Of a stretch of 64,000 nucleotides of DNA, positions 1 to 64,000 are shown in pieces. Position numbers and translations under genes: made by a program. Origin of the DNA: an uncultured Myxococcales bacterium (GTDB lineage Bacteria; Myxococcota_A; UBA9042); contig CAJBNH010000032.1 in the NCBI GenBank assembly GCA_903955385.1, positions 62,001-126,000 on the forward strand, written 5' to 3'. A model generated the notes under the pieces. The model was not told the origin of the DNA. It did not search any database and worked only from the letters and a program-made list of their open reading frames with translations. How positions within the stretch are numbered: the first letter of the stretch is position 1; each line of letters starts with the position of its first letter.

Positions 1-107
1 TGCTGTTCGCCTGGCTGGCAGAGCGCGGGCGCACTGTGGTCGCCGCCGCAGTCCACCACACACTGGCCAACGCGACGCTGCAGCTTCTGCAGCGCCTGTA
101 TGGCTAG
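1..107 (+). CDS. C-terminal end of a probable CPBP-family intramembrane protease (partial)
   Basis: Only the last 34 codons are in the window; the reading frame begins at base 3 and ends with TAG at 105-107. The peptide is hydrophobic and contains HTLAN, an H-x-x-x-N motif. CPBP (CAAX/bacteriocin-processing) membrane metalloproteases end with such a motif, in which His and Asn help hold the metal, and the flanking text (LFAWLAERGRTVVAA before it) looks like their last two membrane helices. The upstream EExxxR and FxxxH motifs lie outside the window, so the assignment rests on a single motif. It could be another polytopic membrane protein. Confidence 0.45.
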   Translation, partial: LFAWLAERGRTVVAAAVHHTLANATLQLLQRLYG

Positions 108-191
108 GTCGAACGGTCTGAATCGGCGACTCTCTTGGCAAGTGGGTCCCTTGCTCGTACTGTAGCGGGCATGGTGGAAGGCCGCGTGACC

Positions 192-1502
192 ATGGCCGGA
201 GCAGTGCACGCCGACCTGGTCGACCGTTTGGGTCGGGACCGGGTCGCGATGGGCGAAGCTGCGCGCCGCATGGCGGGCTTCGACCCTCAGGGCCGCGAGG
301 GTCCGGTCGCCGTCGTGCGACCCAGCAACGCCGAACAAGTCGAACATGTGCTGCGGATCGGCCGGTTGCGCCATCTGCCGGTCGAGGTTCGCTCGCGGCT
401 GCCCGCGCTGTTGCCGGACGACCTGCGCGACACCCTGACCCTTGACACGTCGGGGCTGAACCGGCCGCCGGCGATCGACATCGGCCGCCGGGTCGTCACG
501 GTGGGTGCCGGTGTCGAGGCTGCGGCCGTCGACCGCGCCACGCGGCAGGCCCGGCTGTGTCTGCGCGGACTTCCTGCGGAATTCTCCGGCGAGACCTTGG
601 GCGCACTGCTGGCGGCCGGCGAGCCGGGAGAGCTGGGCCTGGGTGACGGCTCCCTGCTGTCCGAAGTCGTCAGCGCGCTGGTCGTCACGGGGGGCGGTCG
701 CATCCTGCGTCTGGGCGGCTCAGACCTGCTGGGGCAGGGGCCGTGGCTGGGCGAGGGAACCCCGGACCCGCTCTCGATCCTGATGGCCAGCGAGGGCCGG
801 CTGGCGGTGCTGTGCGAGGTCACGCTGAAGCTGCACCCGGCGCCGCACGTGGCGTGGGCTTCGGCCGACTTGCCGTTGGAGCGCAAGCACCTGCTGGCGG
901 CGCTTTCCGCGGGTCGGGCAGCGACTTCTGCGCGCATGACCGATGCTGTGCTGTTGCACGAGGCCGCTGGTCGACTGCGCATCGATGTGCGGGCTGCCAC
1001 GTGGCGCGGCGAGGATGACCTGCCGCTGGTGACCGAACGGGTGCGCGCGGGATTCCGCCGACACGAGGTCGAGCTGCATCCGTTCAAGGCAGAAGAGAGT
1101 CGCGCGCGTCTGGGGTTGCAGCCCGGCGAGTGGCCCCGCGCCCCCAAGCTCGTCGGGCCCGCGCTGGACCTGAGGGTCAGCTGGCCGGACGTGGCGGCGG
1201 TGCTGGACGTCAGCGATGCGCTGTACGCAGAGGCCGGACAGGCTCCGGCGCGGCAGTGGGCGCTGGGTCAGGGGTATGTGCGACTGCGCTGCCTGTTGGA
1301 CGGCGCGACGACCAGTCCGCATCCGCTGGTGTTGCGCGCGGCCCATCTGCTCGACGCAGGCGCGATTCCGATCGGCACGGGCTCGCGGCTGCGGCAGTCG
1401 GCCCGCGACCGGATCCCCCCGGCGGTCAAGGTGTTGCTGGCGTCGCTGGCCCGCACCTGGGACCCCGACGGGGTGCTGTCGTCGAAGTCCGGGCTGCTCT
1501 AG
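192..1502 (+). CDS. FAD-linked oxidase with PCMH-type FAD-binding domain
   Basis: A flavoprotein of the FAD-linked oxidase family (relatives include glycolate oxidase subunits and D-lactate dehydrogenases). The first half has the alternating beta-alpha pattern of a PCMH FAD-binding domain, including PVAVVRPSNAEQVEHVLRI (a dinucleotide-domain-like opening) and VVTVGAGVEAAAVDRA. The C-terminus carries WDPDGVLSSKSGLL, a degenerate version of the FDPxGVLNPGK ending of this family. No iron-sulfur partner gene of the GlcF type lies next to it, so the substrate is unknown. The start is uncertain: ATG at 192 has a GGAAG about 11 nt upstream, ATG at 171 is also possible, and an upstream TTG at 135 is open. 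It converges on trmL with only 6 bp between the stop codons. Confidence 0.72.
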   Translation: MAGAVHADLVDRLGRDRVAMGEAARRMAGFDPQGREGPVAVVRPSNAEQVEHVLRIGRLRHLPVEVRSRLPALLPDDLRDTLTLDTSGLNRPPAIDIGRRVVTVGAGVEAAAVDRATRQARLCLRGLPAEFSGETLGALLAAGEPGELGLGDGSLLSEVVSALVVTGGGRILRLGGSDLLGQGPWLGEGTPDPLSILMASEGRLAVLCEVTLKLHPAPHVAWASADLPLERKHLLAALSAGRAATSARMTDAVLLHEAAGRLRIDVRAATWRGEDDLPLVTERVRAGFRRHEVELHPFKAEESRARLGLQPGEWPRAPKLVGPALDLRVSWPDVAAVLDVSDALYAEAGQAPARQWALGQGYVRLRCLLDGATTSPHPLVLRAAHLLDAGAIPIGTGSRLRQSARDRIPPAVKVLLASLARTWDPDGVLSSKSGLL

Positions 1503-1508
1503 GTCCCG

Positions 1509-2030
1509 CTACTCCTTCAAAGGTCCGCCGCGGACGCCCTTGAGCTGCGGTGCCGGAACGCTGGCCGTGCCGCGGTCGATGCCCGGGAAGTCCTGCTGCC
1601 GCAGCGCCTCGAACAGCACGGCGGTGACGGCGTTGGCCAGGTTGAGGCTGCGAACCTCAGGCAGCGTGGGCAGGTAGACCATCCGATCAGCAAAGCGGGC
1701 GCGCAGATCGGCTGGAAAGCCTCGCGTCTCGCCGCCGAACACCAGCACGTCGGTGGGGCCGTACGTCACGCGGTCGTAGCGCGTCGCCGCGTGGGCCGAG
1801 AACAGGTGAAACGTGTGGCCCGGCAGTGCCTGCAGCAGCGCGTCGAAGTCGGCGTGGCGGTGCAGGTCCAGCTTGCTCCAATAGTCCAACCCCGCGCGCC
1901 GCACGGCCTTTTCGTCGATCGAAAACCCCAACGTGCCGACCAGATGCAGCGACGTGCCGGTGCCGACGCAGACGCGGCCGACGCTGCCGGTGTTGCCGGG
2001 GATCTCGGGCTCGATGAGCGCGATGTGCAT
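1509..2030 (-). CDS. trmL: tRNA (cytidine(34)-2'-O)-methyltransferase TrmL
   Basis: A 173-aa single-domain SPOUT methyltransferase that 2'-O-methylates the wobble base of certain leucine tRNAs using S-adenosylmethionine. All three SPOUT motifs are visible: PEIPGNTGSVGR near the N-terminus, VLVFGGETRGFP in the middle, and LPTLPEVRSLNLANAVTAV near the C-terminus, which forms the trefoil-knot SAM site. The length matches E. coli TrmL (about 157 aa) plus a short basic tail. The only plausible ATG gives MHIALIEPEIPGN, the standard family start. A leftward OM-protein gene lies 33 bp upstream. Confidence 0.93.
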   Translation of the reverse strand: MHIALIEPEIPGNTGSVGRVCVGTGTSLHLVGTLGFSIDEKAVRRAGLDYWSKLDLHRHADFDALLQALPGHTFHLFSAHAATRYDRVTYGPTDVLVFGGETRGFPADLRARFADRMVYLPTLPEVRSLNLANAVTAVLFEALRQQDFPGIDRGTASVPAPQLKGVRGGPLKE

Positions 2031-2063
2031 GGGTGTTTGGCTCTTTCTTGGGGGGAGGGAGGG

Positions 2064-2702
2064 TCAGAAGTAGTAGCTCATGCCCAGGCCGCCGGAGAAT
2101 CCGCCGCCCAGCGTGACGAGGACGCTGCCGTCACGCGTCTCTTGCGTCAGGGCGTCTTGCGCCACGCCGACGGGTGCGCCGAAGGCCACCGACACACCGA
2201 CGGTGCCGACAACGCTGAAGTTGTCGGACACGAAGTACTCGCCCTGCAACGGAAATTCCACACCGTACCGCAAGTACGTGTTGGTCTGGTCAGTGGTGTC
2301 TACCCGGACGGTGCGGTACTCGATCTGCATCCAGGGCCGTACGCCGGCGGTCAGGCTGGCCTTGGGCTGGTCGCCGATGCGGTAGCTCAGACCCAAACCG
2401 ACGCGCAGCTGCGTGACGTCGGCGGCATCGACGGAGTTTTCGGCGAGCGATTGCCAGCCGGCCAGCACCTCTGTCGCCACGTTGGTGCGCCAGTAGCGCA
2501 GTGTAAGGAACTGCATGCCGCTTGTGGTCGCCAGTGCGCCGATGCCTGCTTTTCCCGTCATGTCGCGGGCTTGGCAGGGCACGCAGCACAGCGTCCCCAT
2601 CAGCACGACCAAGCGGCCAAGCCACCGCCAACCGTCAAAGCTGCGGGCCCGCCGTGCAGACGAACCGGGGACTCTGGCGGGGATCGGGAGAGCCGTTATC
2701 AT
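2064..2702 (-). CDS. Secreted outer-membrane beta-barrel-like protein, unknown function
   Basis: About 212 aa. After an Arg-rich stretch comes a signal-peptide-like hydrophobic core (LGRLVVLMGTLCCVPCQA), then alternating hydrophobic/polar strands rich in Gly, Tyr and aromatics. The protein ends in GMSYYF; a C-terminal Phe is typical of beta-barrels recognised by the BAM machinery. The start is ambiguous: ATG codons at 2702 and 2711 are the last before the signal region, and no ATG/GTG/TTG nearer the signal keeps a basic n-region. Both overlap the start of the divergent gene at 2701. I do not recognise a specific family. Confidence 0.6.
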   Translation of the reverse strand: MITALPIPARVPGSSARRARSFDGWRWLGRLVVLMGTLCCVPCQARDMTGKAGIGALATTSGMQFLTLRYWRTNVATEVLAGWQSLAENSVDAADVTQLRVGLGLSYRIGDQPKASLTAGVRPWMQIEYRTVRVDTTDQTNTYLRYGVEFPLQGEYFVSDNFSVVGTVGVSVAFGAPVGVAQDALTQETRDGSVLVTLGGGFSGGLGMSYYF

Positions 2703-3411
2703 GCGCGCCATGCTGCCCGTTGTGCGCCAAACCCTCAAGCTCGTCCGGGATTCGCTGCGGCGAGCGTGGCGGCTGCGGCGTCAGGTGGCGTGGGGCCTCG
2801 GGGCTTGGCTGGCGACCGTGGCCGTTCCGTACGCATTCCTGTTTCCAGATATGGGGTTGGAGCGCAGCATCGTGGTTGTGCTTGCCTTGCTGGCTCCCGC
2901 GGGGATGCTTCTGGCAGCGCTGTCGGGGGAGGCTCTGGCGGTGCTGGCGGCCGGCTTGTGCGGTCTGGCTCCCGTGTTGGTGGCGGTCCCTGAGTTGCAG
3001 GGCGAGCGCACGACGGGGCCCGTTCAGGGGCTACTGGTCGCGATTCTGGCGGTCGGTTTCGTCCTGTCGTCGTGGGACCGTGCGGCAGAGCCGGGGCAGC
3101 GCACCGCAAGGCCCTGGCTGGTCCTGCGCGACGGTTCGCCGCTGCTGTTCTGGGTGCTTGCGGTGGTGTGGTTGGGGCAGGCGTGGCTGGGGGCGGGCCA
3201 CGCCGGCACCGAGGGCGAGGGAGCCCGCGCGTTGCGGGTGGCCAGCGTAGCCGTGTGCTGGCTGGCGGTGCGACTGGTGCCGCTGTCGGGGGACCGGCCG
3301 TCGCTGGGCAGCGAAAATGGACGCGAGGCGTGGCCCGGCTATGCGGCGCGGCGGCTGGCTTGGGTTGCACTGCTGGGCGGATTGTGGTGGCTTTGGCGAC
3401 GCACGGGCTGA
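2701..3411 (+). CDS. Polytopic inner-membrane protein, unknown function
   Basis: 236 aa. A basic N-terminus (RQTLKLVRDSLRRAWRLRRQ) is followed by about seven hydrophobic segments, among them GLGAWLATVAVPYAFLF, IVVVLALLAPAGMLLAALSG and LLFWVLAVVWLGQAWLG. The ATG at 2701 is preceded by GGGAGAG about 10 nt upstream; a second ATG lies at 2710. A short membrane-protein gene follows 28 bp downstream, so the two are probably co-transcribed. No catalytic motif is visible. The 5' end overlaps the start of the divergent gene on the other strand. Confidence 0.65.
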   Translation: MRAMLPVVRQTLKLVRDSLRRAWRLRRQVAWGLGAWLATVAVPYAFLFPDMGLERSIVVVLALLAPAGMLLAALSGEALAVLAAGLCGLAPVLVAVPELQGERTTGPVQGLLVAILAVGFVLSSWDRAAEPGQRTARPWLVLRDGSPLLFWVLAVVWLGQAWLGAGHAGTEGEGARALRVASVAVCWLAVRLVPLSGDRPSLGSENGREAWPGYAARRLAWVALLGGLWWLWRRTG

Positions 3412-3439
3412 CGGCAGGGCGTTTGCGCAGGAGTTCCCT

Positions 3440-3637
3440 TTGTCTCAGGACTCGACAGGTATTCGCTGGGTGGGCATGGCGATCGCGCTGGGCGCCTCGT
3501 GGCCCATGTGGGCGGCGCTGGAAGCGGTCGGCAGCCGGGACTATCTGGGTGGCTTGCTGCTGCTGGGCCTGACGTACGTGGTGGCACGCACCGGCGTCGA
3601 GCTGGCCGGCGTGGGGGGCCGCGCGGGCGGCGACTAG
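3440..3637 (+). CDS. Small membrane protein (65 aa), TTG start
   Basis: Two hydrophobic helices (WVGMAIALGASWPMWAALEA and YLGGLLLLGLTYVVARTGV) separated by a short polar turn, ending in a Gly-rich tail. The reading frame is open far upstream, but the translation there looks non-coding and overlaps the preceding gene. A strong AGGAG at 3429-3433, 6 nt before TTG at 3440, sets the start. It is probably a partner of the polytopic membrane protein just upstream. The gene converges on the rluD-family gene with 13 bp between the stops. Confidence 0.6.
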   Translation: MSQDSTGIRWVGMAIALGASWPMWAALEAVGSRDYLGGLLLLGLTYVVARTGVELAGVGGRAGGD

Positions 3638-3650
3638 CGAAAGAAATGAA

Positions 3651-4691
3651 TCAACCCAAAAGGTTGCCGCGGTAGACCGGCTGCGCGAGCGGCGGCAGCG
3701 CCATCGCCTCGCCGAACAGACCCCGTGCCGGCTCGAGCAGATCGTCGGGCCAGCCGATCTCGAATCGCATCGGCCGGTTGGTGCGCGGGTGCACGAATCC
3801 CAAGGCGTAGGCGTGCAGGGCCTGGCGACCGATGCGCTTCAGCCACGCGATCTCGGGCACGGTTCGAGGCGTTTTCGGGTGGTTGCGCACGCCACCGTAG
3901 AGCTCGTCGCCGGCGATCGGGTGGCCGCGCTCGGACAGGTGCATGCGGATCTGGTGGCTGCGACCGGTTTCCAGCGTGCAGACCACCAGCGTGGCCAGCG
4001 CTGACCTCGCGAGCACTTGCACATGCGTCACGGCCGGTTTGCCCTCCTTGACCCGCCCCGAGAAGCGCTTGCGGTCGACCGGGTGCCGGCCGTGCAGCGT
4101 CTCGATCGTCAGCGTGTCCTGGGGGATCGTGCCCAGCGCGATCGCGACGTACCGCCGCTCTAGCCTGTGGTGCGCGAAGGCTGCCGCCAGCTTGCGCATC
4201 GCGAATTCGGTCTTGGTCACGACCAGAAGCCCCGACGTGTCCTTGTCGATCCGGTGCACCAAGCCCGGCCGAAAAGTCTCGCCCACGCCGTCCAGCTCAG
4301 GCGCGTGGTGCAGCAGCGCGTTGACGAGCGTGCCGCCCTCGTGCCCCGCCGCCGGGTGCACGACCATGCCGGGCGCCTTGTCGACCACCAGCAGGTCGTC
4401 GTCCTCGTAGACGATGCGCAGCTCGATCGCCTCGGCTGCCGCCGACAGTGCGGGGCGCAGCTGCACGTCGACCTCGATCCGCAGGCCGCGCGCCACCTTG
4501 TGCGAGGCTTTGGGGCGCGCGGCTGAGTCCGCAAACCTCACGTGGCCTTGTGCCAGATGGTCGGTCGCGCGCGCGCGAGAGAACCCCTCGATCCGGTCGC
4601 ACAGGAAGGCGTCCAGGCGGCGGCCGCTCTCGTGCGCGGCAACCTCCAGCAGGACCAGTCCGGCCGGGACTTCGGGAGGAACTGTTGTCAT
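3651..4691 (-). CDS. rluD: RluA/RluD-family 23S rRNA pseudouridine synthase
   Basis: 346 aa with the standard layout: an N-terminal S4 RNA-binding domain (about residues 20-80, GRRLDAFLCDRIEGFSRA) and a pseudouridine synthase domain. The catalytic motif HRIDKDTSG is present with the nucleophilic Asp at about 149; IVYEDDDLLVVDKAPGMVVH and GRSHQIRMH are further family signatures. These enzymes isomerise uridines in large-subunit rRNA helices. The start ATG overlaps the stop of the upstream gene as ATGA, implying translational coupling. RluD is the best guess because of the S4 domain, but RluC-like specificity cannot be excluded. Confidence 0.88.
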   Translation of the reverse strand: MTTVPPEVPAGLVLLEVAAHESGRRLDAFLCDRIEGFSRARATDHLAQGHVRFADSAARPKASHKVARGLRIEVDVQLRPALSAAAEAIELRIVYEDDDLLVVDKAPGMVVHPAAGHEGGTLVNALLHHAPELDGVGETFRPGLVHRIDKDTSGLLVVTKTEFAMRKLAAAFAHHRLERRYVAIALGTIPQDTLTIETLHGRHPVDRKRFSGRVKEGKPAVTHVQVLARSALATLVVCTLETGRSHQIRMHLSERGHPIAGDELYGGVRNHPKTPRTVPEIAWLKRIGRQALHAYALGFVHPRTNRPMRFEIGWPDDLLEPARGLFGEAMALPPLAQPVYRGNLLG

Positions 4692-7519
4692 TTCGCGGGA
4701 CTCACCGCAGGCGCGGCTGCTGTCGGAGCGGCTGCGGGCGTCGGTGCGGCGGTCGGGGCCGGGCGGTTCGGGAACGCCGTGACCATCGCGATCAACTCCG
4801 CGTACTGGGCCGCTTGAGCTGGCTGGGCCGCCTGCAGACGGGTCAGCTCTTCGAGCAGCGGCGGACGCTCAGCAATGGCGATCCGCAGCGCCTCGCGGGC
4901 CTCGTGTGCCGCCTGTTCGAAGTCGCCTGTCCGCGCCAGTGCGACGGCATAAGTTCGCTTGAAGTCTGGTCTTTCTCGACGGCTGAGCTCAGCTGCCAAC
5001 CGGTACTTCGGCAGTGCGTCGGCCAGCCGTCCGTCCTTGTCCAGCGCCTCGGCCAGACCCGCCACCGTGTCGGCGTTGTTCGGGTCCTCCAGTGCCAGCC
5101 ACTGCAGGTACAACGCCGCCTTTGGCCACTTCTGCAGTTGCCGTGCGGCCTTCGCTGCGTGTCCAAGTGCCTGCGTGTACGCGCCCAGCAGCTGGTTGGC
5201 ACCCTCATCCTTGGGCCAGTCGGACGCGGGCGGAGGCCAGTGCGACGACCTGTGGGCGAGCTCAGCTTGCGTCGACGGCGCGCCGCGGTACTTGGCGTAC
5301 GCCTCGACCTGAGGTCCCATCAACGCCAGCAACTGCGCGTACTTGCCCGCTTCGGCCAGACGGGTCGCGCGGACGTTGAGCACCACCAGCTCGTCGGGCT
5401 TGAGCGCCAGCGCCCGATCGATCGCCCGGTCCATGGCAGCGAAATCCTGGATGCGAGTGTTGAACATTGCCAGATTCACCCAAGCATTCAACAGGTTGGG
5501 ATAGACCACCAGCGACTTTTCGATGCTCTTGATCGCCTCTCGCGTGTGCCGCAGGCTGTTGAGGTTCAGCCCCTCGATGAAGTGATTCTGGAAGTCGTCG
5601 GGGTTCAGGGTGGTCGCTCGGCGGATCGCCTCCAACCCTGCTTCGGGCCTGCCCTTCTTCTGTAGCGCGCGGCCGTCGGTAAAGCCCAGCTCGGCGACCA
5701 TCCACCGCTCATGCAGCTTGCCCCAGGCCTGCACGGACTCGACCGGCACGGTCCGCAGCTGGGCAAGCCAGACCCGCGTGTCCTGGAACATGGCGAATTT
5801 CGGCCCCAAGAAGGCGATGCCCAGCAGCGCGAACACCGTCAGGCCCACCTTGACCGCCATCGGCGCGGGAGCTGGGCGAGAGACCTTTTCGGGGTGATCA
5901 CGGCGACCCAGCCAGGCATCGGCCGACCCGACGATCGCCAGATGTAGCGCGAACAGGAACGTGGGCGCCGGCAGCTGCAAGGGGAACGACAGCAGCGCGT
6001 CGCCGCAGATCGCGATCAACGCCGACATCGACGCCATCGACCCGAAAGCGAGCCAGGCGGCACCGTGGGTGTCGTCGGCCGACGGGTTGGCCGCGCGCGC
6101 CACCACCCGGATCGTCAGCCAGAAGGCCGCGGCGACCAGCGCCAGCAGCGCCAGCAGACCTTGTAGACCGAATTCGCTGCCGAATTGCAGAAAGTCCTGG
6201 TGCGCCCGCGTGGGCTGCTTGGCGATCGTGAACATCTCGTTCTTTTCTTTCTGCGTCACGAACTGCGGATACAGCACACGCCAGTTTCCAGCGCCGCGGC
6301 CGAACGGGTGGGCCTTGATCGCCTCCCACGTACTGGCCCACATGCCAAACCGCCACTTGGCGGCGTTCTGCTCGAAGTCGAACAGCGACATCACCAGGTC
6401 GTGCACGCTCTCGCCGCGCTTCGCGTCGCCCTCGTCGATCTTGGCCGCCGCGGGCTTGACGACGACGACCGCCACCCCGGCCACCGCGGCGTTGATCGCC
6501 AGCACGATGGCAAGCGGCAGCAGCAGCGAGCGGGCGCGGCTGCCCAGCAGGCCGTGCGGGCGGTCTGACGGGGGCGGCAGCACCGGAGCAGCGGTCGGGT
6601 CGGTCTGCGCAGAGGTCGCCGACCGCCGCGCACGAAGGCGGAACAGCCACAGGCCGGCCGTCCACGCGACGGCCGACACGATCAGACCCATGAACGCCCC
6701 AACCCAGGCCGAGCGCGTGACCGTCAGCACCAGGTAATACAGCAGGATCAAGAGAGAAAGGTTGGCCGTCGTGCCGAGGACGAGTGCCAGCGACCGCCGC
6801 CCGTGACCCCACCAGCGCGCCGCCATCGCCATCAGCATGTAGCCAGCGGGCATCACCGACACGATCAGCTGCGCGGCCATGTTGCGATTGCCGAAGGTAG
6901 AGCCGGGCTTGGAGATGATCGGCCAGCGCTGGGTCGGCCGCAGCCAGGCGATGTCGTGTTGCTCGCCGATGCCGATCAGCGCCACCCACACCCCACCAAT
7001 CAGCAGGCCGACGGCGAGGTAGCCCAGCGCCCGCGGCGAGCGCAGCGCCACCAGCGCCACGGCAAACAGCAGGCCAGCCGCCGCCCAACGATGCGCGTCC
7101 ATGCGAGCGAACAGGGTCAGCACACCGCCTGTCTCTTCCGGTGCGATGGCAACGCCCATGGCGACGGAGGCGGCCAGCGCCAAGGCCGGCCACTGCAGCG
7201 GCGTCTGTGGCCAGCGCAGTGGGCGACCACTCCAAGCCAGCGCGGCCAGCAGGCCCACCAGCAGCACGGCCACCTCTGCCATCAAGAGCTGCTTGGGCAG
7301 CTGGAACAGATCGCGGATTCCCGGCATCACGTAAACGGGCAGGAACACACACAGCAGGGCCAAGCCTATCGCAGGAAGGTCGTCTAGCCAGGCCAGACCG
7401 TCGACGGCTGCCGCGGCTTGGGCGGGGGCTCGGCGACCAGCAGCCGGACGACCCTGAGGGGCGGGAGCTTCGGTCTCGGGGGTTGAGGTGCTGATCTTGC
7501 TGCGGTTCTTCTTGGACAC
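4688..7519 (-). CDS. Wzy/WaaL-type O-antigen polymerase or ligase fused to TPR domain
   Basis: 943 aa from a GTG at 7519 (CCGGAG just upstream). After a Lys- and Ala/Pro-rich cytoplasmic stretch come about a dozen membrane helices with the Wzy_C signature: a long periplasmic loop containing HPFGRGAGNWRVLYP, then RAHQDFLQFGSEFGLQGLL, whose His is typical of O-antigen ligases and polymerases. The C-terminal third is soluble with tetratricopeptide helices (for example FIEGLNLNSLRHTREAI and NAWVNLAMFNTRIQDFAAMD) and ends in an Ala/Pro/Thr tail. It would transfer or polymerise lipid-linked glycans at the outer face of the inner membrane. The substrate is unknown; no polysaccharide cluster surrounds it. 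Confidence 0.8.
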   Translation of the reverse strand: MSKKNRSKISTSTPETEAPAPQGRPAAGRRAPAQAAAAVDGLAWLDDLPAIGLALLCVFLPVYVMPGIRDLFQLPKQLLMAEVAVLLVGLLAALAWSGRPLRWPQTPLQWPALALAASVAMGVAIAPEETGGVLTLFARMDAHRWAAAGLLFAVALVALRSPRALGYLAVGLLIGGVWVALIGIGEQHDIAWLRPTQRWPIISKPGSTFGNRNMAAQLIVSVMPAGYMLMAMAARWWGHGRRSLALVLGTTANLSLLILLYYLVLTVTRSAWVGAFMGLIVSAVAWTAGLWLFRLRARRSATSAQTDPTAAPVLPPPSDRPHGLLGSRARSLLLPLAIVLAINAAVAGVAVVVVKPAAAKIDEGDAKRGESVHDLVMSLFDFEQNAAKWRFGMWASTWEAIKAHPFGRGAGNWRVLYPQFVTQKEKNEMFTIAKQPTRAHQDFLQFGSEFGLQGLLALLALVAAAFWLTIRVVARAANPSADDTHGAAWLAFGSMASMSALIAICGDALLSFPLQLPAPTFLFALHLAIVGSADAWLGRRDHPEKVSRPAPAPMAVKVGLTVFALLGIAFLGPKFAMFQDTRVWLAQLRTVPVESVQAWGKLHERWMVAELGFTDGRALQKKGRPEAGLEAIRRATTLNPDDFQNHFIEGLNLNSLRHTREAIKSIEKSLVVYPNLLNAWVNLAMFNTRIQDFAAMDRAIDRALALKPDELVVLNVRATRLAEAGKYAQLLALMGPQVEAYAKYRGAPSTQAELAHRSSHWPPPASDWPKDEGANQLLGAYTQALGHAAKAARQLQKWPKAALYLQWLALEDPNNADTVAGLAEALDKDGRLADALPKYRLAAELSRRERPDFKRTYAVALARTGDFEQAAHEAREALRIAIAERPPLLEELTRLQAAQPAQAAQYAELIAMVTAFPNRPAPTAAPTPAAAPTAAAPAVSPAK

Positions 7520-7753
7520 GTGGGGCTCCGGCGGCTGTGGGCGGGCCGGAAGTGTAGCGCGGCGCGGGCTTGCGTACAGCGGATGGCCGACAGAGCGACC
7601 ACATGACTGGAGAAGCCAAGACATTCATGGCGTTGTGCACACTCGCCAAACTATTTTGCACCGTCACCGCGGCGAATTCCTGCAGCGAGCGACAAGTAGG
7701 CAAGCAGCGGGAACGACCGGCTGCCGACCGACTGCCAACCGAAGGAGGACCCG

Positions 7754-8137
7754 ATGCACCAGTCCCGCCCGCTCTCGACCGAGCCCGACCCGTCCCTTTG
7801 CCTCGACCGTGCCCTGTCGTCGGCCGTGTCGCTGTCCCGCCGCTGCGCCCCGAGCCCGCGCGCGTTTCGGCTGGAGGACGACCTGTCCCATCTGGAGCGT
7901 CTGCAGGCTCTGGCGGCGCAGGCTCCCGACCTGTGGCGGGTCGGCGTGGCGGCGCGGCGGCACGAGCTTGCCCTTTGGGTCTACGGTGTTGCGATGGCCG
8001 TGGCAAGTCTGGGGCTGCACCGCGAGGCGCTGGCGTTGCTGGATGTCCTGCCTGAGGTGCCGGCCGGGGCGGACGGTCGCCGCGAGCTGCTGGAGGAACT
8101 GTTGACCCATGCGGCCCCGGAGTTCGTCGCCGCCTGA
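7754..8137 (+). CDS. Hypothetical 127-aa protein preceding a sigma54 activator
   Basis: I do not recognise a family. A strong AAGGAGG sits 5 nt before the ATG. The protein is helical, with a central segment (ELALWVYGVAMAVASLGLHREALALLDVLPE) resembling a TPR hairpin and an acidic C-terminus (RRELLEELLTHAAPEF). The FHA-sigma54 activator gene starts 33 bp downstream with its own near-identical ribosome site, so the two probably form an operon and this protein may be its partner. That link is inferred from position only. Confidence 0.6.
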   Translation: MHQSRPLSTEPDPSLCLDRALSSAVSLSRRCAPSPRAFRLEDDLSHLERLQALAAQAPDLWRVGVAARRHELALWVYGVAMAVASLGLHREALALLDVLPEVPAGADGRRELLEELLTHAAPEFVAA

Positions 8138-8170
8138 CCCCATCCCGACCCGTCACCCAAGGAGGAGCCG

Positions 8171-9529
8171 ATGCAAGATCACGAACCAGGGTGGGCCGTT
8201 CTGCTGCCCGACGAGTCGGGCTGGCGCTGGCAGCGGATCGACGAGCGGCAAGTGCTGGGCAGCGACCGGCATGACGGCAATGGCTTGCGTGGACCCGGGG
8301 TTGCGCCTCGCCACTGCAGACTGGTGGTGCACGGAGGGCGGTTGCACGCAGTCGACCTCGGATCGCTCGCGGGCACCACGTTGCGCGGCGAGAAGGTCGG
8401 GGCGCGACCGGTGGCGCTGGAGAGCGGCGACGTCTTGCGGCTGGGACGCGTCCCGGTGGTGGTCGTCCGGCGCGAGCTGTTGGGGGGCGCCGACTGGCTG
8501 CGGGTGGGCGAGCTGGGGTCGGCGAGTCCCTTGATGCACGAGGCGTTCGTCGAGCTGGCGCTGGCGGCCACGTGTGACTGGCCGTTGCTGCTGTGGGGCG
8601 AGTCGGGTTGCGGCAAGGAGCTGGCGGCGCGGGTGGTCCACACCCGGTCGGCGCGTGCAGACGGACCGTGGGTGGCGGTCAACTGCGGTGCGCTGCCGGC
8701 CGAAACGCTGCTGGCAGAGCTTTTCGGCGCAGCCAAGGGGGCTTACACCGGCAGCGTCGAAACCCGGAAAGGCGCGTTCGAGCGTGCCGACGGCGGCACC
8801 CTGTTCCTGGACGAAGTCGGTGAGCTGAGCCCTGCGGCCCAAGCGGCGCTGTTGCGTGTGCTGGAGGTGGGCGAGGTGCAGGTGTTGGGCGGTCCAGTGC
8901 GGCGCGTGGACGTGCGCTTGATCTGCGCCACCCACCGCGACTTGCGCCGCGACGTGGCCGCAGGGCGCTTCCGGCTGGACCTGCTGCACCGGCTGGCGGT
9001 CACCGAGGTCGGGTTGCCGCCGCTGCGCGCCCGTCCAGAGGACGTCGTGCCGTTGCTGGACGAGCTGCTGGGCGGCACGCCGCTCCCCTACGGTGCGGAG
9101 GCCATCCTGCGGGCGCACCCTTGGCCCGGCAACGTCCGCGAGCTGCGCAACGTCTCGCGCCGACTGCTGACCTCAGCGCGCTGGGGCGAACCCACGCTAA
9201 ACGAGGTTCAAGCCGCGCTGTTCGGCGCGTCCCGTCCCTTGTGGGCGCTGGCGTGCGGCATGGACGACGCGGGCGTGGCGGAGCCGCAGGTGCCCTGGTC
9301 CACCGGTCCGCGCGGGGCGGGCGGGCGTCTGCCGACGACGCTGTCGCCCGCGCAGAGCCGCGAGCGCCTGCGCCAGGTTGCCGATGCGGTCGCCGCCTGT
9401 CCGACGACGGCAGCGGCGCATCGGTCGACGGGCCTACCGCGCGGCACCTTCTACCGCTACCTCAAACAGCTCCGCACCCAAGCGGGCTGCGACGACGGCA
9501 TGGTCTTGGACAACGCCAGCGGATTTTGA
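8171..9529 (+). CDS. FHA-domain sigma54-dependent transcriptional activator (bEBP)
   Basis: 452 aa. Residues about 15-100 form an FHA-like phosphothreonine-binding domain (VLGSDRHDGN, then PRHCRLVV and DLGSLAGTTLRGEKV). Residues about 120-345 are a sigma54-interacting AAA+ ATPase: Walker A GESGCGKE, Walker B GGTLFLDEVGE, and HPWPGNVRELRN in the C-terminal lid. The sigma54-contacting loop reads GAYTGS (190-195) instead of GAFTGA. A Fis-type helix-turn-helix follows at the end (HRSTGLPRGTFYRYLKQL). FHA-bEBPs are a Myxococcota speciality and are usually signalled by Ser/Thr kinases. The ATG has AAGGAGGA upstream. Target promoters are unknown; I found no clear -24/-12 site next to it. Confidence 0.88.
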   Translation: MQDHEPGWAVLLPDESGWRWQRIDERQVLGSDRHDGNGLRGPGVAPRHCRLVVHGGRLHAVDLGSLAGTTLRGEKVGARPVALESGDVLRLGRVPVVVVRRELLGGADWLRVGELGSASPLMHEAFVELALAATCDWPLLLWGESGCGKELAARVVHTRSARADGPWVAVNCGALPAETLLAELFGAAKGAYTGSVETRKGAFERADGGTLFLDEVGELSPAAQAALLRVLEVGEVQVLGGPVRRVDVRLICATHRDLRRDVAAGRFRLDLLHRLAVTEVGLPPLRARPEDVVPLLDELLGGTPLPYGAEAILRAHPWPGNVRELRNVSRRLLTSARWGEPTLNEVQAALFGASRPLWALACGMDDAGVAEPQVPWSTGPRGAGGRLPTTLSPAQSRERLRQVADAVAACPTTAAAHRSTGLPRGTFYRYLKQLRTQAGCDDGMVLDNASGF

Positions 9530-9615
9530 CAGTGGCGACGGCGATGTTACTTCGCTGGTGGGCGCCGTATCCCGCGACTCGCGGGGCACGCGGCACCCTC
9601 GCAAGGAGATCCGAG

Positions 9616-10287
9616 ATGCCACGACGTGTGCTTCGCCTGACGCCGCTGTTCGCCCTCGCCACCGCCTGGATGCTGGGAGCGAGCCCCGCCGTCGCCGCCG
9701 GCACCCTCATCGGCGCGGGCACCTTCGATGCCGGCCAGAGTGCCGCCTACGCTTCGGTGGGCTGGCCCGACGTCGAGGTGGGCGGCGTGCTGGGCCTGAA
9801 CTCGCTGGCCGACGTCTCGCCGCGGTTGCGGCTGAGCTACGGTCAGGCCAGCCGACCGGGCGGGTTCGGTGTCGCGATTGGCTCGGGTTTGCGCTTGCAG
9901 GTGGCGGCGCTGGAGGGTTGGCGCATCGCGCTGCTGGCCGGCCCTGAGCTCTTCACCTACCTCAACGCGCAAGACCATCCGCCGGCGGGCCCGGGCTCGC
10001 AGAGCCTGATGGGCTTCACGATCGGTGCGCCGGGCGTCGTGGCCAGCCGCACTTTCGGCGACGGGGTCACCGCCGCTCTGGGTCTGCACGCGCCGCTGAC
10101 GGTCCACTTGCTGCCCGAGGCCTCGCTGGCCGTGCCGATGTACGTGTCGGCGGGTTTCGAGGCGATGCTGCTGGATGGACTGACGCTGTTTGCGCAAGCC
10201 GAGCTGGGCTCGGTGCTGTACGGGCCGGGTGGCAAGCCCGACAGCGAGTTCTACCCGCGCTTCCGCCTGGGACTGGCGCTGCGCTGA
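9616..10287 (+). CDS. Secreted beta-barrel-like protein, unknown function
   Basis: 223 aa. A clear signal peptide (RRVLRLTPLFALATAWMLG, cleavage probably after AVAA) is followed by Gly/Ser/aromatic-rich alternating strands (GVAIGSGLRLQVAALEGWRI, FYPRFRLGLALR) that suggest an outer-membrane barrel. AAGGAG at 9603-9608 fixes the ATG at 9616; the frame is open for about 500 bp upstream, but that part overlaps the activator gene and is not coding. It lies 86 bp after the sigma54 activator and could be its target or the last gene of the same unit. No family recognised. Confidence 0.62.
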   Translation: MPRRVLRLTPLFALATAWMLGASPAVAAGTLIGAGTFDAGQSAAYASVGWPDVEVGGVLGLNSLADVSPRLRLSYGQASRPGGFGVAIGSGLRLQVAALEGWRIALLAGPELFTYLNAQDHPPAGPGSQSLMGFTIGAPGVVASRTFGDGVTAALGLHAPLTVHLLPEASLAVPMYVSAGFEAMLLDGLTLFAQAELGSVLYGPGGKPDSEFYPRFRLGLALR

Positions 10288-10344
10288 CCCTGTCTGCGAT
10301 CTTCCCGGCGGCGTCCGGTCACGGCGGGCAGGTCCCTGTCCGCA

Positions 10345-10372
10345 TTGACTTCCCCTAGTTGGGTGGTATGAA
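10345..10372 (+). promoter_or_regulatory. Candidate sigma70-type promoter for the GT39 gene
   Basis: TTGACT at 10345-10350, a 16-nt spacer, and TATGAA at 10367-10372 give five and four matches to the -35 and -10 consensus. Transcription would start near 10379, leaving a leader of about 30 nt before the ATG at 10411. It lies in the only non-coding gap upstream of that gene. Confidence 0.45.
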
Positions 10373-10410
10373 GCGCGCCGTCCTTTCGACCCTCGCGGAA
10401 ACCGGCGCAC

Positions 10411-12924
10411 ATGCATTCAAACTCGACTGAAAATCCAGAGACTTCCGTGCCCGACACCGCGGAGCAACCGCGCCCGACCGTCGCCCTGCTGGCCGACCCG
10501 GCGCACATCCCGGTGTTTCTGCCTGGACCCCGCGACGCGCTGTGGCGGTGGGGGGCCATCTTCGCCGTCTTCGCGCTGTACGTCGTCGGCGCCGGCTCGT
10601 TCGGCCTGTGGGACCCTTGGGAGACGCACTACGGCGAAGTCTCCCGGCACATGGTCGAGACCTTCGACTGGGTCAACCCGTGGTGGGGATACGCGCAGAA
10701 GATCGGGTCCGAGCCGCTCGCAGGCGAGTGGTTCTACTCGAAACCCATCTACATTTTCTGGGCCGAGTGCACCTTCATCAAGCTGATCGGCTTGAGCGAC
10801 TGGGCCTTCCGCCTCCCCATCGCGCTGCTGGGCGCTTCGATAGCCGCCACCGCGTATTTGGTCGTCGAGCGCATCGCCACCCGCGCCCACGCCTTGATGG
10901 TGCTGATCGTCGTGGCGCTGTCGCCGTTTGTGTACATGGTCAGCCGCCAGGCGCAGACCGACATGCCCTACGTGGCGACGATGGCGCTCGCCCTGCTGCT
11001 GTTCGCGCTCGCCCTGTTCGGCAAGCGTCAGCCCCTGACCGATCGCGGCTTTGGCTGGGCGACCGTGGGGTTCACGGCCTTCGTGCTCGCCAACCTCGTG
11101 CCGCAGCTGTCGATCATCGCGACCGACCTGACCGACCCCAATGCCGATGCGGGCAAGCGCGGGCTGGAGGCACTGGGCGCCGTCGTGCAGCAAAACGGCG
11201 TGTACCACCTGATCTTCTACGTGCCGGTGGCGCTTGCCGTGCTGGTCTCCGTGCTGTTGCCGATCTGGCGCCAGCGCAAGCATCCAGACGGCTTCACCGA
11301 CGCGTTCAAGGACCGGCAGCTGCGGCGCTTCTACCTGCTGTCGGGCTATATGTTGGCTGCGCAGGCGACGTACGCGAAGGGTTTGCTGGGCTTCATGCTC
11401 CCGGGCGCGATTCTGGTGGTGTACCTGATCGTCTCGGCCCAGTGGCGCATCGTCGGGCGGCTGGACCTGTTGCGGGGCATCCCGCTGTTCTTCGTCACGG
11501 TGTTGCCGTGGTACGTGGCGATGTTCTGCCGCCACGGCATGCCCTACTACCAGCGATTCTTCATCCACGACCACTTCAATCGTGTCGGCGCGGGTGTGCA
11601 CCAGATCGACACGGGGACGTTCGAGTACTTCGTCGAGTGGCTGGGTTACGGCCTGTTCCCGTGGGCGGCGTTCGCTCCCTTGGCCTTGCTGGCGGCCGCG
11701 CGGCACCTCAGGGTGGACCGACAGCCCGCACCGCAGCCCGGCGAGCCTGCCGTCGATCGCGGTCTGGACCACTTCAAGGCGTTCGTCTTCGTGTGGTTCC
11801 TGCTGTCTTTCTTCCTGTTCACGCTGTCGTCGACCCGCTTCCACCACTACATCCTGCCCGGCGTGCCGGCGGTGGCGATGCTGACGGGCCTGTATCTGCT
11901 GGACCTGCTGCGGGACAACCGCCGTCAGGCGCGGCTGGCGATCGTCGTGGCCTTTGCGCTGCTGATCGCCATCGCCTTCAACTTGGGCAACGACTACCAG
12001 AACTTGCGCGAGCTGTTCACGTACAAGTACGACCGCCCGCTGCCTGACAATCTGCCGATCGTGTGGCAGGCACCCATGGTCTGGAGCTCGGACACCCACC
12101 CCATCGTCACTTGGGCCGAGACACCGTTTGCTCGCCACGTCGGCCCGATGGTCGCGCAGATCTTGAGTTGGAGTTGGCTGCGTTACGAGATTTTCGTGCC
12201 GTTCATCGCCTCGCTGGCCGGCTTGGGCGTACTGGTGATGGCTTGGCGGCGGGTGCGGTTGTGGGGTCTGGCGCTGCTGACGCTCTCTGCCGCGGTGCTG
12301 GCGCTGTGGACGCTCGACTACTACATGCCGTCGCTTGCGCCGCACTGGTCGCAAAAGTATGTATTCGAAGCCTATTACGAGGATTGCACCCTGCACCCGA
12401 ACCCGCCGCTGATCGAGGAGGCGTTCACGCCGCTCGTCAGCAAGGTCGGTCTGGGCTTCGTCGCCGACTTCTTCGACGCCAAGCCCAAGCGGGTCTGCAA
12501 GGAAGACATCATCAGCTGGCTGATCACCTGGCGCGGCGAGACGTTCTACTCGAACAACGAGATCCGCCCCCTGAACAAGGCCACGCAGTTCGTCCCCTAC
12601 CTCAAGGAAATGAACAAAGGGCGCACGTTCTATGCCCTGCTGGAGCGCGGCCGCACCAGCGGTTTCGCCAGCAAGCTGCGCGCCGAGTCGCGCAAGCTCC
12701 GCGACGAGGGTTCCGGTGGTTTCGGCGGAATCAAGGACTGGAACGTGGACCTTGTCGGGAATGATTCCGCCTACTTCGTGATCGCCCGTGCCGTACCCGT
12801 GCTCGACGGATCACCCGGCGCTGCCAAGCCGGACCGACGGTTGGGGACGCAGGCACCGCGTTCGTCCGAGCCGCCTCCGCGCGAAGAGAAGATCACGCCC
12901 GGTCAGCCCGGCGCGATGCAGTAG
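10411..12924 (+). CDS. GT39/ArnT-like membrane glycosyltransferase
   Basis: 837 aa. A short cytoplasmic tail is followed by many membrane helices. The first outer loop contains GLWDPWETHYGEVSRHM, matching the acidic catalytic loop (D/E...E..Y..ia.M) of dolichyl/undecaprenyl-phosphate glycosyltransferases such as ArnT and PMT. SRQAQTDMPYVATMALALL is the usual second signature. Later helices include FFLFTLSSTRFHHYILPGVP, strongly conserved in this family (the ..H.Y..P motif). The last 250 residues are mostly soluble and periplasmic. It would move a sugar from a polyprenyl-phosphate donor to lipid A, a protein or a glycan. The acceptor is unknown. A candidate promoter precedes it. Confidence 0.85.
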   Translation: MHSNSTENPETSVPDTAEQPRPTVALLADPAHIPVFLPGPRDALWRWGAIFAVFALYVVGAGSFGLWDPWETHYGEVSRHMVETFDWVNPWWGYAQKIGSEPLAGEWFYSKPIYIFWAECTFIKLIGLSDWAFRLPIALLGASIAATAYLVVERIATRAHALMVLIVVALSPFVYMVSRQAQTDMPYVATMALALLLFALALFGKRQPLTDRGFGWATVGFTAFVLANLVPQLSIIATDLTDPNADAGKRGLEALGAVVQQNGVYHLIFYVPVALAVLVSVLLPIWRQRKHPDGFTDAFKDRQLRRFYLLSGYMLAAQATYAKGLLGFMLPGAILVVYLIVSAQWRIVGRLDLLRGIPLFFVTVLPWYVAMFCRHGMPYYQRFFIHDHFNRVGAGVHQIDTGTFEYFVEWLGYGLFPWAAFAPLALLAAARHLRVDRQPAPQPGEPAVDRGLDHFKAFVFVWFLLSFFLFTLSSTRFHHYILPGVPAVAMLTGLYLLDLLRDNRRQARLAIVVAFALLIAIAFNLGNDYQNLRELFTYKYDRPLPDNLPIVWQAPMVWSSDTHPIVTWAETPFARHVGPMVAQILSWSWLRYEIFVPFIASLAGLGVLVMAWRRVRLWGLALLTLSAAVLALWTLDYYMPSLAPHWSQKYVFEAYYEDCTLHPNPPLIEEAFTPLVSKVGLGFVADFFDAKPKRVCKEDIISWLITWRGETFYSNNEIRPLNKATQFVPYLKEMNKGRTFYALLERGRTSGFASKLRAESRKLRDEGSGGFGGIKDWNVDLVGNDSAYFVIARAVPVLDGSPGAAKPDRRLGTQAPRSSEPPPREEKITPGQPGAMQ

Positions 12925-13072
12925 CTCTGCAGGAATCCGGACCGCTATTGCGGCGTTGTCACGTTGGCGCGTTCGCGCGATACTTCTTCACCGTCCCGGT
13001 GGCCCTCCGGCGGACCGTTCGAACCTTCCGGACGGCGAGGCCTTGGCCCCCCCCAGCGACCGAGAGCGTCCA

Positions 13073-14344
13073 GTGTCCAAGCAGTGCCCCAATTGTCGGA
13101 CGGCGCACCCCGACGACCTGGAGTTCTGCCCGTTCGACGGTGCAGCGTTGGCCGATGCGCCATCCGACCTGCCCCAAGCAAGACCCAGGAAATTCGCAGG
13201 GACCCGCGTGGGCATGGCGGTGCCGAAGAGCGCCACGCAGGAACTGGCGTCGCGTCGCTCTGTCGTGGCGAACCCGCCGCCCAACGCCAGCCAAGCCACG
13301 CCGCAAGCGGGATCGACCCTGCGCAACCTGCTGGACCGCGGGCCGTTGCCGACCGATCTGGCCGTCGCCCGGGTGGCCTTGATTGCGGAAACGCTGGGAA
13401 CCGACGGCCGTCTAGAGAACCTGACGCCCGACCAGGTCCGCTACGGCACCGAAGATGGTACGGGCAATCCGGTCATCCAGCGCGACCAGAAGCCCGACGT
13501 GATGGAGGCCGCCGCCTACCGAGCCCCGGAGGCAGGAGCCGGGCGTCTGGATCCCGCCGCCCAAGTGTACGCCCTCGGGTGTATCCTGTTCGAGGCGTTG
13601 ACGGGGCAAAAGCCATTTCGTGCCAACGGGTTGGATGACCTGAGACGTCGCCATGCCACTGCAGCCGCGCCGGCCGTGCGTCAGGTGCGACGCGACTGCG
13701 TCCTGCCGCCGGTGCTGGAGGTGGAGCTGCAGCGTGCGATGCGGAAGCGCCCAGGCGACCGGCACGCGCATCCTCTGGCCCTTGCCACCGCGATCCGCGC
13801 TGCCGTGCGCGACGACGAGCGGTCGACCCTCGCGCTGGGGGCCGAAGAGGCAGCGTTTCTCAAGCAGATGTTGGCCGGAGACACGGGGGACCGCCCGCCT
13901 GTGCTTGTCGCGCCGCCCGCTCCGGTGCCCACCTTGCCCGCGCCGCCCGCGCCGCCCGGCAGCGTAGCAGGGCCGATCGTTGCCGGGATGCTCGGTTTGC
14001 TGCTGCTGGTCGGGGTGGTCGTCGGTGTCTGGCTTGCCCTGCGGCCGCCGCCAAGCGTCGTCACGGTGCAGGTCGCCGCCCCGTCCCCACCTCCTCCTGT
14101 CGTGCCCGCGCCCGAGCCGCCGCCTGCGGTCGATGTCACGGTGGCGGTCGATGTCGAGGAAGCGCCCGATGTTGTTGTGGAAGACGTGGATGCTGGCGCG
14201 GATGTCCATACGGATGCCGAGTCCTCGCGCCGCCGCCCCCCGGTGCACAAAGTGAAGCCGACACAGCCCGGGACTCCGTCGCAACCGACCAAGCCGAAGC
14301 CGCACGAGCCGGATCGACCCGACAACGGCCCCGTCACCTTCTGA
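13073..14344 (+). CDS. Zinc-ribbon membrane protein with truncated pseudokinase domain
   Basis: 423 aa from a GTG. It opens with a double-Cys zinc ribbon (CPNCRTAHPDDLEFCPFDG). Residues about 80-255 resemble only the C-lobe of a Hanks Ser/Thr kinase: ENLTPDQVRYG sits where HRDLKPENILL would be, and YRAPEAGAGRLDPAAQVYALG then CILFEALTGQKPF match the APE and DvyalGc-iLyE-ltG-PF blocks. The Gly-rich loop, the VAIK lysine, the HRD aspartate and the DFG aspartate are all absent. After a Pro-rich linker comes one membrane helix (VAGMLGLLLLVGVVVGVWLAL) and a Pro/Asp/Lys-rich outer tail. It would be a catalytically dead membrane-anchored regulator or scaffold. Confidence 0.72.
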   Translation: MSKQCPNCRTAHPDDLEFCPFDGAALADAPSDLPQARPRKFAGTRVGMAVPKSATQELASRRSVVANPPPNASQATPQAGSTLRNLLDRGPLPTDLAVARVALIAETLGTDGRLENLTPDQVRYGTEDGTGNPVIQRDQKPDVMEAAAYRAPEAGAGRLDPAAQVYALGCILFEALTGQKPFRANGLDDLRRRHATAAAPAVRQVRRDCVLPPVLEVELQRAMRKRPGDRHAHPLALATAIRAAVRDDERSTLALGAEEAAFLKQMLAGDTGDRPPVLVAPPAPVPTLPAPPAPPGSVAGPIVAGMLGLLLLVGVVVGVWLALRPPPSVVTVQVAAPSPPPPVVPAPEPPPAVDVTVAVDVEEAPDVVVEDVDAGADVHTDAESSRRRPPVHKVKPTQPGTPSQPTKPKPHEPDRPDNGPVTF

Positions 14345-14407
14345 CCGCGGATTCCGTTGCGTTGCTGCCGCGCACTGGGCCTTGGCGCCGGATGTGCTGG
14401 AGGGTCG

Positions 14408-15040
14408 ATGCCCGTTCACCCGTTCTTCGCGCTGCCCCGCACCACCCGACCCGCCGACTGGTTTGAGCGCATCCTGCCGACGCTGCAGGTGTCGTTGCCA
14501 CTCGTCACGGTCCAGCAGGCGGTCGTCTACCACGTGCTGGGGGCGGGTGGCGGCGTCTGGTCGGTTTCCCTGCAAGAGGGACGGCTGCGGACCCAGCCCG
14601 GGGCGATGGTCGGCGCGGTCCTTCAAGTCAGCATGACATCTGGCCATTTTCGCGAGGCTTTGACGGGCGCCCTGCGCGATCGCGCCTGCGCGGTGCTGCA
14701 GCGGTTGGGCTTGCCGTTGGACCTTCCGGACTTCACTCGGCTGCCGGTCGACCCCGTTGGCGTGGCACAGCGGCTGGCGCGCTTGCAGGGAAGTCTGGCG
14801 GTCGAGGTTGCGGACCGCGAGTTGGCCGACCGCTACCGCTATGTGCTGACGTTTGGGGCGGGACCTGCTGCCTACGACACGGCCACGACGACCCTGGAGA
14901 TCGATGCCGACGACTTGGCTGCGCTGGCCACCGCCCGCACCCCGCCGCTGAAGGTGCTGGCGTCGGGAAAGCTGCGGATCCGTGGCGATGCCGACCTGCC
15001 CTTGCGCGTGCTGCGTGCCGCGTTGGGCGACCGCTCTTAG
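14408..15040 (+). CDS. Protein with two tandem SCP2-like sterol-carrier folds
   Basis: 210 aa; GGAGGGTCG precedes the ATG. The C-terminal half has the SCP2 pattern: a run of alternating strands (YVLTFGAGPAAYDTATTTLEI), a helix, then LKVLASGKLRIRGDADLPLRVL, matching the family's hydrophobic-GklkvrGD-l ending. The N-terminal half repeats the fold more weakly (VYHVLGAGGGVWSVSLQEGRL, then VLQVSMTSGHFREALTGALRD). SCP2 domains bind lipids or fatty acids in a hydrophobic tunnel. The gene sits 63 bp after the pseudokinase and 27 bp before the DUF6178 gene, probably in one transcription unit. Confidence 0.6.
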   Translation: MPVHPFFALPRTTRPADWFERILPTLQVSLPLVTVQQAVVYHVLGAGGGVWSVSLQEGRLRTQPGAMVGAVLQVSMTSGHFREALTGALRDRACAVLQRLGLPLDLPDFTRLPVDPVGVAQRLARLQGSLAVEVADRELADRYRYVLTFGAGPAAYDTATTTLEIDADDLAALATARTPPLKVLASGKLRIRGDADLPLRVLRAALGDRS

Positions 15041-15067
15041 TCCCCCCTTTGCCCGGAGACCCCCGCG

Positions 15068-17005
15068 ATGATCGACCCTGACGACGACCTGCCCATCGAC
15101 GACGAAGAAGCCGAGTACCGCGAAGGCCTTCTGCCCGCCGAGCCGCGTCAGGGCACCGCTCCCGACCCCTACGAGGACGACCCCGAAGGGCGCCTGCGCG
15201 CGCTTGCGCCGCTGCTGGACCCAGAGCGGCCGGGGGGCTTGGTGTCGGGTTCCCTGCGCTTCTTGCGGGGCTCGGGTGAGGAGAAGCTGGACCTGCTGCT
15301 GTCGCTTCCCGATCCCGAGGCCGTGGTGCAGGCGCTGTCGCCCGAGGAATTCGTGTTGCTGGTCCAGGACGTGGGTCTTTCTGACGCGCCGGAGCTGCTG
15401 ATGCTGGCCTCGCCACGGCAGCTGCAGGTCGCCGCCGACTTGGACGGCTGGCAGGGAGCAGAGCTGGACCAGTTGGCTTTGGGCGAGTGGCTGATGACGG
15501 CGGCAGAGGGTGGAGACGATGTGCTCGACCGCTTCGTGGCGGCGCAGGAGGACAGCGTGTGGACGTTGTTCCTGGGCAAGTCGGTCGAAGTCGTGATGGT
15601 GGAACGGGACGATGAGACCCTGCTGCCGCCGGACGTCGAGGTGATCGAGTCGCCCGACGGCACGATGCAGCTCGTGATCCAGCCCGAAGACCCGGCGTTG
15701 CCCGCGATTCGCATGTTGGTCGACGCCCTGTTCCGCGACTCGGTCGAACGCGGCCGTACTGTGCTGCTAGGCCTGCGCTGGGAGCTGCCGAGTCAGCTGG
15801 AGGAGGATCAGTACGAGCTGCGCAGCCACCGCGTCGAGGACTACGGCTTCCTGTCGCGCGACGAGGCGTTGGAGATGTACGCGTACCGCGACCCGTTCGC
15901 CTGGCGCGACGAGCTGCACGACGTGTACCGCGGCAAGGCCGCTGCCGACCTCGATCAGGTGCGACCCTACCTGCCCGACGACGAGCCGGTGCGGACCGGA
16001 CTCGTGCTGCGCGGCGAGCTGGATGAGGGCTTTCTGGGGCGTGCGATTGCCCGGCTGCCGCAAGCGGAGCTGCAGCGTGTTCGCGTGGCACTGACGCGGC
16101 TGGCGTATCGCTCCCAGACCGCGCGGGCCGCCAAGTCCTCGGCCTGGGACGAGCTGCCCCGATGGTCGCGTCACGCCGCACGCACGGCCGGCATGGGGCT
16201 GGAGTTCGCGTCAGCTGGGGACGAGGCTTATGCCGCGCTTTTGTTGACGATCGTGCCGCTGGTCGAGCTGTTTCGTGCCGGCCACAGTCTGGTGGTCATC
16301 GAGCACATGCGGGCCCGGCGGTTGTTGACGGCGCTGGGGGGCAAGCCCGGTCTGGCGTTGCTCGAGCCGTCCGACGCCTGGTTGGTCGCGGGCCTGAGTC
16401 GAGGGCTGCCGATGTGGATCGTGCCTGCGCGGGACGAGAGGGACGACGGCAGCGGTCAGGAAGGCCCGGACGACCGCGAGGACGACGACCACGAGCAGGA
16501 CTTGGACGACGACGGGGAACCGGCAGTCAGCGAGCCCCAAGGCCGTCCGGTCGAGACCCTGAGCGAGCTGGCCGGCCTGCGCGACCGGCTGCAGGGTCTG
16601 GGCGCTCTGGCGCGGCTGGCGGCGGGTCTGGTGGGCGGCGATCTGCCCGGCTGGTTGCGGCAGCAGCGGCAAGGGCCACGGCTGACGACGCTGTTGAACA
16701 CCCTGATCGCGTGGCAGATCTTGACCGGGCGGGCACAGCTGGCTCCCCTGTCCATCGACGATCTGCGGCGGTTCCTGCGCATGGCGTTCGAGGGAGACCT
16801 GCCGCGCCGCAAGCTGCGGGCCGACCTGCGTCAGGGGTTGATGACCGCGCTGTTGGTGCAGCCGCAGTTCGACGATAGGGAGGTCGAGACCTTGGGGCGG
16901 TACCTTCAGGCGGCGCTCGACCGCTTGGGCGAGGAACTGGGAGGTCTGGACCCTGCCGGGCCGCTGGACGCGCACTTTGTCGGAGAGGCGCTGCTGCTGT
17001 CCTGA
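15068..17005 (+). CDS. DUF6178-family protein
   Basis: 645 aa, soluble, very acidic at the N-terminus and around residues 455-485 (an Asp/Glu linker), with no signal peptide. The segment GFLSRDEALEMYAYRDPFAW and the ordered Leu-rich helices before it (ALSPEEFVLLVQDVGLSDAP, IRMLVDALFRDSVERGR) resemble the DUF6178 family found mainly in delta-proteobacterial lineages. I recall the family from these features and cannot check it by alignment. The function is unknown. GGAGA lies about 10 nt before the ATG. It follows the SCP2-like gene closely and precedes xerC by 42 bp. Confidence 0.6.
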   Translation: MIDPDDDLPIDDEEAEYREGLLPAEPRQGTAPDPYEDDPEGRLRALAPLLDPERPGGLVSGSLRFLRGSGEEKLDLLLSLPDPEAVVQALSPEEFVLLVQDVGLSDAPELLMLASPRQLQVAADLDGWQGAELDQLALGEWLMTAAEGGDDVLDRFVAAQEDSVWTLFLGKSVEVVMVERDDETLLPPDVEVIESPDGTMQLVIQPEDPALPAIRMLVDALFRDSVERGRTVLLGLRWELPSQLEEDQYELRSHRVEDYGFLSRDEALEMYAYRDPFAWRDELHDVYRGKAAADLDQVRPYLPDDEPVRTGLVLRGELDEGFLGRAIARLPQAELQRVRVALTRLAYRSQTARAAKSSAWDELPRWSRHAARTAGMGLEFASAGDEAYAALLLTIVPLVELFRAGHSLVVIEHMRARRLLTALGGKPGLALLEPSDAWLVAGLSRGLPMWIVPARDERDDGSGQEGPDDREDDDHEQDLDDDGEPAVSEPQGRPVETLSELAGLRDRLQGLGALARLAAGLVGGDLPGWLRQQRQGPRLTTLLNTLIAWQILTGRAQLAPLSIDDLRRFLRMAFEGDLPRRKLRADLRQGLMTALLVQPQFDDREVETLGRYLQAALDRLGEELGGLDPAGPLDAHFVGEALLLS

Positions 17006-17047
17006 CGCAGGCCCGACCATAAACTCGACAGAGGTCGTCTCGCTGGC

Positions 17048-18013
17048 ATGCTGCCGGGCATGGACGCCGACATCCGCGCCTTCCTGGATCACCTCAAGCT
17101 CGAGCGGAACTTGGCCGACCACTCGCTGCGGGCGTATACCCTCGATCTCGAACACTTCTACGACTTCACCGTGGCGGAAGGGCGACGACCCGCCAAGGCC
17201 GATCGTGACTTGGTCCGCGCCTATCTGGCCGGTCTGCACGACCATCTGGCGCCCAGCTCAGTGGCGCGGCGGCTGTCGGCAATCCGCAGCTTCTTCCGCT
17301 ACTTGCAGCAGGCCGACCGCATCGCCCACAACCCCACCGACGGGTTGCGCGGGCCCCGGCAGGTCGAGACGCTGCCGCGCACGCTCAGCGTCGACGAGAT
17401 GCTGCAACTGCTCTCGCCGCCCGTGGGTGACAGTGACCCGCTGCTGCACGTGCGGGACTTGGCGATCCTCGAGTTGCTGTACGGCGCCGGGCTGCGCGTC
17501 AGCGAGTGCACCGGCCTCGACGTGATGCACGTGCGGACCGACGAGCGGCTGGTGCGGGTGCGTGGCAAGGGCCGCAAGACGCGGATCGTGCCGTTCGGCA
17601 CCAAGGCGGTCGAGGCGCTGGCCGCGTGGATGCCGGCCCGCCGAGAGTTGCTGCTGCGCTGCCCGCCAGACCAGCGCGCCGACGCCGAGAAGGCCCTGTT
17701 CTTGAACTGGCGCGGCAGTCGGCTGACGTCGCGGTCGGTCGGGCGGATGATGGAAAAGCTGTGCCAACAGGCCGAGTTGCATAAGTCCGTCAACCCCCAC
17801 GCCCTGCGCCACTCGTTCGCCACCCATCTGCTGGACGCGGGCGGCGGCATTCGCGAGATCCAGGAACTGCTGGGCCACGCGCGTCTGAGCACCACCCAGC
17901 GCTACACCCACACGTCGATGGCGGCCCTGCAGCGGACCTACGACCGCGCCCACCCTCGGGCGCACCGCCGACCCAGTGAAGACGCGCCCACGGCGCCTGC
18001 AGGGGGAGCGTGA
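17048..18013 (+). CDS. xerC: Tyrosine recombinase XerC/XerD
   Basis: 321 aa with an N-terminal SAM-like DNA-binding domain (residues 1-100) and a C-terminal catalytic domain. All catalytic residues are present: Arg150 in GLRVSE, Lys174 in VRGKGRKTR, His251 and Arg254 in HALRHSFATH, His277 in LLGHARLST and the nucleophile Tyr286 in TTQRYTH. Together with the length, this marks a chromosome-dimer-resolution recombinase rather than a phage integrase; no flanking att sites or mobile genes are seen. A second ATG at 17060 is an equally good start. The C-terminal tail after residue 300 is longer than usual. The stop overlaps the next gene's start. Confidence 0.88.
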   Translation: MLPGMDADIRAFLDHLKLERNLADHSLRAYTLDLEHFYDFTVAEGRRPAKADRDLVRAYLAGLHDHLAPSSVARRLSAIRSFFRYLQQADRIAHNPTDGLRGPRQVETLPRTLSVDEMLQLLSPPVGDSDPLLHVRDLAILELLYGAGLRVSECTGLDVMHVRTDERLVRVRGKGRKTRIVPFGTKAVEALAAWMPARRELLLRCPPDQRADAEKALFLNWRGSRLTSRSVGRMMEKLCQQAELHKSVNPHALRHSFATHLLDAGGGIREIQELLGHARLSTTQRYTHTSMAALQRTYDRAHPRAHRRPSEDAPTAPAGGA

Positions 18014-19437
18014 TGTCCCGAGCCGCACGTCAGACGACCCCGGTGGCCGTGGCATTCTCCCTGCTTGCACTGCCCGCCCTGCTTGGACTGTCCGCCCTGC
18101 TTGGACTGTCCGCCCTGCTTGCGCTGGCTGCGACGGCCGCACGTGCCGAGCCCGCAGACCCTGCCGTCGCGGGTGGTGAGGTCGCCACCGGGGTGCTGGA
18201 CGGCGACCTGTACACCAACGCCGCATTGTTCCTGGCATTCTCGGCTGGCGATCTGCGGGTCGGCCTGCACGCGCCGCTGCGCGTTCGCGTCTTCGACCGC
18301 GGCGCACCGGCCGATGGCGACACTCCGGGCATCCGCTCTCGCGACTGGGATGAACCAAGCGATTGGACAAGGATTTTGCGTTTCGCCTCGTGGGGCGACC
18401 CCGACGATCCGGTCGAATTGCGGCTGGGCGAGCTGACCGGGGCCAGTCTGGGCCACGGCACGATCGTCGACCGCTTCTACAACACGCTGGACCTCGACCA
18501 CTACCGATCCGGTCTGCGCGTGCAGGTCGACACCGGGGCCATCGTGGTTCAGGCGCTGGTCGATGACGTGCTCAAGGCAGACTTGAGCGCGCTGCGGGTG
18601 GCCGGACGGCCATGGCGGGCTCCCACGGGCTGGCGAAGCCTCGAGGTGGGCGCCACTGTGGCGGTCGACCGCAACGCGCCCTGGATCGACGCTGGCACCC
18701 CTGCGACGGGGCTCAACAGCGTCGGGCGCATCCAGTCGGCCGACAGCGTCGCCGTCGTCTCCGGCTTGGACGCGGCGCTGACGTTGTGGCGCAAGCGGGA
18801 CCGCACGCTGGCCGCGTATACCGACGTGGTTGCCCTGCGCACGGACAGTCCGCAGGACGGGGCCACTTGGGCGCCCGGCGTGCATTTGGGCTTGGGACTC
18901 GAGCTGCCCGATCTCGCCCGCAATGTCGCGCTGGGCAGTCGAATCGAGCTTCGTGCTTGGGACCAGGGCTATCTGCCTACGTGGGTAGACGCCTTCTACG
19001 AGGTCCAGCGCTACGACTATCGCCCGGCTGCGGACGTGGGCGGCACTTCGAAGACCGCGTGGGCGCGTCGCGCGTCGGAAAGGTCGATGGGCGCGTTGGT
19101 GTCGGCAGACGCCCTGTTCGCGCAGATCGTGCAGGTCAGCGCGACCTTCGAGTGGAGCGCGGACGCTGGCAACGGCCTGCAGCTGTGGGTGGTGGTGCCG
19201 GAACGGTCAGGCTTGGAGCTGCGCGCGGCTTACGGCGTGCGCGGAGTGCTGGATGCCGAAGATCTGGGCGATCTGGATCGCGCCAATGCGCTGCTGTCGG
19301 CCCGCTATCGGCTGGGGGGACCCGCTTACGCCGCTGCGGTCGTCGGTCAGCGCTGGCAGGCCGTGGATGGGGCGTCGCCGCACTATCAGGCGGTGCTGGA
19401 AGCGACCGTGGGGGCCGGGATTGAAACCCGTTTTTGA
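18013..19437 (+). CDS. Secreted beta-rich protein, probably outer membrane
   Basis: About 474 aa. The ATG at 18013 overlaps the xerC stop by one base (TGATG); a GTG at 18010 would add one codon. The signal peptide is unusually long because of repeated GLSALL units and ends at AARAEPADP. The mature part alternates short strands with polar turns (YRSGLRVQVDTGAIVVQALV, AYTDVVALRTDSPQDGATW, ALLSARYRLGGPAYAAAVV) and ends in ATVGAGIETRF, with the C-terminal Phe common in outer-membrane barrels. I do not recognise a family. Translational overlap with xerC is probably only operon compaction. Confidence 0.62.
   Translation: MSRAARQTTPVAVAFSLLALPALLGLSALLGLSALLALAATAARAEPADPAVAGGEVATGVLDGDLYTNAALFLAFSAGDLRVGLHAPLRVRVFDRGAPADGDTPGIRSRDWDEPSDWTRILRFASWGDPDDPVELRLGELTGASLGHGTIVDRFYNTLDLDHYRSGLRVQVDTGAIVVQALVDDVLKADLSALRVAGRPWRAPTGWRSLEVGATVAVDRNAPWIDAGTPATGLNSVGRIQSADSVAVVSGLDAALTLWRKRDRTLAAYTDVVALRTDSPQDGATWAPGVHLGLGLELPDLARNVALGSRIELRAWDQGYLPTWVDAFYEVQRYDYRPAADVGGTSKTAWARRASERSMGALVSADALFAQIVQVSATFEWSADAGNGLQLWVVVPERSGLELRAAYGVRGVLDAEDLGDLDRANALLSARYRLGGPAYAAAVVGQRWQAVDGASPHYQAVLEATVGAGIETRF
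18073..18126 (+). repeat. Three 18-bp tandem repeats inside a signal peptide
   Basis: Units at 18073-18090, 18091-18108 and 18109-18126 have the core CCGCCCTGCTTGGACTG. The first two differ at one base and the third at two further bases. Each encodes six residues (ALLGLS type) of the hydrophobic core of the secreted protein starting at 18013. A partial copy (CTGCTTGCACTG) precedes them at 18061. Confidence 0.85.
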
Positions 19438-19620
19438 CGCGGTGCGTAGCAGTGCGGCGTCGCGGCCCCGCCGGCGAAAACGAATCGCGAGGCGGTCTTG
19501 GGCGTTGCGCACCCACGAGGCCACTTGATCGCGGTCGCCCGATCGTCGATGCTTCTGCGCCCGTTGCGCCACAATCCAGGCGAGCACCGGACGTGGCCAG
19601 TGGATCTTGGAGGACAGTTC

Positions 19621-21942
19621 ATGGGGACGAGCAAGCGAGGTCGCCGGTGGGGGGCCGCCCTGATTGTGGCAGCAGCGTTGGCGGCGCCGGCGCTGTCGTC
19701 GCACGCGGCGGAGCGAGCGGTCGCCTTCCTGTACGTGCTGCAGACCGTTGACGTCAACGGCATCGAACTTCCCATGATCGTTCCGGTCGAGCGACCCGGC
19801 CTGTCCGAGTCGGGACCGTCCAGTCGGCCGTCCAAGGCGTTCGAGGCGCTGCGGTCAAGGTCTCCCAAGGCCTACGGGGCGACCAGCCTGCGCATCGACT
19901 CGGCCACGCGAGCCACGCTGGTCATCGACAAGGTCGCGGATTCCGATCAAGTGCTGGCAGAGGTCTATTGGACACTCGGGTCGATGGGCATCACCGAGCT
20001 GTTGGCGCCGCCCTACTTCAACGCTCCCGTCACGGCCGACGACCTTAGCTACGGCGCGCAGCCGTTGCTGCTGCAGCCATGGGACCTGTTGCGCTTCTAC
20101 GACCAGCCTGACGTGCTGGCGCAGGGCTACGTGCTCGTGATCGGCCAGCCCATGCCCGCCAACGAGGCCGTGCGTCGTTTGCTGAAGGGCGACCCGGTCA
20201 TTCGCAAGCCGCTGATCGACGCGATCTCGGGTCAGGCGTTGCGCCCCAAGCTTGCGGTCCTTGACGCGATCGCCGCCGGTTCGACCCGCGATGCGTTCAA
20301 GCTGAAGGCCGAGGATGCCATCGGTGCCCTGACCGATCCGTCGCTGGCCGTTCGCGGTGCGGCGCTCGACGCCGTGATCGCCGCCGGGTTCGTGGGTTCG
20401 AAGATCGTCGCGGCGGCGTTGGAGGCCGTCGTCGAGAACGACTCGGACGCCGAGCTGAAGCTGCGGGCCGTCAAGGCGCTGAGCAAGGCGGGCGTTGCCA
20501 AGTACGACGATCTGCTGGAGACCGAGAAGCTCAAGACCGGCACTGCGGACGAGGCGCTGGCCGCCGTGGCCAAGCTGTCGAAGTCGAGTCAGGTCAAGAT
20601 CGCGGCTGCGGCGCTGGTGGGGGCCCTGTCTCACTCGGACGGCGACGTGCGTGAGGCTGCCTTCAAGGGGCTGGTGGAGCTCAAGCAGTTCGATCTGCTC
20701 AACGAGGCGATGGACGGCGACCAGTTGTCGGCCAAGATGCGCGAACAGATCGCGATGGTGCTGGTCGAGAACGGCTCGGCGGCGGCGCAGGACAAGGCGC
20801 TGCTTTACCTGATCACCAAGGGCAGCGCGCCGGGAGCCATCTTCGCCTGCCAGACCTACGGCAAGCGCGGGGCCAAGACCGCGTCGCCGCAGCTGATCGA
20901 GGCCCTGAAGCACGAGTCGCCGGAGGTTCGTCAGGCCGCAGCCGACGCCTTGGCCCAGCTCAAGGAGGAGCGCGCCATTGTTCCGCTCGCCGACGCGGCA
21001 GGGGCCCGTCCGCGCGATCGCGAGTTCATGATGGCGGCGGCCGTGCAGATCCTCGCCAGCCTGCGTCTGGAGCAGGTCAAGAATCTGGTCAATTCCAAGA
21101 ACCTGGATGTGCGGCAGATGGCCATCCGCGCCCTGTCCGAGTTTGCCAAGGGCAGTCGCCCGCGGCCCGACGTGGTGGCGCTGCTGCAAGAGGCCAAGAA
21201 GGACCCGGACCCGGGCATCCGTCGCTCAGCGGTGTTCGCGCTCGCGCGGTTGCAGGACGACGGGATTGCCCGTGATCTCGCCGAGATTCGTACCGACGCC
21301 GATCCGGAAATCCGCCTGCAGGTGGTGGTGGCGCTGACGGCCGCGTCGGACAAGTACGCTGAGGCGACGACGATTCTCGACGAGATGGTGATCGACCGCG
21401 ACAAGCGCGTGCGTATCGAGGCGATCAACGGCCTGGCCAAGCGCAAGGCGTACACCTCGGTACCCAAGCTGATCAGTCTGGTCAAGCAGCCGGACCCCGA
21501 CGTACGGCGTGCCGTGTTTGCAGCGCTGCTGACGCTTCGCACCGCCGACAACGAGGTTGAACTGCGCGTCGTGTTCCAGAAGGGCATGGACGTGCAGGAC
21601 TCCGACGTTCGCCTGATCTGCATCAAGGCGCTGTCGGACAAGACGTCTGGTGCCGACATCGAGGCCCTGCGCTCGGCGGCATTCGACAAGAGCAAGGAAG
21701 TCCGTCTGGCCGCCATCGCCGCGCTTGCCTCGACCAAGCTGTTCGAGGCCATGGACGCACTGGCCAACATGTTTGGCGATGCCGACATGGAAGTGCGGGA
21801 GAAGGCGCTGGAGGCTCTGGGCAGCATCCCGGCCGGCGAAGCCAAGAAGCAGAAGCTGACGTACCTGAAGGACTTCATCGAGACGCCCGACATGCCCGAG
21901 GCGCTCAAGAAGCGCGCCATGGAGCTGCAGAAGCAGCTGTAG
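19621..21942 (+). CDS. Secreted HEAT-repeat protein
   Basis: 773 aa. Signal peptide: RRWGAALIVAAALAAPALSSHA. After an N-terminal region of about 170 residues, the rest is a long array of HEAT/PBS-lyase-type helical pairs of about 31 residues. Clear units are SPEVRQAAADALAQLKEERA, NLDVRQMAIRALSEFA, DPGIRRSAVFALARLQDDG, DPEIRLQVVVALTAA, DKRVRIEAINGLAKR and DPDVRRAVFAALLTL. Such solenoids bind proteins. With the signal peptide it is a periplasmic scaffold candidate. GGAGG is 8 nt upstream of the ATG; the open frame further upstream looks non-coding. Another secreted helical protein follows 60 bp downstream. Confidence 0.82.
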   Translation: MGTSKRGRRWGAALIVAAALAAPALSSHAAERAVAFLYVLQTVDVNGIELPMIVPVERPGLSESGPSSRPSKAFEALRSRSPKAYGATSLRIDSATRATLVIDKVADSDQVLAEVYWTLGSMGITELLAPPYFNAPVTADDLSYGAQPLLLQPWDLLRFYDQPDVLAQGYVLVIGQPMPANEAVRRLLKGDPVIRKPLIDAISGQALRPKLAVLDAIAAGSTRDAFKLKAEDAIGALTDPSLAVRGAALDAVIAAGFVGSKIVAAALEAVVENDSDAELKLRAVKALSKAGVAKYDDLLETEKLKTGTADEALAAVAKLSKSSQVKIAAAALVGALSHSDGDVREAAFKGLVELKQFDLLNEAMDGDQLSAKMREQIAMVLVENGSAAAQDKALLYLITKGSAPGAIFACQTYGKRGAKTASPQLIEALKHESPEVRQAAADALAQLKEERAIVPLADAAGARPRDREFMMAAAVQILASLRLEQVKNLVNSKNLDVRQMAIRALSEFAKGSRPRPDVVALLQEAKKDPDPGIRRSAVFALARLQDDGIARDLAEIRTDADPEIRLQVVVALTAASDKYAEATTILDEMVIDRDKRVRIEAINGLAKRKAYTSVPKLISLVKQPDPDVRRAVFAALLTLRTADNEVELRVVFQKGMDVQDSDVRLICIKALSDKTSGADIEALRSAAFDKSKEVRLAAIAALASTKLFEAMDALANMFGDADMEVREKALEALGSIPAGEAKKQKLTYLKDFIETPDMPEALKKRAMELQKQL

Positions 21943-22002
21943 GCCTTGGGTTTGGCGAGTCCGGCGTGTACTTCGACGAGACCGACCCCGAGGAGGCCGA
22001 TC

Positions 22003-22701
22003 ATGGCAGCTCACGGCAGTTCGAGGGTGGCGGCGTGGTTGGCCGCGCTGACGTGTGCTGTCGTTGCTTGGCCTGCCGTCGCTGTCGACCGCCCAACCAC
22101 CAAGGACGCTGCCGCCAAGCCCGGCAAGCGACCCGGGGCCAGCAAGTCGGACGCCGCGCCGGCCGACACGGCCCGGCCTGGGGCAAAGGCGGACACATCG
22201 GCCGAGCCAGCCAACACCGCGTCCAGCAAGGGAGATCCCGCACTGGCGGCCCTGATCGCGTCGCTGCGGCAGGCGCTGGACGCCTCGCGCAAGGCCAACG
22301 AGGACCCCGACCTGACGACGACGCTGCTGTCAGGCATCGCTGAAGTGTCGCTGGTGTCGGCCATCCACGGCCACTATGCCCTGGCAGGCGTGGGTCAGGC
22401 GCTGCGCACCGGCGGCATGCCTGCGGCCGACGTCGCGGTGGTCGCGCGGGACATGGAGCGCAATTTCGAGCAGTTGGCACAGACCTACGGCCGACTTGCC
22501 GGGCAGAAGTCGTTCCACCCGCAGCTGGTCGACATCTTCCGGGGGCTGCAAATCCTGTGCGGCAAGGCCCAGTCCACGGCCGGCGCGCTTGCCTTCTGGG
22601 CCGATGCCAGCGCCGATACCGGGCGGGTTCGCGCGTTCGAGTCGGCGCTGGACGACTACCGCGGTCGGGTCAAGGCGCTGTTCGCCTCGTTGTCGCGGTA
22701 A
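22003..22701 (+). CDS. Secreted helical protein, unknown function
   Basis: 232 aa; AGGAGG at 21991-21996 sets the ATG at 22003. A signal peptide (SSRVAAWLAALTCAVVAWPA) is followed by a low-complexity Lys/Ala/Asp/Pro linker of about 50 residues and a helical domain (ALAALIASLRQALDASRKAN, MERNFEQLAQTYGRLAGQK, RVRAFESALDDYRGRVKALF). No family recognised. It follows the HEAT-repeat gene in the same orientation and probably shares its transcript. It converges on ffh with 6 bp between the stops. Confidence 0.65.
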   Translation: MAAHGSSRVAAWLAALTCAVVAWPAVAVDRPTTKDAAAKPGKRPGASKSDAAPADTARPGAKADTSAEPANTASSKGDPALAALIASLRQALDASRKANEDPDLTTTLLSGIAEVSLVSAIHGHYALAGVGQALRTGGMPAADVAVVARDMERNFEQLAQTYGRLAGQKSFHPQLVDIFRGLQILCGKAQSTAGALAFWADASADTGRVRAFESALDDYRGRVKALFASLSR

Positions 22702-22707
22702 CCGCCC

Positions 22708-24255
22708 TTACTTCTTGCGGTTCTTCTTGCGAGCCGTCGCAGCCATCTTGTTCTTGGTCTTGCGGTGCTCGCGGTCATACCCGCGGGCCGACGGGGGCAG
22801 CTTCTTCTGCGCCATGGCTCCCATGCCGTTGTCGGGCATGCCCTCGACCCCGTCGAAGAACTCGTCGACACCCACGCCCTGCATCTTCGCCATCTGGCCC
22901 ATCTGGCCGAAGCCGGGCATCCGCGACATCAGGCCGGGGGTCTGGCCGATGCGGCCCATGATCTGGCGCATGACGTCGTAGCGCTTGATCAGGTCCTGGA
23001 CATCGTTGGGCTTGCGGCCGCAGCCCCGGGCGATACGCTGCAGGCGGCGGGCGTTGATGATCTCGGGCTTGGTGCGCTCGGTCGGCGTCATCGACTGGAT
23101 GATCGCTTCGATACGCACCAGCTCCTTGTCGTCGAACTTGGCGCCGTCGGCCATGGCGTCGGAGAAGAACGGCAGACGCTCCATCACGTCGCGCAGGCTG
23201 CCCATCTTCTTGAGGACCTTGATCTGCTCCAGGAAGTCGGTGAGCGTGAACTTGCCGCTCAGCATCTTCTTGGCGTCGGCCTCGGCCTTCTTCTCGTCGA
23301 CGACCTTCTCGAAGTCGGTCATCAGGCTGACGATGTCGCCCATGCCGAGGATGCGGCTGGCCATGCCCTCGGCCCGGAAGGGCTCGAGCTTGTCCAACCC
23401 CTCGCCCATACCCGCGAACTTGATCGGCGCGCCGGTGACGACCTTGACCGACAGCGCAGCACCGCCACGGGCGTCGCCGTCGAGCTTGGTCAAAACCACG
23501 CCGTCGATGCCCACCTTCTCGTTGAAGGCCTTGGCGGTCGTGACGGCGTCCTGACCGATCATCGCGTCGACGACCAGCAAGGTGTTGTCGGGCGGCGTGC
23601 GGCGGCGGATTTCGGCCAGCTCGTCCATCAGCTGCGCGTCGATGGTCAGACGGCCCGCGGTGTCGAACAGCACCACGTTGCGGCCGGTCTTTTGGGCCTC
23701 GCGGAAGCCTCCCTCGCACAGCTCTGGCGGGGTCTTGCCCGGCACCGAGTACACCGGCACGTCGATGCGCTGCCCCAACACCTTCAGCTGCTCGATCGCG
23801 GCCGGGCGGTAGATGTCCGCGGCGACCAGTAGCGGACGATAGCCCTGTGACTTCAGGTAGTTCGCCAGCTTGGCCGCGGACGTCGTCTTGCCCGAGCCCT
23901 GCAGACCGATCAGCATCACCGTGCTGACTTTCTTCTTGTCGAGCTTCAGCGACGCATCGCCCGGGTCCATCAGGGCCGCCAGCTCGTCGTGGCAGATCTT
24001 GATGAAGTGGTCCTGCGGGCTCGCCTTCAGCGTCTCGCCGCCCTTGCCCTTGACCTTGGTCTGGATCACCTCGCCCAAGGCCTTCAGCTTCACGTCGGCC
24101 AGGAACTTCTTGACCACGCCGAATTCGACGTCGGCCTCCAGAAGGCTCGCGCGGATGTCGCCCAGCACCTCGTCGAGCGTCTCTTCGTCGAGCTCGCGGT
24201 AGCCCTGCAAGCGATGGCGCGCAGAGCGGAAGCCTTTGGTGATGGTCTCGAGCAT
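22708..24255 (-). CDS. ffh: Signal recognition particle protein Ffh
   Basis: 515 aa. N domain (MLETITKGFRSARHRLQGY onward), then a GTPase G domain with P-loop GLQGSGKTTSAAKL, G3 DTAGR and G4 TKLDG, then a methionine-rich M domain with RIARGCGRKPNDVQDLIKRY, the SRP-RNA-binding helix (usually RIARGSG). Ffh binds signal sequences and 4.5S RNA and docks with FtsY to target membrane proteins. It is longer than the usual 450 aa because of a Lys/Arg-rich C-terminal extension (REHRKTKNKMAATARKKNRK). The open frame upstream of 24255 looks non-coding. No 4.5S RNA gene is visible nearby. Confidence 0.96.
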   Translation of the reverse strand: MLETITKGFRSARHRLQGYRELDEETLDEVLGDIRASLLEADVEFGVVKKFLADVKLKALGEVIQTKVKGKGGETLKASPQDHFIKICHDELAALMDPGDASLKLDKKKVSTVMLIGLQGSGKTTSAAKLANYLKSQGYRPLLVAADIYRPAAIEQLKVLGQRIDVPVYSVPGKTPPELCEGGFREAQKTGRNVVLFDTAGRLTIDAQLMDELAEIRRRTPPDNTLLVVDAMIGQDAVTTAKAFNEKVGIDGVVLTKLDGDARGGAALSVKVVTGAPIKFAGMGEGLDKLEPFRAEGMASRILGMGDIVSLMTDFEKVVDEKKAEADAKKMLSGKFTLTDFLEQIKVLKKMGSLRDVMERLPFFSDAMADGAKFDDKELVRIEAIIQSMTPTERTKPEIINARRLQRIARGCGRKPNDVQDLIKRYDVMRQIMGRIGQTPGLMSRMPGFGQMGQMAKMQGVGVDEFFDGVEGMPDNGMGAMAQKKLPPSARGYDREHRKTKNKMAATARKKNRKK

Positions 24256-24508
24256 GTGCGGTCTCTCAAGCTGCCCGTGTTGATCGGGGCGGCGAAAAGT
24301 GTTCTGCAGCGCACGGGTGAGGGCTGGCAGAAGCGGCGGCGCAGGGTAGAGCCGGAGGCGTCGATTTTCAAGGCGGCGGGCGGATTCCCGTGTGCCAGTC
24401 TGCCGGGCAGAAGTGTATCGCCCTTGACCTGTGGGGCCGTTTGACGTGAGATCCCGTGCCTTCGCTCTCTCGCCATCTTTCCGCAAGTCGCGTCCCAGGA
24501 GCCTCCCC

Positions 24509-25885
24509 ATGTCGCAGTCGGTCGTGTTGCTCGTCGGCGGTACCAAGATCCTCGAGCGGGCCCTGCAGCAGTCCGTCGAGGCCCCCCTCGTGACCGTTGC
24601 GACCATCGAGGAGGCCACGCAGGTCCTGACCTCGAAGCCCGTTGGTCTGCTGGTGCTGGGGCCCACGCTGCGTCGGGCGCTTGCCGTCGTCGCGATGTTG
24701 CGCCGAGAAGGCCAGACCGAGCCCAAGCTGATTGTGGTCTACCGCGACGATCAGCGCGAAGAGGTCAAGCGCCACATGAAGAGCAAGGCCGTGGCTGACC
24801 GCTATGTGGTGCAGTCACGCATCGGCAAGGAGTTGGAGCCGGCCGCTGAGGAGTTGTGGAAGCTGAGCCAGATGCCCCAGAGCTCAGACGGCGAGTACGA
24901 AGAGATCCTCTCGGGTTCGCTGGAGACGATGCCCGAGGCGGCCACCCAGCTGCTGGAGGTGTTGGACCTGCCCGACGACGAACAGCCGCCGCTGACGAGC
25001 GAAGTGCTGGGTGCGTTCGATGCCGAGGCGTTCGAACAGGACATCGCCATCGAGGATCTGCCCGAACTCGAAGAAGAGCTGGAGCCCTTCGAGGAAATCG
25101 ACGAGCTGGAAGAGGATGCTCTGGTCGAGGAGACAGCTGAAGAAGAGCTGTCCGGCGACACGCTGGAAGTCATCGACATGTTGGAGATCGAGGAGGAGGA
25201 GGAGACCGTCGTCCAAGCTCCCGCAGCGGTCGCGGCTCCCGCCGCCCAGCAGCCCGCCGCCGAGGCCATCGAGGAGTTGGAGGCCGCGGAGCTGGTCGAG
25301 GAGCTCTCCGTCGCCGAGGTTCTGGAAGAAGTGACCGAAGAGGTGACGGAAGTAACGACGGAAGACTTGACCGAAGAAGTGACCGAAGAAGTGACCGAGG
25401 AACTGGTAGAGGAACTCGCCATCGCCGACTTGGTCGAAGAAGCCCCGGCTGCCGTCGTCGAAACCGCCAAGACCGTTGAGCCCGCCGACGTCGTCGAGGA
25501 GCTGGAGGCCGTCGATCTGGTCGAGGAGGAGGCCGTTGTCGCCGTCGCCGCTTCCGCTTCGCATCTGGAGGAAGAAAACGAGCAGCTGCGTGCCGAGTTG
25601 AAGAAGGCCGTGGCGGCCGCCGAGGCCTTGGCGGCGGCGATTCAGGACCTGAAAGTCAGGCTGGATGGGGCCGAGAGCGCGCGCAACGCTGCGGTCGAGG
25701 CACGCATGGTGGCCGATCAGACGGCCCAGGTGCGCGAGGAAGAGCAGACGAAGCTGCGCGCCGAGCTGGCGACGGTCCGAAGTCGGGAGACCGCAAGCGA
25801 GGCCCTTCTGGAGACCCGCAAGCGCGTTGCTGCCGACGCGGCCAAGGCGTTGCTGGCGGTGGCGTCTTCGCTGGAAGAGCGTTAA
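24509..25885 (+). CDS. Pseudo-receiver, acidic-repeat and coiled-coil protein
   Basis: 458 aa. Residues 1-120 have the beta-alpha rhythm of a response-regulator receiver (SVVLLVGGTKILERAL, VGLLVLGPTLRRALAVVAML, PKLIVVYRDDQREEVKRHM, ADRYVVQSRI). The acidic pair after strand 1, the phospho-acceptor Asp after strand 3 and the conserved Lys are all replaced. Residues about 135-350 are extremely acidic with EEVTE/EELVEEL repeats and one Ala/Pro patch. Residues about 350-458 form a heptad coiled coil (LEEENEQLRAELKKAVAAAE). This resembles AglZ and FrzS, motility proteins of Myxococcus with receiver-like heads and long coiled coils; similarity of function is inference. AGGAG lies 7-8 nt before the ATG. 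Confidence 0.68.
   Translation: MSQSVVLLVGGTKILERALQQSVEAPLVTVATIEEATQVLTSKPVGLLVLGPTLRRALAVVAMLRREGQTEPKLIVVYRDDQREEVKRHMKSKAVADRYVVQSRIGKELEPAAEELWKLSQMPQSSDGEYEEILSGSLETMPEAATQLLEVLDLPDDEQPPLTSEVLGAFDAEAFEQDIAIEDLPELEEELEPFEEIDELEEDALVEETAEEELSGDTLEVIDMLEIEEEEETVVQAPAAVAAPAAQQPAAEAIEELEAAELVEELSVAEVLEEVTEEVTEVTTEDLTEEVTEEVTEELVEELAIADLVEEAPAAVVETAKTVEPADVVEELEAVDLVEEEAVVAVAASASHLEEENEQLRAELKKAVAAAEALAAAIQDLKVRLDGAESARNAAVEARMVADQTAQVREEEQTKLRAELATVRSRETASEALLETRKRVAADAAKALLAVASSLEER
25325..25416 (+). repeat. Acidic 12-bp tandem-like repeat within a CDS
   Basis: Several imperfect copies of a GAAGAAGTGACC-type unit, encoding EEVT, lie within about 90 bp (EEVTEEVTEVTTEDLTEEVT). The array falls inside the acidic region of the pseudo-receiver/coiled-coil gene and suggests growth by slippage. 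Confidence 0.75.
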
Positions 25886-25965
25886 GACTCGGGCACTTCC
25901 CTAAAGATATCCACAGCCTTTCTGGGCGTCTGCGGATGCGCTTTCGGCGTATTCTGCCGCGTTGT

Positions 25966-26904
25966 TCAGGCGTCGAGCAGGGCGGCGTCGAGCAGTTCTT
26001 CGGCCAGATCCGGTCCGCCAAGGTCGCGGATCTCTTGGATTCCAGTCGGACTCGTGACGTTGATCTCGGTCAGCTTCTCGCCGATGAGGTCGATGCCCAC
26101 GAACAGGTGACCGGCGGCCTTCAGCGCGGGCCCCAGCTGGTCACACAGCGCCTGCTCGCGCGGATTGAGGGGCGCCAGCTCGACCCGCGCACCCACGTGG
26201 ATGTTGCCGCGCAGGTCGTCGGGGGGCGGGATCCGCAGCAGGCCCGCGCGGGCGACGCCATCGACCAGAATCACCCGCTTGTCGCCCAGGACGACTTCGG
26301 GCAAGTACTTCTGCGCCAAGATGAATTCGCGTCCGTTGTGGGTGCTCATCTCCAGCAGCGACCGGGTGTTCAGGTCGCCCGGGTGCAGCGCCACCACGCC
26401 GTTGCCGCCCGACCAGCCCAGCGGCTTGAGCACGATCGACCCGCCGACATCGCGTTGGAACTGCAGGATCGTCGCCATGCTGCGCGTGACCAGCGTGGGC
26501 GGCGCCAGCTCCGGAAACTTCAGGACGCTGACCTTCTCATTCCACGATCGCAGCGACTCGGGGCGGCTGAGCACCCGCGTAGGGGGCGGCGCCAGCTCCA
26601 GCACGTAAGTGGCGGCGATGTAGTTCAGATCGAACGGCGGGTCCTTGCGCATCCAGACGACGTCGAAGTCGCCCAGTGCGCGAATCGCCGTCGGTCCGTC
26701 GTGAAAGTGCGAGCCCCGCACCCGCTGCACCTGCGTGGGACGGCAGGTGGCGAATCCCCGACCCGACTGGCCGAACAGACCATCGGTGTCGCAGGTATGC
26801 ACTTCGTGGCCGCGCGCTTGGGCGGCGAGCATCAGCGCAAAGGACGAGTCCTTGGTGATGTCGATGCCGGCCAGCGGATCGACCACGAACAGATGGGCGA
26901 CCAT
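25966..26904 (-). CDS. gshB: Glutathione synthetase GshB
   Basis: 312 aa, matching the usual 315. It joins gamma-glutamylcysteine and glycine using ATP. Visible signatures are HLFVVDPLAGIDITKDSSF at the N-terminus, WMRKDPPFDLNYI, the ATP-grasp strand GSIVLKPLGWSGGNGVV and the C-terminal metal/ATP motif EINVTSPTGIQEI. The ATG at 26904 begins the standard family start; more upstream residues are Pro/Arg-rich and not coding. No gshA is visible in the window. The upstream OB-fold lipoprotein ends 25 bp away in the same orientation, so the two may be co-transcribed. Confidence 0.93.
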   Translation of the reverse strand: MVAHLFVVDPLAGIDITKDSSFALMLAAQARGHEVHTCDTDGLFGQSGRGFATCRPTQVQRVRGSHFHDGPTAIRALGDFDVVWMRKDPPFDLNYIAATYVLELAPPPTRVLSRPESLRSWNEKVSVLKFPELAPPTLVTRSMATILQFQRDVGGSIVLKPLGWSGGNGVVALHPGDLNTRSLLEMSTHNGREFILAQKYLPEVVLGDKRVILVDGVARAGLLRIPPPDDLRGNIHVGARVELAPLNPREQALCDQLGPALKAAGHLFVGIDLIGEKLTEINVTSPTGIQEIRDLGGPDLAEELLDAALLDA

Positions 26905-26929
26905 GGCGACCTCTTCCAGGGGCTGGGGA

Positions 26930-27610
26930 TTACTTGGCGGCGGGAGCCGGGGCAGGCGCGGCGGCCGGCGCAGGAGCCGCGGCCGGCGCGGGAACAGCAG
27001 CCGGGGCAACAGCGGGACCGGCGGGCGGCGCGGCGGCGGCGGCGGCGGCTTGCTCCACCGTCACTTCGGCGTCCTCGAGCAGCACGTCGTACAGGTAGCC
27101 GGCGCCCATGTCGCGGTCGACGCCCAGCTTGCCCTTGACCTTGACCAGATCGCCGCGTTCCGCGCTGCCGGTCACGCTGGTGACGACGAGCTTGCCCTCG
27201 GTGCCGTCGACCACATGGATCCAGTTCTTGCCCATGATGCCGCGGTTGACCTTGATGACGCGCCCGCGCACCTCAAACGTCTGGCCGCCCAGCGTTGCCT
27301 TGTTGGTGCGGACCTCGGCGACGGTGTGGTCGGCCTTGGCGACGGTGCCGATGTCGATCGGCTTGTCGGCGGGCAGCGCGGGGTGGCCACCCTCCGGCAT
27401 CGTGCCGCCCATCGCCGGGTGGGACGGGGGCATGGCGGGATTGGCTCCGGGGGGCAGGTCGGGGACGACACCGGCGGCGCCGGCGGGTGCGTTTTCCTGC
27501 GCGACGGCCTGGGTAGGCACCTCGGTGGCGCCGGGCTCGGCCTTGCGGCCACAGCCTACGAGGACCAGGGGAAGGGCGGCGAGGAGCAACAGTAGGGTGC
27601 GGATCGACAT
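26930..27610 (-). CDS. NrfJ-like OB-fold lipoprotein
   Basis: 226 aa. The lipoprotein signal ends LPLVLVGCGRK, with Cys as the lipid site. After a Pro/Ala/Gly-rich linker comes a compact beta domain: TVAEVRTNKATLGGQTFEVR, GRVIKVNRGIMGKNWIHVVD, LVVTSVTGSAERGDLVKVKG, GYLYDVLLEDAEVTVE. The GKVVKv-iMGKNWiHl-DGtg pattern is that of small periplasmic OB-fold proteins annotated near nitrite-reductase nrf genes (NrfJ-like), whose function is unclear. It ends in a long Ala/Pro repeat tail (about 45 residues). It is divergent from dinB and probably co-transcribed with gshB. Confidence 0.72.
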   Translation of the reverse strand: MSIRTLLLLLAALPLVLVGCGRKAEPGATEVPTQAVAQENAPAGAAGVVPDLPPGANPAMPPSHPAMGGTMPEGGHPALPADKPIDIGTVAKADHTVAEVRTNKATLGGQTFEVRGRVIKVNRGIMGKNWIHVVDGTEGKLVVTSVTGSAERGDLVKVKGKLGVDRDMGAGYLYDVLLEDAEVTVEQAAAAAAAPPAGPAVAPAAVPAPAAAPAPAAAPAPAPAAK

Positions 27611-27743
27611 GGGTGGGGGTGCCTCTGGATGGGGCCGGCGGGTGCCGCGGCGGCTTCGGGCGGGCGCGGCTGGCCGGGAAACGGGGGCGCATCCTAGCGC
27701 GCCACGCGGCAAAGGCAATCGTACGGTGGGAATGCCGCGCCGG

Positions 27744-27768
27744 GATGTCGTTCAACATCTTGGGATGT
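27744..27768. promoter_or_regulatory. Candidate operator: three alternating GATGT half-sites before dinB
   Basis: GATGT at 27744-27748, its complement ACATC at 27755-27759 and GATGT again at 27764-27768, forming two overlapping inverted repeats; the outer copies sit in a GGGATGTC direct repeat 20 bp apart. The site lies in the divergent region between the OB-fold lipoprotein gene and dinB, about 75 bp before dinB. It does not match a LexA box I know. Regulatory role inferred from symmetry and position. Confidence 0.35.
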
Positions 27769-27818
27769 CTTGGTTTTTGCGATGGGTCTGGTGTCAGCGA
27801 TGGCGTCGGCGTCGTCTC

Positions 27819-27827
27819 TGCTACACT
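27819..27827 (+). promoter_or_regulatory. Candidate extended -10 promoter for dinB
   Basis: TGCTACACT is an extended -10 element (TGn plus TACACT, four of six consensus matches); no -35 is seen at the right distance. Transcription would begin about 7 nt downstream, at or next to the ATG at 27834, so the message could be nearly leaderless. No good ribosome-binding site lies before that ATG. Confidence 0.35.
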
Positions 27828-27833
27828 GGGGAC

Positions 27834-29057
27834 ATGAGCCGTTCCACCTCCCCCGGCCGCTGGTCCCGCATCATCGTCCACGCGGACATGGACGCGTTCT
27901 ATGCCGCCGTGGAGCAGCTGGACCGCCCGGAGCTGCGGGGCAAGCCGCTGCTGATCGGCGGCACCGGGCCAAGAAGCGTGGTGGCGACGGCCAGTTACGA
28001 AGCACGCCCGTTCGGGGTCGGCAGCGCGATGCCGATGGGGTTGGCGTTGCGCAAGTGCCCGCAGGCGATCGTGGTGCCGCCGCGGTTGGCGCGCTATGCC
28101 GAGGTGTCGGACCGGATCATGAGTGTTTTTGCGACGTTCTCGCCACTGGTCGAGGCGCTGTCGCTGGACGAGGCATTTCTGGACCTGACCGGTGCCGAGG
28201 GGCTGTTCGGTCCGCCGGAAGAGATGGCGCGGCGGATCAAGGGGGCGGTGCGTGAGGCGACGGGACTGACGGTGTCGGTCGGCGTCGCACCGAACAAGTA
28301 CGTGGCCAAGGTGGCGAGCGACATCCGCAAGCCGGACGGTCTGTGCGTGGTGCCCCCGGATGGCGTGCGAGCGTTTCTGGATCCGCTGCCGGTATCGAGG
28401 CTGTGGGGCGTCGGCAAGCATGGGGAAGAGCGCTTGCAGGACATGGGGTTGCGCACGCTGGCCGACGTCGCTGCGGCGGACCCGGCGTGGCTGGAGCGCA
28501 GGCTGGGGTCGATGGGGCCGCACGTTCACGCGCTGGCGCAGGGCATCGACCCGCGGCCGGTGGTGCCGGACCGAGAGGCCAAAAGTATCGGCAGCGAGGT
28601 GACGCTGGACGACGACGTGGTGGGGCGCGCGGCGATCACGCCGCACCTGCTGCGCGAGGCGGACCGGGTGGGGCGGCGGTTGCGGCGCGCCGGTCTGCGG
28701 GCCGGCGGGGTGCGGGTCAAGCTGAAGACCACGAAGTTTCAGCTGTTGACCAGGCAGACGGCCCTGCACCCGCCGACCAGCTCGGGCGATGTGCTTTACC
28801 GCGAGGCGCTGCGGCTGCTGGACGCATTCGATCTGGGCGTGCCGATGCGGCTGGTTGGGCTTGCAGCCTACGATCTGGCCGACGCGGCAGCGCCGGTGCA
28901 GGGCGAGCTGTTCGGGCAGGAGGGCCGCGAACGTCAGCAGCGGCTGGACCAAGCGGTCGATGCGCTGCGCAGCCGATTCGGCAAGGCGGCGGTGCGGCGG
29001 GGCAGCGAAATCGAGGACGAGGGGCCCGAGCGCCAGCCGGACCGGATGCGGGATTGA
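27834..29057 (+). CDS. dinB: DNA polymerase IV (Y-family, DinB)
   Basis: 407 aa. A translesion DNA polymerase. Catalytic acidic residues are present: Asp18 in VHADMDAFYAAVEQ, and Asp112/Glu113 in SLDEAFLDLTGA. Other landmarks are ATASYEARPFGVGSAMPMG, SVGVAPNKYVAKVASD and the helix-hairpin-helix stretch RLWGVGKHGEERLQDMG. The C-terminal little-finger domain ends with QGELFG, a Q-x-x-L-F sliding-clamp motif, followed by a polar tail. The start is chosen because MSRSTSPGRWSRIIVHADMD is the natural Y-family opening and the longer upstream frame overlaps the divergent lipoprotein gene. Confidence 0.95.
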   Translation: MSRSTSPGRWSRIIVHADMDAFYAAVEQLDRPELRGKPLLIGGTGPRSVVATASYEARPFGVGSAMPMGLALRKCPQAIVVPPRLARYAEVSDRIMSVFATFSPLVEALSLDEAFLDLTGAEGLFGPPEEMARRIKGAVREATGLTVSVGVAPNKYVAKVASDIRKPDGLCVVPPDGVRAFLDPLPVSRLWGVGKHGEERLQDMGLRTLADVAAADPAWLERRLGSMGPHVHALAQGIDPRPVVPDREAKSIGSEVTLDDDVVGRAAITPHLLREADRVGRRLRRAGLRAGGVRVKLKTTKFQLLTRQTALHPPTSSGDVLYREALRLLDAFDLGVPMRLVGLAAYDLADAAAPVQGELFGQEGRERQQRLDQAVDALRSRFGKAAVRRGSEIEDEGPERQPDRMRD

Positions 29058-29101
29058 GCGTCGGCCGCAGCCCAGCCACTGAACTGGCGGGCTATCTTTG
29101 C

Positions 29102-29123
29102 GGCGTCCACCTCCGTGGACGCC
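29102..29123. terminator. Perfect 9-bp hairpin downstream of dinB
   Basis: GGCGTCCAC / GTGGACGCC arms with a CTCC loop at 29102-29123. It lies 45 bp after the dinB stop in the convergent gap before the leftward gene at 29222. There is no T-run on either side, so intrinsic termination is uncertain; it may be a structured intergenic repeat. Confidence 0.35.
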
Positions 29124-29165
29124 CCGGGCCCGAGCCGCCCGCGGAGGCGGTCGGCGCAATCATAG

Positions 29166-29186
29166 CCCGGGGGTTCAGCCCCTGGG
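29166..29186. repeat. Second GC-rich hairpin in the dinB downstream gap
   Basis: CCCGGGGG / CCCCTGGG arms (one G-U pair) around TTCAG. With the 29102-29123 hairpin it fills the 164-bp gap with structure. The phrase TAGCCCGGGGGTTCAGCCCC has the look of an interspersed intergenic element, but no second copy is seen in this window. Confidence 0.4.
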
Positions 29187-29221
29187 ATCCGTTCACCGGT
29201 CAAAACCACCGTGACGAGGAA

Positions 29222-29944
29222 CTAGTCGCCGCCCGCGCCCGAAAACCCGTCGTCGCGGTCCTTGAACAGGAAGTTGAAGCTGGTCAGGCTGCCGTAGCAC
29301 CCCGTGACGTAAGTCTGCAGCTGCACTTTGTCTTGCCCGTCCAGGTTCGAGGCGTTCACCTTCTGTTCCAGCACCCGCAGCTTGTCGCGGATCGACACGA
29401 CCTTGCGGAACAGGACGTCGACGTCCAGCTCTTTGGACGCGAGCTCGGGGTTTGCGGGGCGCACGATCACCGTGCCGCCCCGGTAGCGCGGGTGCATCGG
29501 CACGTCGGACAGACCCAAGGCCTCGTCCAGCACCTCGGACAGAATGGACTTCAGGGCGTCGCGGTCCATGGTCTCTCCCTCGTCGGTCGTGAAATCCAGA
29601 GGAATCTCGCGCAGCTTGGGGGCCGGCGCATCGTCGTCGCGGTCACGGGCCGGGCGACTGCGCGTCGGTGGCGCGTGGCGACGGGCGTCCTGCACGAACT
29701 GGCTGCGGCGCTGCTGTTCGCGTTGGTAGGGCGACACGTCCGCGTCGGCGGGCACGCTGGTCCCCGGCATCAGGCGCTGGCGGTCCAGGTGGTACTCGGG
29801 GCAGCCGAATTCGTGCGCCGCAGCCGTGGGATGGCCCGGACGCCCCTGACAGGTGCCCATCGTGCGCATCAGCCGGTCGGTGTACTCGACGCGGAAGTGG
29901 CGACACGATCCGCAGCGGTTGTAGACCTCGGTGACGTCCGACAT
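29222..29944 (-). CDS. Hypothetical protein with N-terminal Cys cluster
   Basis: 240 aa from ATG at 29944 (MSDVTEVYNRCGSCRHFRVE). Four Cys (CGSC, then one before QGRPGHP and one in FGCPEYH) could bind zinc or an iron-sulfur cluster. A basic, Arg-rich linker follows (about residues 75-110), then a helical domain with MDRDALKSILSEVLDEALGL and VSIRDKLRVLEQKVNAS, ending in an aromatic/Gly tail. No family recognised. It starts 100 bp beyond the stop of the DUF3857 operon and is read in the same direction as that operon. Confidence 0.62.
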   Translation of the reverse strand: MSDVTEVYNRCGSCRHFRVEYTDRLMRTMGTCQGRPGHPTAAAHEFGCPEYHLDRQRLMPGTSVPADADVSPYQREQQRRSQFVQDARRHAPPTRSRPARDRDDDAPAPKLREIPLDFTTDEGETMDRDALKSILSEVLDEALGLSDVPMHPRYRGGTVIVRPANPELASKELDVDVLFRKVVSIRDKLRVLEQKVNASNLDGQDKVQLQTYVTGCYGSLTSFNFLFKDRDDGFSGAGGD

Positions 29945-30043
29945 GGCGCGCGGTATCGCAGTGGCCTGCGGTGGCGTCAAGGCGCGGAGGCCGACCTGCG
30001 AACGATTCTCGCAAGATCTGGGGGATGCCGTCGGCTTCGGCGG

Positions 30044-33000
30044 TCAGCGCGTCAGCCGAACGACCTCGGCGGCGTCGATGCGGCGCAGGGCGGTCGCCCA
30101 CTCCGGGTAGGCGACGGGGGCGACGACGGCCGGCTGGGTGCGGATGCGCTTCACGAGGCTGCGCTGCGCACCGGCACCGGTAGATGTGCGTGAAAAGTGC
30201 ACATCCTGTGCGTCCAAGGCGACGTCGGCCTCTGCCGCCTTGAGGTCGGCGCCCAGACTGTGCACCGAGACACGCACCTCGTTGTCCAGCGTATGGCTGA
30301 ACAGCAACGGCATCTTGCGGTCGCCCACCGCGGTGTAGGCCTGACCGAGCTGGTCGGGGTAGAGCAGCAGCTCGAGGTTGTTCAGGCGTCGCGGATCGGC
30401 CGGCGCGTGGACGTGGTACTCGATGCCGACGGGTCCCGTTCCCGTCAGGTCCTGAAGACCCACCAGCTCAAGCGTCATGCCTGGGTAGGTGCTGCCGACC
30501 AGCTGGCTCAGGAGCTCGCTGCGGCTCTCTTCGGTCGACCCCACCAGCAGCGCGCGCACCAGAGCGCCCAGCGCGCCGCCCAGTCGCTCGCGGACCACCG
30601 CCTCGATCCGGCCGTCTGCGTGCCAGTCCAGCTCGACCTGCACGTCGCGGCGATCCTGACCCTCGCCCAGCGCCGGCACCGTCACGTGGGGGTCTTGCGG
30701 CGTTTGCGGGCAGCCGACCAGCAGCCCGGCGCGTCCTCGCAGCCCGGCGCGGATGTGGTTCAGCACGCCACCCTCCAGCCCCGGGTCGTACCAGATCTCT
30801 TGGGGCGACGCGGGGTTGGCACCGGGCACCCGCAGTCGCACCAGACTCATGCCGAAGTCGTCGGGGTCGGGCGGCGCGTTCGCCGGTGTGCGAGCCAGCG
30901 GCACGACCCGCACCAGACAGGCGTCAGTTCCCAGCCGACGCGCGATCGTCTGCAGCACCGACGCGCGGTCGCCCTTCTGATCCGTCAGCGCCGAGTCCGG
31001 CCGACCGGGAATGCCGCCACCGTGCTCGTTCTGCACCGCCCGCGCCAGACGCGCCGCCACCTGCTCCCAGCGTCCGCGCCCCTGCGGCAGCGCCCGCGCT
31101 TGCGCCACCCAGCGATCCAGCTCGTCGTCGCGCACGGCCAGCCACGCCGCCAGCGCCTCGTTCCACGGCTCCAGCACCGACGCAAGATCGACCTGGGCCG
31201 AGACACGCACCGACGGCAGGGCCGACTCCGGGCGCACCGACAGCGGCTCCAACCGGGCGCGGCGCATCGCGTGCGTGCGGAAGATGTGGGCGGTGTAGGC
31301 CCCGTCGCGGCGTACTTCGGGCGGAGGCACCGAGGGCGACGCGGCGTACTCGACCGTGACGCCGTCGGGAACCAGCACCACGAATTCCGCAAGCAGTGTT
31401 GGACCATCGACCGACTGCAGGATGAAGGGGGCAAGGCGCGTGGCGCCGGTGGCCGGGTCGTCGGGCGCAACGTAGACGACCTGAGCGTGCTCGACGGCCG
31501 TTCCCGCGCTGACCGCACGCAGCGACACGGTTTCCTTGTCCGCCGTCTCCGCCGGGGGAACCGACGTACCGTCTGCCATCCAGGTGCGGGCGAACTCGAG
31601 CTCGGCCCCGTCGCCGATGCGGACCTCGCCCACGTCGCCCGCCGCGCGGTCGTCCAGCACCCGCACGATCTGGTGCACCCGCCGCAAGGCACCGCCGCCG
31701 GGCAGCAGCACCACGATTTCCTGATCCAGCAGCCACGCCGTGCTGGCGCCGCGGAACAGCGCCTCGTCGTCTGGAACCACTGCGATGTCGCGCCCTTCGC
31801 GCCGCCATGCCTGCCACGGTGCCGAGGCCCCCGCCTGCAGCGCGCGCTGCCGCACGTCAAGCGCGACGTCGCGCCCCGTCAGCAGGTCCTGCAGCGACCG
31901 CTGCCAAGTCCCCGTCGCGCCTTGATTCCACGCAACCTGTGCGAGCTGCCAGCGCTCCTCTGTCTGGTCCCGCGACCACGGCAGCAAGGGAATCTCGGGG
32001 TCGGCCGAGCCCTGATGGAGCGCCTTCAGCCGCCGGAAAGCCTCGGTGGCCAGTGCCGGGGATTGCATCGCTGCTTGCAGCGCCTGCCGTGCTTCGGCCT
32101 GCTGGTCGACGGTGGTCAGCCCCTGCGCAAGCGATAGGGCCTTCTGCGGGCACAAGGGCGTCCGCGCCAGCACCTGCCGCGTGAGCGTCCGGTCCAAGCC
32201 GTCCAGACCCAAGGACAACGCTCGCTCCCACACATCGCAGTCGCGCGGTTGGGCATCGACGGCCAGCAGCGCCTCTTGCCCCGCATCATCCGTCAGTCCC
32301 AGGGCCAGCAGCACCTGACCGCGCTCGAGGGCAAGGTCGGCGCGGCGAGCCGCGGGCGAGGATGGCTGCGAGCGCGTCTCGCCCTGCGCGACCGGCGGGT
32401 CGGGGTCCTGCGGGCCGAGCTGCGTCAGCAGGCCGGTCAGCAAGTGCCATGCGTGCGCGGGGTTGCCGGCGTCGCGGACCTTGGCCACCCGGTCCACCTG
32501 GGCGTCGACGTGGTCCGGTCGGCTGTCGAGCACCCGGTCCAGCGCCGACAGCGGAGCGGTGGACTGCGGGTCCAGACCGGCCATCGCCTCGACCGTCAGC
32601 CACGCGGCCAGCGGGCCCTGCGGAAAGGTCGTGGCGAGCTCGGACCGCGCTGGACTGGCCGGCTGCAGCAGCGCAAGGGCGACTTGCCGCGCCGCCGCTG
32701 GCCAAGTCGTCGGAGGATGCGTCTCAGCCAGAGCAACGGTGGAAGCCGGAATTACATCCAATTCAACAGGTTCCGAGGTGTCTCCCAAAGCGGCGGCGAC
32801 GTCCAGTCGGTGCGGACCTGCGGTCAGCTCGACCCAGCCGCGCTGCAGTCGATCCGTGGGTCCTGTCCGGCCTGCGGCGTCGCCCGTCCACGGTTGACCG
32901 TCGAGCCACAGCCGCAGGCCGCGGGGCGCTCGTGCGACCAGATAGTGGGGACCCGCCTCTGTTTCAAAGGCCGCGCGCAGGGCGTACACGCCGGGATCGC

Positions 33001-33823
33001 GCACGGGCAGACGGTAGCGGCCGATCCGCAGCGACGCCGGCAGGGCACCCTGCTCCGCCTCGACCGGGAGCTCCAGCGCCTGACCGGAGGCTGGCGGGCC
33101 GACCGCCGGTGGCGAGTCGAACACCTCGGAAGGCTTCAGCATCGTGTCGAGGCCGGTGTGCAGGCGCCGTGAGACAGGCGCACTCCAGGCCTGCACCTGC
33201 AGCGGCCGACCGAGCGGCAAGGTGTCGCCCAGCCCAAGGTCGTCGGCCTGGGCCAGCAGGTTGCCGAGCGCGAGTCGCCGGCGCAGGGCATCGAGCGGAT
33301 GGCGCGCTTCCAGCAGTCGTTTCGTTGTTTGCGGTCGGTCGTGGATCGCCGCCAGCACGCCTTGCCGATCGCGCACGGCGAGGCGTGGCAGCGCCTCGGC
33401 GGTCAGCGTGCGCGCGACCTCTGCCGCCGCGATTGCCTCTTCGTTCACGGGAACGGTCGCCGCCAGCCGGTCTGCCGCGTCCGCCAGATCCAGCCAAGCC
33501 GCCGCGCGCCGTTGGATGTCCACGTCGCCTTGCAGCGCCAGCACCCGCAGCAGGTGTGGCAACAGACCGGGCACGGTCGCCGGAGCCAGTACCGCCCCCG
33601 CGTCGCCGTGGTCGCGCAGGTCGGCGCAGTCGATGTCGTGCAACAGGCACAACCAGCCGAGATCCTGATGCGCCGCAGCGCGTTGCAAGGGGTCGCCCAG
33701 ACGCTCGCGGGCGTCGTCGCGCAGCTTGGCGGCATCCACGCCGGGGTCGAACGCCGACAGCGGTGCGCCGCAGGCCGCCAGGAGCGTCAGACCCAGCCCG
33801 ATCAGCAGCAGGCGCGCGTTCAT
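30044..33823 (-). CDS. Large DUF3857-type lipoprotein with degenerate transglutaminase domain
   Basis: 1259 aa. Lipoprotein signal RLLLIGLGLTLLAAC with Cys at 18. Residues about 20-620 contain TPR-like helices and a beta domain resembling a sugar/ligand-binding fold. Residues about 680-880 are the DUF3857-like beta region (VVLLPGGGALRRVHQIVRVL, FVVLVPDGVTVEYAASPSVP). Residues about 900-1010 align with a transglutaminase fold, but the GDCKD block is replaced by QKGDRAS and the His position by GMSLVRLRV; only an Asp-like position (WYDPGLEG) survives. The start overlaps the upstream stop as ATGA. It is probably an enzymatically inactive paralogue of the protein encoded just upstream. Confidence 0.75.
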   Translation of the reverse strand: MNARLLLIGLGLTLLAACGAPLSAFDPGVDAAKLRDDARERLGDPLQRAAAHQDLGWLCLLHDIDCADLRDHGDAGAVLAPATVPGLLPHLLRVLALQGDVDIQRRAAAWLDLADAADRLAATVPVNEEAIAAAEVARTLTAEALPRLAVRDRQGVLAAIHDRPQTTKRLLEARHPLDALRRRLALGNLLAQADDLGLGDTLPLGRPLQVQAWSAPVSRRLHTGLDTMLKPSEVFDSPPAVGPPASGQALELPVEAEQGALPASLRIGRYRLPVRDPGVYALRAAFETEAGPHYLVARAPRGLRLWLDGQPWTGDAAGRTGPTDRLQRGWVELTAGPHRLDVAAALGDTSEPVELDVIPASTVALAETHPPTTWPAAARQVALALLQPASPARSELATTFPQGPLAAWLTVEAMAGLDPQSTAPLSALDRVLDSRPDHVDAQVDRVAKVRDAGNPAHAWHLLTGLLTQLGPQDPDPPVAQGETRSQPSSPAARRADLALERGQVLLALGLTDDAGQEALLAVDAQPRDCDVWERALSLGLDGLDRTLTRQVLARTPLCPQKALSLAQGLTTVDQQAEARQALQAAMQSPALATEAFRRLKALHQGSADPEIPLLPWSRDQTEERWQLAQVAWNQGATGTWQRSLQDLLTGRDVALDVRQRALQAGASAPWQAWRREGRDIAVVPDDEALFRGASTAWLLDQEIVVLLPGGGALRRVHQIVRVLDDRAAGDVGEVRIGDGAELEFARTWMADGTSVPPAETADKETVSLRAVSAGTAVEHAQVVYVAPDDPATGATRLAPFILQSVDGPTLLAEFVVLVPDGVTVEYAASPSVPPPEVRRDGAYTAHIFRTHAMRRARLEPLSVRPESALPSVRVSAQVDLASVLEPWNEALAAWLAVRDDELDRWVAQARALPQGRGRWEQVAARLARAVQNEHGGGIPGRPDSALTDQKGDRASVLQTIARRLGTDACLVRVVPLARTPANAPPDPDDFGMSLVRLRVPGANPASPQEIWYDPGLEGGVLNHIRAGLRGRAGLLVGCPQTPQDPHVTVPALGEGQDRRDVQVELDWHADGRIEAVVRERLGGALGALVRALLVGSTEESRSELLSQLVGSTYPGMTLELVGLQDLTGTGPVGIEYHVHAPADPRRLNNLELLLYPDQLGQAYTAVGDRKMPLLFSHTLDNEVRVSVHSLGADLKAAEADVALDAQDVHFSRTSTGAGAQRSLVKRIRTQPAVVAPVAYPEWATALRRIDAAEVVRLTR

Positions 33824-36800
33824 CGGGGCCTCCCGTCGTCCGGCGTCGGGGCGGGGCCCAGCACGGTCTCGTCGCGCAAACCCGCGTCAACACGGGTCAA
33901 CCAGGAGCGGAAGGCCGCGTAGCCGTCCTGCGGGATGTAGCGGGTCGTGACCTCGAACGACGAGACGATTCGGGCGTAGTCTCCGCGGAGGATGTCAGGC
34001 TTTCGCTCGGACGTGATCAGGAAGTGGCCGTAGGCGCAGTCGGTCTGCGGCGCGCTGGACAGCCGGACCGCCACCTTGGAGGAGCCCAACACGAAGACCT
34101 CTGCCGTGTCGCGAAACGCATACTCCAGCTGCAGCGGGTGCTTGCGGCCTTCCACGCGCGCAAGCTGGCTGACCAGCGGCCTGCCGGGACGCAGGGGGGC
34201 GACCGCGAAGTACCCGTCTGCGACCCGCGCCACCTGCGGCGCCGTCGCCTCGACCTTGACCTCGACGCGGTCGGCCGGGGGCTGGATGCCGGTCGCCTCG
34301 ACCTTGGTGACCGAAATGCCGGGAAAGCGCGGCGCCAGATCCTGCTCGATCCGCTCGCGCCGGGTCTCGGCGGTCGCCAACCTTGCGCGAACCTCGGCGG
34401 CGGGCAGTCCCTGCAGCGTCCACGTGATCTGGATCTTCGCTGCACCGTCCTCTGCAATCAGGAGTCCCAGCGCTTCGTGCCGCGTGTTCCGCTCTGGCCC
34501 AAACTCGGGCATCCGCACGATCTTTGCCTGTGGCGACGCGCCCTTGGCAGGCGGCACCAGCAACGCCATGCCCCCCGTGTCGCCGCCGGGCAGCTCAGTC
34601 GGGGCGTTGTACTGCGCTGTCGTGTCGACGAACCAGTCCAGCTCGGGCACGTACGCGATCGCGTGGTTGAAGACGCCCAGCGAGGCCACGTCGTCGTGCA
34701 GCCGCCCGAGATCCGACGTGCGCACCAGCGCCACCCGCGCCTCGACCCCCAGCTCAGCCAGCAGCGCCACCATCAGCGTCGCCTGGTCCTTGCAGTCGCC
34801 GAACTGGCGCTGGATCACCTCGCGCACGGCGTGGGGTTTCAGGCTGTGGATGCCAAACTCCAGGCCCACATAGCGGATCTGGCTGGCGACATAACCGTGC
34901 ACGGCGCGCACCTTCTGCTCGACCGTGGTCGCGCCCGCCCCCAGCCGCTGCGCCAGCTCCTTGACCATCGGGTCGCTTCCCGGTGCCGGCAGCGCCTCGG
35001 CCATCAGCCCGGCATACCAGCGGGCGGCCGCGTCCCAGGTCGCAAACGACGACAGGTGCAGGTAGGGCTGCACGTCGGTCACGCCCGGCATCCCGTCTTC
35101 AGACACATGCGCCGGCAGCGGCCCCACCGACAGCGTCCACGTGTCCCACGCGCCCTGGTCGTCGCTGGGTCCGGCCGTCGGCGTCTTCGCGGCCCGTGTC
35201 ATGGCCAGCGGCGGGGCGTCGGGACGGCGCGGGTCGACGTAGTGGTGGAAAAACGGTGTGCCTTCGAGCAGTTGAACGGCGATCGAGGTCTCTCGCACCG
35301 GCTGCTCGTCGCCCAGCACCAGCAGCTCGCCGAACACCAGGCCAAACGGCGTCGGCAGCAGGTCGCGCACCACGTACTCGGCCACGACCGCATCGCCGGG
35401 CCGCAGGTTGCGGAAGGTCAGGGTGGTCCGTTCCAGGTCGTAGTACATGCCCGACGCGTCTTCGCCAAAACGGTCGACGGTTTGCGGCACGTCGCGGTCG
35501 ATCCGGCCGTCCGCGCGCACGATCACGGCCAGCAGCACGTCGGCGCGCGACAGGCTGGGGGCGTACTCGATCTGCACCTCGCGGGAGGAGGGGCCGCCCT
35601 TGCCGACGTAGTGTACCTCGGCCTCGTAGCGGGCCTGCTGTCCGTTGCCCAGCGCTTGCAGCACCGTCTGTTGCAGCCGCGTCTCGAAGGGATACGGTCG
35701 GGGCAGCTTGGCCTCGGCGCGCACCAGGGCGACCAGATCCCGGCGCAACGGCGCGAAGAAGTCGCCGTCGGGACGGAGGATCTGCAGCCGAGCCCGCAGG
35801 TCGGCCCGCGCCGGCGCCCGCTGCAGGGCCGACCGCAGCAGTTCGATCGCCAGCGGCTTCTGCCCCAGACGTGCCGCGATGCGCGCCCGCAGCTCCAAGA
35901 CACCGGAATCCACCAGATGCGGCGGCAGCCGGTCCAACGCCTGCATGGCCAACGCCGCCTGCCCCCAAGACAATCTGGCGCGAGCGACAGAGGCCCAAGC
36001 CCGGCTGCGACCCGGGAACCGCCGGTCGAGGTCCGTCGCGATGCCCTCGGCCGTCGCCAGGTCACCCGCTTCGATGCGCGCGGCCAGATGGTTCAGGTGG
36101 CGCTCCAGCCGACCGGGCTCCACGGCCACCAGCTGCGCGTGCAGCAGGGCGGCCTCTGTCAGTCGGTCGCGGGCGGTGGCGTTGCGGATGCGGGCGGCCA
36201 GCAGCTCTGGAGCGTCGGGCCAGCGCTCGCCGCAGCGCTCCAGCAAGCGTGAGGCGATCAGGTCCGCGCTCAGCCGTGACCACAGGTCGGCCCGCACGAT
36301 GCACGCCCGCACCGACGATTCCTCTGGCCCCTTGCCGTGTTGGGCCGTCCACTCAGTCCAGATCTGGTGCGCGGCCGGGGTCTTGCCGATCTCGTCCAAC
36401 GCTTGGGCCTGCGCGACCATCAGCTCGGCCGCGTCGGGCAGCAGCTCGGCCCACGCGCGCAGCCGGTCGATGCGGTCGCCCGGCTCGCCAGCCAGCATCG
36501 CGTGTCCGAGAGCCGTCTGCGGATCGGGCGGCAACTCCTCGGGAAATGCGGCCAGCAGCCGCTCTGACAGCTCGACCGGCAACGGCCAGCCGTGCCAAGC
36601 CAGCGCCACCAGAGCCGCCAGCATTCCGGGTCGCGCGGCACGTTCGGGGTCGGTCGGCCAGACGAGCCCCAGCGCGGTGTCGCCCGGGCCCTGCGCAGGA
36701 CTCTGAACAAATTCGGCATGTTCCTGGGCTGGCGCGGAAGCCGAGGCGGCGGAGGGAGGCGACTGGGCGCAGCTCTCGATGGCCAGCGGTGCGTCACCGG

Positions 36801-37704
36801 GACCAGCAAAGGCCACCGCCAGAGGCAGCGTCGCGTCCGCTGGAGCCAGCTTGACCACCAGCCGGTGCCACCCGGCCGCAAGCAGCACCGGGACGTCATC
36901 GGCTTCGGGCAGCACGGCCGCAGTTCCGGCAAGACCGTACAGCGTGGGGCGGGCCGCCGCTTGCAGGACTCGCCGGCCATCCAGCCACACCCGCGCCGTC
37001 CCGTCGACGCCCAAGCGCAGCGTTGCGGGACCGGGGGTGACCGTGCGAAACCAGGCCTGCACAAACACGATGGCGTCGTCTGGTCGCTCGATCAGGGTTT
37101 CCAGCGGCAAGCGCTCCCCCGGACGCGCCAGCGACTCGGGCAACGGCTGCCACCCGACCCGTCCGGCCCGGCCCGGAAACGACGCCCGCAGAGGCGCAGT
37201 CAGCGCGGCACCGACGGCCTCGATCTCCTGCTCGACCTCGCCCTCGCGCGCAAACGCCGACCCGTGTTCGTCGCCGAACGGACCCAGCATAGACCAATGC
37301 TGCACGACGCCCTGCGCCGGTGCGTAGGCGCCGATCACATCGGTCCGGTCGGCCGCCAGCGCCGCCTGAATCAGCGTCGACCGCAGCACCCGAGCGACGG
37401 GACCGTTGCCGACCTTGCGGTCGCGTGTCCAGCGTTTCGCAGCAGGTTCAAGCAATTGCACGACCCGCCCGGGAGCCACCGCGCCCAGCGCGCGTCCCAC
37501 CTCCAACGCTTGGGCCATCGCACCGGGGGCGCCGACCTTGGCGGTCAGGGACTTGCACACCACGGTCAGTCGTTGGTCCTCAGCGCTGCGGTCGGCAGAG
37601 GCGGTCGGAGCCGCGCCAGCCAGCGTCGCCCACATCAACGCAACCGCTCCAAACAGGACCGCAGCGGCACGGACGGCGGGACGGGACGCAAGGAGGGGGG
37701 TCAC
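33820..37704 (-). CDS. DUF3857 and transglutaminase-like protein, secreted
   Basis: 1294 aa. Signal-like N-terminus (AAAVLFGAVALMWATLAGAA, no lipobox). Residues about 60-640 include a beta domain (PATLRLGVDGTARVWLDGRR) and TPR helices (WASVARARLSWGQAALAMQ). Residues about 680-850 are DUF3857 (REVQIEYAPSLSRADVLLAV, TLTFRNLRPGDAVVAEYVV). Residues about 930-1040 are a transglutaminase-like domain with a complete triad: Cys971 in QFGDCKDQAT, His1014 in VFNHAIAYV and Asp1027 in WFVDTTAQY. A C-terminal beta domain of about 200 residues follows. Such domains act as proteases or cross-linkers outside the membrane. It overlaps its neighbours on both sides by 4 bp (ATGA), so the three genes are translationally coupled. 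Confidence 0.85.
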   Translation of the reverse strand: MTPLLASRPAVRAAAVLFGAVALMWATLAGAAPTASADRSAEDQRLTVVCKSLTAKVGAPGAMAQALEVGRALGAVAPGRVVQLLEPAAKRWTRDRKVGNGPVARVLRSTLIQAALAADRTDVIGAYAPAQGVVQHWSMLGPFGDEHGSAFAREGEVEQEIEAVGAALTAPLRASFPGRAGRVGWQPLPESLARPGERLPLETLIERPDDAIVFVQAWFRTVTPGPATLRLGVDGTARVWLDGRRVLQAAARPTLYGLAGTAAVLPEADDVPVLLAAGWHRLVVKLAPADATLPLAVAFAGPGDAPLAIESCAQSPPSAASASAPAQEHAEFVQSPAQGPGDTALGLVWPTDPERAARPGMLAALVALAWHGWPLPVELSERLLAAFPEELPPDPQTALGHAMLAGEPGDRIDRLRAWAELLPDAAELMVAQAQALDEIGKTPAAHQIWTEWTAQHGKGPEESSVRACIVRADLWSRLSADLIASRLLERCGERWPDAPELLAARIRNATARDRLTEAALLHAQLVAVEPGRLERHLNHLAARIEAGDLATAEGIATDLDRRFPGRSRAWASVARARLSWGQAALAMQALDRLPPHLVDSGVLELRARIAARLGQKPLAIELLRSALQRAPARADLRARLQILRPDGDFFAPLRRDLVALVRAEAKLPRPYPFETRLQQTVLQALGNGQQARYEAEVHYVGKGGPSSREVQIEYAPSLSRADVLLAVIVRADGRIDRDVPQTVDRFGEDASGMYYDLERTTLTFRNLRPGDAVVAEYVVRDLLPTPFGLVFGELLVLGDEQPVRETSIAVQLLEGTPFFHHYVDPRRPDAPPLAMTRAAKTPTAGPSDDQGAWDTWTLSVGPLPAHVSEDGMPGVTDVQPYLHLSSFATWDAAARWYAGLMAEALPAPGSDPMVKELAQRLGAGATTVEQKVRAVHGYVASQIRYVGLEFGIHSLKPHAVREVIQRQFGDCKDQATLMVALLAELGVEARVALVRTSDLGRLHDDVASLGVFNHAIAYVPELDWFVDTTAQYNAPTELPGGDTGGMALLVPPAKGASPQAKIVRMPEFGPERNTRHEALGLLIAEDGAAKIQITWTLQGLPAAEVRARLATAETRRERIEQDLAPRFPGISVTKVEATGIQPPADRVEVKVEATAPQVARVADGYFAVAPLRPGRPLVSQLARVEGRKHPLQLEYAFRDTAEVFVLGSSKVAVRLSSAPQTDCAYGHFLITSERKPDILRGDYARIVSSFEVTTRYIPQDGYAAFRSWLTRVDAGLRDETVLGPAPTPDDGRPR

Positions 37705-39431
37705 GGCACTCCGAGTTCTTCGTGGATGAACGCGCGTCGGCCTTGGGCGTAGGCGCGGATCTCGTCGACGCGGTCGAGATACTCGCCCACGGACGAACGC
37801 TTACGCTTGTCAGCCAAAAAGTCCAACCGCAAGGTGCACAGGGCGGTTTCCAGGCGCTGGTCCAGGAAATCGGGGGCCAAGCCGGTGTCGGCGATCTGCA
37901 GGACGAATTGGAAGAAGCGCTTGCGGTAAGCGGGGTTTTCGAGCACGCGGTACACCTGGTTGTAGAAGCCGTGCGCCCCGGTGTCCAGGCCGACGTCGAG
38001 CGGCATTTGCGTGAAGATGGTCTCGTCGAGCACGTCCTTCTCCTCGGTCCACAGGTGGCCGAGCGTCAGGTCCAGGTCCCACGGAAAGAACACCCAGCGG
38101 TCGTCGGCCGCCGCCGGATCGCGGTACAGATAGAAGTTCTTGCGGATGTGCTCGTGGTTTTGCAGCACCGCCATGCCGGCGGCGTACGCCAGCCAGTCGT
38201 CGACGCGCAGTTGCTGGTCGATGGCGGCGGCAAACGCGTCCTTGGGCAGCTGCAACACGCCCTCGATCAAGGCGATCAGGTCGTCGAACACGTCCTTGGT
38301 CCCTGCTTGCTTGGCGTACACCTGCGCATACAGTTCCGGCGCCATCGGTGTCATCTTGCCGCCCGGCTCGACCGCCAGCTCGTTGGGCGGGTCGGACTCG
38401 TACAGGTTGCCGTCCGGGTTCAGCCCCCAGGCCTGCAGGAAGTCGCCGCCGATCCGCTGCACATGGTTCATCAGGCCGTAATAGCGCCCGTTGATGCGCA
38501 GGTGCACGTACTCGGTCTTGGGCGTCGGCAGCCAGGTGGTGGCGCGGTAGATCTCGTACGACACCCGAGTGCGCAGCATCGTCTTGTCGACGTACTCGGC
38601 GCGCAGAATCAGCTTGCGTTCCCCACTCTTGAGCTGCTGGCCCTTGGGCAGGTTCACGCGGAACGACTTCTTGGGCATCTCGGAGCTGGCACCGCCGTGC
38701 AGCCGAATCTCCGCCCCCGCGAACACCTGGCCCTCAGCCTTGAACGTCGCGGGGTAGTAGGTGCGGTCATACGGGTCGGCGACCATGGCCTTCCAGTCGA
38801 CCGGGGCTATCTCGACCTCCCAGATCGGCAGGGGACTGACGTAAGCCTCGAATTCGACGACGCCCTGACGACCGTCCGGCAGGCTGGCCGTCAGCGTGTG
38901 GCGACCCGCGGTGGCAAACGTCACCTTGGCCGTCGTCACGCCGGCCGCCGGCGTTCCCACGCTCACCACCGTGACCCCAGGCGTGCCGGTCAGCGTCAGG
39001 GGACCCGCGGCCTTGACGTCGGTGCTCTCGCTGCCGGGCTTGCGGATGCGGACGTCCAGCGTCTCGACCACCCCGACGGCCTGCAGCCACCCCGACCCGA
39101 CCAGCTCGATGTCGCCGGTTGCCGAAAGCTCTGGAAGCTCGAACTTGCCGACCACCGTCGGGCAGACGGGAAGGTCCACGTCTTGCGCAACCGGGAAAGG
39201 GGGTTGCGCATCGGCGGTCCAGCCCAGACCGTCGCTCGCCAACGTGTCGGCGACGTCCGCGGCTACGTCGGACCCCGCATCGGCCGTATCGGCGGCGTCC
39301 GAGAGCGCCCCGTCGGCGGCGTCGGCCGCGTCTGTTGCCTGCACATCGGGCGCGTCAGTGCCGGGCACGGGTTCCGGGGAACATGCGCCCAGAAGGGCAA
39401 GGACGAGGGCGATAGCGAAACGTCGGGGCAT
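37701..39431 (-). CDS. CotH-kinase-family lipoprotein
   Basis: 576 aa. Lipoprotein signal FAIALVLALLGAC, Cys about residue 17, followed by an Asp/Ala-rich linker typical of this genome's surface lipoproteins. A beta domain (about 90-200) precedes the CotH domain (about 205-560). CotH landmarks are EIRLHGGASSEMPKKSFRV, TYLYRDP-like FYLYRDPAAADDRWVFFPWD and DLDLTLGH; the Asp pair in WDLDLTLG is the metal/catalytic site of these atypical kinases. CotH of Bacillus phosphorylates spore-coat proteins. It is the first gene of a three-gene operon, overlapping the next by 4 bp. The target may be a secreted or surface protein of the cell. Confidence 0.85.
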   Translation of the reverse strand: MPRRFAIALVLALLGACSPEPVPGTDAPDVQATDAADAADGALSDAADTADAGSDVAADVADTLASDGLGWTADAQPPFPVAQDVDLPVCPTVVGKFELPELSATGDIELVGSGWLQAVGVVETLDVRIRKPGSESTDVKAAGPLTLTGTPGVTVVSVGTPAAGVTTAKVTFATAGRHTLTASLPDGRQGVVEFEAYVSPLPIWEVEIAPVDWKAMVADPYDRTYYPATFKAEGQVFAGAEIRLHGGASSEMPKKSFRVNLPKGQQLKSGERKLILRAEYVDKTMLRTRVSYEIYRATTWLPTPKTEYVHLRINGRYYGLMNHVQRIGGDFLQAWGLNPDGNLYESDPPNELAVEPGGKMTPMAPELYAQVYAKQAGTKDVFDDLIALIEGVLQLPKDAFAAAIDQQLRVDDWLAYAAGMAVLQNHEHIRKNFYLYRDPAAADDRWVFFPWDLDLTLGHLWTEEKDVLDETIFTQMPLDVGLDTGAHGFYNQVYRVLENPAYRKRFFQFVLQIADTGLAPDFLDQRLETALCTLRLDFLADKRKRSSVGEYLDRVDEIRAYAQGRRAFIHEELGVP

Positions 39432-39605
39432 GCAAGGCTCCCAAGAAATCGGGCGGGTGTGGAACTTTGGGACGACGGGTATCCGTCGGCACCATACACG
39501 CCGCGATCCGACCGTCAACCTCACCGAAACGCGACAGGTCGCGGCGCGGCGAAAGTCGTCGGGCGTCTCTACAGATCCAATTGCAGTGAATTGGGGAAAA
39601 AAAAG

Positions 39606-41183
39606 CTACTTCTTGGGCTTCTGCTGCAGCTTGGCCATCAGCAACTCGCCGAAAGAACCGACGCCGACCGACCCACCCGGCAGCGGCGCTTGCGTGCGCA
39701 TCCACGCCTCGGCATCGGCGCGCTGCGCCACGTCTTGGGCACCCTTCTTGGACAGCCGCACCTTGCCGTCGGGACGAACTTCCTGCACGACGGCCTGAAA
39801 TTCCGTGCCGATCGGAAAGCTGCGGCGCGCGTCGGCGCCCAGAGGCAGCTCGAGCTCGACGTTGGGCACCAGCCCTCGCCCGGTCTCCCACTTCACGAAC
39901 ACGCCGAACGCCTCGACCCGGTCGACCACGACGGCCACCACCTGGCCCACCGAAGGTGCGACAACGGCGGGCTTCTGCCGCGGCACGGTTGGTGCGGCGG
40001 CCTCGCGCTCGGCGCTGACCACAGGCGCAGGCTCGGCGGCCTTGACGTGCCCCACGAAGCGCAAGGCGTTGGGAAAGTCCTTGCCAGGCGCAACGAAGTC
40101 GACCTTGGCGTCCAGCTCAGCCGGGCTCAGCCAGGCGAGCGAGATGCGCCGCGCGGCCGGATCCGCAGCATCCACGCGCACATAGGCGTCCTCACCGGGC
40201 GCGACGATGTCGGCGGGCTTGCCGATGCGCTTGCCGAACGCGCTGACGTGGATCAGGCCCTCGACACCGGGAACCAGCTCGACGAACGCGCCGAACGGCT
40301 CGACCTTGCGCACCAGACCCTTCAGCACCGTGCCGGGCGTCAGGTGGGGGGCGACCTGCTCGAACGGGTCCTGGGCAAGTGCCCGCATCGACAGCGAGAT
40401 CCGCTCGATGCGCCCGTCCTTGCCGGGACCGATGTCCATCACCTCGACCTGAACCTCGTCGCCGGGGTGCACGATGTCCTGCGGGCGGTTGCGGCCATAC
40501 GCCAGCTCTGACGCCGGGACCATGCCCTCGATGCCGCCGATGTCGACGAACGCGCCGAAGTCGCGCACGTTGACGACCGTACCGGTGAAGCGCTCGCCGA
40601 CGCGCAGCCGCTTGCGGGTCTCTGCCGCCTTCTCGGCCGCCTGCTGCTCCAACAGGGCCTTGCGCGACAGGATGACGTCGTGGCCGCGCATGTCCATCAC
40701 GCGGAACTGCAGCTTCTGGCCGATCAGCGTTTTGGGGTCCTCGATGCGACGCGGGTCCATCTGGCCCAGCGGGCAGAAGCCTTGGGTGCCGGCGATCGCG
40801 ATCTCGTAGCCGCCCTTGTTGACGCCCGACACCACGCCGTCGACCGGCAGGCCGCTCTGGCGCGCTTCCTCGAGCATCGACGCGTTGACGAAGCCCTTGC
40901 CCAGCGACCGTGTTACCTCGACGATCCGGTGGGCCACGCGCAGCACGTAGCCGTCGACCTTGTCGCCGACGCGCAGCATCGCCCGCCCGTCCTTGTCGTG
41001 CAGGCCGGCCATGTCCATCAGGCCGTCACGGCCGCCGCCCACGTCCAGCATCGCGTGCTTCTCGCCCACGTGGATGACGGTGGCGGTGATGCGCTCGCCC
41101 GGCTCGAACCGCTTCTGCGCGCGGGCGCCGCCCTTCTCGAACAGGTCCTCGAACTCGTCCATTTCGTTGTGATCATCGACCAT
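39606..41183 (-). CDS. Multi-S1-domain RNA-binding protein (RpsA-like)
   Basis: 525 aa with about five S1 OB-folds: residues about 28-95 (ITATVIHVGEKHAMLDVGG), 108-170 (VDGVVSGVNKGGYEIAIAG), 195-270 (FTGTVVNVRDFGAFVDIGG), 282-350 (LKGLVRKVEPFGAFVELVPG) and 425-490 (AVVVDRVEAFGVFVKWETG), with a low-complexity Ala/Pro/Glu linker before the last. Ribosomal protein S1 has six such domains, so this may be a paralogue rather than the only RpsA. Third gene of the leftward DUF898-TMTC-S1 unit; 34 bp separate it from the TPR gene. Function: RNA or ribosome binding in the cytoplasm. Confidence 0.82.
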   Translation of the reverse strand: MVDDHNEMDEFEDLFEKGGARAQKRFEPGERITATVIHVGEKHAMLDVGGGRDGLMDMAGLHDKDGRAMLRVGDKVDGYVLRVAHRIVEVTRSLGKGFVNASMLEEARQSGLPVDGVVSGVNKGGYEIAIAGTQGFCPLGQMDPRRIEDPKTLIGQKLQFRVMDMRGHDVILSRKALLEQQAAEKAAETRKRLRVGERFTGTVVNVRDFGAFVDIGGIEGMVPASELAYGRNRPQDIVHPGDEVQVEVMDIGPGKDGRIERISLSMRALAQDPFEQVAPHLTPGTVLKGLVRKVEPFGAFVELVPGVEGLIHVSAFGKRIGKPADIVAPGEDAYVRVDAADPAARRISLAWLSPAELDAKVDFVAPGKDFPNALRFVGHVKAAEPAPVVSAEREAAAPTVPRQKPAVVAPSVGQVVAVVVDRVEAFGVFVKWETGRGLVPNVELELPLGADARRSFPIGTEFQAVVQEVRPDGKVRLSKKGAQDVAQRADAEAWMRTQAPLPGGSVGVGSFGELLMAKLQQKPKK

Positions 41184-41217
41184 CGGGGGTTCCTCGTGCA
41201 GGGGGAGCGGCGGGGCG

Positions 41218-43188
41218 TCAGGGATTCGGAGCGGGTGCCGCGTTCGGGCTGGGCGTCGCGCCGGGCGGCCTTGTGACAGGACTTGCGGCGGCTGGCAAGG
41301 CGGAGGGGGCCAAGCGCTTCACCTGTGCCTCTGCGATCGCGAGGTTGTGCAGCAGGCCGGCGGGAGGTTGCGGCAGCAGCGTCAGGGCCGCACGCCACTG
41401 GGCGACCGCCTCGCTCCACTTGCCTTGACGGGCCAGCGCGGTGGCGAGTCCGTCGCGCAACCCCGCGTCCTCCGGGTGCAATTCGACGCCGGAACGGAAG
41501 CGCGCCTCGGCCGTCGCCGTCCGGTTGACCTGCAGCAGCAGCACGCCCAGCCGCCGCAGCGTCGCCGGGTCCCCGGGCAGCCGCGACAGCGCTTGGTCCA
41601 GCCAGCGGATGGCGTCGTCCTTGCGATCAAGTTTCTCCAACACGTAGGCGAGGTTCTGCATCACCTCGACGTCACTGGGGTCCGTCTTCAGTGCGGCAAG
41701 GTAGTGGTCGACCGCTTCGGCCATGCCCCCTCGCTTGACCAGCAGGTTGGCGAGGTTGTTGTGGCTGCGGGCGTCGTCGCCGCGCACTTGCAGGGCCGCC
41801 CGGTACTGCGCCTCGGCCCCTGCGGTATCGCCGCGATCTGCAAGGGCGACCCCGAGGTTGTAGTGGGCGACGGCATTGGGCGGCGTGACCGCAACGGCGC
41901 GGGCGAACAGGGTCTCGGAGGTCGCCCAGGTCGGCACCAGCGTCAGCGTCACCGCCGTCCACCCGACCAGCACCGCCCCGCCCACCCAGCGCGGCCACGC
42001 GGGCGACAGGCCGAAACGCCGCGCCAGTGCGGGAGTTCCCCACGCCAGCGCGACGAACAGCCCCACGATCGGCAAGTAGGTGAAGCGGTCGGCGCGCGCG
42101 AATTGCCCCAGCTGCACCACGCCCGCGACGGGGACCAGCAGTCCTGCGTACAGCAGCCAGCCCACCGGTACCGCCCGCTCGCGCCGCACCAGCCAAGCGC
42201 CGACCGTCAGCGCAAGCAGCAGCCCAAGCGCCAGCACGACGTGTGGCAGCGGCAGGGCCGGCCCCGGGTGTGGATAGTGCACGGCAAGTCCGCTCGGCCA
42301 CAGCGTCTTTCCCGCATAGACGGCGTACGACACAATGGCGTTGCCGACGCGCCAGGGCAGCGCCAGCTCTTCGTCGGTGACCAGCGCGCCGATCTCGGCC
42401 TGCGCCCGGCTGCTGACCCACACGAACGGCAACACCGCGACCAGAAAAGGGATCTTCTCGACCAGCAGGGTCCGCAGCGGCACGCCCTTGCCCGGTCCCG
42501 ACGGCTGCCACCGCTGCAGGGGCCACGCGTCCAGCAGCAGCAGCACCGCGGGCAGCGTGACCAGCATCGGCTTGGCCAGCAGGCTTGCCAGAAACGCCGC
42601 GAACGCCGCGCCCCACGCGGCACGGTGTCCAGTGCGCGCGTACCGACCCCACGCCGCCAGGGACAGCAGCCCGAAGAACGCCGCCACCAGGTCCTTGCGG
42701 TCGCTGACCCACGCCACCGACTCGACGTGCTGCGGGTGCAGGGCAAACGCCGCCGCAACAAACGCCGCCGCCCACGCGTGTCCCGTCGCCCGCCACAGGA
42801 TCCACAGCAGCAGCAGGCTGTTGGCCAAGTGCAGCAGCAGGTTGTGCAGGTGGTGGCCGCCGGGTTGCAGGCCGAACAGCGACACGTCCGTCAGGTGCGA
42901 CGCCCACGTCAGCGGGTTGTAGTTGCCGTGGTGCGGCGCCGCAAACGCCCAGCCCAGCGTTTGGGTCGACAGCCCCTGCTGCACCGTCGCGTTGGCCGTG
43001 ACGTACTCGGGATCGTCGTAGCTGACGAAGCCGAAGCCGCCGACCTGCGCATAGACGGCGACCGTGACAATCGCAAGCGCGACAGCCAGTTGTCCCACGC
43101 GGCGACGGTCGGTCGTCGGTGCGGGTGTAGCGGCAGCGGGGGCGCGCGGCGCTTCCGGCGCTCGCGACGGGCGGGGGGGCTTGGCCAT
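41218..43188 (-). CDS. TMTC-like polytopic membrane protein with TPR tail
   Basis: 656 aa. A Pro/Ala-rich cytoplasmic head is followed by about ten membrane helices, then TPR units. The first outer loop carries FVSYDDPEYVTANATVQQGL, and NPLTWASHLTDVSLFGLQPG, GHHLHNLLLHLANSLLLLW and ALHPQHVESVAWVSDRKDLV are the family's hallmark blocks; together they match the TMTC/DUF1736-type O-mannosyltransferase-like membrane domain, in which acidic loop residues bind the sugar donor. The C-terminal TPRs (NAVAHYNLGVALADRGDTAG, ARSHNNLANLLVKRGGMAEA, VMQNLAYVLEKLDRKDDAIR) would lie outside the membrane. The start at 43188 is the first Met of the Pro-rich head. A glycosyl-transfer role is inferred. Confidence 0.8.
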   Translation of the reverse strand: MAKPPRPSRAPEAPRAPAAATPAPTTDRRRVGQLAVALAIVTVAVYAQVGGFGFVSYDDPEYVTANATVQQGLSTQTLGWAFAAPHHGNYNPLTWASHLTDVSLFGLQPGGHHLHNLLLHLANSLLLLWILWRATGHAWAAAFVAAAFALHPQHVESVAWVSDRKDLVAAFFGLLSLAAWGRYARTGHRAAWGAAFAAFLASLLAKPMLVTLPAVLLLLDAWPLQRWQPSGPGKGVPLRTLLVEKIPFLVAVLPFVWVSSRAQAEIGALVTDEELALPWRVGNAIVSYAVYAGKTLWPSGLAVHYPHPGPALPLPHVVLALGLLLALTVGAWLVRRERAVPVGWLLYAGLLVPVAGVVQLGQFARADRFTYLPIVGLFVALAWGTPALARRFGLSPAWPRWVGGAVLVGWTAVTLTLVPTWATSETLFARAVAVTPPNAVAHYNLGVALADRGDTAGAEAQYRAALQVRGDDARSHNNLANLLVKRGGMAEAVDHYLAALKTDPSDVEVMQNLAYVLEKLDRKDDAIRWLDQALSRLPGDPATLRRLGVLLLQVNRTATAEARFRSGVELHPEDAGLRDGLATALARQGKWSEAVAQWRAALTLLPQPPAGLLHNLAIAEAQVKRLAPSALPAAASPVTRPPGATPSPNAAPAPNP

Positions 43189-43220
43189 GCGGTGCGAGGG
43201 CTCCCGTGCGGCGGGGACGG

Positions 43221-44099
43221 TCAGGCGATGCGCGCGGCCGAGTGGTGGTCGATCTGGAACTTCGCCAGCTTGCACATGAACCACGGCAGATAGATACCCA
43301 GCGTGATCGCCGTCAGCAGGTAGCCGACCAGGAACGTGACGAAGTACTCGCCGCCCTTGCCGTCAAAGTCCATGCGCCAAGTGCCGCCGCCCGTGACGTT
43401 GATCTGGGTGTGCTGTGACTGGTAACGCCACACGTTGACCTGCATCCAGAAGCTGTAGATGCCGAACGTGATCATGGTCAGCAGGTAACCGACGAAGATC
43501 ACACCAAAGAACGAGCCGCCGGTGCCGGTGAACTGGAAAGTGGCGGCTTCCTCGTCGTTCTCAGCGATGCGGACGTCGGCGCAGATGCGACGGGTCAGGC
43601 CCACCAGAAACCAGGCGCCGTAGATGCCGAACGTGATCATGGTCAGCAGCATGCCGCCCACGATCGGCCCGAATAGACCACCGCCGGTGCCCAGGTACTT
43701 CAGGCGATAGGGGGTGCCGTCCTCTGCGGTGCCGTTGGTGTGGTCCAGCATGATGCGCAGCAGGCGCGCCACGATCCACGGCGTCACCAGTCCGAGCGTC
43801 AGCGGCAGCAGGACGTAGGCCATCAGCAACGTCAGGAAGAACTGGCCGCCGGTGCCCGAAAAGCTCAGGCGCACGTTGCCCCGCGGGGTCTGCAGCGTGG
43901 TGTTTTCGTAGAACCAGCGGATCAGGCCCGCCACGAACCACGGCGTGTAGATGCCCAGCGTGAGGAGCGTCAGTAGTGCGCCTATCAGGACTTGAACGAA
44001 CAGCCCACCGCCCGTTCCGGTGAAGACGGGGCGGACGATCGCGTCAGGCCCGGTGCCGCCGGCGAATCCGGACTGAGGAGCAGCATTGGCAAACGTCAT
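43221..44099 (-). CDS. DUF898-family membrane protein built from five repeats
   Basis: 292 aa. The protein is five successive copies of one module of about 58 residues: a glycine turn (FTGTGGGLF, FSGTGGQFF, YLGTGGGLF, FTGTGGSFF, FDGKGGEYF) then a hydrophobic hairpin (LLTLLTLGIYTPWF, LLPLTLGLVTPWI, LLTMITFGIYGAWF, LLTMITFGIYSFWM, LLTAITLGIYLPWF) and a charged strand. This is the DUF898/YjgN pattern, in which two or three copies are usual. The function of the family is unknown. The start at 44099 is chosen because the preceding residues are not membrane-like. It heads a leftward unit with the TMTC-like and S1 genes. Confidence 0.82.
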   Translation of the reverse strand: MTFANAAPQSGFAGGTGPDAIVRPVFTGTGGGLFVQVLIGALLTLLTLGIYTPWFVAGLIRWFYENTTLQTPRGNVRLSFSGTGGQFFLTLLMAYVLLPLTLGLVTPWIVARLLRIMLDHTNGTAEDGTPYRLKYLGTGGGLFGPIVGGMLLTMITFGIYGAWFLVGLTRRICADVRIAENDEEAATFQFTGTGGSFFGVIFVGYLLTMITFGIYSFWMQVNVWRYQSQHTQINVTGGGTWRMDFDGKGGEYFVTFLVGYLLTAITLGIYLPWFMCKLAKFQIDHHSAARIA

Positions 44100-44307
44100 C
44101 GGGAACTCCTGTCCGTGGACGGAAGGTGCGGGGACGCGGCGCGCCCACGAAGGGTGAAGAAGCACGAGCTTAGACTGCGCACAGACCCGCTCGCAACCGG
44201 AATTCCCCGACCACTATCCGTCCTGTTTGGGGACGGATCGGCTGTGCCGTCAGGGCAAAGGGACCGACAGCGGGGCGGTGCCGATGATGCGTATCTGCGG
44301 AGATAAC

Positions 44308-44336
44308 TTGCGTTCTCTTCGGTCCACTCCTAGTCT
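44308..44336 (+). promoter_or_regulatory. Weak candidate promoter before the Cys-repeat gene
   Basis: TTGCGT at 44308-44313, a 17-nt spacer and TAGTCT at 44331-44336. Spacing is ideal, but each box matches consensus at only three of six bases. It lies in the divergent region between the DUF898 gene and the giant lipoprotein gene, about 57 bp before its ATG. Confidence 0.25.
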
Positions 44337-44392
44337 GCCCGGGTTTGGCGCGAGCACTTGGCTGCTCTTTTGCGCCGACCCTGAAGGACCTC

Positions 44393-47300
44393 ATGGCGAA
44401 CGCTGGCAGCCGGCTGCAAGTCCGCGCGTCGCTTGTGCTTTTGCCGCTTGCGCTTGTCGCGGCCTGCGCCAGCCCTGACCCGACGCCACCGTTGTCGGTC
44501 GTTTCCTACACCGGCACGACCGATCTGGGCGTGGTGCTGCCCGACGCGGCGACGGACACGGTCGAGCCCGAGCCGGACGTTCAGGACGCCACGGACGCGA
44601 CGGTCACCGACGCTGACGACGTCACGGCCACCACCGACGCCGACGTCACCGATGCTGCTGAGGACGTCCCGGACACCGACGATGCTCAAGCCGACGTTGA
44701 CACGACCCCCGACGTGCCACCGCCCGCGTGTCTGCAGCTGGGCTGCACCGACGGCAACCCATGCACCGACGATCACTGCGATGCGGTGACCGGCTGCGTG
44801 TTCACGCCCAACGCCTTTCCCTGCAGCGATGGCAACGCGTGTACGCAGGGTGACGCGTGCCAGAACGCTGCCTGCAAGCCCGGCGCGGCAGTCATTTGCA
44901 ACGACGGCAACGCGTGCACCAACGAGGTCTGCAATTCCGCGACCGGCTGCGTGTTTTCCCCCAACGCGGTCGCCTGCGACGACGGCAACGTGTGCACCTC
45001 GGGCGACGCCTGCAAGAACGCCTCGTGTCAGTCCGGCGTGCTGCAGGCTTGCGCCGACGGCAACGCTTGCACCCACGACGTCTGTGACGCCCAGTCAGGC
45101 TGCGTCTTCCCTCCCCGCAGTGGCCCCTGCGACGACGCCGACTCCTGTACCGTCAGCGACCTCTGCAAGAACGGCGCCTGCCAGCCCGGCCAGCCCATGC
45201 CCTGCGACGACGGCAACTTCTGCACCACCGATGCCTGTTTGAACGGCAAGGGCTGCGTCTTCTCGTTCACGACTAGCCCCTGCGACGACGGCAACGCGTG
45301 CACCTCCCAGTCCGCGTGCGCGCAGGGCGAGTGCGTCGGCACCGCCGCGACCGTGTGCAGCGACGGCAACGGCTGTACGCTGGATAGCTGCGACCCGACG
45401 AAGGGCTGCGTGTTCGCTGCCAACACGCTGCCGTGTTCCGACGGGGACCAGTGCACCCAAGGCGACGTGTGTGGTCAAAGCGCGTGTCAGCCCGGAGCCA
45501 AGATCGCCTGCAGCGACGGCAACGCCTGCACCGACGACACGTGCAACCCCCTGACCGGCTGCGTGTATGCGCCGAACACCGCGCCGTGCGACGACGGCAG
45601 CGCTTGTTCTTCGGGCGACCGCTGCGGCCAAGGGGCCTGCCAGCCCGGCACCGCGGTCACATGCACCGACGGCAACCTCTGCACCGACGACAGCTGCAAC
45701 CCCGCAGTCGGCTGCGTGTTCACCGCCAACACCGCGCCCTGTCAGGACGGCGACGCCTGCACCGTCGATGATGCGTGCGCTGCCGCAGCCTGCCGACCCG
45801 GCGCGGCGCGCACCTGTCAGGATGGCAACGCGTGTACCGACGACACGTGCAACCCTCTGACCGGCTGCGTGTATGCGCCGAACACGGTGGCTTGCGACGA
45901 CAAGGACGCCTGCACCAAGGGTGACGCGTGCCAGTCCGGCTCGTGCCAGCGAGGAACGGCCATCCCCTGCAACGACCAGAACCCGTGCACCGACGACACG
46001 TGCAACCCCCTGAGCGGCTGCGTATTTTCTGCCAACACCGCGCCTTGTGACGACGGCAGCGCCTGCACCTTGAAGGATGCGTGCCAGGGGTCTGCCTGCC
46101 AGCCCGGCGCCCCTCGCACTTGCGACGACGGCAATCTCTGCACCGACGACAGCTGCAACGCCGCCACCGGCTGCGCGGCCACGCCCAACACCGCCCCCTG
46201 CAACGACAACAGCGCCTGCACCCAAGGCGACCTGTGCTCTGGCGGGTCGTGCGCTCCCGGCGCTTTTCTGGTCTGTCAGGACGGCAATCCGTGCACCGAC
46301 GACGCCTGCAACCCTTCGACCGGCTGCGTGTTTTCCGCCAACACCGCCCCGTGTGACGACAGCAGTGCCTGTACGCTGAACGATGCCTGTCAGGGGTCGG
46401 CCTGCCAGCCCGGGGCGCCGCTCACCTGCAACGACGGCAACCCCTGCACCGACGACGGCTGCGAGGCTGCGACCGGCTGTATCGTCACGTCCAACGCCGC
46501 CCCGTGCGACGACGGAAACGCGTGTACTGCCAACGACGGCTGCGTGCAGGGCGCCTGCGTGTCCGGTGCGCCGCTTGCCTGTGACGACAAGAATCCCTGC
46601 ACGGACGACAGCTGTCAGGGCCAGCAGGGCTGCCTGCACGCGGCGAACACGGCGACCTGTGAGGATGGTGACGCCTGTACCCAAGGCGAGTTCTGCGCGG
46701 GCGGCGCATGTCAACCGGGCAAGGCCGTGACCTGCAGCGACGGCAACAACTGCACCTTCGACCTGTGCAACTCGATGACCGGCTGCGTCTTTCCCCCCAA
46801 CGACAACGCCGCGTGCGACCCGGGCGACCTGTGCGTTGCTGGCGGCACCTGTCAGGCCGGAAAGTGCCAGCCGGGCGCGGTGGTCTCGTGCGACGACGGC
46901 AACCCCTGCAGCGACGATGCCTGCGTCCCGGCCACGGGCTGCACCCACACGGCCAACACCGGCCCCTGCGAGGACAGCAACGCCTGCACGCTGGGCGACA
47001 CCTGTCAGGCGTTCGTGTGCATCCCGGGTGGCCAGAACATCTCGTGCACCGACGGCAATCCCTGTACCACGGACCAATGCGACCCGGCGCTAGGCTGCTC
47101 GTACCCGCCCGTCACCGGCACCTGCGATGACGGCAACGCCTGTACCCAGGCCGACACCTGTCAGGGCGGCAGCTGCGTGGGCGGTTCTGCGACCGTCTGC
47201 AACGACGGCAACACGTGCACCGACGATGCGTGTGGCCCTGCAACCGGCTGCTTCTTCACGAACAACGTGGCCTCTTGCGACGACGGCAATGCGTGCTCGA

Positions 47301-50011
47301 CCGGCGACAAGTGCGCGACAGGCAGCTGCTCTTCAGGCGCGGTGCTGTCCTGCCAGGACGGCAACCCGTGCACCGACACCAGCTGCGGCCCGGCAACCGG
47401 CTGCCAGTACCTGCCGATGGCCGGCCCCTGCGTGGACGGCGACGCATGCACAACGGGCGAGACCTGCGTCGGGGTCGTCTGCACACCCGGAGCCGCCGTC
47501 ACCTGTCAGGACGGCAACCCGTGCACGACCGACGCTTGCAACCCCGTCACGGGCTGCTCTTTCCAAGTCATCACGGGCGCTTGTGAGGACGGCGACGCCT
47601 GCACGAGCGGCGACGTATGCAAGTCAGGCACCTGCGTTCCGGGACCAGCGGTTGTCTGCACGGACAGCAACCCTTGCACCGACGACAGCTGCAGTTTCTG
47701 GCTGGGCTGCCAGTTCACGTCCAACAAGGCCCCGTGCGACGACGGAACTGCGTGCACGGTCGGCGACGGGTGCCTCAACGGCGTCTGCACTTCCGGAGCC
47801 CCGCCGAACTGCGACGACGGCAACGCCTGCACCGACGATGTGTGCAACCCCTTGGGCGGGTGCACGTCGACGGCCAATGCGTTGCCTTGCTCCGACGGCA
47901 ATGCCTGCACCAACGGCGACATCTGCAAGTCGGGTGCCTGCGCGACGGGCGCACCGCTGCCCTGCTCGGACGGCAACATCTGTACGACCGACTCGTGCAA
48001 CCCGCTGAGCGGCTGTGCCTTCCCCCAGAACACCGACCCCTGCGACGACGGCACTGCGTGCACGTTGGGCGACAAGTGCGCGGGTGGCTTGTGCAAGGCA
48101 GGTACCCCGCTGGTCTGCGCCGACGGCAATCTTTGCACCGACGATGTGTGCGACGCCAAACTGGGCTGTACCTATCCCGCCAACACGGCCGCCTGCGACG
48201 ACGGCAACAACTGCACCGGCCCCGACGTCTGTGCGGCCGGCGCGTGCAAGCCCCCCGTGATCACCTGCGACGACAAGGACCCGTGCACGATCGACGCCTG
48301 CCAGCCCGCCGACGGGTCTTGCACGAATACCTTCTTTCCTGGGCCGGGTTGTGTGCCCTCGATTCAGGGAACGGTCACCTACACCTGGGTCAACGCCAAC
48401 GACAGCATCACGGAGGGCGGGGCGCGTATCGAGTACGGCACAGCGGCGGACCGCCCGGCGCGACGCGTGCTGGTCGAGGCGATTGACGCGGCCGATGGCG
48501 TGACGTTGCGCGCGACCACGTCCACCGACGATCTGGGCCGCTATACCCTGACGACGCCGGCCGGCCTCCCGGTCAAGGTGCGGGTGTCGGCACGCGTTTC
48601 TAGCGCCGCCTACACGGCCGACGGGATTGGCGACGACAACTGCAAGGGCGCGTCGTTCGACTTCCAGGTTCGCGACAATACTTCGGGTTATGCGCTGTAC
48701 ACGATGGAGGGACCCGCCGCCGTGGCCGCACCGCTGAAGGGGAACGACCTGCACGCCGGGATGCAGTGGGACATCGCCTATCTGGACCGCACCGCCGCAC
48801 CTTTTGCGATTGCGGATACGGCGGTGACTGTGTTGGAGACCGTGTGTCAGGGCCAGGCGAACATCGCGCTGCCGACGCTTTGGTTGAACTGGGCGGTGAA
48901 CAACGTCGAGGTCAACGGCGACAAGACCAAGGGCCAGATCGGCACGGCGCATTACACGCGTGAGTCGATCGGCATGACGCTGCGCCCCGTCATCTACCTG
49001 CGGGGCAAGGAAGACTCGAACACCGACGAGTACGACGACCACATCGTAGCGCACGAGATGACGCACTTCCTGACCGACATGTTCTATCGCGACGACAGTC
49101 TGGGCGGCCCCCACGGCTACGGCGACAACCTGGACATGCGGGTGTCGTTCAGCGAGGGCACGGCAAATGCCTTTGCCTCCATGGTCTTGCGCGACCCGGT
49201 ACCGGTCGACACCTCGGGCTGGGGTCAGGCTGGCGGCTGGTCGTTCGACGTCAGTGAGGCGACGCTGCCGACCGAGCGGTCGATGCACAGCGAGTGGGGC
49301 GTGCAGCACTTCATGTGGACGCTGTGGGAGAATCGCGACGCCACGCTTCGCTCTGGCAGCTACGACCGTATCCACGCGGTGCTGGCGAGCACGGCCAGCA
49401 GCCCGGCGCTGATGACGGTGCTGACGTTCGCCGCCGCCTACAACGCAGCCTACGGCGCGACGGGCGACGACCTGAGCAACGTTTGGTCCACGTGGATGCG
49501 TGCGCCGTACAACGCCCTGTGCGTGGGGGCATGCAAGGGCTCGGGCGACGTGGCGGACCCGTGGGACAGCGATGCAGACATCGGTGTGGCCTACGCCACG
49601 GCGTTTGAGTACACGACCGGCACTGGCAAGAAGTACGCCCCCGGCTTCTGGACGGTGTATCCGCTGCTGTCATCGGGCACGCGCATCGGCGACGCGCACG
49701 AGCAGATCCACTTCGGCGTGCCCTTCGACTACTTCAACTGGTACGGCCCCAACCGCTTCTATCGCCTGATCGGCACTGGGGTATCGACCACGGTCGCCGT
49801 CGCCAGTCCCGTGGGCGGGACCTGCGCCCAGAACAATCTGGACATGCAAGTGTTGAGCGTGGGGACCTCGATCGCCTCGGACGGGTCGGCGACGGGCTGC
49901 CCCAGCGTCACGTTCACGCCAAAGGCCGGCGAGTCCTACGTTGTCTGGATCTACGCCCCGACAGGCGCCCCCGTCGAGCTGACGGGCTGGAACGTCGTGA
50001 GGACGCCATGA
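44393..50011 (+). CDS. Giant Cys-repeat lipoprotein with HEMTH metalloprotease-like domain
   Basis: 1872 aa; AAGGA precedes the ATG at 44393. A lipoprotein signal (SLVLLPLALVAAC) leads into an Asp/Thr-rich linker to about residue 115. Residues 118-1320 are 23 full units of 51 residues plus a half unit, each with eight Cys in a C-x-DGN-x-CT-x-D-x-C pattern, like the Dictyostelium CTDC repeat. Residues about 1325-1415 form a carboxypeptidase-regulatory-like beta sandwich (ARRVLVEAIDAADGVTLRAT). Then comes a zinc-metalloprotease-like domain with HEMTH (His1554, Glu1555, His1558) and SEGTANAF (Glu1588), a spacing seen in gluzincin-type enzymes. The repeats probably need disulphides and may bind calcium. 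A surface-anchored protease or adhesin is inferred. Confidence 0.82.
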   Translation: MANAGSRLQVRASLVLLPLALVAACASPDPTPPLSVVSYTGTTDLGVVLPDAATDTVEPEPDVQDATDATVTDADDVTATTDADVTDAAEDVPDTDDAQADVDTTPDVPPPACLQLGCTDGNPCTDDHCDAVTGCVFTPNAFPCSDGNACTQGDACQNAACKPGAAVICNDGNACTNEVCNSATGCVFSPNAVACDDGNVCTSGDACKNASCQSGVLQACADGNACTHDVCDAQSGCVFPPRSGPCDDADSCTVSDLCKNGACQPGQPMPCDDGNFCTTDACLNGKGCVFSFTTSPCDDGNACTSQSACAQGECVGTAATVCSDGNGCTLDSCDPTKGCVFAANTLPCSDGDQCTQGDVCGQSACQPGAKIACSDGNACTDDTCNPLTGCVYAPNTAPCDDGSACSSGDRCGQGACQPGTAVTCTDGNLCTDDSCNPAVGCVFTANTAPCQDGDACTVDDACAAAACRPGAARTCQDGNACTDDTCNPLTGCVYAPNTVACDDKDACTKGDACQSGSCQRGTAIPCNDQNPCTDDTCNPLSGCVFSANTAPCDDGSACTLKDACQGSACQPGAPRTCDDGNLCTDDSCNAATGCAATPNTAPCNDNSACTQGDLCSGGSCAPGAFLVCQDGNPCTDDACNPSTGCVFSANTAPCDDSSACTLNDACQGSACQPGAPLTCNDGNPCTDDGCEAATGCIVTSNAAPCDDGNACTANDGCVQGACVSGAPLACDDKNPCTDDSCQGQQGCLHAANTATCEDGDACTQGEFCAGGACQPGKAVTCSDGNNCTFDLCNSMTGCVFPPNDNAACDPGDLCVAGGTCQAGKCQPGAVVSCDDGNPCSDDACVPATGCTHTANTGPCEDSNACTLGDTCQAFVCIPGGQNISCTDGNPCTTDQCDPALGCSYPPVTGTCDDGNACTQADTCQGGSCVGGSATVCNDGNTCTDDACGPATGCFFTNNVASCDDGNACSTGDKCATGSCSSGAVLSCQDGNPCTDTSCGPATGCQYLPMAGPCVDGDACTTGETCVGVVCTPGAAVTCQDGNPCTTDACNPVTGCSFQVITGACEDGDACTSGDVCKSGTCVPGPAVVCTDSNPCTDDSCSFWLGCQFTSNKAPCDDGTACTVGDGCLNGVCTSGAPPNCDDGNACTDDVCNPLGGCTSTANALPCSDGNACTNGDICKSGACATGAPLPCSDGNICTTDSCNPLSGCAFPQNTDPCDDGTACTLGDKCAGGLCKAGTPLVCADGNLCTDDVCDAKLGCTYPANTAACDDGNNCTGPDVCAAGACKPPVITCDDKDPCTIDACQPADGSCTNTFFPGPGCVPSIQGTVTYTWVNANDSITEGGARIEYGTAADRPARRVLVEAIDAADGVTLRATTSTDDLGRYTLTTPAGLPVKVRVSARVSSAAYTADGIGDDNCKGASFDFQVRDNTSGYALYTMEGPAAVAAPLKGNDLHAGMQWDIAYLDRTAAPFAIADTAVTVLETVCQGQANIALPTLWLNWAVNNVEVNGDKTKGQIGTAHYTRESIGMTLRPVIYLRGKEDSNTDEYDDHIVAHEMTHFLTDMFYRDDSLGGPHGYGDNLDMRVSFSEGTANAFASMVLRDPVPVDTSGWGQAGGWSFDVSEATLPTERSMHSEWGVQHFMWTLWENRDATLRSGSYDRIHAVLASTASSPALMTVLTFAAAYNAAYGATGDDLSNVWSTWMRAPYNALCVGACKGSGDVADPWDSDADIGVAYATAFEYTTGTGKKYAPGFWTVYPLLSSGTRIGDAHEQIHFGVPFDYFNWYGPNRFYRLIGTGVSTTVAVASPVGGTCAQNNLDMQVLSVGTSIASDGSATGCPSVTFTPKAGESYVVWIYAPTGAPVELTGWNVVRTP
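44744..48352 (+). repeat. 23.5 tandem 153-bp units encoding CTDC-type Cys repeats
   Basis: The array runs from Cys118 to Cys1320 of the giant lipoprotein. Units 1-13 and 16-22 are 51 residues; units 14 and 15 are 52 and unit 23 is 50. Consensus: C-x-DGN-x-CT-x-D-x-C-(5)-GC, then a linker with N-T-A-P, C-x-DG-x-ACT-x-x-D-x-C, a short loop, C-x-PG. Near-identical DNA recurs two units apart: the stretch from 45535 reappears from 45841 (306 bp later) with one change in about 45 bases, and units 9-10 resemble 11-12, pointing to two-unit duplications. Confidence 0.92.
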
Positions 50012-50547
50012 CCGCTCGCTGCTGGCCCCTGCTGTTTCTGGTCGTCGCGGCTGCGTGTCAGGCACCCGCGGGCACACCGGATGTGTCCGTGGCCGCGAAA
50101 ATCCCGAGGGCGGAAGCTGGGTTTCCGCTGGCATCGAGCCCCGCCTCGCCGTTTCGCGCATGGACCAGCCGTCAGGGGCCGGTCGCCGCCGGTCGCGACC
50201 ACAGCTTTCAGGTCACGGTGCAGCCGCGACAGGCTTGCTCGCAGGTCGAGGTCACGCTGCGCGGTCTGGACGGTGTGCAGGTCCACGGCGGCGAGCGGGT
50301 GTCGCTGGGGCGGCTGAACCCGGGCGAGCAGCGGCCCCGGTCCGCGGCGCTGCGGGTGTCGTCCGGCGTGGCCGGCTACGTGGCGGTGGACCTCGCGTGC
50401 CGCGATGCGCTGGGCCGACTGCAGGGCACCAGTCTGGTGTTTCCCGCGTCGGCGCAGGGAGCAGCCTATCGAACCCGGCAGCTGGGTCGGATCGAGAAGG
50501 CCGCGAACGGCGAGCGCATTGTCGTTTTGCCGGCGACGCAGCGGTAG
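50008..50547 (+). CDS. Small lipoprotein coupled to the Cys-repeat gene
   Basis: 179 aa. The ATG overlaps the upstream stop as ATGA. Signal [17 protein letters not shown] gives a lipidated Cys at about 17. The mature part has a beta-sandwich look ([38 protein letters not shown]) with one internal Cys pair. I do not recognise a family. Translational coupling to the metalloprotease-like lipoprotein suggests a partner, perhaps a propeptide-like inhibitor or an assembly factor; this is inference from position. Confidence 0.65.
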
Positions 50548-50593
50548 TTCTTCGCTGACCTTGGCAGCCTCACCCTCACAGGAGCATTTCTCG

Positions 50594-50932
50594 ATGATTA
50601 CCACCGCATCTGGCCTGCAGTACGTCGACACCGTGGTCGGCACCGGCGACTCCCCCGTCCGCGGCAAGCGCGTGACCGTGCACTACACGGGCCGGCTGAC
50701 CGACGGCAAGAAGTTCGACAGCTCGCTCGACCGCGGCCAGCCGTTCCAGTTCGTGCTGGGCGTGGGTCAGGTCATCAAGGGTTGGGACGAGGGCGTGGCG
50801 TCGATGCTGGTCGGTGGCAAGCGCACGTTGACCGTTCCCGGCGACCTTGGCTACGGTCTGCGCGGCTACCCGGGCCTCATCCCTCCCAACGCCACCTTGG
50901 TGTTCGACGTGGAGCTGCTCGGCGTGGGGTGA
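50594..50932 (+). CDS. FKBP-type peptidyl-prolyl cis-trans isomerase
   Basis: 112 aa, the length of a minimal FKBP. The signatures [40 protein letters not shown] and [20 protein letters not shown] are all present, including the active-site Tyr, Asp, Phe, Trp and the YG..g..g-iPpn loop. It isomerises Xaa-Pro bonds. The start ATG at 50594 follows CAGGAGCATTTCTCG. There is no signal peptide, so it is cytoplasmic. It lies 46 bp after the small lipoprotein and 58 bp before the PRMT-like gene. Confidence 0.93.
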
Positions 50933-50990
50933 TGCCCGGCGGCTGCGCGCTGTCCAGCCGCAGGTCCAACCACCGGGAGACGAGGGCCTC

Positions 50991-51914
50991 ATGAGCCGCG
51001 GTCACTTCATCGGTCTGAACCATCACCGCATCATGCTGGCCGACCAGACCCGCATGGACGCGTATGCCCGCGCCATTGCCGAGGTGGTTCGGCCCGGTGA
51101 CGTGGTGGTCGACGTCGGCACTGGAACCGGCGTGCTGGCAATGTGGGCGGCCCAGGCCGGCGCTCGACGGGTCTATGCCATCGAGCCGCACGAGATCATC
51201 CAGGTGGCGCGCAGCGTCGCGGCCGACAACGGCTTGGAAAACATCGTGTTTCTGCAGGCGGACAGTCGCGAAGTCACCCTGCCAGAGCCGGCCGACGTGG
51301 TGCTGACCGAGTGCATGGGCAACTTCTTCGTGACCGACGAGATGCAGCCGGTCGTTCGCGACATGGTGCGGTTCTTGCGGCCCGGCGGGCGGCTGATGCC
51401 GACCGGGATCACCCTGTGGCTCGCGCCGGTGTTCGTGCCGCAGTGGCGGGAAGTGTCGTTCTTCGCCGAGCCGGTGGGCGGCCTCGACTTCTCCGCCGCA
51501 CTGGAATTCGCCAGCAATCACGCCTATGTGGTGCACGTCGAGCCAGAGCTGCTGTTGGGGCCTGCGGTGCGCTGGCAGCAGTTTGCCTTGGCCGAGGCGC
51601 CGGACGTGATCCGCGGTCCCGTGACCCTGCCCATCCAGCGCGCGGCGACGCTGCACGGCTTTGCCGGATGGTTTACGGCCGCGCTGTCGCCGTCGGTCGA
51701 TCTGGACACCGGACCCGGCACCCGTACCCACTGGGGCCAGATGCTGTTTCCCGTCGATCCGGTGTCGGTGCGACCGGGAGACAGCGTCGCTCTCGACCTC
51801 GATCTGGCCATGGACCCGCGTTACCGCCACGTCTTCGCTTGGCACGGCGAGGTGCTGCGAGAGGGCAAGGTCGTGGCGGCTTTCGACAAGTCGACGGCGC
51901 GTCGGTTCGGCTAG
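50991..51914 (+). CDS. PRMT-like class I SAM methyltransferase
   Basis: 307 aa. The order of blocks follows eukaryotic protein arginine methyltransferases: HHRIMLADQTRMDAYARAI (the H--ML-D--R--Y helix), SAM motif I VVDVGTGTGVLAMWAAQAGA, the acidic end of the next strand YAIEPHE, then a double-E-like loop TECMGNFFVTDE (Glu107, with Asp116/Glu117 at the second position), and THWGQMLFPVDP, the THW loop. The second acid at the canonical spacing is Asp rather than Glu. The ATG at 50991 follows GGGAGACGAGGGCCTC. It may methylate arginine or a related group on proteins; the substrate cannot be told. It sits 58 bp after the FKBP gene. Confidence 0.8.
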   Translation: MSRGHFIGLNHHRIMLADQTRMDAYARAIAEVVRPGDVVVDVGTGTGVLAMWAAQAGARRVYAIEPHEIIQVARSVAADNGLENIVFLQADSREVTLPEPADVVLTECMGNFFVTDEMQPVVRDMVRFLRPGGRLMPTGITLWLAPVFVPQWREVSFFAEPVGGLDFSAALEFASNHAYVVHVEPELLLGPAVRWQQFALAEAPDVIRGPVTLPIQRAATLHGFAGWFTAALSPSVDLDTGPGTRTHWGQMLFPVDPVSVRPGDSVALDLDLAMDPRYRHVFAWHGEVLREGKVVAAFDKSTARRFG

Positions 51915-51933
51915 CGGCGGCAGGTAGCCCGGT

Positions 51934-52644
51934 TCAGGCGGCCAGCGGGCGGTCCGACGTCTGGTGCTCTTCGGCAAGCGCCCGTTCTCGCGCCACAATC
52001 CGCGCAAGGAACAGCGCCAGCGCCAAGGCGTAATGGCACATCACCGACGGCAACGAGCCGTCCAGCCCGTTGGTCAGCAGCGCGGTCGCCACCGCAGGCA
52101 GCAGGAAGCCCAGCGTGCCGACCTGAACGTCGGACAGGTGCTGCCGCCGGACCTGGTCCTCGACCACGGGCATCGCCACCGCCGCGCCCACGATCATCCC
52201 CACCAAGCCGAGCTGGTAGTACATGCCGTACAGCAAATACAGGGGGTTGGGGTTGACGTAGCGGGCCACCACCACACTGCACACGGTTCGGCTGACAAAC
52301 GTCGGGTCAAAGGCGATCCAGCCGGTCAGGACCGTGGCGATGGTGAACATCCCCCGGACGACCCAACCGGGCCACTGCGCCTTGGACTGCGACAGCAGCA
52401 CGATGAGCGAGACGCCCACGGCCGGCAGCCAGACGATGTCGACGAACGCCAGACGCGCCCAGTTCGTGTTGTTCGGCTGTCCGCAGGCCGCCACCTCGAG
52501 AAACTGATAGCCGGCCAGCAGCAGCAGCAACACGCCGATCGGACGCAGGAACTCGCGTCTTCCAGGGCCGTGAAACGCAAACCAGGCGGCCGCGACTTCG
52601 AACAGGCCGGTGGCGATGGCCAGCTCAGGGATGTAGCCGTTCAT
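51934..52644 (-). CDS. Seven-helix membrane protein, unknown function
   Basis: 236 aa. Hydrophobic segments include LAIATGLFEVAAAWFAFHGP, FLRPIGVLLLLLAGYQFLEV, FVDIVWLPAVGVSLIVLLSQ, PLYLLYGMYYQLGLVGMIVG and a last helix before a polar tail. About seven membrane spans are expected. No motif or family recognised. The ccsBA fusion gene ends 46 bp upstream in the same direction, so the two may be co-transcribed; a role in cytochrome maturation is possible but unsupported. It converges on the PRMT-like gene with 19 bp between the stops. Confidence 0.6.
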   Translation of the reverse strand: MNGYIPELAIATGLFEVAAAWFAFHGPGRREFLRPIGVLLLLLAGYQFLEVAACGQPNNTNWARLAFVDIVWLPAVGVSLIVLLSQSKAQWPGWVVRGMFTIATVLTGWIAFDPTFVSRTVCSVVVARYVNPNPLYLLYGMYYQLGLVGMIVGAAVAMPVVEDQVRRQHLSDVQVGTLGFLLPAVATALLTNGLDGSLPSVMCHYALALALFLARIVARERALAEEHQTSDRPLAA

Positions 52645-52690
52645 CCAGGGACCTCCGTCCGCACCCGCAATCGCTGTCGGCGGCGTGCCT

Positions 52691-55039
52691 CTACTGCTCG
52701 GCAGCCCCGCGGCTGCGGCGGATCAGCCAGGCGCTGACCAGGAACGCGACCTCGGCGACGGCGACCGTGACCATCCAGAACACGACGTCCGAGCCGCCGA
52801 AGCCGTACGAGTGCATGCCGGACGCCAGCACGTAGTTCACGCCGATGTAGGTCATCAGGATCATCCAGAACGCGGCGATACTGGCGACGGCGACACCGAA
52901 GTTGCCCAGCCACTTGTCGAAGCGGCCGTGCAGGATCGCCATGTAGGCCAGGAACGCGATGAGCGACCAGACCTCCTTGGGATCCCAGCCCCAGTAGCGG
53001 CCCCACGACGATGCGGCCCAGATCGAGCCCGTCAGGATGCCCGCAATCAGCAGGATCGACCCCACGAACATGTACCAGTAGTTCAGGTCGGCCATCGCCT
53101 GCGCTTTGTGCTGCTTGCCGGGGAACATGCCCAAGCCGATCTGCATGTGCGCGACGAACACGCCCAGCGCCAACACAGCGTAACTGACCATGATGATCGG
53201 CACGTGGATGGCCAGCCAGGGCGTCCCCGACAGCACGGGCGGCATCGGGTGGATGAAGCCGTCCATGGGCAGCAGATCGACCAGCAGCATCGTCAGCGCC
53301 GACATGGCGGTCGCGTTGAAGATGACCAAGCGGTTGCGCATGAAGATCGAGGCGATGATGGCGAAGAAGCCGACGCCCCATCCCAGAAACAGCAGCGATT
53401 CGAACATGTTGGAGGCGGGGATGCGGTCAGCGATCAGCCAGCGCTGCGCGATGCCCCATGTCATGGCCGCCGAGCCGAGCACGAGACCGGAGACCGCGGC
53501 GATGTCGGCCCACTTGCGCGAACGCCGCCAGGTCAGGTAGCCGAACACGGCCGAGGGCACCAGCACCAGCCACGCAAGCCGCCAAGGATCGACTTGGTTG
53601 TAGGTGATCTCCCGAGAGATGGCGGCCTCGCTGGGGTAGTGGCCAGGCGTCTTGCCGGCGCGGATCGCCGTCTGCGCGGCCAGCAGGTCGGCGGGCGTGA
53701 CCATGGGAGACGGCACGCTCCAGCGCTCGGGCCGGGTGGCGGCGGGCACGGGGCGAATCGACTCGTGGTTCAGGAAGCCCTGGAACGCGACCAGCCGTTC
53801 TTCCAGCTTCTGCGCGTCTTTGTGCACCTTCTGCAGCGGCTTCTCGTCGTGCTCCAGTGCCTGCGCCTGGTCCAACAAGGCTGTCAGTGCGCGGTTCTGC
53901 ACCAGACCCTGAAACGACCCGAAGCCCGTGGCCGGCACGCCGATGTGGCCCGCAACGGAGTCCGGCAGCGCGATGATCAGTGCCGTGGCCCAGTAGCTGG
54001 AGTCAAATGTCCAGCCGGCCACCATCTCGACCGGGTCCATGTTCCACGGGCGCCACTCGCCGGTGACCTTGTGGACCACCTCGCGCGCCATCGTGTCCAA
54101 CGGCATCTCGCGGCCGTCGTGCTGCACGGGCAGGCGGCGCAGCGTCTCGACCTGGGCGTCGGTCAGCAGATCGGGGATGGGGGCGGCCTGCAGCGACGGC
54201 GCGATCGCCAGCGAAGCCAGTGCGGCCGCCAGCAGGGCCACCGGAACGGCCGCGGTCTTGGCCTTTTTGGCCGCCGCGATCTGCGCTTGGGCCGCGTCCA
54301 CGATGCGCTTCTGGATGATGCGCGTCGTCAGCACCACGCACATGCCCAGCACCAGCAGGAGATAGCCCAGGAACACGATCTTCTCGCCCGGGTCCTTCGA
54401 CACCGACAGCACGGTCATGTCACTGCCGCCGGGGCCGACGCCTTCCTGATAGCTGGATTGGAACAGGCTGAAGTCTTTGAAGGTCAATTGCTTGTTCATC
54501 TCGATGTCCGCATGGAACGGTGCGCCCTGCGGCGGCGTCACGGTCACCTTGCTGCGAAACATCGCGGGTCGCATCGTGCCGGGATAGCGATCGATCTCGA
54601 AGGCGTTGAGCTTGACCTTGTAGCCCAGATCGACCGGAACGCCCTTGTCGCCGTGGGGAAAGGTCAGGAAAGTGGTGCTGTCTTCCCCTTCGTACAGGGC
54701 CAGCTGGCCCTCGACCTTCCACTGGTCGGTGGCAAAGGCGCCGCCCAGGATCAGCACCATCGACAGGTGCGTCAGGGCGAAGCCGATGCGCCAGCGCGTC
54801 CCGATGCCGCGGTCGATGATCGCGGCCAGCGTGTTCAGCGCGAACAGGCCCAGCAGTGCCTGAAACCAGGTCGCGTAGTAGACCACGCGGGCCGCCTCGG
54901 CGTTCTGCATCGACTCGATGACGGTGCCGGCGCCGAGCGCCAGACACAGGACGACGAGCAGGACCACGGTCAATTTGAGCGAGGAGAGAAGGCGGAAAGC
55001 TGCAGAAAGCATGGGCAATGTTCCAGTATTGGAGGACAC
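52691..55039 (-). CDS. ccsBA: Cytochrome c biogenesis ResB-CcsA fusion (CcsBA)
   Basis: 782 aa. The N-terminal part is ResB/Ccs1: LLSSLKLTVVLLVVLCLALG, WKVEGQLALYEGEDSTTFL and a large periplasmic domain ending with LLLVLGMCVVLTT. After a periplasmic linker of about 200 residues comes CcsA, with SSWGRYWGWDPKEVWSLI, the tryptophan-rich WWD haem-binding segment, flanked by hydrophobic helices with His residues. The fusion exports haem and attaches it to c-type cytochromes (System II). The start is uncertain: GTG at 55039 or ATG at 55012 (MLSAAFRLLSSLK). The gene is followed by a membrane protein. Confidence 0.9.
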   Translation of the reverse strand: MSSNTGTLPMLSAAFRLLSSLKLTVVLLVVLCLALGAGTVIESMQNAEAARVVYYATWFQALLGLFALNTLAAIIDRGIGTRWRIGFALTHLSMVLILGGAFATDQWKVEGQLALYEGEDSTTFLTFPHGDKGVPVDLGYKVKLNAFEIDRYPGTMRPAMFRSKVTVTPPQGAPFHADIEMNKQLTFKDFSLFQSSYQEGVGPGGSDMTVLSVSKDPGEKIVFLGYLLLVLGMCVVLTTRIIQKRIVDAAQAQIAAAKKAKTAAVPVALLAAALASLAIAPSLQAAPIPDLLTDAQVETLRRLPVQHDGREMPLDTMAREVVHKVTGEWRPWNMDPVEMVAGWTFDSSYWATALIIALPDSVAGHIGVPATGFGSFQGLVQNRALTALLDQAQALEHDEKPLQKVHKDAQKLEERLVAFQGFLNHESIRPVPAATRPERWSVPSPMVTPADLLAAQTAIRAGKTPGHYPSEAAISREITYNQVDPWRLAWLVLVPSAVFGYLTWRRSRKWADIAAVSGLVLGSAAMTWGIAQRWLIADRIPASNMFESLLFLGWGVGFFAIIASIFMRNRLVIFNATAMSALTMLLVDLLPMDGFIHPMPPVLSGTPWLAIHVPIIMVSYAVLALGVFVAHMQIGLGMFPGKQHKAQAMADLNYWYMFVGSILLIAGILTGSIWAASSWGRYWGWDPKEVWSLIAFLAYMAILHGRFDKWLGNFGVAVASIAAFWMILMTYIGVNYVLASGMHSYGFGGSDVVFWMVTVAVAEVAFLVSAWLIRRSRGAAEQ

Positions 55040-55213
55040 GGGGGGGCCTCGGTCCTGAGGGGGCCCGGGACGCCAACGCGCGCGAACTTTACCGTGAGTC
55101 TGCCCAAACGCCTATCCCCTGCGTGGGCTGAGCAGGCGAAAGTCGGGTGTAGCGGGTCCGAATCTCTCCGCGCCCGGTTGTCGGGATTCGCGCATTGGGG
55201 CGGCCCAAGTATC

Positions 55214-55242
55214 TTGCCGTTTGCCTCCCGGGTGCCTAGAGT
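55214..55242 (+). promoter_or_regulatory. Candidate sigma70-type promoter for the IgGFc-type lipoprotein
   Basis: TTGCCG at 55214-55219, exactly 17 nt, then TAGAGT at 55237-55242; each box matches four of six consensus positions. Transcription would start near 55249, about 57 nt before the ATG at 55306. The layout resembles the weaker candidate before the Cys-repeat gene (CCTAG-type -10). Confidence 0.4.
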
Positions 55243-55305
55243 TCAGTCGCGGCCGCGGTGCCCCCCGCAAGCGGCAGTGCTGTGCGTCTTTCGGAGGAAC
55301 CCGTC

Positions 55306-57624
55306 ATGTCCGCTTCCCTTCTTCGTTCGTCTGCCCGTTGTGCCGTTGTGCTGTCGGCGTTGGCGTTTGTCGCGCTTCTGGGCGCGTGCAGCCAAGCCAA
55401 CACCCTGCCGCAGGGCGACGCCACGACGCTGCCCGACACCACGCCGGACACCAAGGTCGATGTTCCGCTGGCCGATGGCACCGATCTGGTCGACTCGACC
55501 GATCTGGACGTCCCCGCCGACGAATACACGGGCCCCGCGTGCACGACCACCTCAGCCTGCAAGGAGGTCAGCGGCAATCCGTACTGCAACGTCGCGCAGA
55601 AGAAGTGCGTCGAGTGCCTGTTCGATCTGCACTGCACCGACGGCAAGACCTGCAAGTCCAACGTCTGCACCGACGTCAGCTGCGTGCCGGGGACGTCGAA
55701 GTGCGCCGGCCAGTTCCTGGAGGTGTGCGCCGCCGACGGCAAGAGCGTCGAGCAGCAGGCGTGCCCCGACGACAAGCCCTTCTGCACCGGCGACAAGTGC
55801 CGCGCGTGCGAGCCCAACAAGCTGTTCTGCCAGAAGGCCGCTGCGTCGGGCGGCACCAGCATGGCCGTGCTGCAGTGCAACGCGGACGGCAGCGCCTCGA
55901 CGACCAAGGAGACCTGCAAGGCCGGCACCATCTGCACCGGCCAGAAGTGCCAGGCGTGCGTGCCCGGGACCCGCTCGTGCTTGGGCGACACCGCCATGGA
56001 GTGCGCGTCCGACGGCACCGGCTTCCAGGTGGCTCAGGACTGCTCCAAGGGCGGCTGGACCTGTCTGGGCGGCCTTTGCGTCAACGCTTGCGCCAGCGAC
56101 ATCAAGTCGAACACCAACGTCGGCTGCGACTACTGGGCCGTCGACCTGGACAACGCCTTGGAAGTGAACTCGGCCGGCGTGTACGACGCGCAGAACGCGC
56201 AGTTCTCCGTCATCGTGTCGAATACCTCGGCCAACCCCGCGATCGTCGACGTGACGCTGGGCGTGGACAAGACGGCGACGGGCGCCAAGACCAAGCAGTG
56301 GACGGTGCAGCCCAAGGCCTTGCAGATCATCAACTTGCCAGACCCCAGCTGGCAGATCCCCAACCAGAATCAGGACGGCACGAACATCAACAGCCGCGTC
56401 TACCGCATCCAGGCCAGCCAGCCGATCGTCGCCTATCAGTTCAATCCGCTGCAGAACTACGGCGTGTTTTCCAACGACGCCTCGCTGCTGCTGCCGACCA
56501 ACAGCTTGGGCACCAAGTACTACATCCTCAGCCGCCAGCAGGACGGCAACTACCGCAGCTACATCAACATCATCGCCACCCTGCCCGGCGTCACCAACGT
56601 CAAGGTGGTGCCGTCGGCGCGAACGCTGGCGGGACCGAACGTGCCGGCGATGGAAAAGGGCCAGTCCAAGTCGTTCCAGCTCAAGCAGGGCGAGTCGCTC
56701 AACATCGAGTCGGATCAGGAAAAGGCAGACTTGACGGGCACCTACATCGAGTCCGACCGCTCCGTGGCGGTGTTCGGCGGCTCCGAGGCCAGCAACTCCC
56801 CGACCTTCGGCAACTGCGTCCCTAGCGGCGTCGGCACCAAGAAGGTTTGCGCGTCGACGGTGCTGGACGGCTCTGGCGGCACACCTTGCACCAAGGACAC
56901 CGACTGCGAGGCCGAGTGCTGCTCTGACCACCTGGAGGAGCAGATGTTCCCCGTGACCGCGTGGGGCAAGCAGTACGTGGGCGGTCGGCTGCAGCCGCGC
57001 GGCAAGGAGCGCGACGCGTGGCGCATCCTGGCCGCCGAGAACGGCACCAAGGTCACGCTGACCCCGGCCATCGCCACGGTGCCGATGCTCAGCGCCGGAC
57101 AGTGGTACGAGTTCGAGACCGACAAGGACTTCATGATCCAGGCCGACAAGCCGATTCAGGTCGGCCAGTACATGGCCAGCTCGTACGCGACCGTCACCAA
57201 GGGCACGGCGACCTGCACCAGCGACTCGCAGTGCGTGACCCAGCACGGCTTCATGGCCAAGTGCGAGTACGGCGGGACCCAGAAGTACTGCGCGCCGATC
57301 GGTGACCCGTCGCTGATCCTCGGCGTGGCCACCGACCAATACCTGGACAAGTACCTGTTCCTGGTGCCCGACAAGTACAAGTTCAACTACATCAACATCT
57401 TGGCTCCTCAGGGTGCCGTGTCGACCATCGACGGCATCGGCATCGCGCCGCAGGCGTTCGTCTCCGTCCCGGGCACCGGCTGGATGGTGGCGCGCATGCT
57501 CATCGCGGCGGGCACGCACCGGCTTGAGACGTCCCAGAAGGCCGGGCTGCTGGTGTACGGCTACGACGACGACGTCAGCTACGGCTATCCGGGCGGCGCG
57601 GGCATGGCGATCAACCAGCCGTAA
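55306..57624 (+). CDS. IgGFc-binding-type surface lipoprotein with Cys-rich head
   Basis: 772 aa; CGGAGGAAC precedes the ATG. Signal CAVVLSALAFVALLGAC gives a lipidated Cys, followed by an Asp/Thr-rich linker. Residues about 75-265 are Cys-rich (C-x-DGK-type repeats such as CLFDLHCTDGKTCKSNVC). From about 280 come beta-propeller-like repeats: VYRIQASQPIVAYQFNPLQ, ASLLLPTNSLGTKYYILSR, GTYIESDRSVAVFGGSEASN and QWYEFETDKDFMIQADKPI. IQASQPIVAYQFNPL is typical of the bacterial IgGFc-binding N-terminal domain. These proteins are predicted surface adhesins in Myxococcota; the actual ligand is unknown. Confidence 0.82.
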   Translation: MSASLLRSSARCAVVLSALAFVALLGACSQANTLPQGDATTLPDTTPDTKVDVPLADGTDLVDSTDLDVPADEYTGPACTTTSACKEVSGNPYCNVAQKKCVECLFDLHCTDGKTCKSNVCTDVSCVPGTSKCAGQFLEVCAADGKSVEQQACPDDKPFCTGDKCRACEPNKLFCQKAAASGGTSMAVLQCNADGSASTTKETCKAGTICTGQKCQACVPGTRSCLGDTAMECASDGTGFQVAQDCSKGGWTCLGGLCVNACASDIKSNTNVGCDYWAVDLDNALEVNSAGVYDAQNAQFSVIVSNTSANPAIVDVTLGVDKTATGAKTKQWTVQPKALQIINLPDPSWQIPNQNQDGTNINSRVYRIQASQPIVAYQFNPLQNYGVFSNDASLLLPTNSLGTKYYILSRQQDGNYRSYINIIATLPGVTNVKVVPSARTLAGPNVPAMEKGQSKSFQLKQGESLNIESDQEKADLTGTYIESDRSVAVFGGSEASNSPTFGNCVPSGVGTKKVCASTVLDGSGGTPCTKDTDCEAECCSDHLEEQMFPVTAWGKQYVGGRLQPRGKERDAWRILAAENGTKVTLTPAIATVPMLSAGQWYEFETDKDFMIQADKPIQVGQYMASSYATVTKGTATCTSDSQCVTQHGFMAKCEYGGTQKYCAPIGDPSLILGVATDQYLDKYLFLVPDKYKFNYINILAPQGAVSTIDGIGIAPQAFVSVPGTGWMVARMLIAAGTHRLETSQKAGLLVYGYDDDVSYGYPGGAGMAINQP

Positions 57625-58060
57625 GCGACGAGTCTACCTCCGCTTCTTCATGGGCAAGACAACGGCCGGACGGTCGAGTGACCTCTGGTGGTGGCGTCTG
57701 CGCGCTTGCGCGATGCCGTGCAGTCGTGGGGACGACGGCGACGCGTCGCATTCTTGATCGGCGCCGCGGACCAGACCCGGCAGACCGACCCAAAATGAAA
57801 CGCCACGGGGATTAATTCTGAGACTGTCCCAAACTGGGGGGACAGTGCCAATGATTTCCATTTCAGCTTTGGGGAACACTCGAAAAGCCAAAAGATAATC
57901 AGCATTTGCAATTAATATCTTGCACCGGTGAATCCAAATCCCAAGCTGCCGACTCATACTGCGCACGGTGAGCAGGAAATCCCGTTCCTCTCCCACCCTC
58001 TCCATAGTGGACAGAGGGTTACGACCGCAAATTCCCCCAAGACAAAGGAACCGTCCTCCA
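57625..58060. other. 436-bp intergenic region, AT-richer in its second half
   Basis: No convincing gene. From about 57795 the base composition drops well below that of the window (for example AAAAGCCAAAAGATAATCAG and TTGCAATTAATATCTTGC near 57885-57922). It includes GATAAT at 57894-57899 and TAATAT at 57913-57918, possible -10 elements for the fimbrial operon that begins at 58061, with no good -35. A perfect inverted repeat lies at 57823-57846. A leftward open frame here shows no family signature and I treat it as spurious. Confidence 0.5.
57823..57846. repeat. Perfect 8-bp inverted repeat ACTGTCCC/GGGACAGT
   Basis: ACTGTCCC at 57823-57830, spacer AAACTGGG, GGGACAGT at 57839-57846. It lies in the AT-richer intergenic region between the IgGFc-type gene and the chaperone-usher operon. 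No T-run follows on either strand, so it is not a standard terminator. It may be a REP-like element or an operator. Confidence 0.6.
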
Positions 58061-58597
58061 ATGACCAAGACCCTCTTCATTCGCTCGTTCGTTGCCGTCT
58101 CTGCCCTCGCCGCCTTTGCCGCTCCTGCAGCTCAGGCCGCCACCCAGACCGTCCCCTGCACCGTGACGCTCGTCACGCCCCTCTCGATTGGCAATACCGT
58201 CAGCATGAACTTCGGCACCCTGTCGGCGCCGACCACCGACGACCAGACGTTTGCCCTGTCGTCCACCGATGCCGCCGTCACCGCCGGTGCAGGCGATGGC
58301 AAGGTGTTTGCTGACGGCGCCCGCGCCGCCGGATCGATCACGGTGACGGGTGCCAAGGGCAAGAAGATCAACGTCACGGGCGCCATCAGCAACTGGGATG
58401 GCTCCGGCGTCTCGAACACGGCGGACACGCTCGACATCAACGGCGTCATCGGCGCCGGCACGACCGCCCGATCGCTGACGATCGACGCGACGTCCGGCAC
58501 CGTCGTCTGCAAGGTCGGCACCGGCATCACCATCACCAAGGGCACGGCTGCCGGCGTCCACGCCGCCACGCTGACGCTCACGGTCGTCTACGAGTAG
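58061..58597 (+). CDS. DUF4402-type secreted subunit (fimbrial)
   Basis: 178 aa. Signal FIRSFVAVSALAAFAAPAAQA, then a beta-sandwich with VPCTVTLVTPLSIGNTVSMN, FGTLSAPTTDDQTF, NVTGAISNWDG and a C-terminal strand HAATLTLTVVYE. The start of the mature part (v-l-tpL-i-nt-sMnFGtl) is the DUF4402 pattern. Such proteins are often encoded beside chaperone-usher genes as structural subunits. The ATG at 58061 follows AAAGGAACCGTCCTCCA. First gene of a four-gene rightward operon. Confidence 0.8.
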   Translation: MTKTLFIRSFVAVSALAAFAAPAAQAATQTVPCTVTLVTPLSIGNTVSMNFGTLSAPTTDDQTFALSSTDAAVTAGAGDGKVFADGARAAGSITVTGAKGKKINVTGAISNWDGSGVSNTADTLDINGVIGAGTTARSLTIDATSGTVVCKVGTGITITKGTAAGVHAATLTLTVVYE

Positions 58598-58643
58598 CGG
58601 CGACCTGGGTGTCTGCCTTCTTCCTCGTTGCCAGGTTTGTCTC

Positions 58644-59180
58644 ATGACGTTCGTCTCGACCCAGTCAGCCACGCGCTTCGATGCGCGATTCCTGAGACGG
58701 CTTGCGCTGTTTGGGGCGGTGTGTGGCGGTGCGTTGGCCGTGATGGCCGCGCCCGCCCACGCCGCCGTCAGTATCTCCGTGACCCCCGTGCACTTCGGGA
58801 CGCTGGCCAAGCCCACCACCGGCAGCGCGGCCTTTGTGCTGAATCCTGCCAGCGGAATTGTGACCACGACCCAGACCAGCGCCGGGGCTTGGGTGTTCGG
58901 CCTCAGCTACAGCTGCTCCGCCACCCTGACCGGCGGCAATCCCGGGTCCAAGTATCTGGTGACGGTCACCTGGGCGACCAAGCCGCCGACCGGCATCACG
59001 TTGTCGGCCCCGACCATCTCGCCCAACACCGACACGAGCAACCCCGGACTCGACAAGGAACGCATCGTGGCTGGCCCCACCGGGACGGCGACGTTCCGGG
59101 TGGCCGGCAGGATCACCGTGTCCTCGACGGCCGCGCTCGGCACCAACATCGCACTGCCCAACCTGATTCTGTCCTACTAG
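58644..59180 (+). CDS. DUF4402-like second fimbrial subunit
   Basis: 178 aa. Signal RRLALFGAVCGGALAVMAAPAHA. The mature part begins VSISVTPVHFGTLAKPTTGS, the same v-FGtl opening as the preceding subunit, followed by beta strands (GAWVFGLSYSCSATLTGGNP, GTATFRVAGRITVSSTAALG) and the end LPNLILSY. Length is almost identical to the first subunit and the two are probably paralogues in one pilus. The gap to the first subunit is 46 bp. Confidence 0.7.
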   Translation: MTFVSTQSATRFDARFLRRLALFGAVCGGALAVMAAPAHAAVSISVTPVHFGTLAKPTTGSAAFVLNPASGIVTTTQTSAGAWVFGLSYSCSATLTGGNPGSKYLVTVTWATKPPTGITLSAPTISPNTDTSNPGLDKERIVAGPTGTATFRVAGRITVSSTAALGTNIALPNLILSY

Positions 59181-59210
59181 GGCCCCGCACGCGGGCGACC
59201 GGAGCACTCC

Positions 59211-60080
59211 ATGCTGAAGCCTCCTTCGACTTCTCCAGTCGCGCTGGCCGTGGCGGTCCTTGTGGCGGCCCTGACCGGGGCGGCGCACCCCGCCGTTGCG
59301 GCCCCTGACGCGAGCCAAGGGCGCGCCGAAATCACCCTGTTCCCCACCCGGGTCGTCCTCGAGGGGTCGGACCGGTCGGCCGACATCACCGTCAACAACG
59401 GCGGCAGCGTGGCAGGGGCCTTCCGCGTCGGCTTCACGTTCGTGCGCATGGACCCGTCGGGCACCGTCCGCCAGGTCACCGACCTGAGTGACCGCGAGCG
59501 CTTGTCGGCCTCGCTGGTGCGGGTGTCGCCCCGCCAGTTCGTGCTGCAACCCTTTGGATCGCAAAGGGTCCGCATCGGCCTGCGCAAGCCTGCTGACCTT
59601 CCCGACGGCGAGTACCGCGTCAACCTGCACGTCGAGGAGATCCCCACCGGCGGCCCCCGTGCCGCAGGTGCGCCGGACGAGGCGTTCTCGGCGTCGGTCG
59701 TCATCATGACCGCGGTCTCCGTGCCGCTGATCGTGCGACACGGTCGTCTGGATGTGCACGTGACTCTGGCGGACCTGCACGTCGAGCATCCGGCGGGAAA
59801 GCCTGCCACCGTCTCTGTGACCCTGCTGCGGGATGGCAACCGCTCTGCTTACGGAGACTTGACCGCGACGTTTCAGCCCGCGGGGGCCAAAGCGCCGATC
59901 GAGGTCGCGCAGGTCAGGGGCGTGGCCGTTTACGCGGAGGTCGAGCGGCGGCCCATCCAGCTCGACGTGGCGGCCACCGCTCCTGCATCCCTGCGCGGCG
60001 GACGGCTGACCCTGTCGTACCGACTGCCCACTGAACAGGGCGGCGCCCTCATGGCTGAGTCTTCCGTCCTTCTGCCCTAG
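59211..60080 (+). CDS. Periplasmic pilus chaperone (PapD-like)
   Basis: 289 aa. A signal peptide (VALAVAVLVAALTGAAHPAVA) is followed by a two-domain Ig-like chaperone pattern: ITLFPTRVVLEGSDRSADIT (the G1-like strand region), VSPRQFVLQPFGSQRVRIGL (the phi-Q-phi subunit-binding strand), LPDGEYRVNLHVEEI and VVIMTAVSVPLIVRHG. Chaperones of the classical and alternative families donate a strand to pilus subunits and hand them to the usher. The second domain extends further than in PapD (about 230 aa mature). The operon context of two subunits and an usher supports the role. Confidence 0.8.
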   Translation: MLKPPSTSPVALAVAVLVAALTGAAHPAVAAPDASQGRAEITLFPTRVVLEGSDRSADITVNNGGSVAGAFRVGFTFVRMDPSGTVRQVTDLSDRERLSASLVRVSPRQFVLQPFGSQRVRIGLRKPADLPDGEYRVNLHVEEIPTGGPRAAGAPDEAFSASVVIMTAVSVPLIVRHGRLDVHVTLADLHVEHPAGKPATVSVTLLRDGNRSAYGDLTATFQPAGAKAPIEVAQVRGVAVYAEVERRPIQLDVAATAPASLRGGRLTLSYRLPTEQGGALMAESSVLLP

Positions 60081-60113
60081 CACGACCCCCTGAACGCGAT
60101 CTGGCGGCGAACC

Positions 60114-63100
60114 ATGACCCGGGCCTGGCCATTGCCATTGCTGCTGCTGTGCCTCGCCATCCCTGCCCGGGCCGAAGCGCCTGCAGCCGTGCGCCGTGCC
60201 GATGCCGCGATCGACGTGGCTGATCTGGATGTCGCTGTCAGTTCGCGCACGTTGCCGCGCCGCCAGCCCCGCGTGAATCCCCGCGACGACTTTGACGAGC
60301 TGGTGCTCGAATTGGCCTTGGGCGACACGGTGCTGCTGCCGGACCTGATTGCGCTGCAACGAGGGGACCAGGTGTGGGCGCCGCTGGGGCCGGTCGTGCG
60401 GGCCCTGGACTTCCTGATCACCGTGGACGTGCCCTCAGGGATGGCATCGGGCTGGTTCATCGACGAGAGCCGCCGCTTCGAGCTCGACGTCAGCAAGCGC
60501 ACCATCCGGGTCGGTGGGAAGACCCGCGCGTTCCAGCCCGAGCAGATCATCTGGCGCGACGAGCTGTACGTGCGGCTGGACGCGCTGGGCGAGTGGCTGT
60601 CGATGGTCCCCTCGTTCAACTTTCAGGCGATGCGGCTGTCGCTGGCGACTCAGGAGTCGCTGCCGCTGGCGCGTCGGCTCGAGCGCGAGCGCATGCATCG
60701 GCAGGTCGTTCCGAGGACCAGCTCGGTCAACCCAAACAATTCACTAGCGAATGGTCCAAAGGTGTTGGCGGTGCCGCTGCTCGATCTGCGCGTCGAGGCT
60801 GCGGGCGGTGCGTTCACTCCCGCCGGAGGTTCCGCCCACCCCCCGGCTGGCACCACGCAGTACAATGTCGGCGGTCAGGGTGACCTGTTGTGGATGGAGT
60901 CGGACTGGGGCGTGGCCGGCACGCAGCACCACCCGGTGTCGCTGGCGAGCCTGCGCATGGCCCGGCGCGATGCGCTGGCCGGCCTGCTGGGACCTCTGGG
61001 GGCTCGCGAGCTGCTGGCGGGCGACCTCTCGACGATGGCGATGCCGCTGGTGGCCCAGAGCGACCTTGGCCGTGGCGTGGCCGTCTCGAACTTTCCGCTC
61101 GCCGCGCCCCGGGAGTTCGACCGCACCCGTCTGGAAGGCCAGCTGCCCGTGGGCTGGGATGCAGAGCTGTTTCGCAACGGCGAGTTGCTGGCCTTTACCT
61201 CTGCGACCAATGGCCACTACCTGTTCGCCGACGTGCCACTGCTGTTCGGCCGCAACGAGCTGCGGGTCGTCATGCACGGGCCGCATGGTGAAAGGCGCGA
61301 GGTCGTGCAGCAGACGCTGGTCGGCGCCAATCTGGTGCGGCCGGGCGAGTTCTCGTACGCCGCCTCGGTCACCCAGGATCGCGAGACGGTGCTGCCGCTG
61401 CAGAATCTGGCCGCCTCGCCCACCGCCGGACAGCTGCGGGTGATGGGCCGTGTCGAACAGGGCGTAACCCGGCAGTTTTCGCTGACGGCAGGGGCGGCCA
61501 GCGTCGCCTCAGCCACCGGACCGCGCACCACCCACGGCAGCGCCGGCGCACGGGCCGTCGTCGGCAACGTCTACGCCGAGGGCGATCTGGTCGCTCAGGT
61601 CGACGGCGGGACCGCGGGGCACGGAAGCGTCCAGACCGGCCTTGGCTCGACGACGCTGGTGGTCGAACACGCCCGCTTTGGCCGCGACTTCACCAGTGAG
61701 GTGGCGGCGAACGCGCCGGGGCTCGACTCCCGCAGCCGGTTGCGGATCGATAGTCCCATCGAGATTGGCGGGTTCGGACAGGTCGGTCTGGGGCTGGACA
61801 ACGAAGTGGATACCTTTGCCTCGGGCCACTCGGTCGAGCGCGTCACGGCCCGTACCGGCCTGACCATGGACTCGCTGTACCTTGCGACCTCGGCGATGGC
61901 TGGCGCCCAGGACTACGCAGGGTGGCAGGTGCTGGGCGTCACCAGTGGCCGCTATCGCACCGCACTCGCCACGCCGCGGGTCGATCTCGCATGGAACCGC
62001 AAAGGCGACGGAATCGTGCTGGATCAGGCCAAGATCGGCGCTGACGTGCGCCTGGGTTCGTGGACTTCGGCCGAGGTCGAGGTGCAGCACAGCCTGACCG
62101 ACGGCACCACGCTGGCTCGGGTGGGCTTGCGGCAGCAGCGCGACGCGTTTGCCTGGGGCGCGCAGGTGGCGGGAGGCTCGGACGCCGGCATCTCGGCCGG
62201 CATCACCTTCGAGATGCACTTGGGCACCCAGCCGCGCACCGGCAAGTGGACCACGTCGTCGATGTCGCTGGGCGGCACGGGCGCGGTGCTGGCGCATGTG
62301 TTCGTGGACCGCGATGGTGACGGCCGCTTCGGCGCCGGCGACGAGCCGATCGCCGGAGCTCGCTTCCGCATCGAGAACCAGGACACGTCGAAGGCCGTCA
62401 CCGACGGCGACGGATACGCCACCCTGACGCGCCTGCAAGCCTACGTACCCGTCGAGATTCGTCTGGACCGCGGCTCACTTCCCGATGTGTATGCCTTGCC
62501 GCGCCCGGAGTTCCAGTCGGTGATGCCGCGCATCGGCGGCACGGTCGACGTCGACTTTCCGGTGGTGCTGGCGGGCGCGATCGAGGGCTCGCTGCGGCAC
62601 GTGGCTTCGCAGGGCGGCGGGGCGGTGGCCGACATGTCGGTCGAGCTCCGGTCGGGTGAAGAGGTCGTCGCGCGCCAGAAGTCCGCCTACGACGGCTTCT
62701 TTGTGTTCGAAGACGTCATGCCCGGGACCTACTCCGTGCGGGTCGCGGCGGACCAAGTGACCAGCGACTGGCACCTGCCGCCGCCGCAGCGAGTGACCAT
62801 CGGAGCCGACGGTCCGGTGGTGTCGGGCATCGACTTCGGCCTGACCGAGCCGGCTGAGGCTTGGGCGGGTGTGCCGACCGCCGGCGTCGCCCCGCGCGAG
62901 GCGCCTGCGCCCGTCCCGCCGACCGTTGCGGTCACGCCCGTCCCCGAGGTGTTGCCGTCGGCCGTCGCTGCCGTGCAACCGATTCGGGCTGAGGCCGTTC
63001 CCCAGACCCTGCCGACGCCCAAGCCCAAGGTCGCCGCAGCGGTACGTCATCGCAAGGTCCAGCGCCATCCCGCGGTGGTGGCCACCGTCCCCGGTGGCGA

Positions 63101-63299
63101 GGCGGTGCGCTGGCTCAAGCAGCTGCAGCCGCGGCGCTGGGTTCACAAGGCTCGCGTGGAGCAAGCCGCTCTGACGCGCTGGATCCACCGGACCATGCAT
63201 CGGCTGACCGACTTCGAGCGCGCCGTGCTTCGCGCCAGCCGGGCTGCCGTCCCTCACGCCCATCCCGCCGTCGCGCCCCATCGCCGTACCCGGCGCTGA
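60114..63299 (+). CDS. Outer-membrane usher-like protein with added regulatory-type domains
   Basis: 1061 aa. Signal LPLLLLCLAIPARAEA. Residues about 60-220 form an usher-like N-terminal domain (ELVLELALGDTVLLPDLIAL, FDVSK-type VSKRTIRVGG, WRDELYVRLDALGEWLSM). Residues about 240-720 are Gly/Tyr-rich strands of a beta-barrel and plug, with VRPGEFSYAASVTQDRE in the usher position. Then come a carboxypeptidase-regulatory-like (VFVDRDGDGRFGAGDEPIAG) and a second such beta domain (GTYSVRVAADQ). The last 120 residues are Arg/His-rich and Pro-rich. It would secrete the pilus subunits. The tail and the added beta domains are unusual for ushers. Confidence 0.76.
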   Translation: MTRAWPLPLLLLCLAIPARAEAPAAVRRADAAIDVADLDVAVSSRTLPRRQPRVNPRDDFDELVLELALGDTVLLPDLIALQRGDQVWAPLGPVVRALDFLITVDVPSGMASGWFIDESRRFELDVSKRTIRVGGKTRAFQPEQIIWRDELYVRLDALGEWLSMVPSFNFQAMRLSLATQESLPLARRLERERMHRQVVPRTSSVNPNNSLANGPKVLAVPLLDLRVEAAGGAFTPAGGSAHPPAGTTQYNVGGQGDLLWMESDWGVAGTQHHPVSLASLRMARRDALAGLLGPLGARELLAGDLSTMAMPLVAQSDLGRGVAVSNFPLAAPREFDRTRLEGQLPVGWDAELFRNGELLAFTSATNGHYLFADVPLLFGRNELRVVMHGPHGERREVVQQTLVGANLVRPGEFSYAASVTQDRETVLPLQNLAASPTAGQLRVMGRVEQGVTRQFSLTAGAASVASATGPRTTHGSAGARAVVGNVYAEGDLVAQVDGGTAGHGSVQTGLGSTTLVVEHARFGRDFTSEVAANAPGLDSRSRLRIDSPIEIGGFGQVGLGLDNEVDTFASGHSVERVTARTGLTMDSLYLATSAMAGAQDYAGWQVLGVTSGRYRTALATPRVDLAWNRKGDGIVLDQAKIGADVRLGSWTSAEVEVQHSLTDGTTLARVGLRQQRDAFAWGAQVAGGSDAGISAGITFEMHLGTQPRTGKWTTSSMSLGGTGAVLAHVFVDRDGDGRFGAGDEPIAGARFRIENQDTSKAVTDGDGYATLTRLQAYVPVEIRLDRGSLPDVYALPRPEFQSVMPRIGGTVDVDFPVVLAGAIEGSLRHVASQGGGAVADMSVELRSGEEVVARQKSAYDGFFVFEDVMPGTYSVRVAADQVTSDWHLPPPQRVTIGADGPVVSGIDFGLTEPAEAWAGVPTAGVAPREAPAPVPPTVAVTPVPEVLPSAVAAVQPIRAEAVPQTLPTPKPKVAAAVRHRKVQRHPAVVATVPGGEAVRWLKQLQPRRWVHKARVEQAALTRWIHRTMHRLTDFERAVLRASRAAVPHAHPAVAPHRRTRR

Positions 63300-63357
63300 C
63301 CGCAGTTGCCCCGACCGCATCGGCTGGCAGGACACTACCCGTCTGCCGAACCCGCGT

Positions 63358-64000
63358 TCAGCCTTGCGATGTGCCGGACCTTTGGGGCTGCGCCCCGTCC
63401 TCAAGGCCGCCGACCGTCGCCGTTCCGGGTCGCTTTCGCGGCACCAGCACCCCGTCCTTGACCTCGAGCTCCCGCGCCCGCTCGGCCCGCTTGCGCCCCA
63501 ACTCGACCCCCACGGCGTCGAGACCCAAGTCGTTGGCGACCGCTAGCACGGTGCCATGGCCGCAGAAAGGGTCAACGACCGTACGGGTTTGCGTCTGGTC
63601 CAGGATGAAGCGGCAGGCGACCTCACAGGCCAGCAGGCCCATGCCGCGGGTCCAGGTCTGCTCGCCAGCCAGCGGCAGGACGTCGGGCGTCGAGAGCCCC
63701 ACCTCGGCGCGAACACCCTGCGAAAAGCACAGCAGGTGCGAGAAGCCCGGCTGGCCGAAAGTCGCGCACCCTGGCCGCGCCCGACACACGATCTTGTGCC
63801 AAAGCTGTGCGTGCCCGGTGCGTTCCGCGGCCTTCTGGACCAGATGGCCCTTGTCCACCCACGTGCCGGCCTGCTTCTGGTCGCGCTGGTAGAAGATGAT
63901 CACGCCGTCGGGGGGGCAAGCCAGCAGCACCCGCGCGGCGGCGTCGGTGAACCAGACCTTCCACTCGTCGAGGGAGAGCTTGGGAAACTCCGAGAAGTCC
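63358..64000 (-). CDS. DNA adenine/cytosine-N4 methyltransferase-like protein (partial)
   Basis: The gene enters from the right edge; about 214 codons of its C-terminal part are present. DPFCGHGTVLAVANDLGLDA is SAM motif I (D-P-F-x-G-x-G-t), followed by GVELGRKRAERARE, the usual acidic end of the next strand, so it is a class I SAM methyltransferase of the N4/N6 DNA family with the circularly permuted order in which the SAM motif comes last. The catalytic (D/S)PP(Y/W) motif must lie upstream, outside the window or in the cut region. It ends close to the usher gene, converging with 58 bp between the stops. It could be a modification enzyme or an orphan regulatory one. Confidence 0.68.
   Translation of the reverse strand, partial: DFSEFPKLSLDEWKVWFTDAAARVLLACPPDGVIIFYQRDQKQAGTWVDKGHLVQKAAERTGHAQLWHKIVCRARPGCATFGQPGFSHLLCFSQGVRAEVGLSTPDVLPLAGEQTWTRGMGLLACEVACRFILDQTQTRTVVDPFCGHGTVLAVANDLGLDAVGVELGRKRAERARELEVKDGVLVPRKRPGTATVGGLEDGAQPQRSGTSQG

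Follow-up and report, generated by a model that had tools for sequence, protein, structure and literature searches.

Transglutaminase-core enzymes are cysteine peptidases or transamidases, and pseudo-enzymes are often regulators of active paralogues. What, then, is the relationship between an apparently active transglutaminase-like protein and a sister lacking its catalytic residues, when both are encoded in one operon behind a protein of the CotH family? This question is raised by a minus-strand locus of an uncultured Myxococcales bacterium, located in the 64,000-nucleotide stretch of DNA analysed here (the window). The three proteins are a CotH-family lipoprotein (CotH), an exported protein combining a transglutaminase core with DUF3857, a domain of unknown function (TG), and a lipoprotein related to the latter (SIS).

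The three linked open reading frames described in the initial annotation were all found on the minus strand, with unchanged coordinates (Table 1), and each shows a coding-type GC3 signal. The CotH frame comprises 607 codons and opens at 39524, its likely start being the ATG at 39431, which is followed by the lipobox LLGAC. ATGA overlaps had been proposed throughout; this sequence is present between TG and SIS, but the CotH/TG junction reads GTGA, and both are stop/start overlaps of 4 nt. Such an overlap is kept wherever CotH and TG are directly joined (6 of 6 junctions) and in 64 of the 93 junctions between TG and SIS, which excludes a chance origin.

Table 1. Features of the CotH/TG/SIS operon, in window positions.
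Feature	Position	Strand	Remarks
CotH-family lipoprotein gene	37701..39431	(-)	PF08757 E 8e-47; 5jd9 CotH E 6e-19; lipobox read in translation
CotH Glu codon (P0001 E458), position of B. subtilis catalytic Asp228	38151..38153	(-)	5jd9 alignment
CotH Asp codon (P0001 D483), B. subtilis D251 equivalent	38076..38078	(-)	invariant in 13 orthologues
Overlap GTGA, CotH stop / TG start	37701..37704	(-)	
TG gene	33820..37704	(-)	1294-aa exported DUF3857-transglutaminase
TG catalytic Cys971 codon	34792..34794	(-)	invariant 19/19, 105/105
TG catalytic His1014 codon	34663..34665	(-)	invariant 19/19, 105/105
TG catalytic Asp1027 codon	34624..34626	(-)	invariant 19/19, 105/105
Overlap ATGA, TG stop / SIS start	33820..33823	(-)	
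SIS gene	30044..33823	(-)	1259-aa lipoprotein, lipobox LLAAC18; predicted catalytically dead TG paralogue
SIS pseudo-active-site motif G951-D-R953, replacing GDCKD	30965..30973	(-)	G951, R953 invariant in family alignment

TG consists of a signal peptide without lipobox, an N-terminal region, a TPR-like region, DUF3857, the transglutaminase core and a C-terminal domain. Its matches to DUF3857 (PF12969, 1e-10) and Transglut_core (PF01841, 1.5e-10) both exceed the Pfam cut-offs, and it is the sole PF12969 match in its genome. The full Cys971-His1014-Asp1027 triad attributed to this protein is borne out by conservation, as the three residues are unvarying across an alignment of 19 TG homologues and in all 105 TGs of a wider one. 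With both domains and the triad, TG is therefore predicted to be a DUF3857 transglutaminase-like enzyme. A search of the PDB with the TG sequence alone yielded nothing useful, and matching the family required profiles rather than a single sequence; the predicted model of the C-terminal half (pLDDT 91.9) has 3kd4 as its top PDB match (E 6e-31, TMt 0.79).

SIS matches only DUF3857 in Pfam, at 0.02 and below the cut-off, and has no transglutaminase match. Profile-profile comparison of the family alignments with hhalign nevertheless shows homology with TG along 941 columns (E 2e-46), and SIS is thus a full paralogue. Together with the predicted model of its C-terminal half (pLDDT 95.7, pTM 0.91; top PDB match again 3kd4, E 3e-24, TMt 0.69), this indicates that SIS keeps the fold of DUF3857, transglutaminase core and C-terminal domain. 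Its description as a lipoprotein without the catalytic Cys and His is likewise upheld: none of 73 SIS proteins has Cys at the catalytic site, and 6 of 73 have H in the His-aligned column. The Asp (D1013) is kept; it is invariant in the window's family and present in 36 of the 73 proteins of the wider set. Where TG has GDCKD, SIS has xG[D/N/S/E/H]R or similar, the G of this pseudo-site being invariant over the 74 rows of the wider SIS alignment, and H717, G774 and G951 are invariant residues specific to SIS. The lipobox Cys18 is invariant among the 18 SIS proteins of the family alignment, and a lipobox pattern, albeit a crude one applied to uncertain starts, occurs in 59 of 93. At a mean column identity of 20% for SIS vs 37% for TG, SIS is the faster evolving protein. 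Judged by its residues, it is a homologue of the DUF3857 transglutaminase-like enzymes and not an enzyme of that kind.

The pairing of these two genes extends well beyond the window. Within the family and class to which the window belongs, nearly every genome with a sufficiently long contig has the TG-SIS pair, and outside the class TG lies directly upstream of SIS in 19 of 20 loci picked for strong SIS matches; in the remaining one (L139), SIS was found but TG was not called. When a public genome collection was scanned with the TG alignment, at least 79 loci were retrieved. Among the 79 matches listed, SIS adjoins TG in 64, Acidobacteriota included (Sulfidibacter, a Holophagae bin and others); 7 others run up to a contig edge or close to one. 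The 8 without adjacent SIS are mostly Myxococcaceae. Both genes are present on different contigs in three Myxococcaceae, Pyxidicoccus caerfyrddinensis, P. fallax and Myxococcus sp. CA023. A 199-genome sample centred on Sulfidibacter contained 19 strong SIS matches (E below 1e-115), most of them with a weaker same-strand match upstream, as expected of TG. A record titled as a Klebsiella pneumoniae MAG (CAMDBH010000104.1) also contains a TG gene, with 46% identity to that of the window; this record is probably a mislabelled or contaminated bin.

Co-occurrence in other genomes, suggested as a check in the initial annotation, was determined for TG and SIS in a set of 96 Myxococcota genomes with a completeness of at least 90%: 44 have strong matches to both, one to TG alone, one to SIS alone and 50 to neither (Fisher p 4e-25, a value that ignores relatedness). 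The two exceptions are G049, with a broken contig, and G060, with a partial, diverged SIS match just downstream of TG. TG is adjacent to SIS, on the same strand and in the order TG-SIS, at 42 of the 47 SIS loci in these genomes. Co-occurrence in related genomes is not independent, and shared inheritance could be its source. The three genes are not unlinked in all relatives, and the proposal of an active enzyme with a non-catalytic partner gains strong support from the phylum-wide linkage and co-occurrence. In a tree of 34 pairs, a quick search with long branches on some rows, one branch with support 100 separates all TG from all SIS, which argues for a single old duplication and not for repeated inactivation; the inner groupings of the two sides are broadly similar.

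The CotH gene follows a different pattern. Of 22 family genomes, 12 contain a close CotH orthologue (E below 1e-100). In 10, including the window's, CotH lies upstream of TG: 6 are joined directly with the 4-nt overlap, and in four genomes of group g10 CotH is near TG at a gap of about 1.2-1.4 kb. In a further genome (G038) CotH and TG both lie at contig ends, and in another (G041, 58% complete) CotH is present without TG seen beside it. In three of the g10 genomes (G051, G050, G049) one gene intervenes; this gene (L047 1952-3400, L089 5145-6566) looked M20-peptidase-like by eye, but Pfam gives no match and it is left unclassified. In 7 family members whose upstream region can be seen, the pair occurs without CotH, and no CotH was found beside it in the phylum-level loci inspected outside the window's family. 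CotH is therefore a later, optional addition in part of this family, and TG-SIS is the ancient core.

The description of the first protein as a kinase-like lipoprotein holds for its lipobox and its CotH domain, the latter well above the PF08757 cut-off (160.8 vs 23.8 bits). The Asp228 region of 5jd9, QNFDGFVHN, aligns with QNHEHIRKN in the window's CotH, and in 5jd9 this Asp sits 23 residues ahead of the PWD Asp, a spacing identical to that of D228 and D251. Because alignment and spacing agree, D228 corresponds to Glu458 and D251 to Asp483. The B. subtilis CotH mutants D228Q and D251A are inactive (PMC7821199). Five of 13 CotH orthologues, the window's among them, have Glu at the Asp228 position, and the remaining proteins with a cleanly readable motif have Asp. 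With Glu in place of the catalytic Asp228, the window's CotH is at most a putative kinase. The Bacillus CotH/CotB/CotG phosphorylation module (PMC7821199) likewise combines a CotH-fold protein with surface-system partners encoded alongside it; here, in contrast, the kinase-like protein has Glu at Asp228 and the partners are transglutaminase-like. No CotB/CotG-like serine-rich substrate was noticed near the window's operon.

A conserved substrate gene near the pair had also been suggested as something to look for, and none emerged when the neighbours of 119 loci were clustered: TG and SIS formed the only general cluster, the remaining clusters consisting of generic Ser/Thr kinases, a UbiA enzyme or lineage-local genes. 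Several features of the surroundings are recorded here in their own right. A glutathione synthetase gene (gshB) lies at window positions 25966-27009 (-). Several relatives (L034, L040, L043, L046, L086, L088) have its homologue close to the operon or in divergent orientation to it, so that local synteny is partly kept. The 1888-aa product of the gene at 44345-50011 (+) contains 24 cysteine-rich repeats of the Dicty_CTDC type (PF00526) and is a possible candidate for a surface substrate; in g4 relatives a similar large gene is convergent, just downstream of SIS. In CotH-less g4 genomes (L035-L038), a PEGA-domain gene precedes the pair, as does a run of genes upstream of TG that resemble, by eye, respiratory (alternative complex III-like) components.

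How these proteins act together can be read in several ways. The initial annotation envisaged a surface system with phosphorylation and with cross-linking or cleavage of a protein. In a three-part version of it, the target of CotH would be SIS, TG or a substrate common to both, and its phosphorylation would gate cleavage or cross-linking. The tight junctions between CotH and TG and the invariant D251-equivalent Asp are consistent with this reading, but at least 7 family members, like every other locus inspected, have a complete pair and no CotH, and Glu stands at the Asp228 position in 5 of 13 orthologues where other cleanly readable CotH proteins have Asp; such a system is thus not general, and we consider it unlikely to be the basis of the locus. 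Somewhat less probable still are co-expressed but independent proteins, SIS being a binding protein with a separate role and CotH a hitch-hiker. SIS does have invariant residues of its own, and there is no other conservation among the neighbours; however, co-occurrence is near-perfect, and TG and SIS are both kept after unlinking.

That SIS might be a functionless, decaying duplicate would fit the loss of its catalytic residues, yet this reading is already contradicted by conservation and is scarcely credible: full-length SIS frames form one clade across two phyla with a confident predicted fold, and both the pseudo-site motif and the gene order are conserved. We favour, with a probability of roughly 0.6, TG and SIS as an obligate enzyme/pseudo-enzyme pair at the cell envelope, to which CotH was added in one part of the family. 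Against this reading stand the faster evolution of SIS, the relatedness of the genomes in which the genes co-occur and the recovery of the crude lipobox pattern in only 59 of 93 SIS proteins.

In this obligate pair, TG would be exported by its signal peptide, and DUF3857 would serve as the platform for its active, papain-like Cys-His-Asp site. SIS, which stems from one ancient duplication of the shared architecture, has lost Cys and His and would carry a lipid anchor, and coupled translation would supply the two in matched amounts. Most likely, SIS would bind TG and hold it at the outer membrane, and it may regulate TG or present a substrate for cutting or acyl transfer; anchoring and regulation at the envelope are suggested by the invariant lipobox Cys18. 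In part of the window's family, the CotH-type lipoprotein placed in front would probably modify the pair or its substrate. Gene structure, homology, fold, loss of residues, linkage and co-occurrence come from the data themselves, whereas we infer the physical TG-SIS complex, its membrane location, its chemistry and the role of CotH. More tentatively, Myxococcota and Acidobacteriota may share a hitherto undescribed two-component envelope machine in which the lipid-anchored pseudo-transglutaminase activates or positions the exported enzyme, control by a CotH-type kinase being secondary and confined to one lineage.

Among known proteins, the top structural match of both C-terminal halves is BDI_1141 of Parabacteroides distasonis (PDB 3kd4, 'putative protease'). 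It appears to share the Cys loss with SIS, as GTPLE stands opposite GDCKD of TG in the profile alignment; it differs from TG and SIS in its 505 residues, its origin in the Bacteroidota and the lack of a large N-terminal half. The only solved DUF3857 structure found thus appears to be a Cys-less member despite its protease annotation. TG resembles other DUF3857/Transglut_core proteins (PF12969 and PF01841) in having both domains and an intact triad, but adds an obligate dead partner and a TPR-containing N-terminal half, neither of which was found described in the searched literature. That literature covered transglutaminases in combination with DUF3857, pseudo-enzymes of the transglutaminase type and myxobacterial transglutaminase systems, and it contained nothing relevant and no account of a comparable active/dead pair. 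Plain genome searches already show DUF3857 genes in tandem, as in the several neighbouring short copies in Acidobacteriota, so that the kind is not new; what is undescribed, as far as the searched papers show, is an active/dead pair that is ancient and obligate and has an architecture of its own.

The inheritance of the pair across two phyla points to an undescribed partnership of enzyme and pseudo-enzyme at the envelope. Its deep conservation provides a concrete hypothesis for Cys-less DUF3857 proteins, namely that they may serve as partners or regulators, and this hypothesis is directly testable in culturable myxobacteria, which keep the TG and SIS genes.
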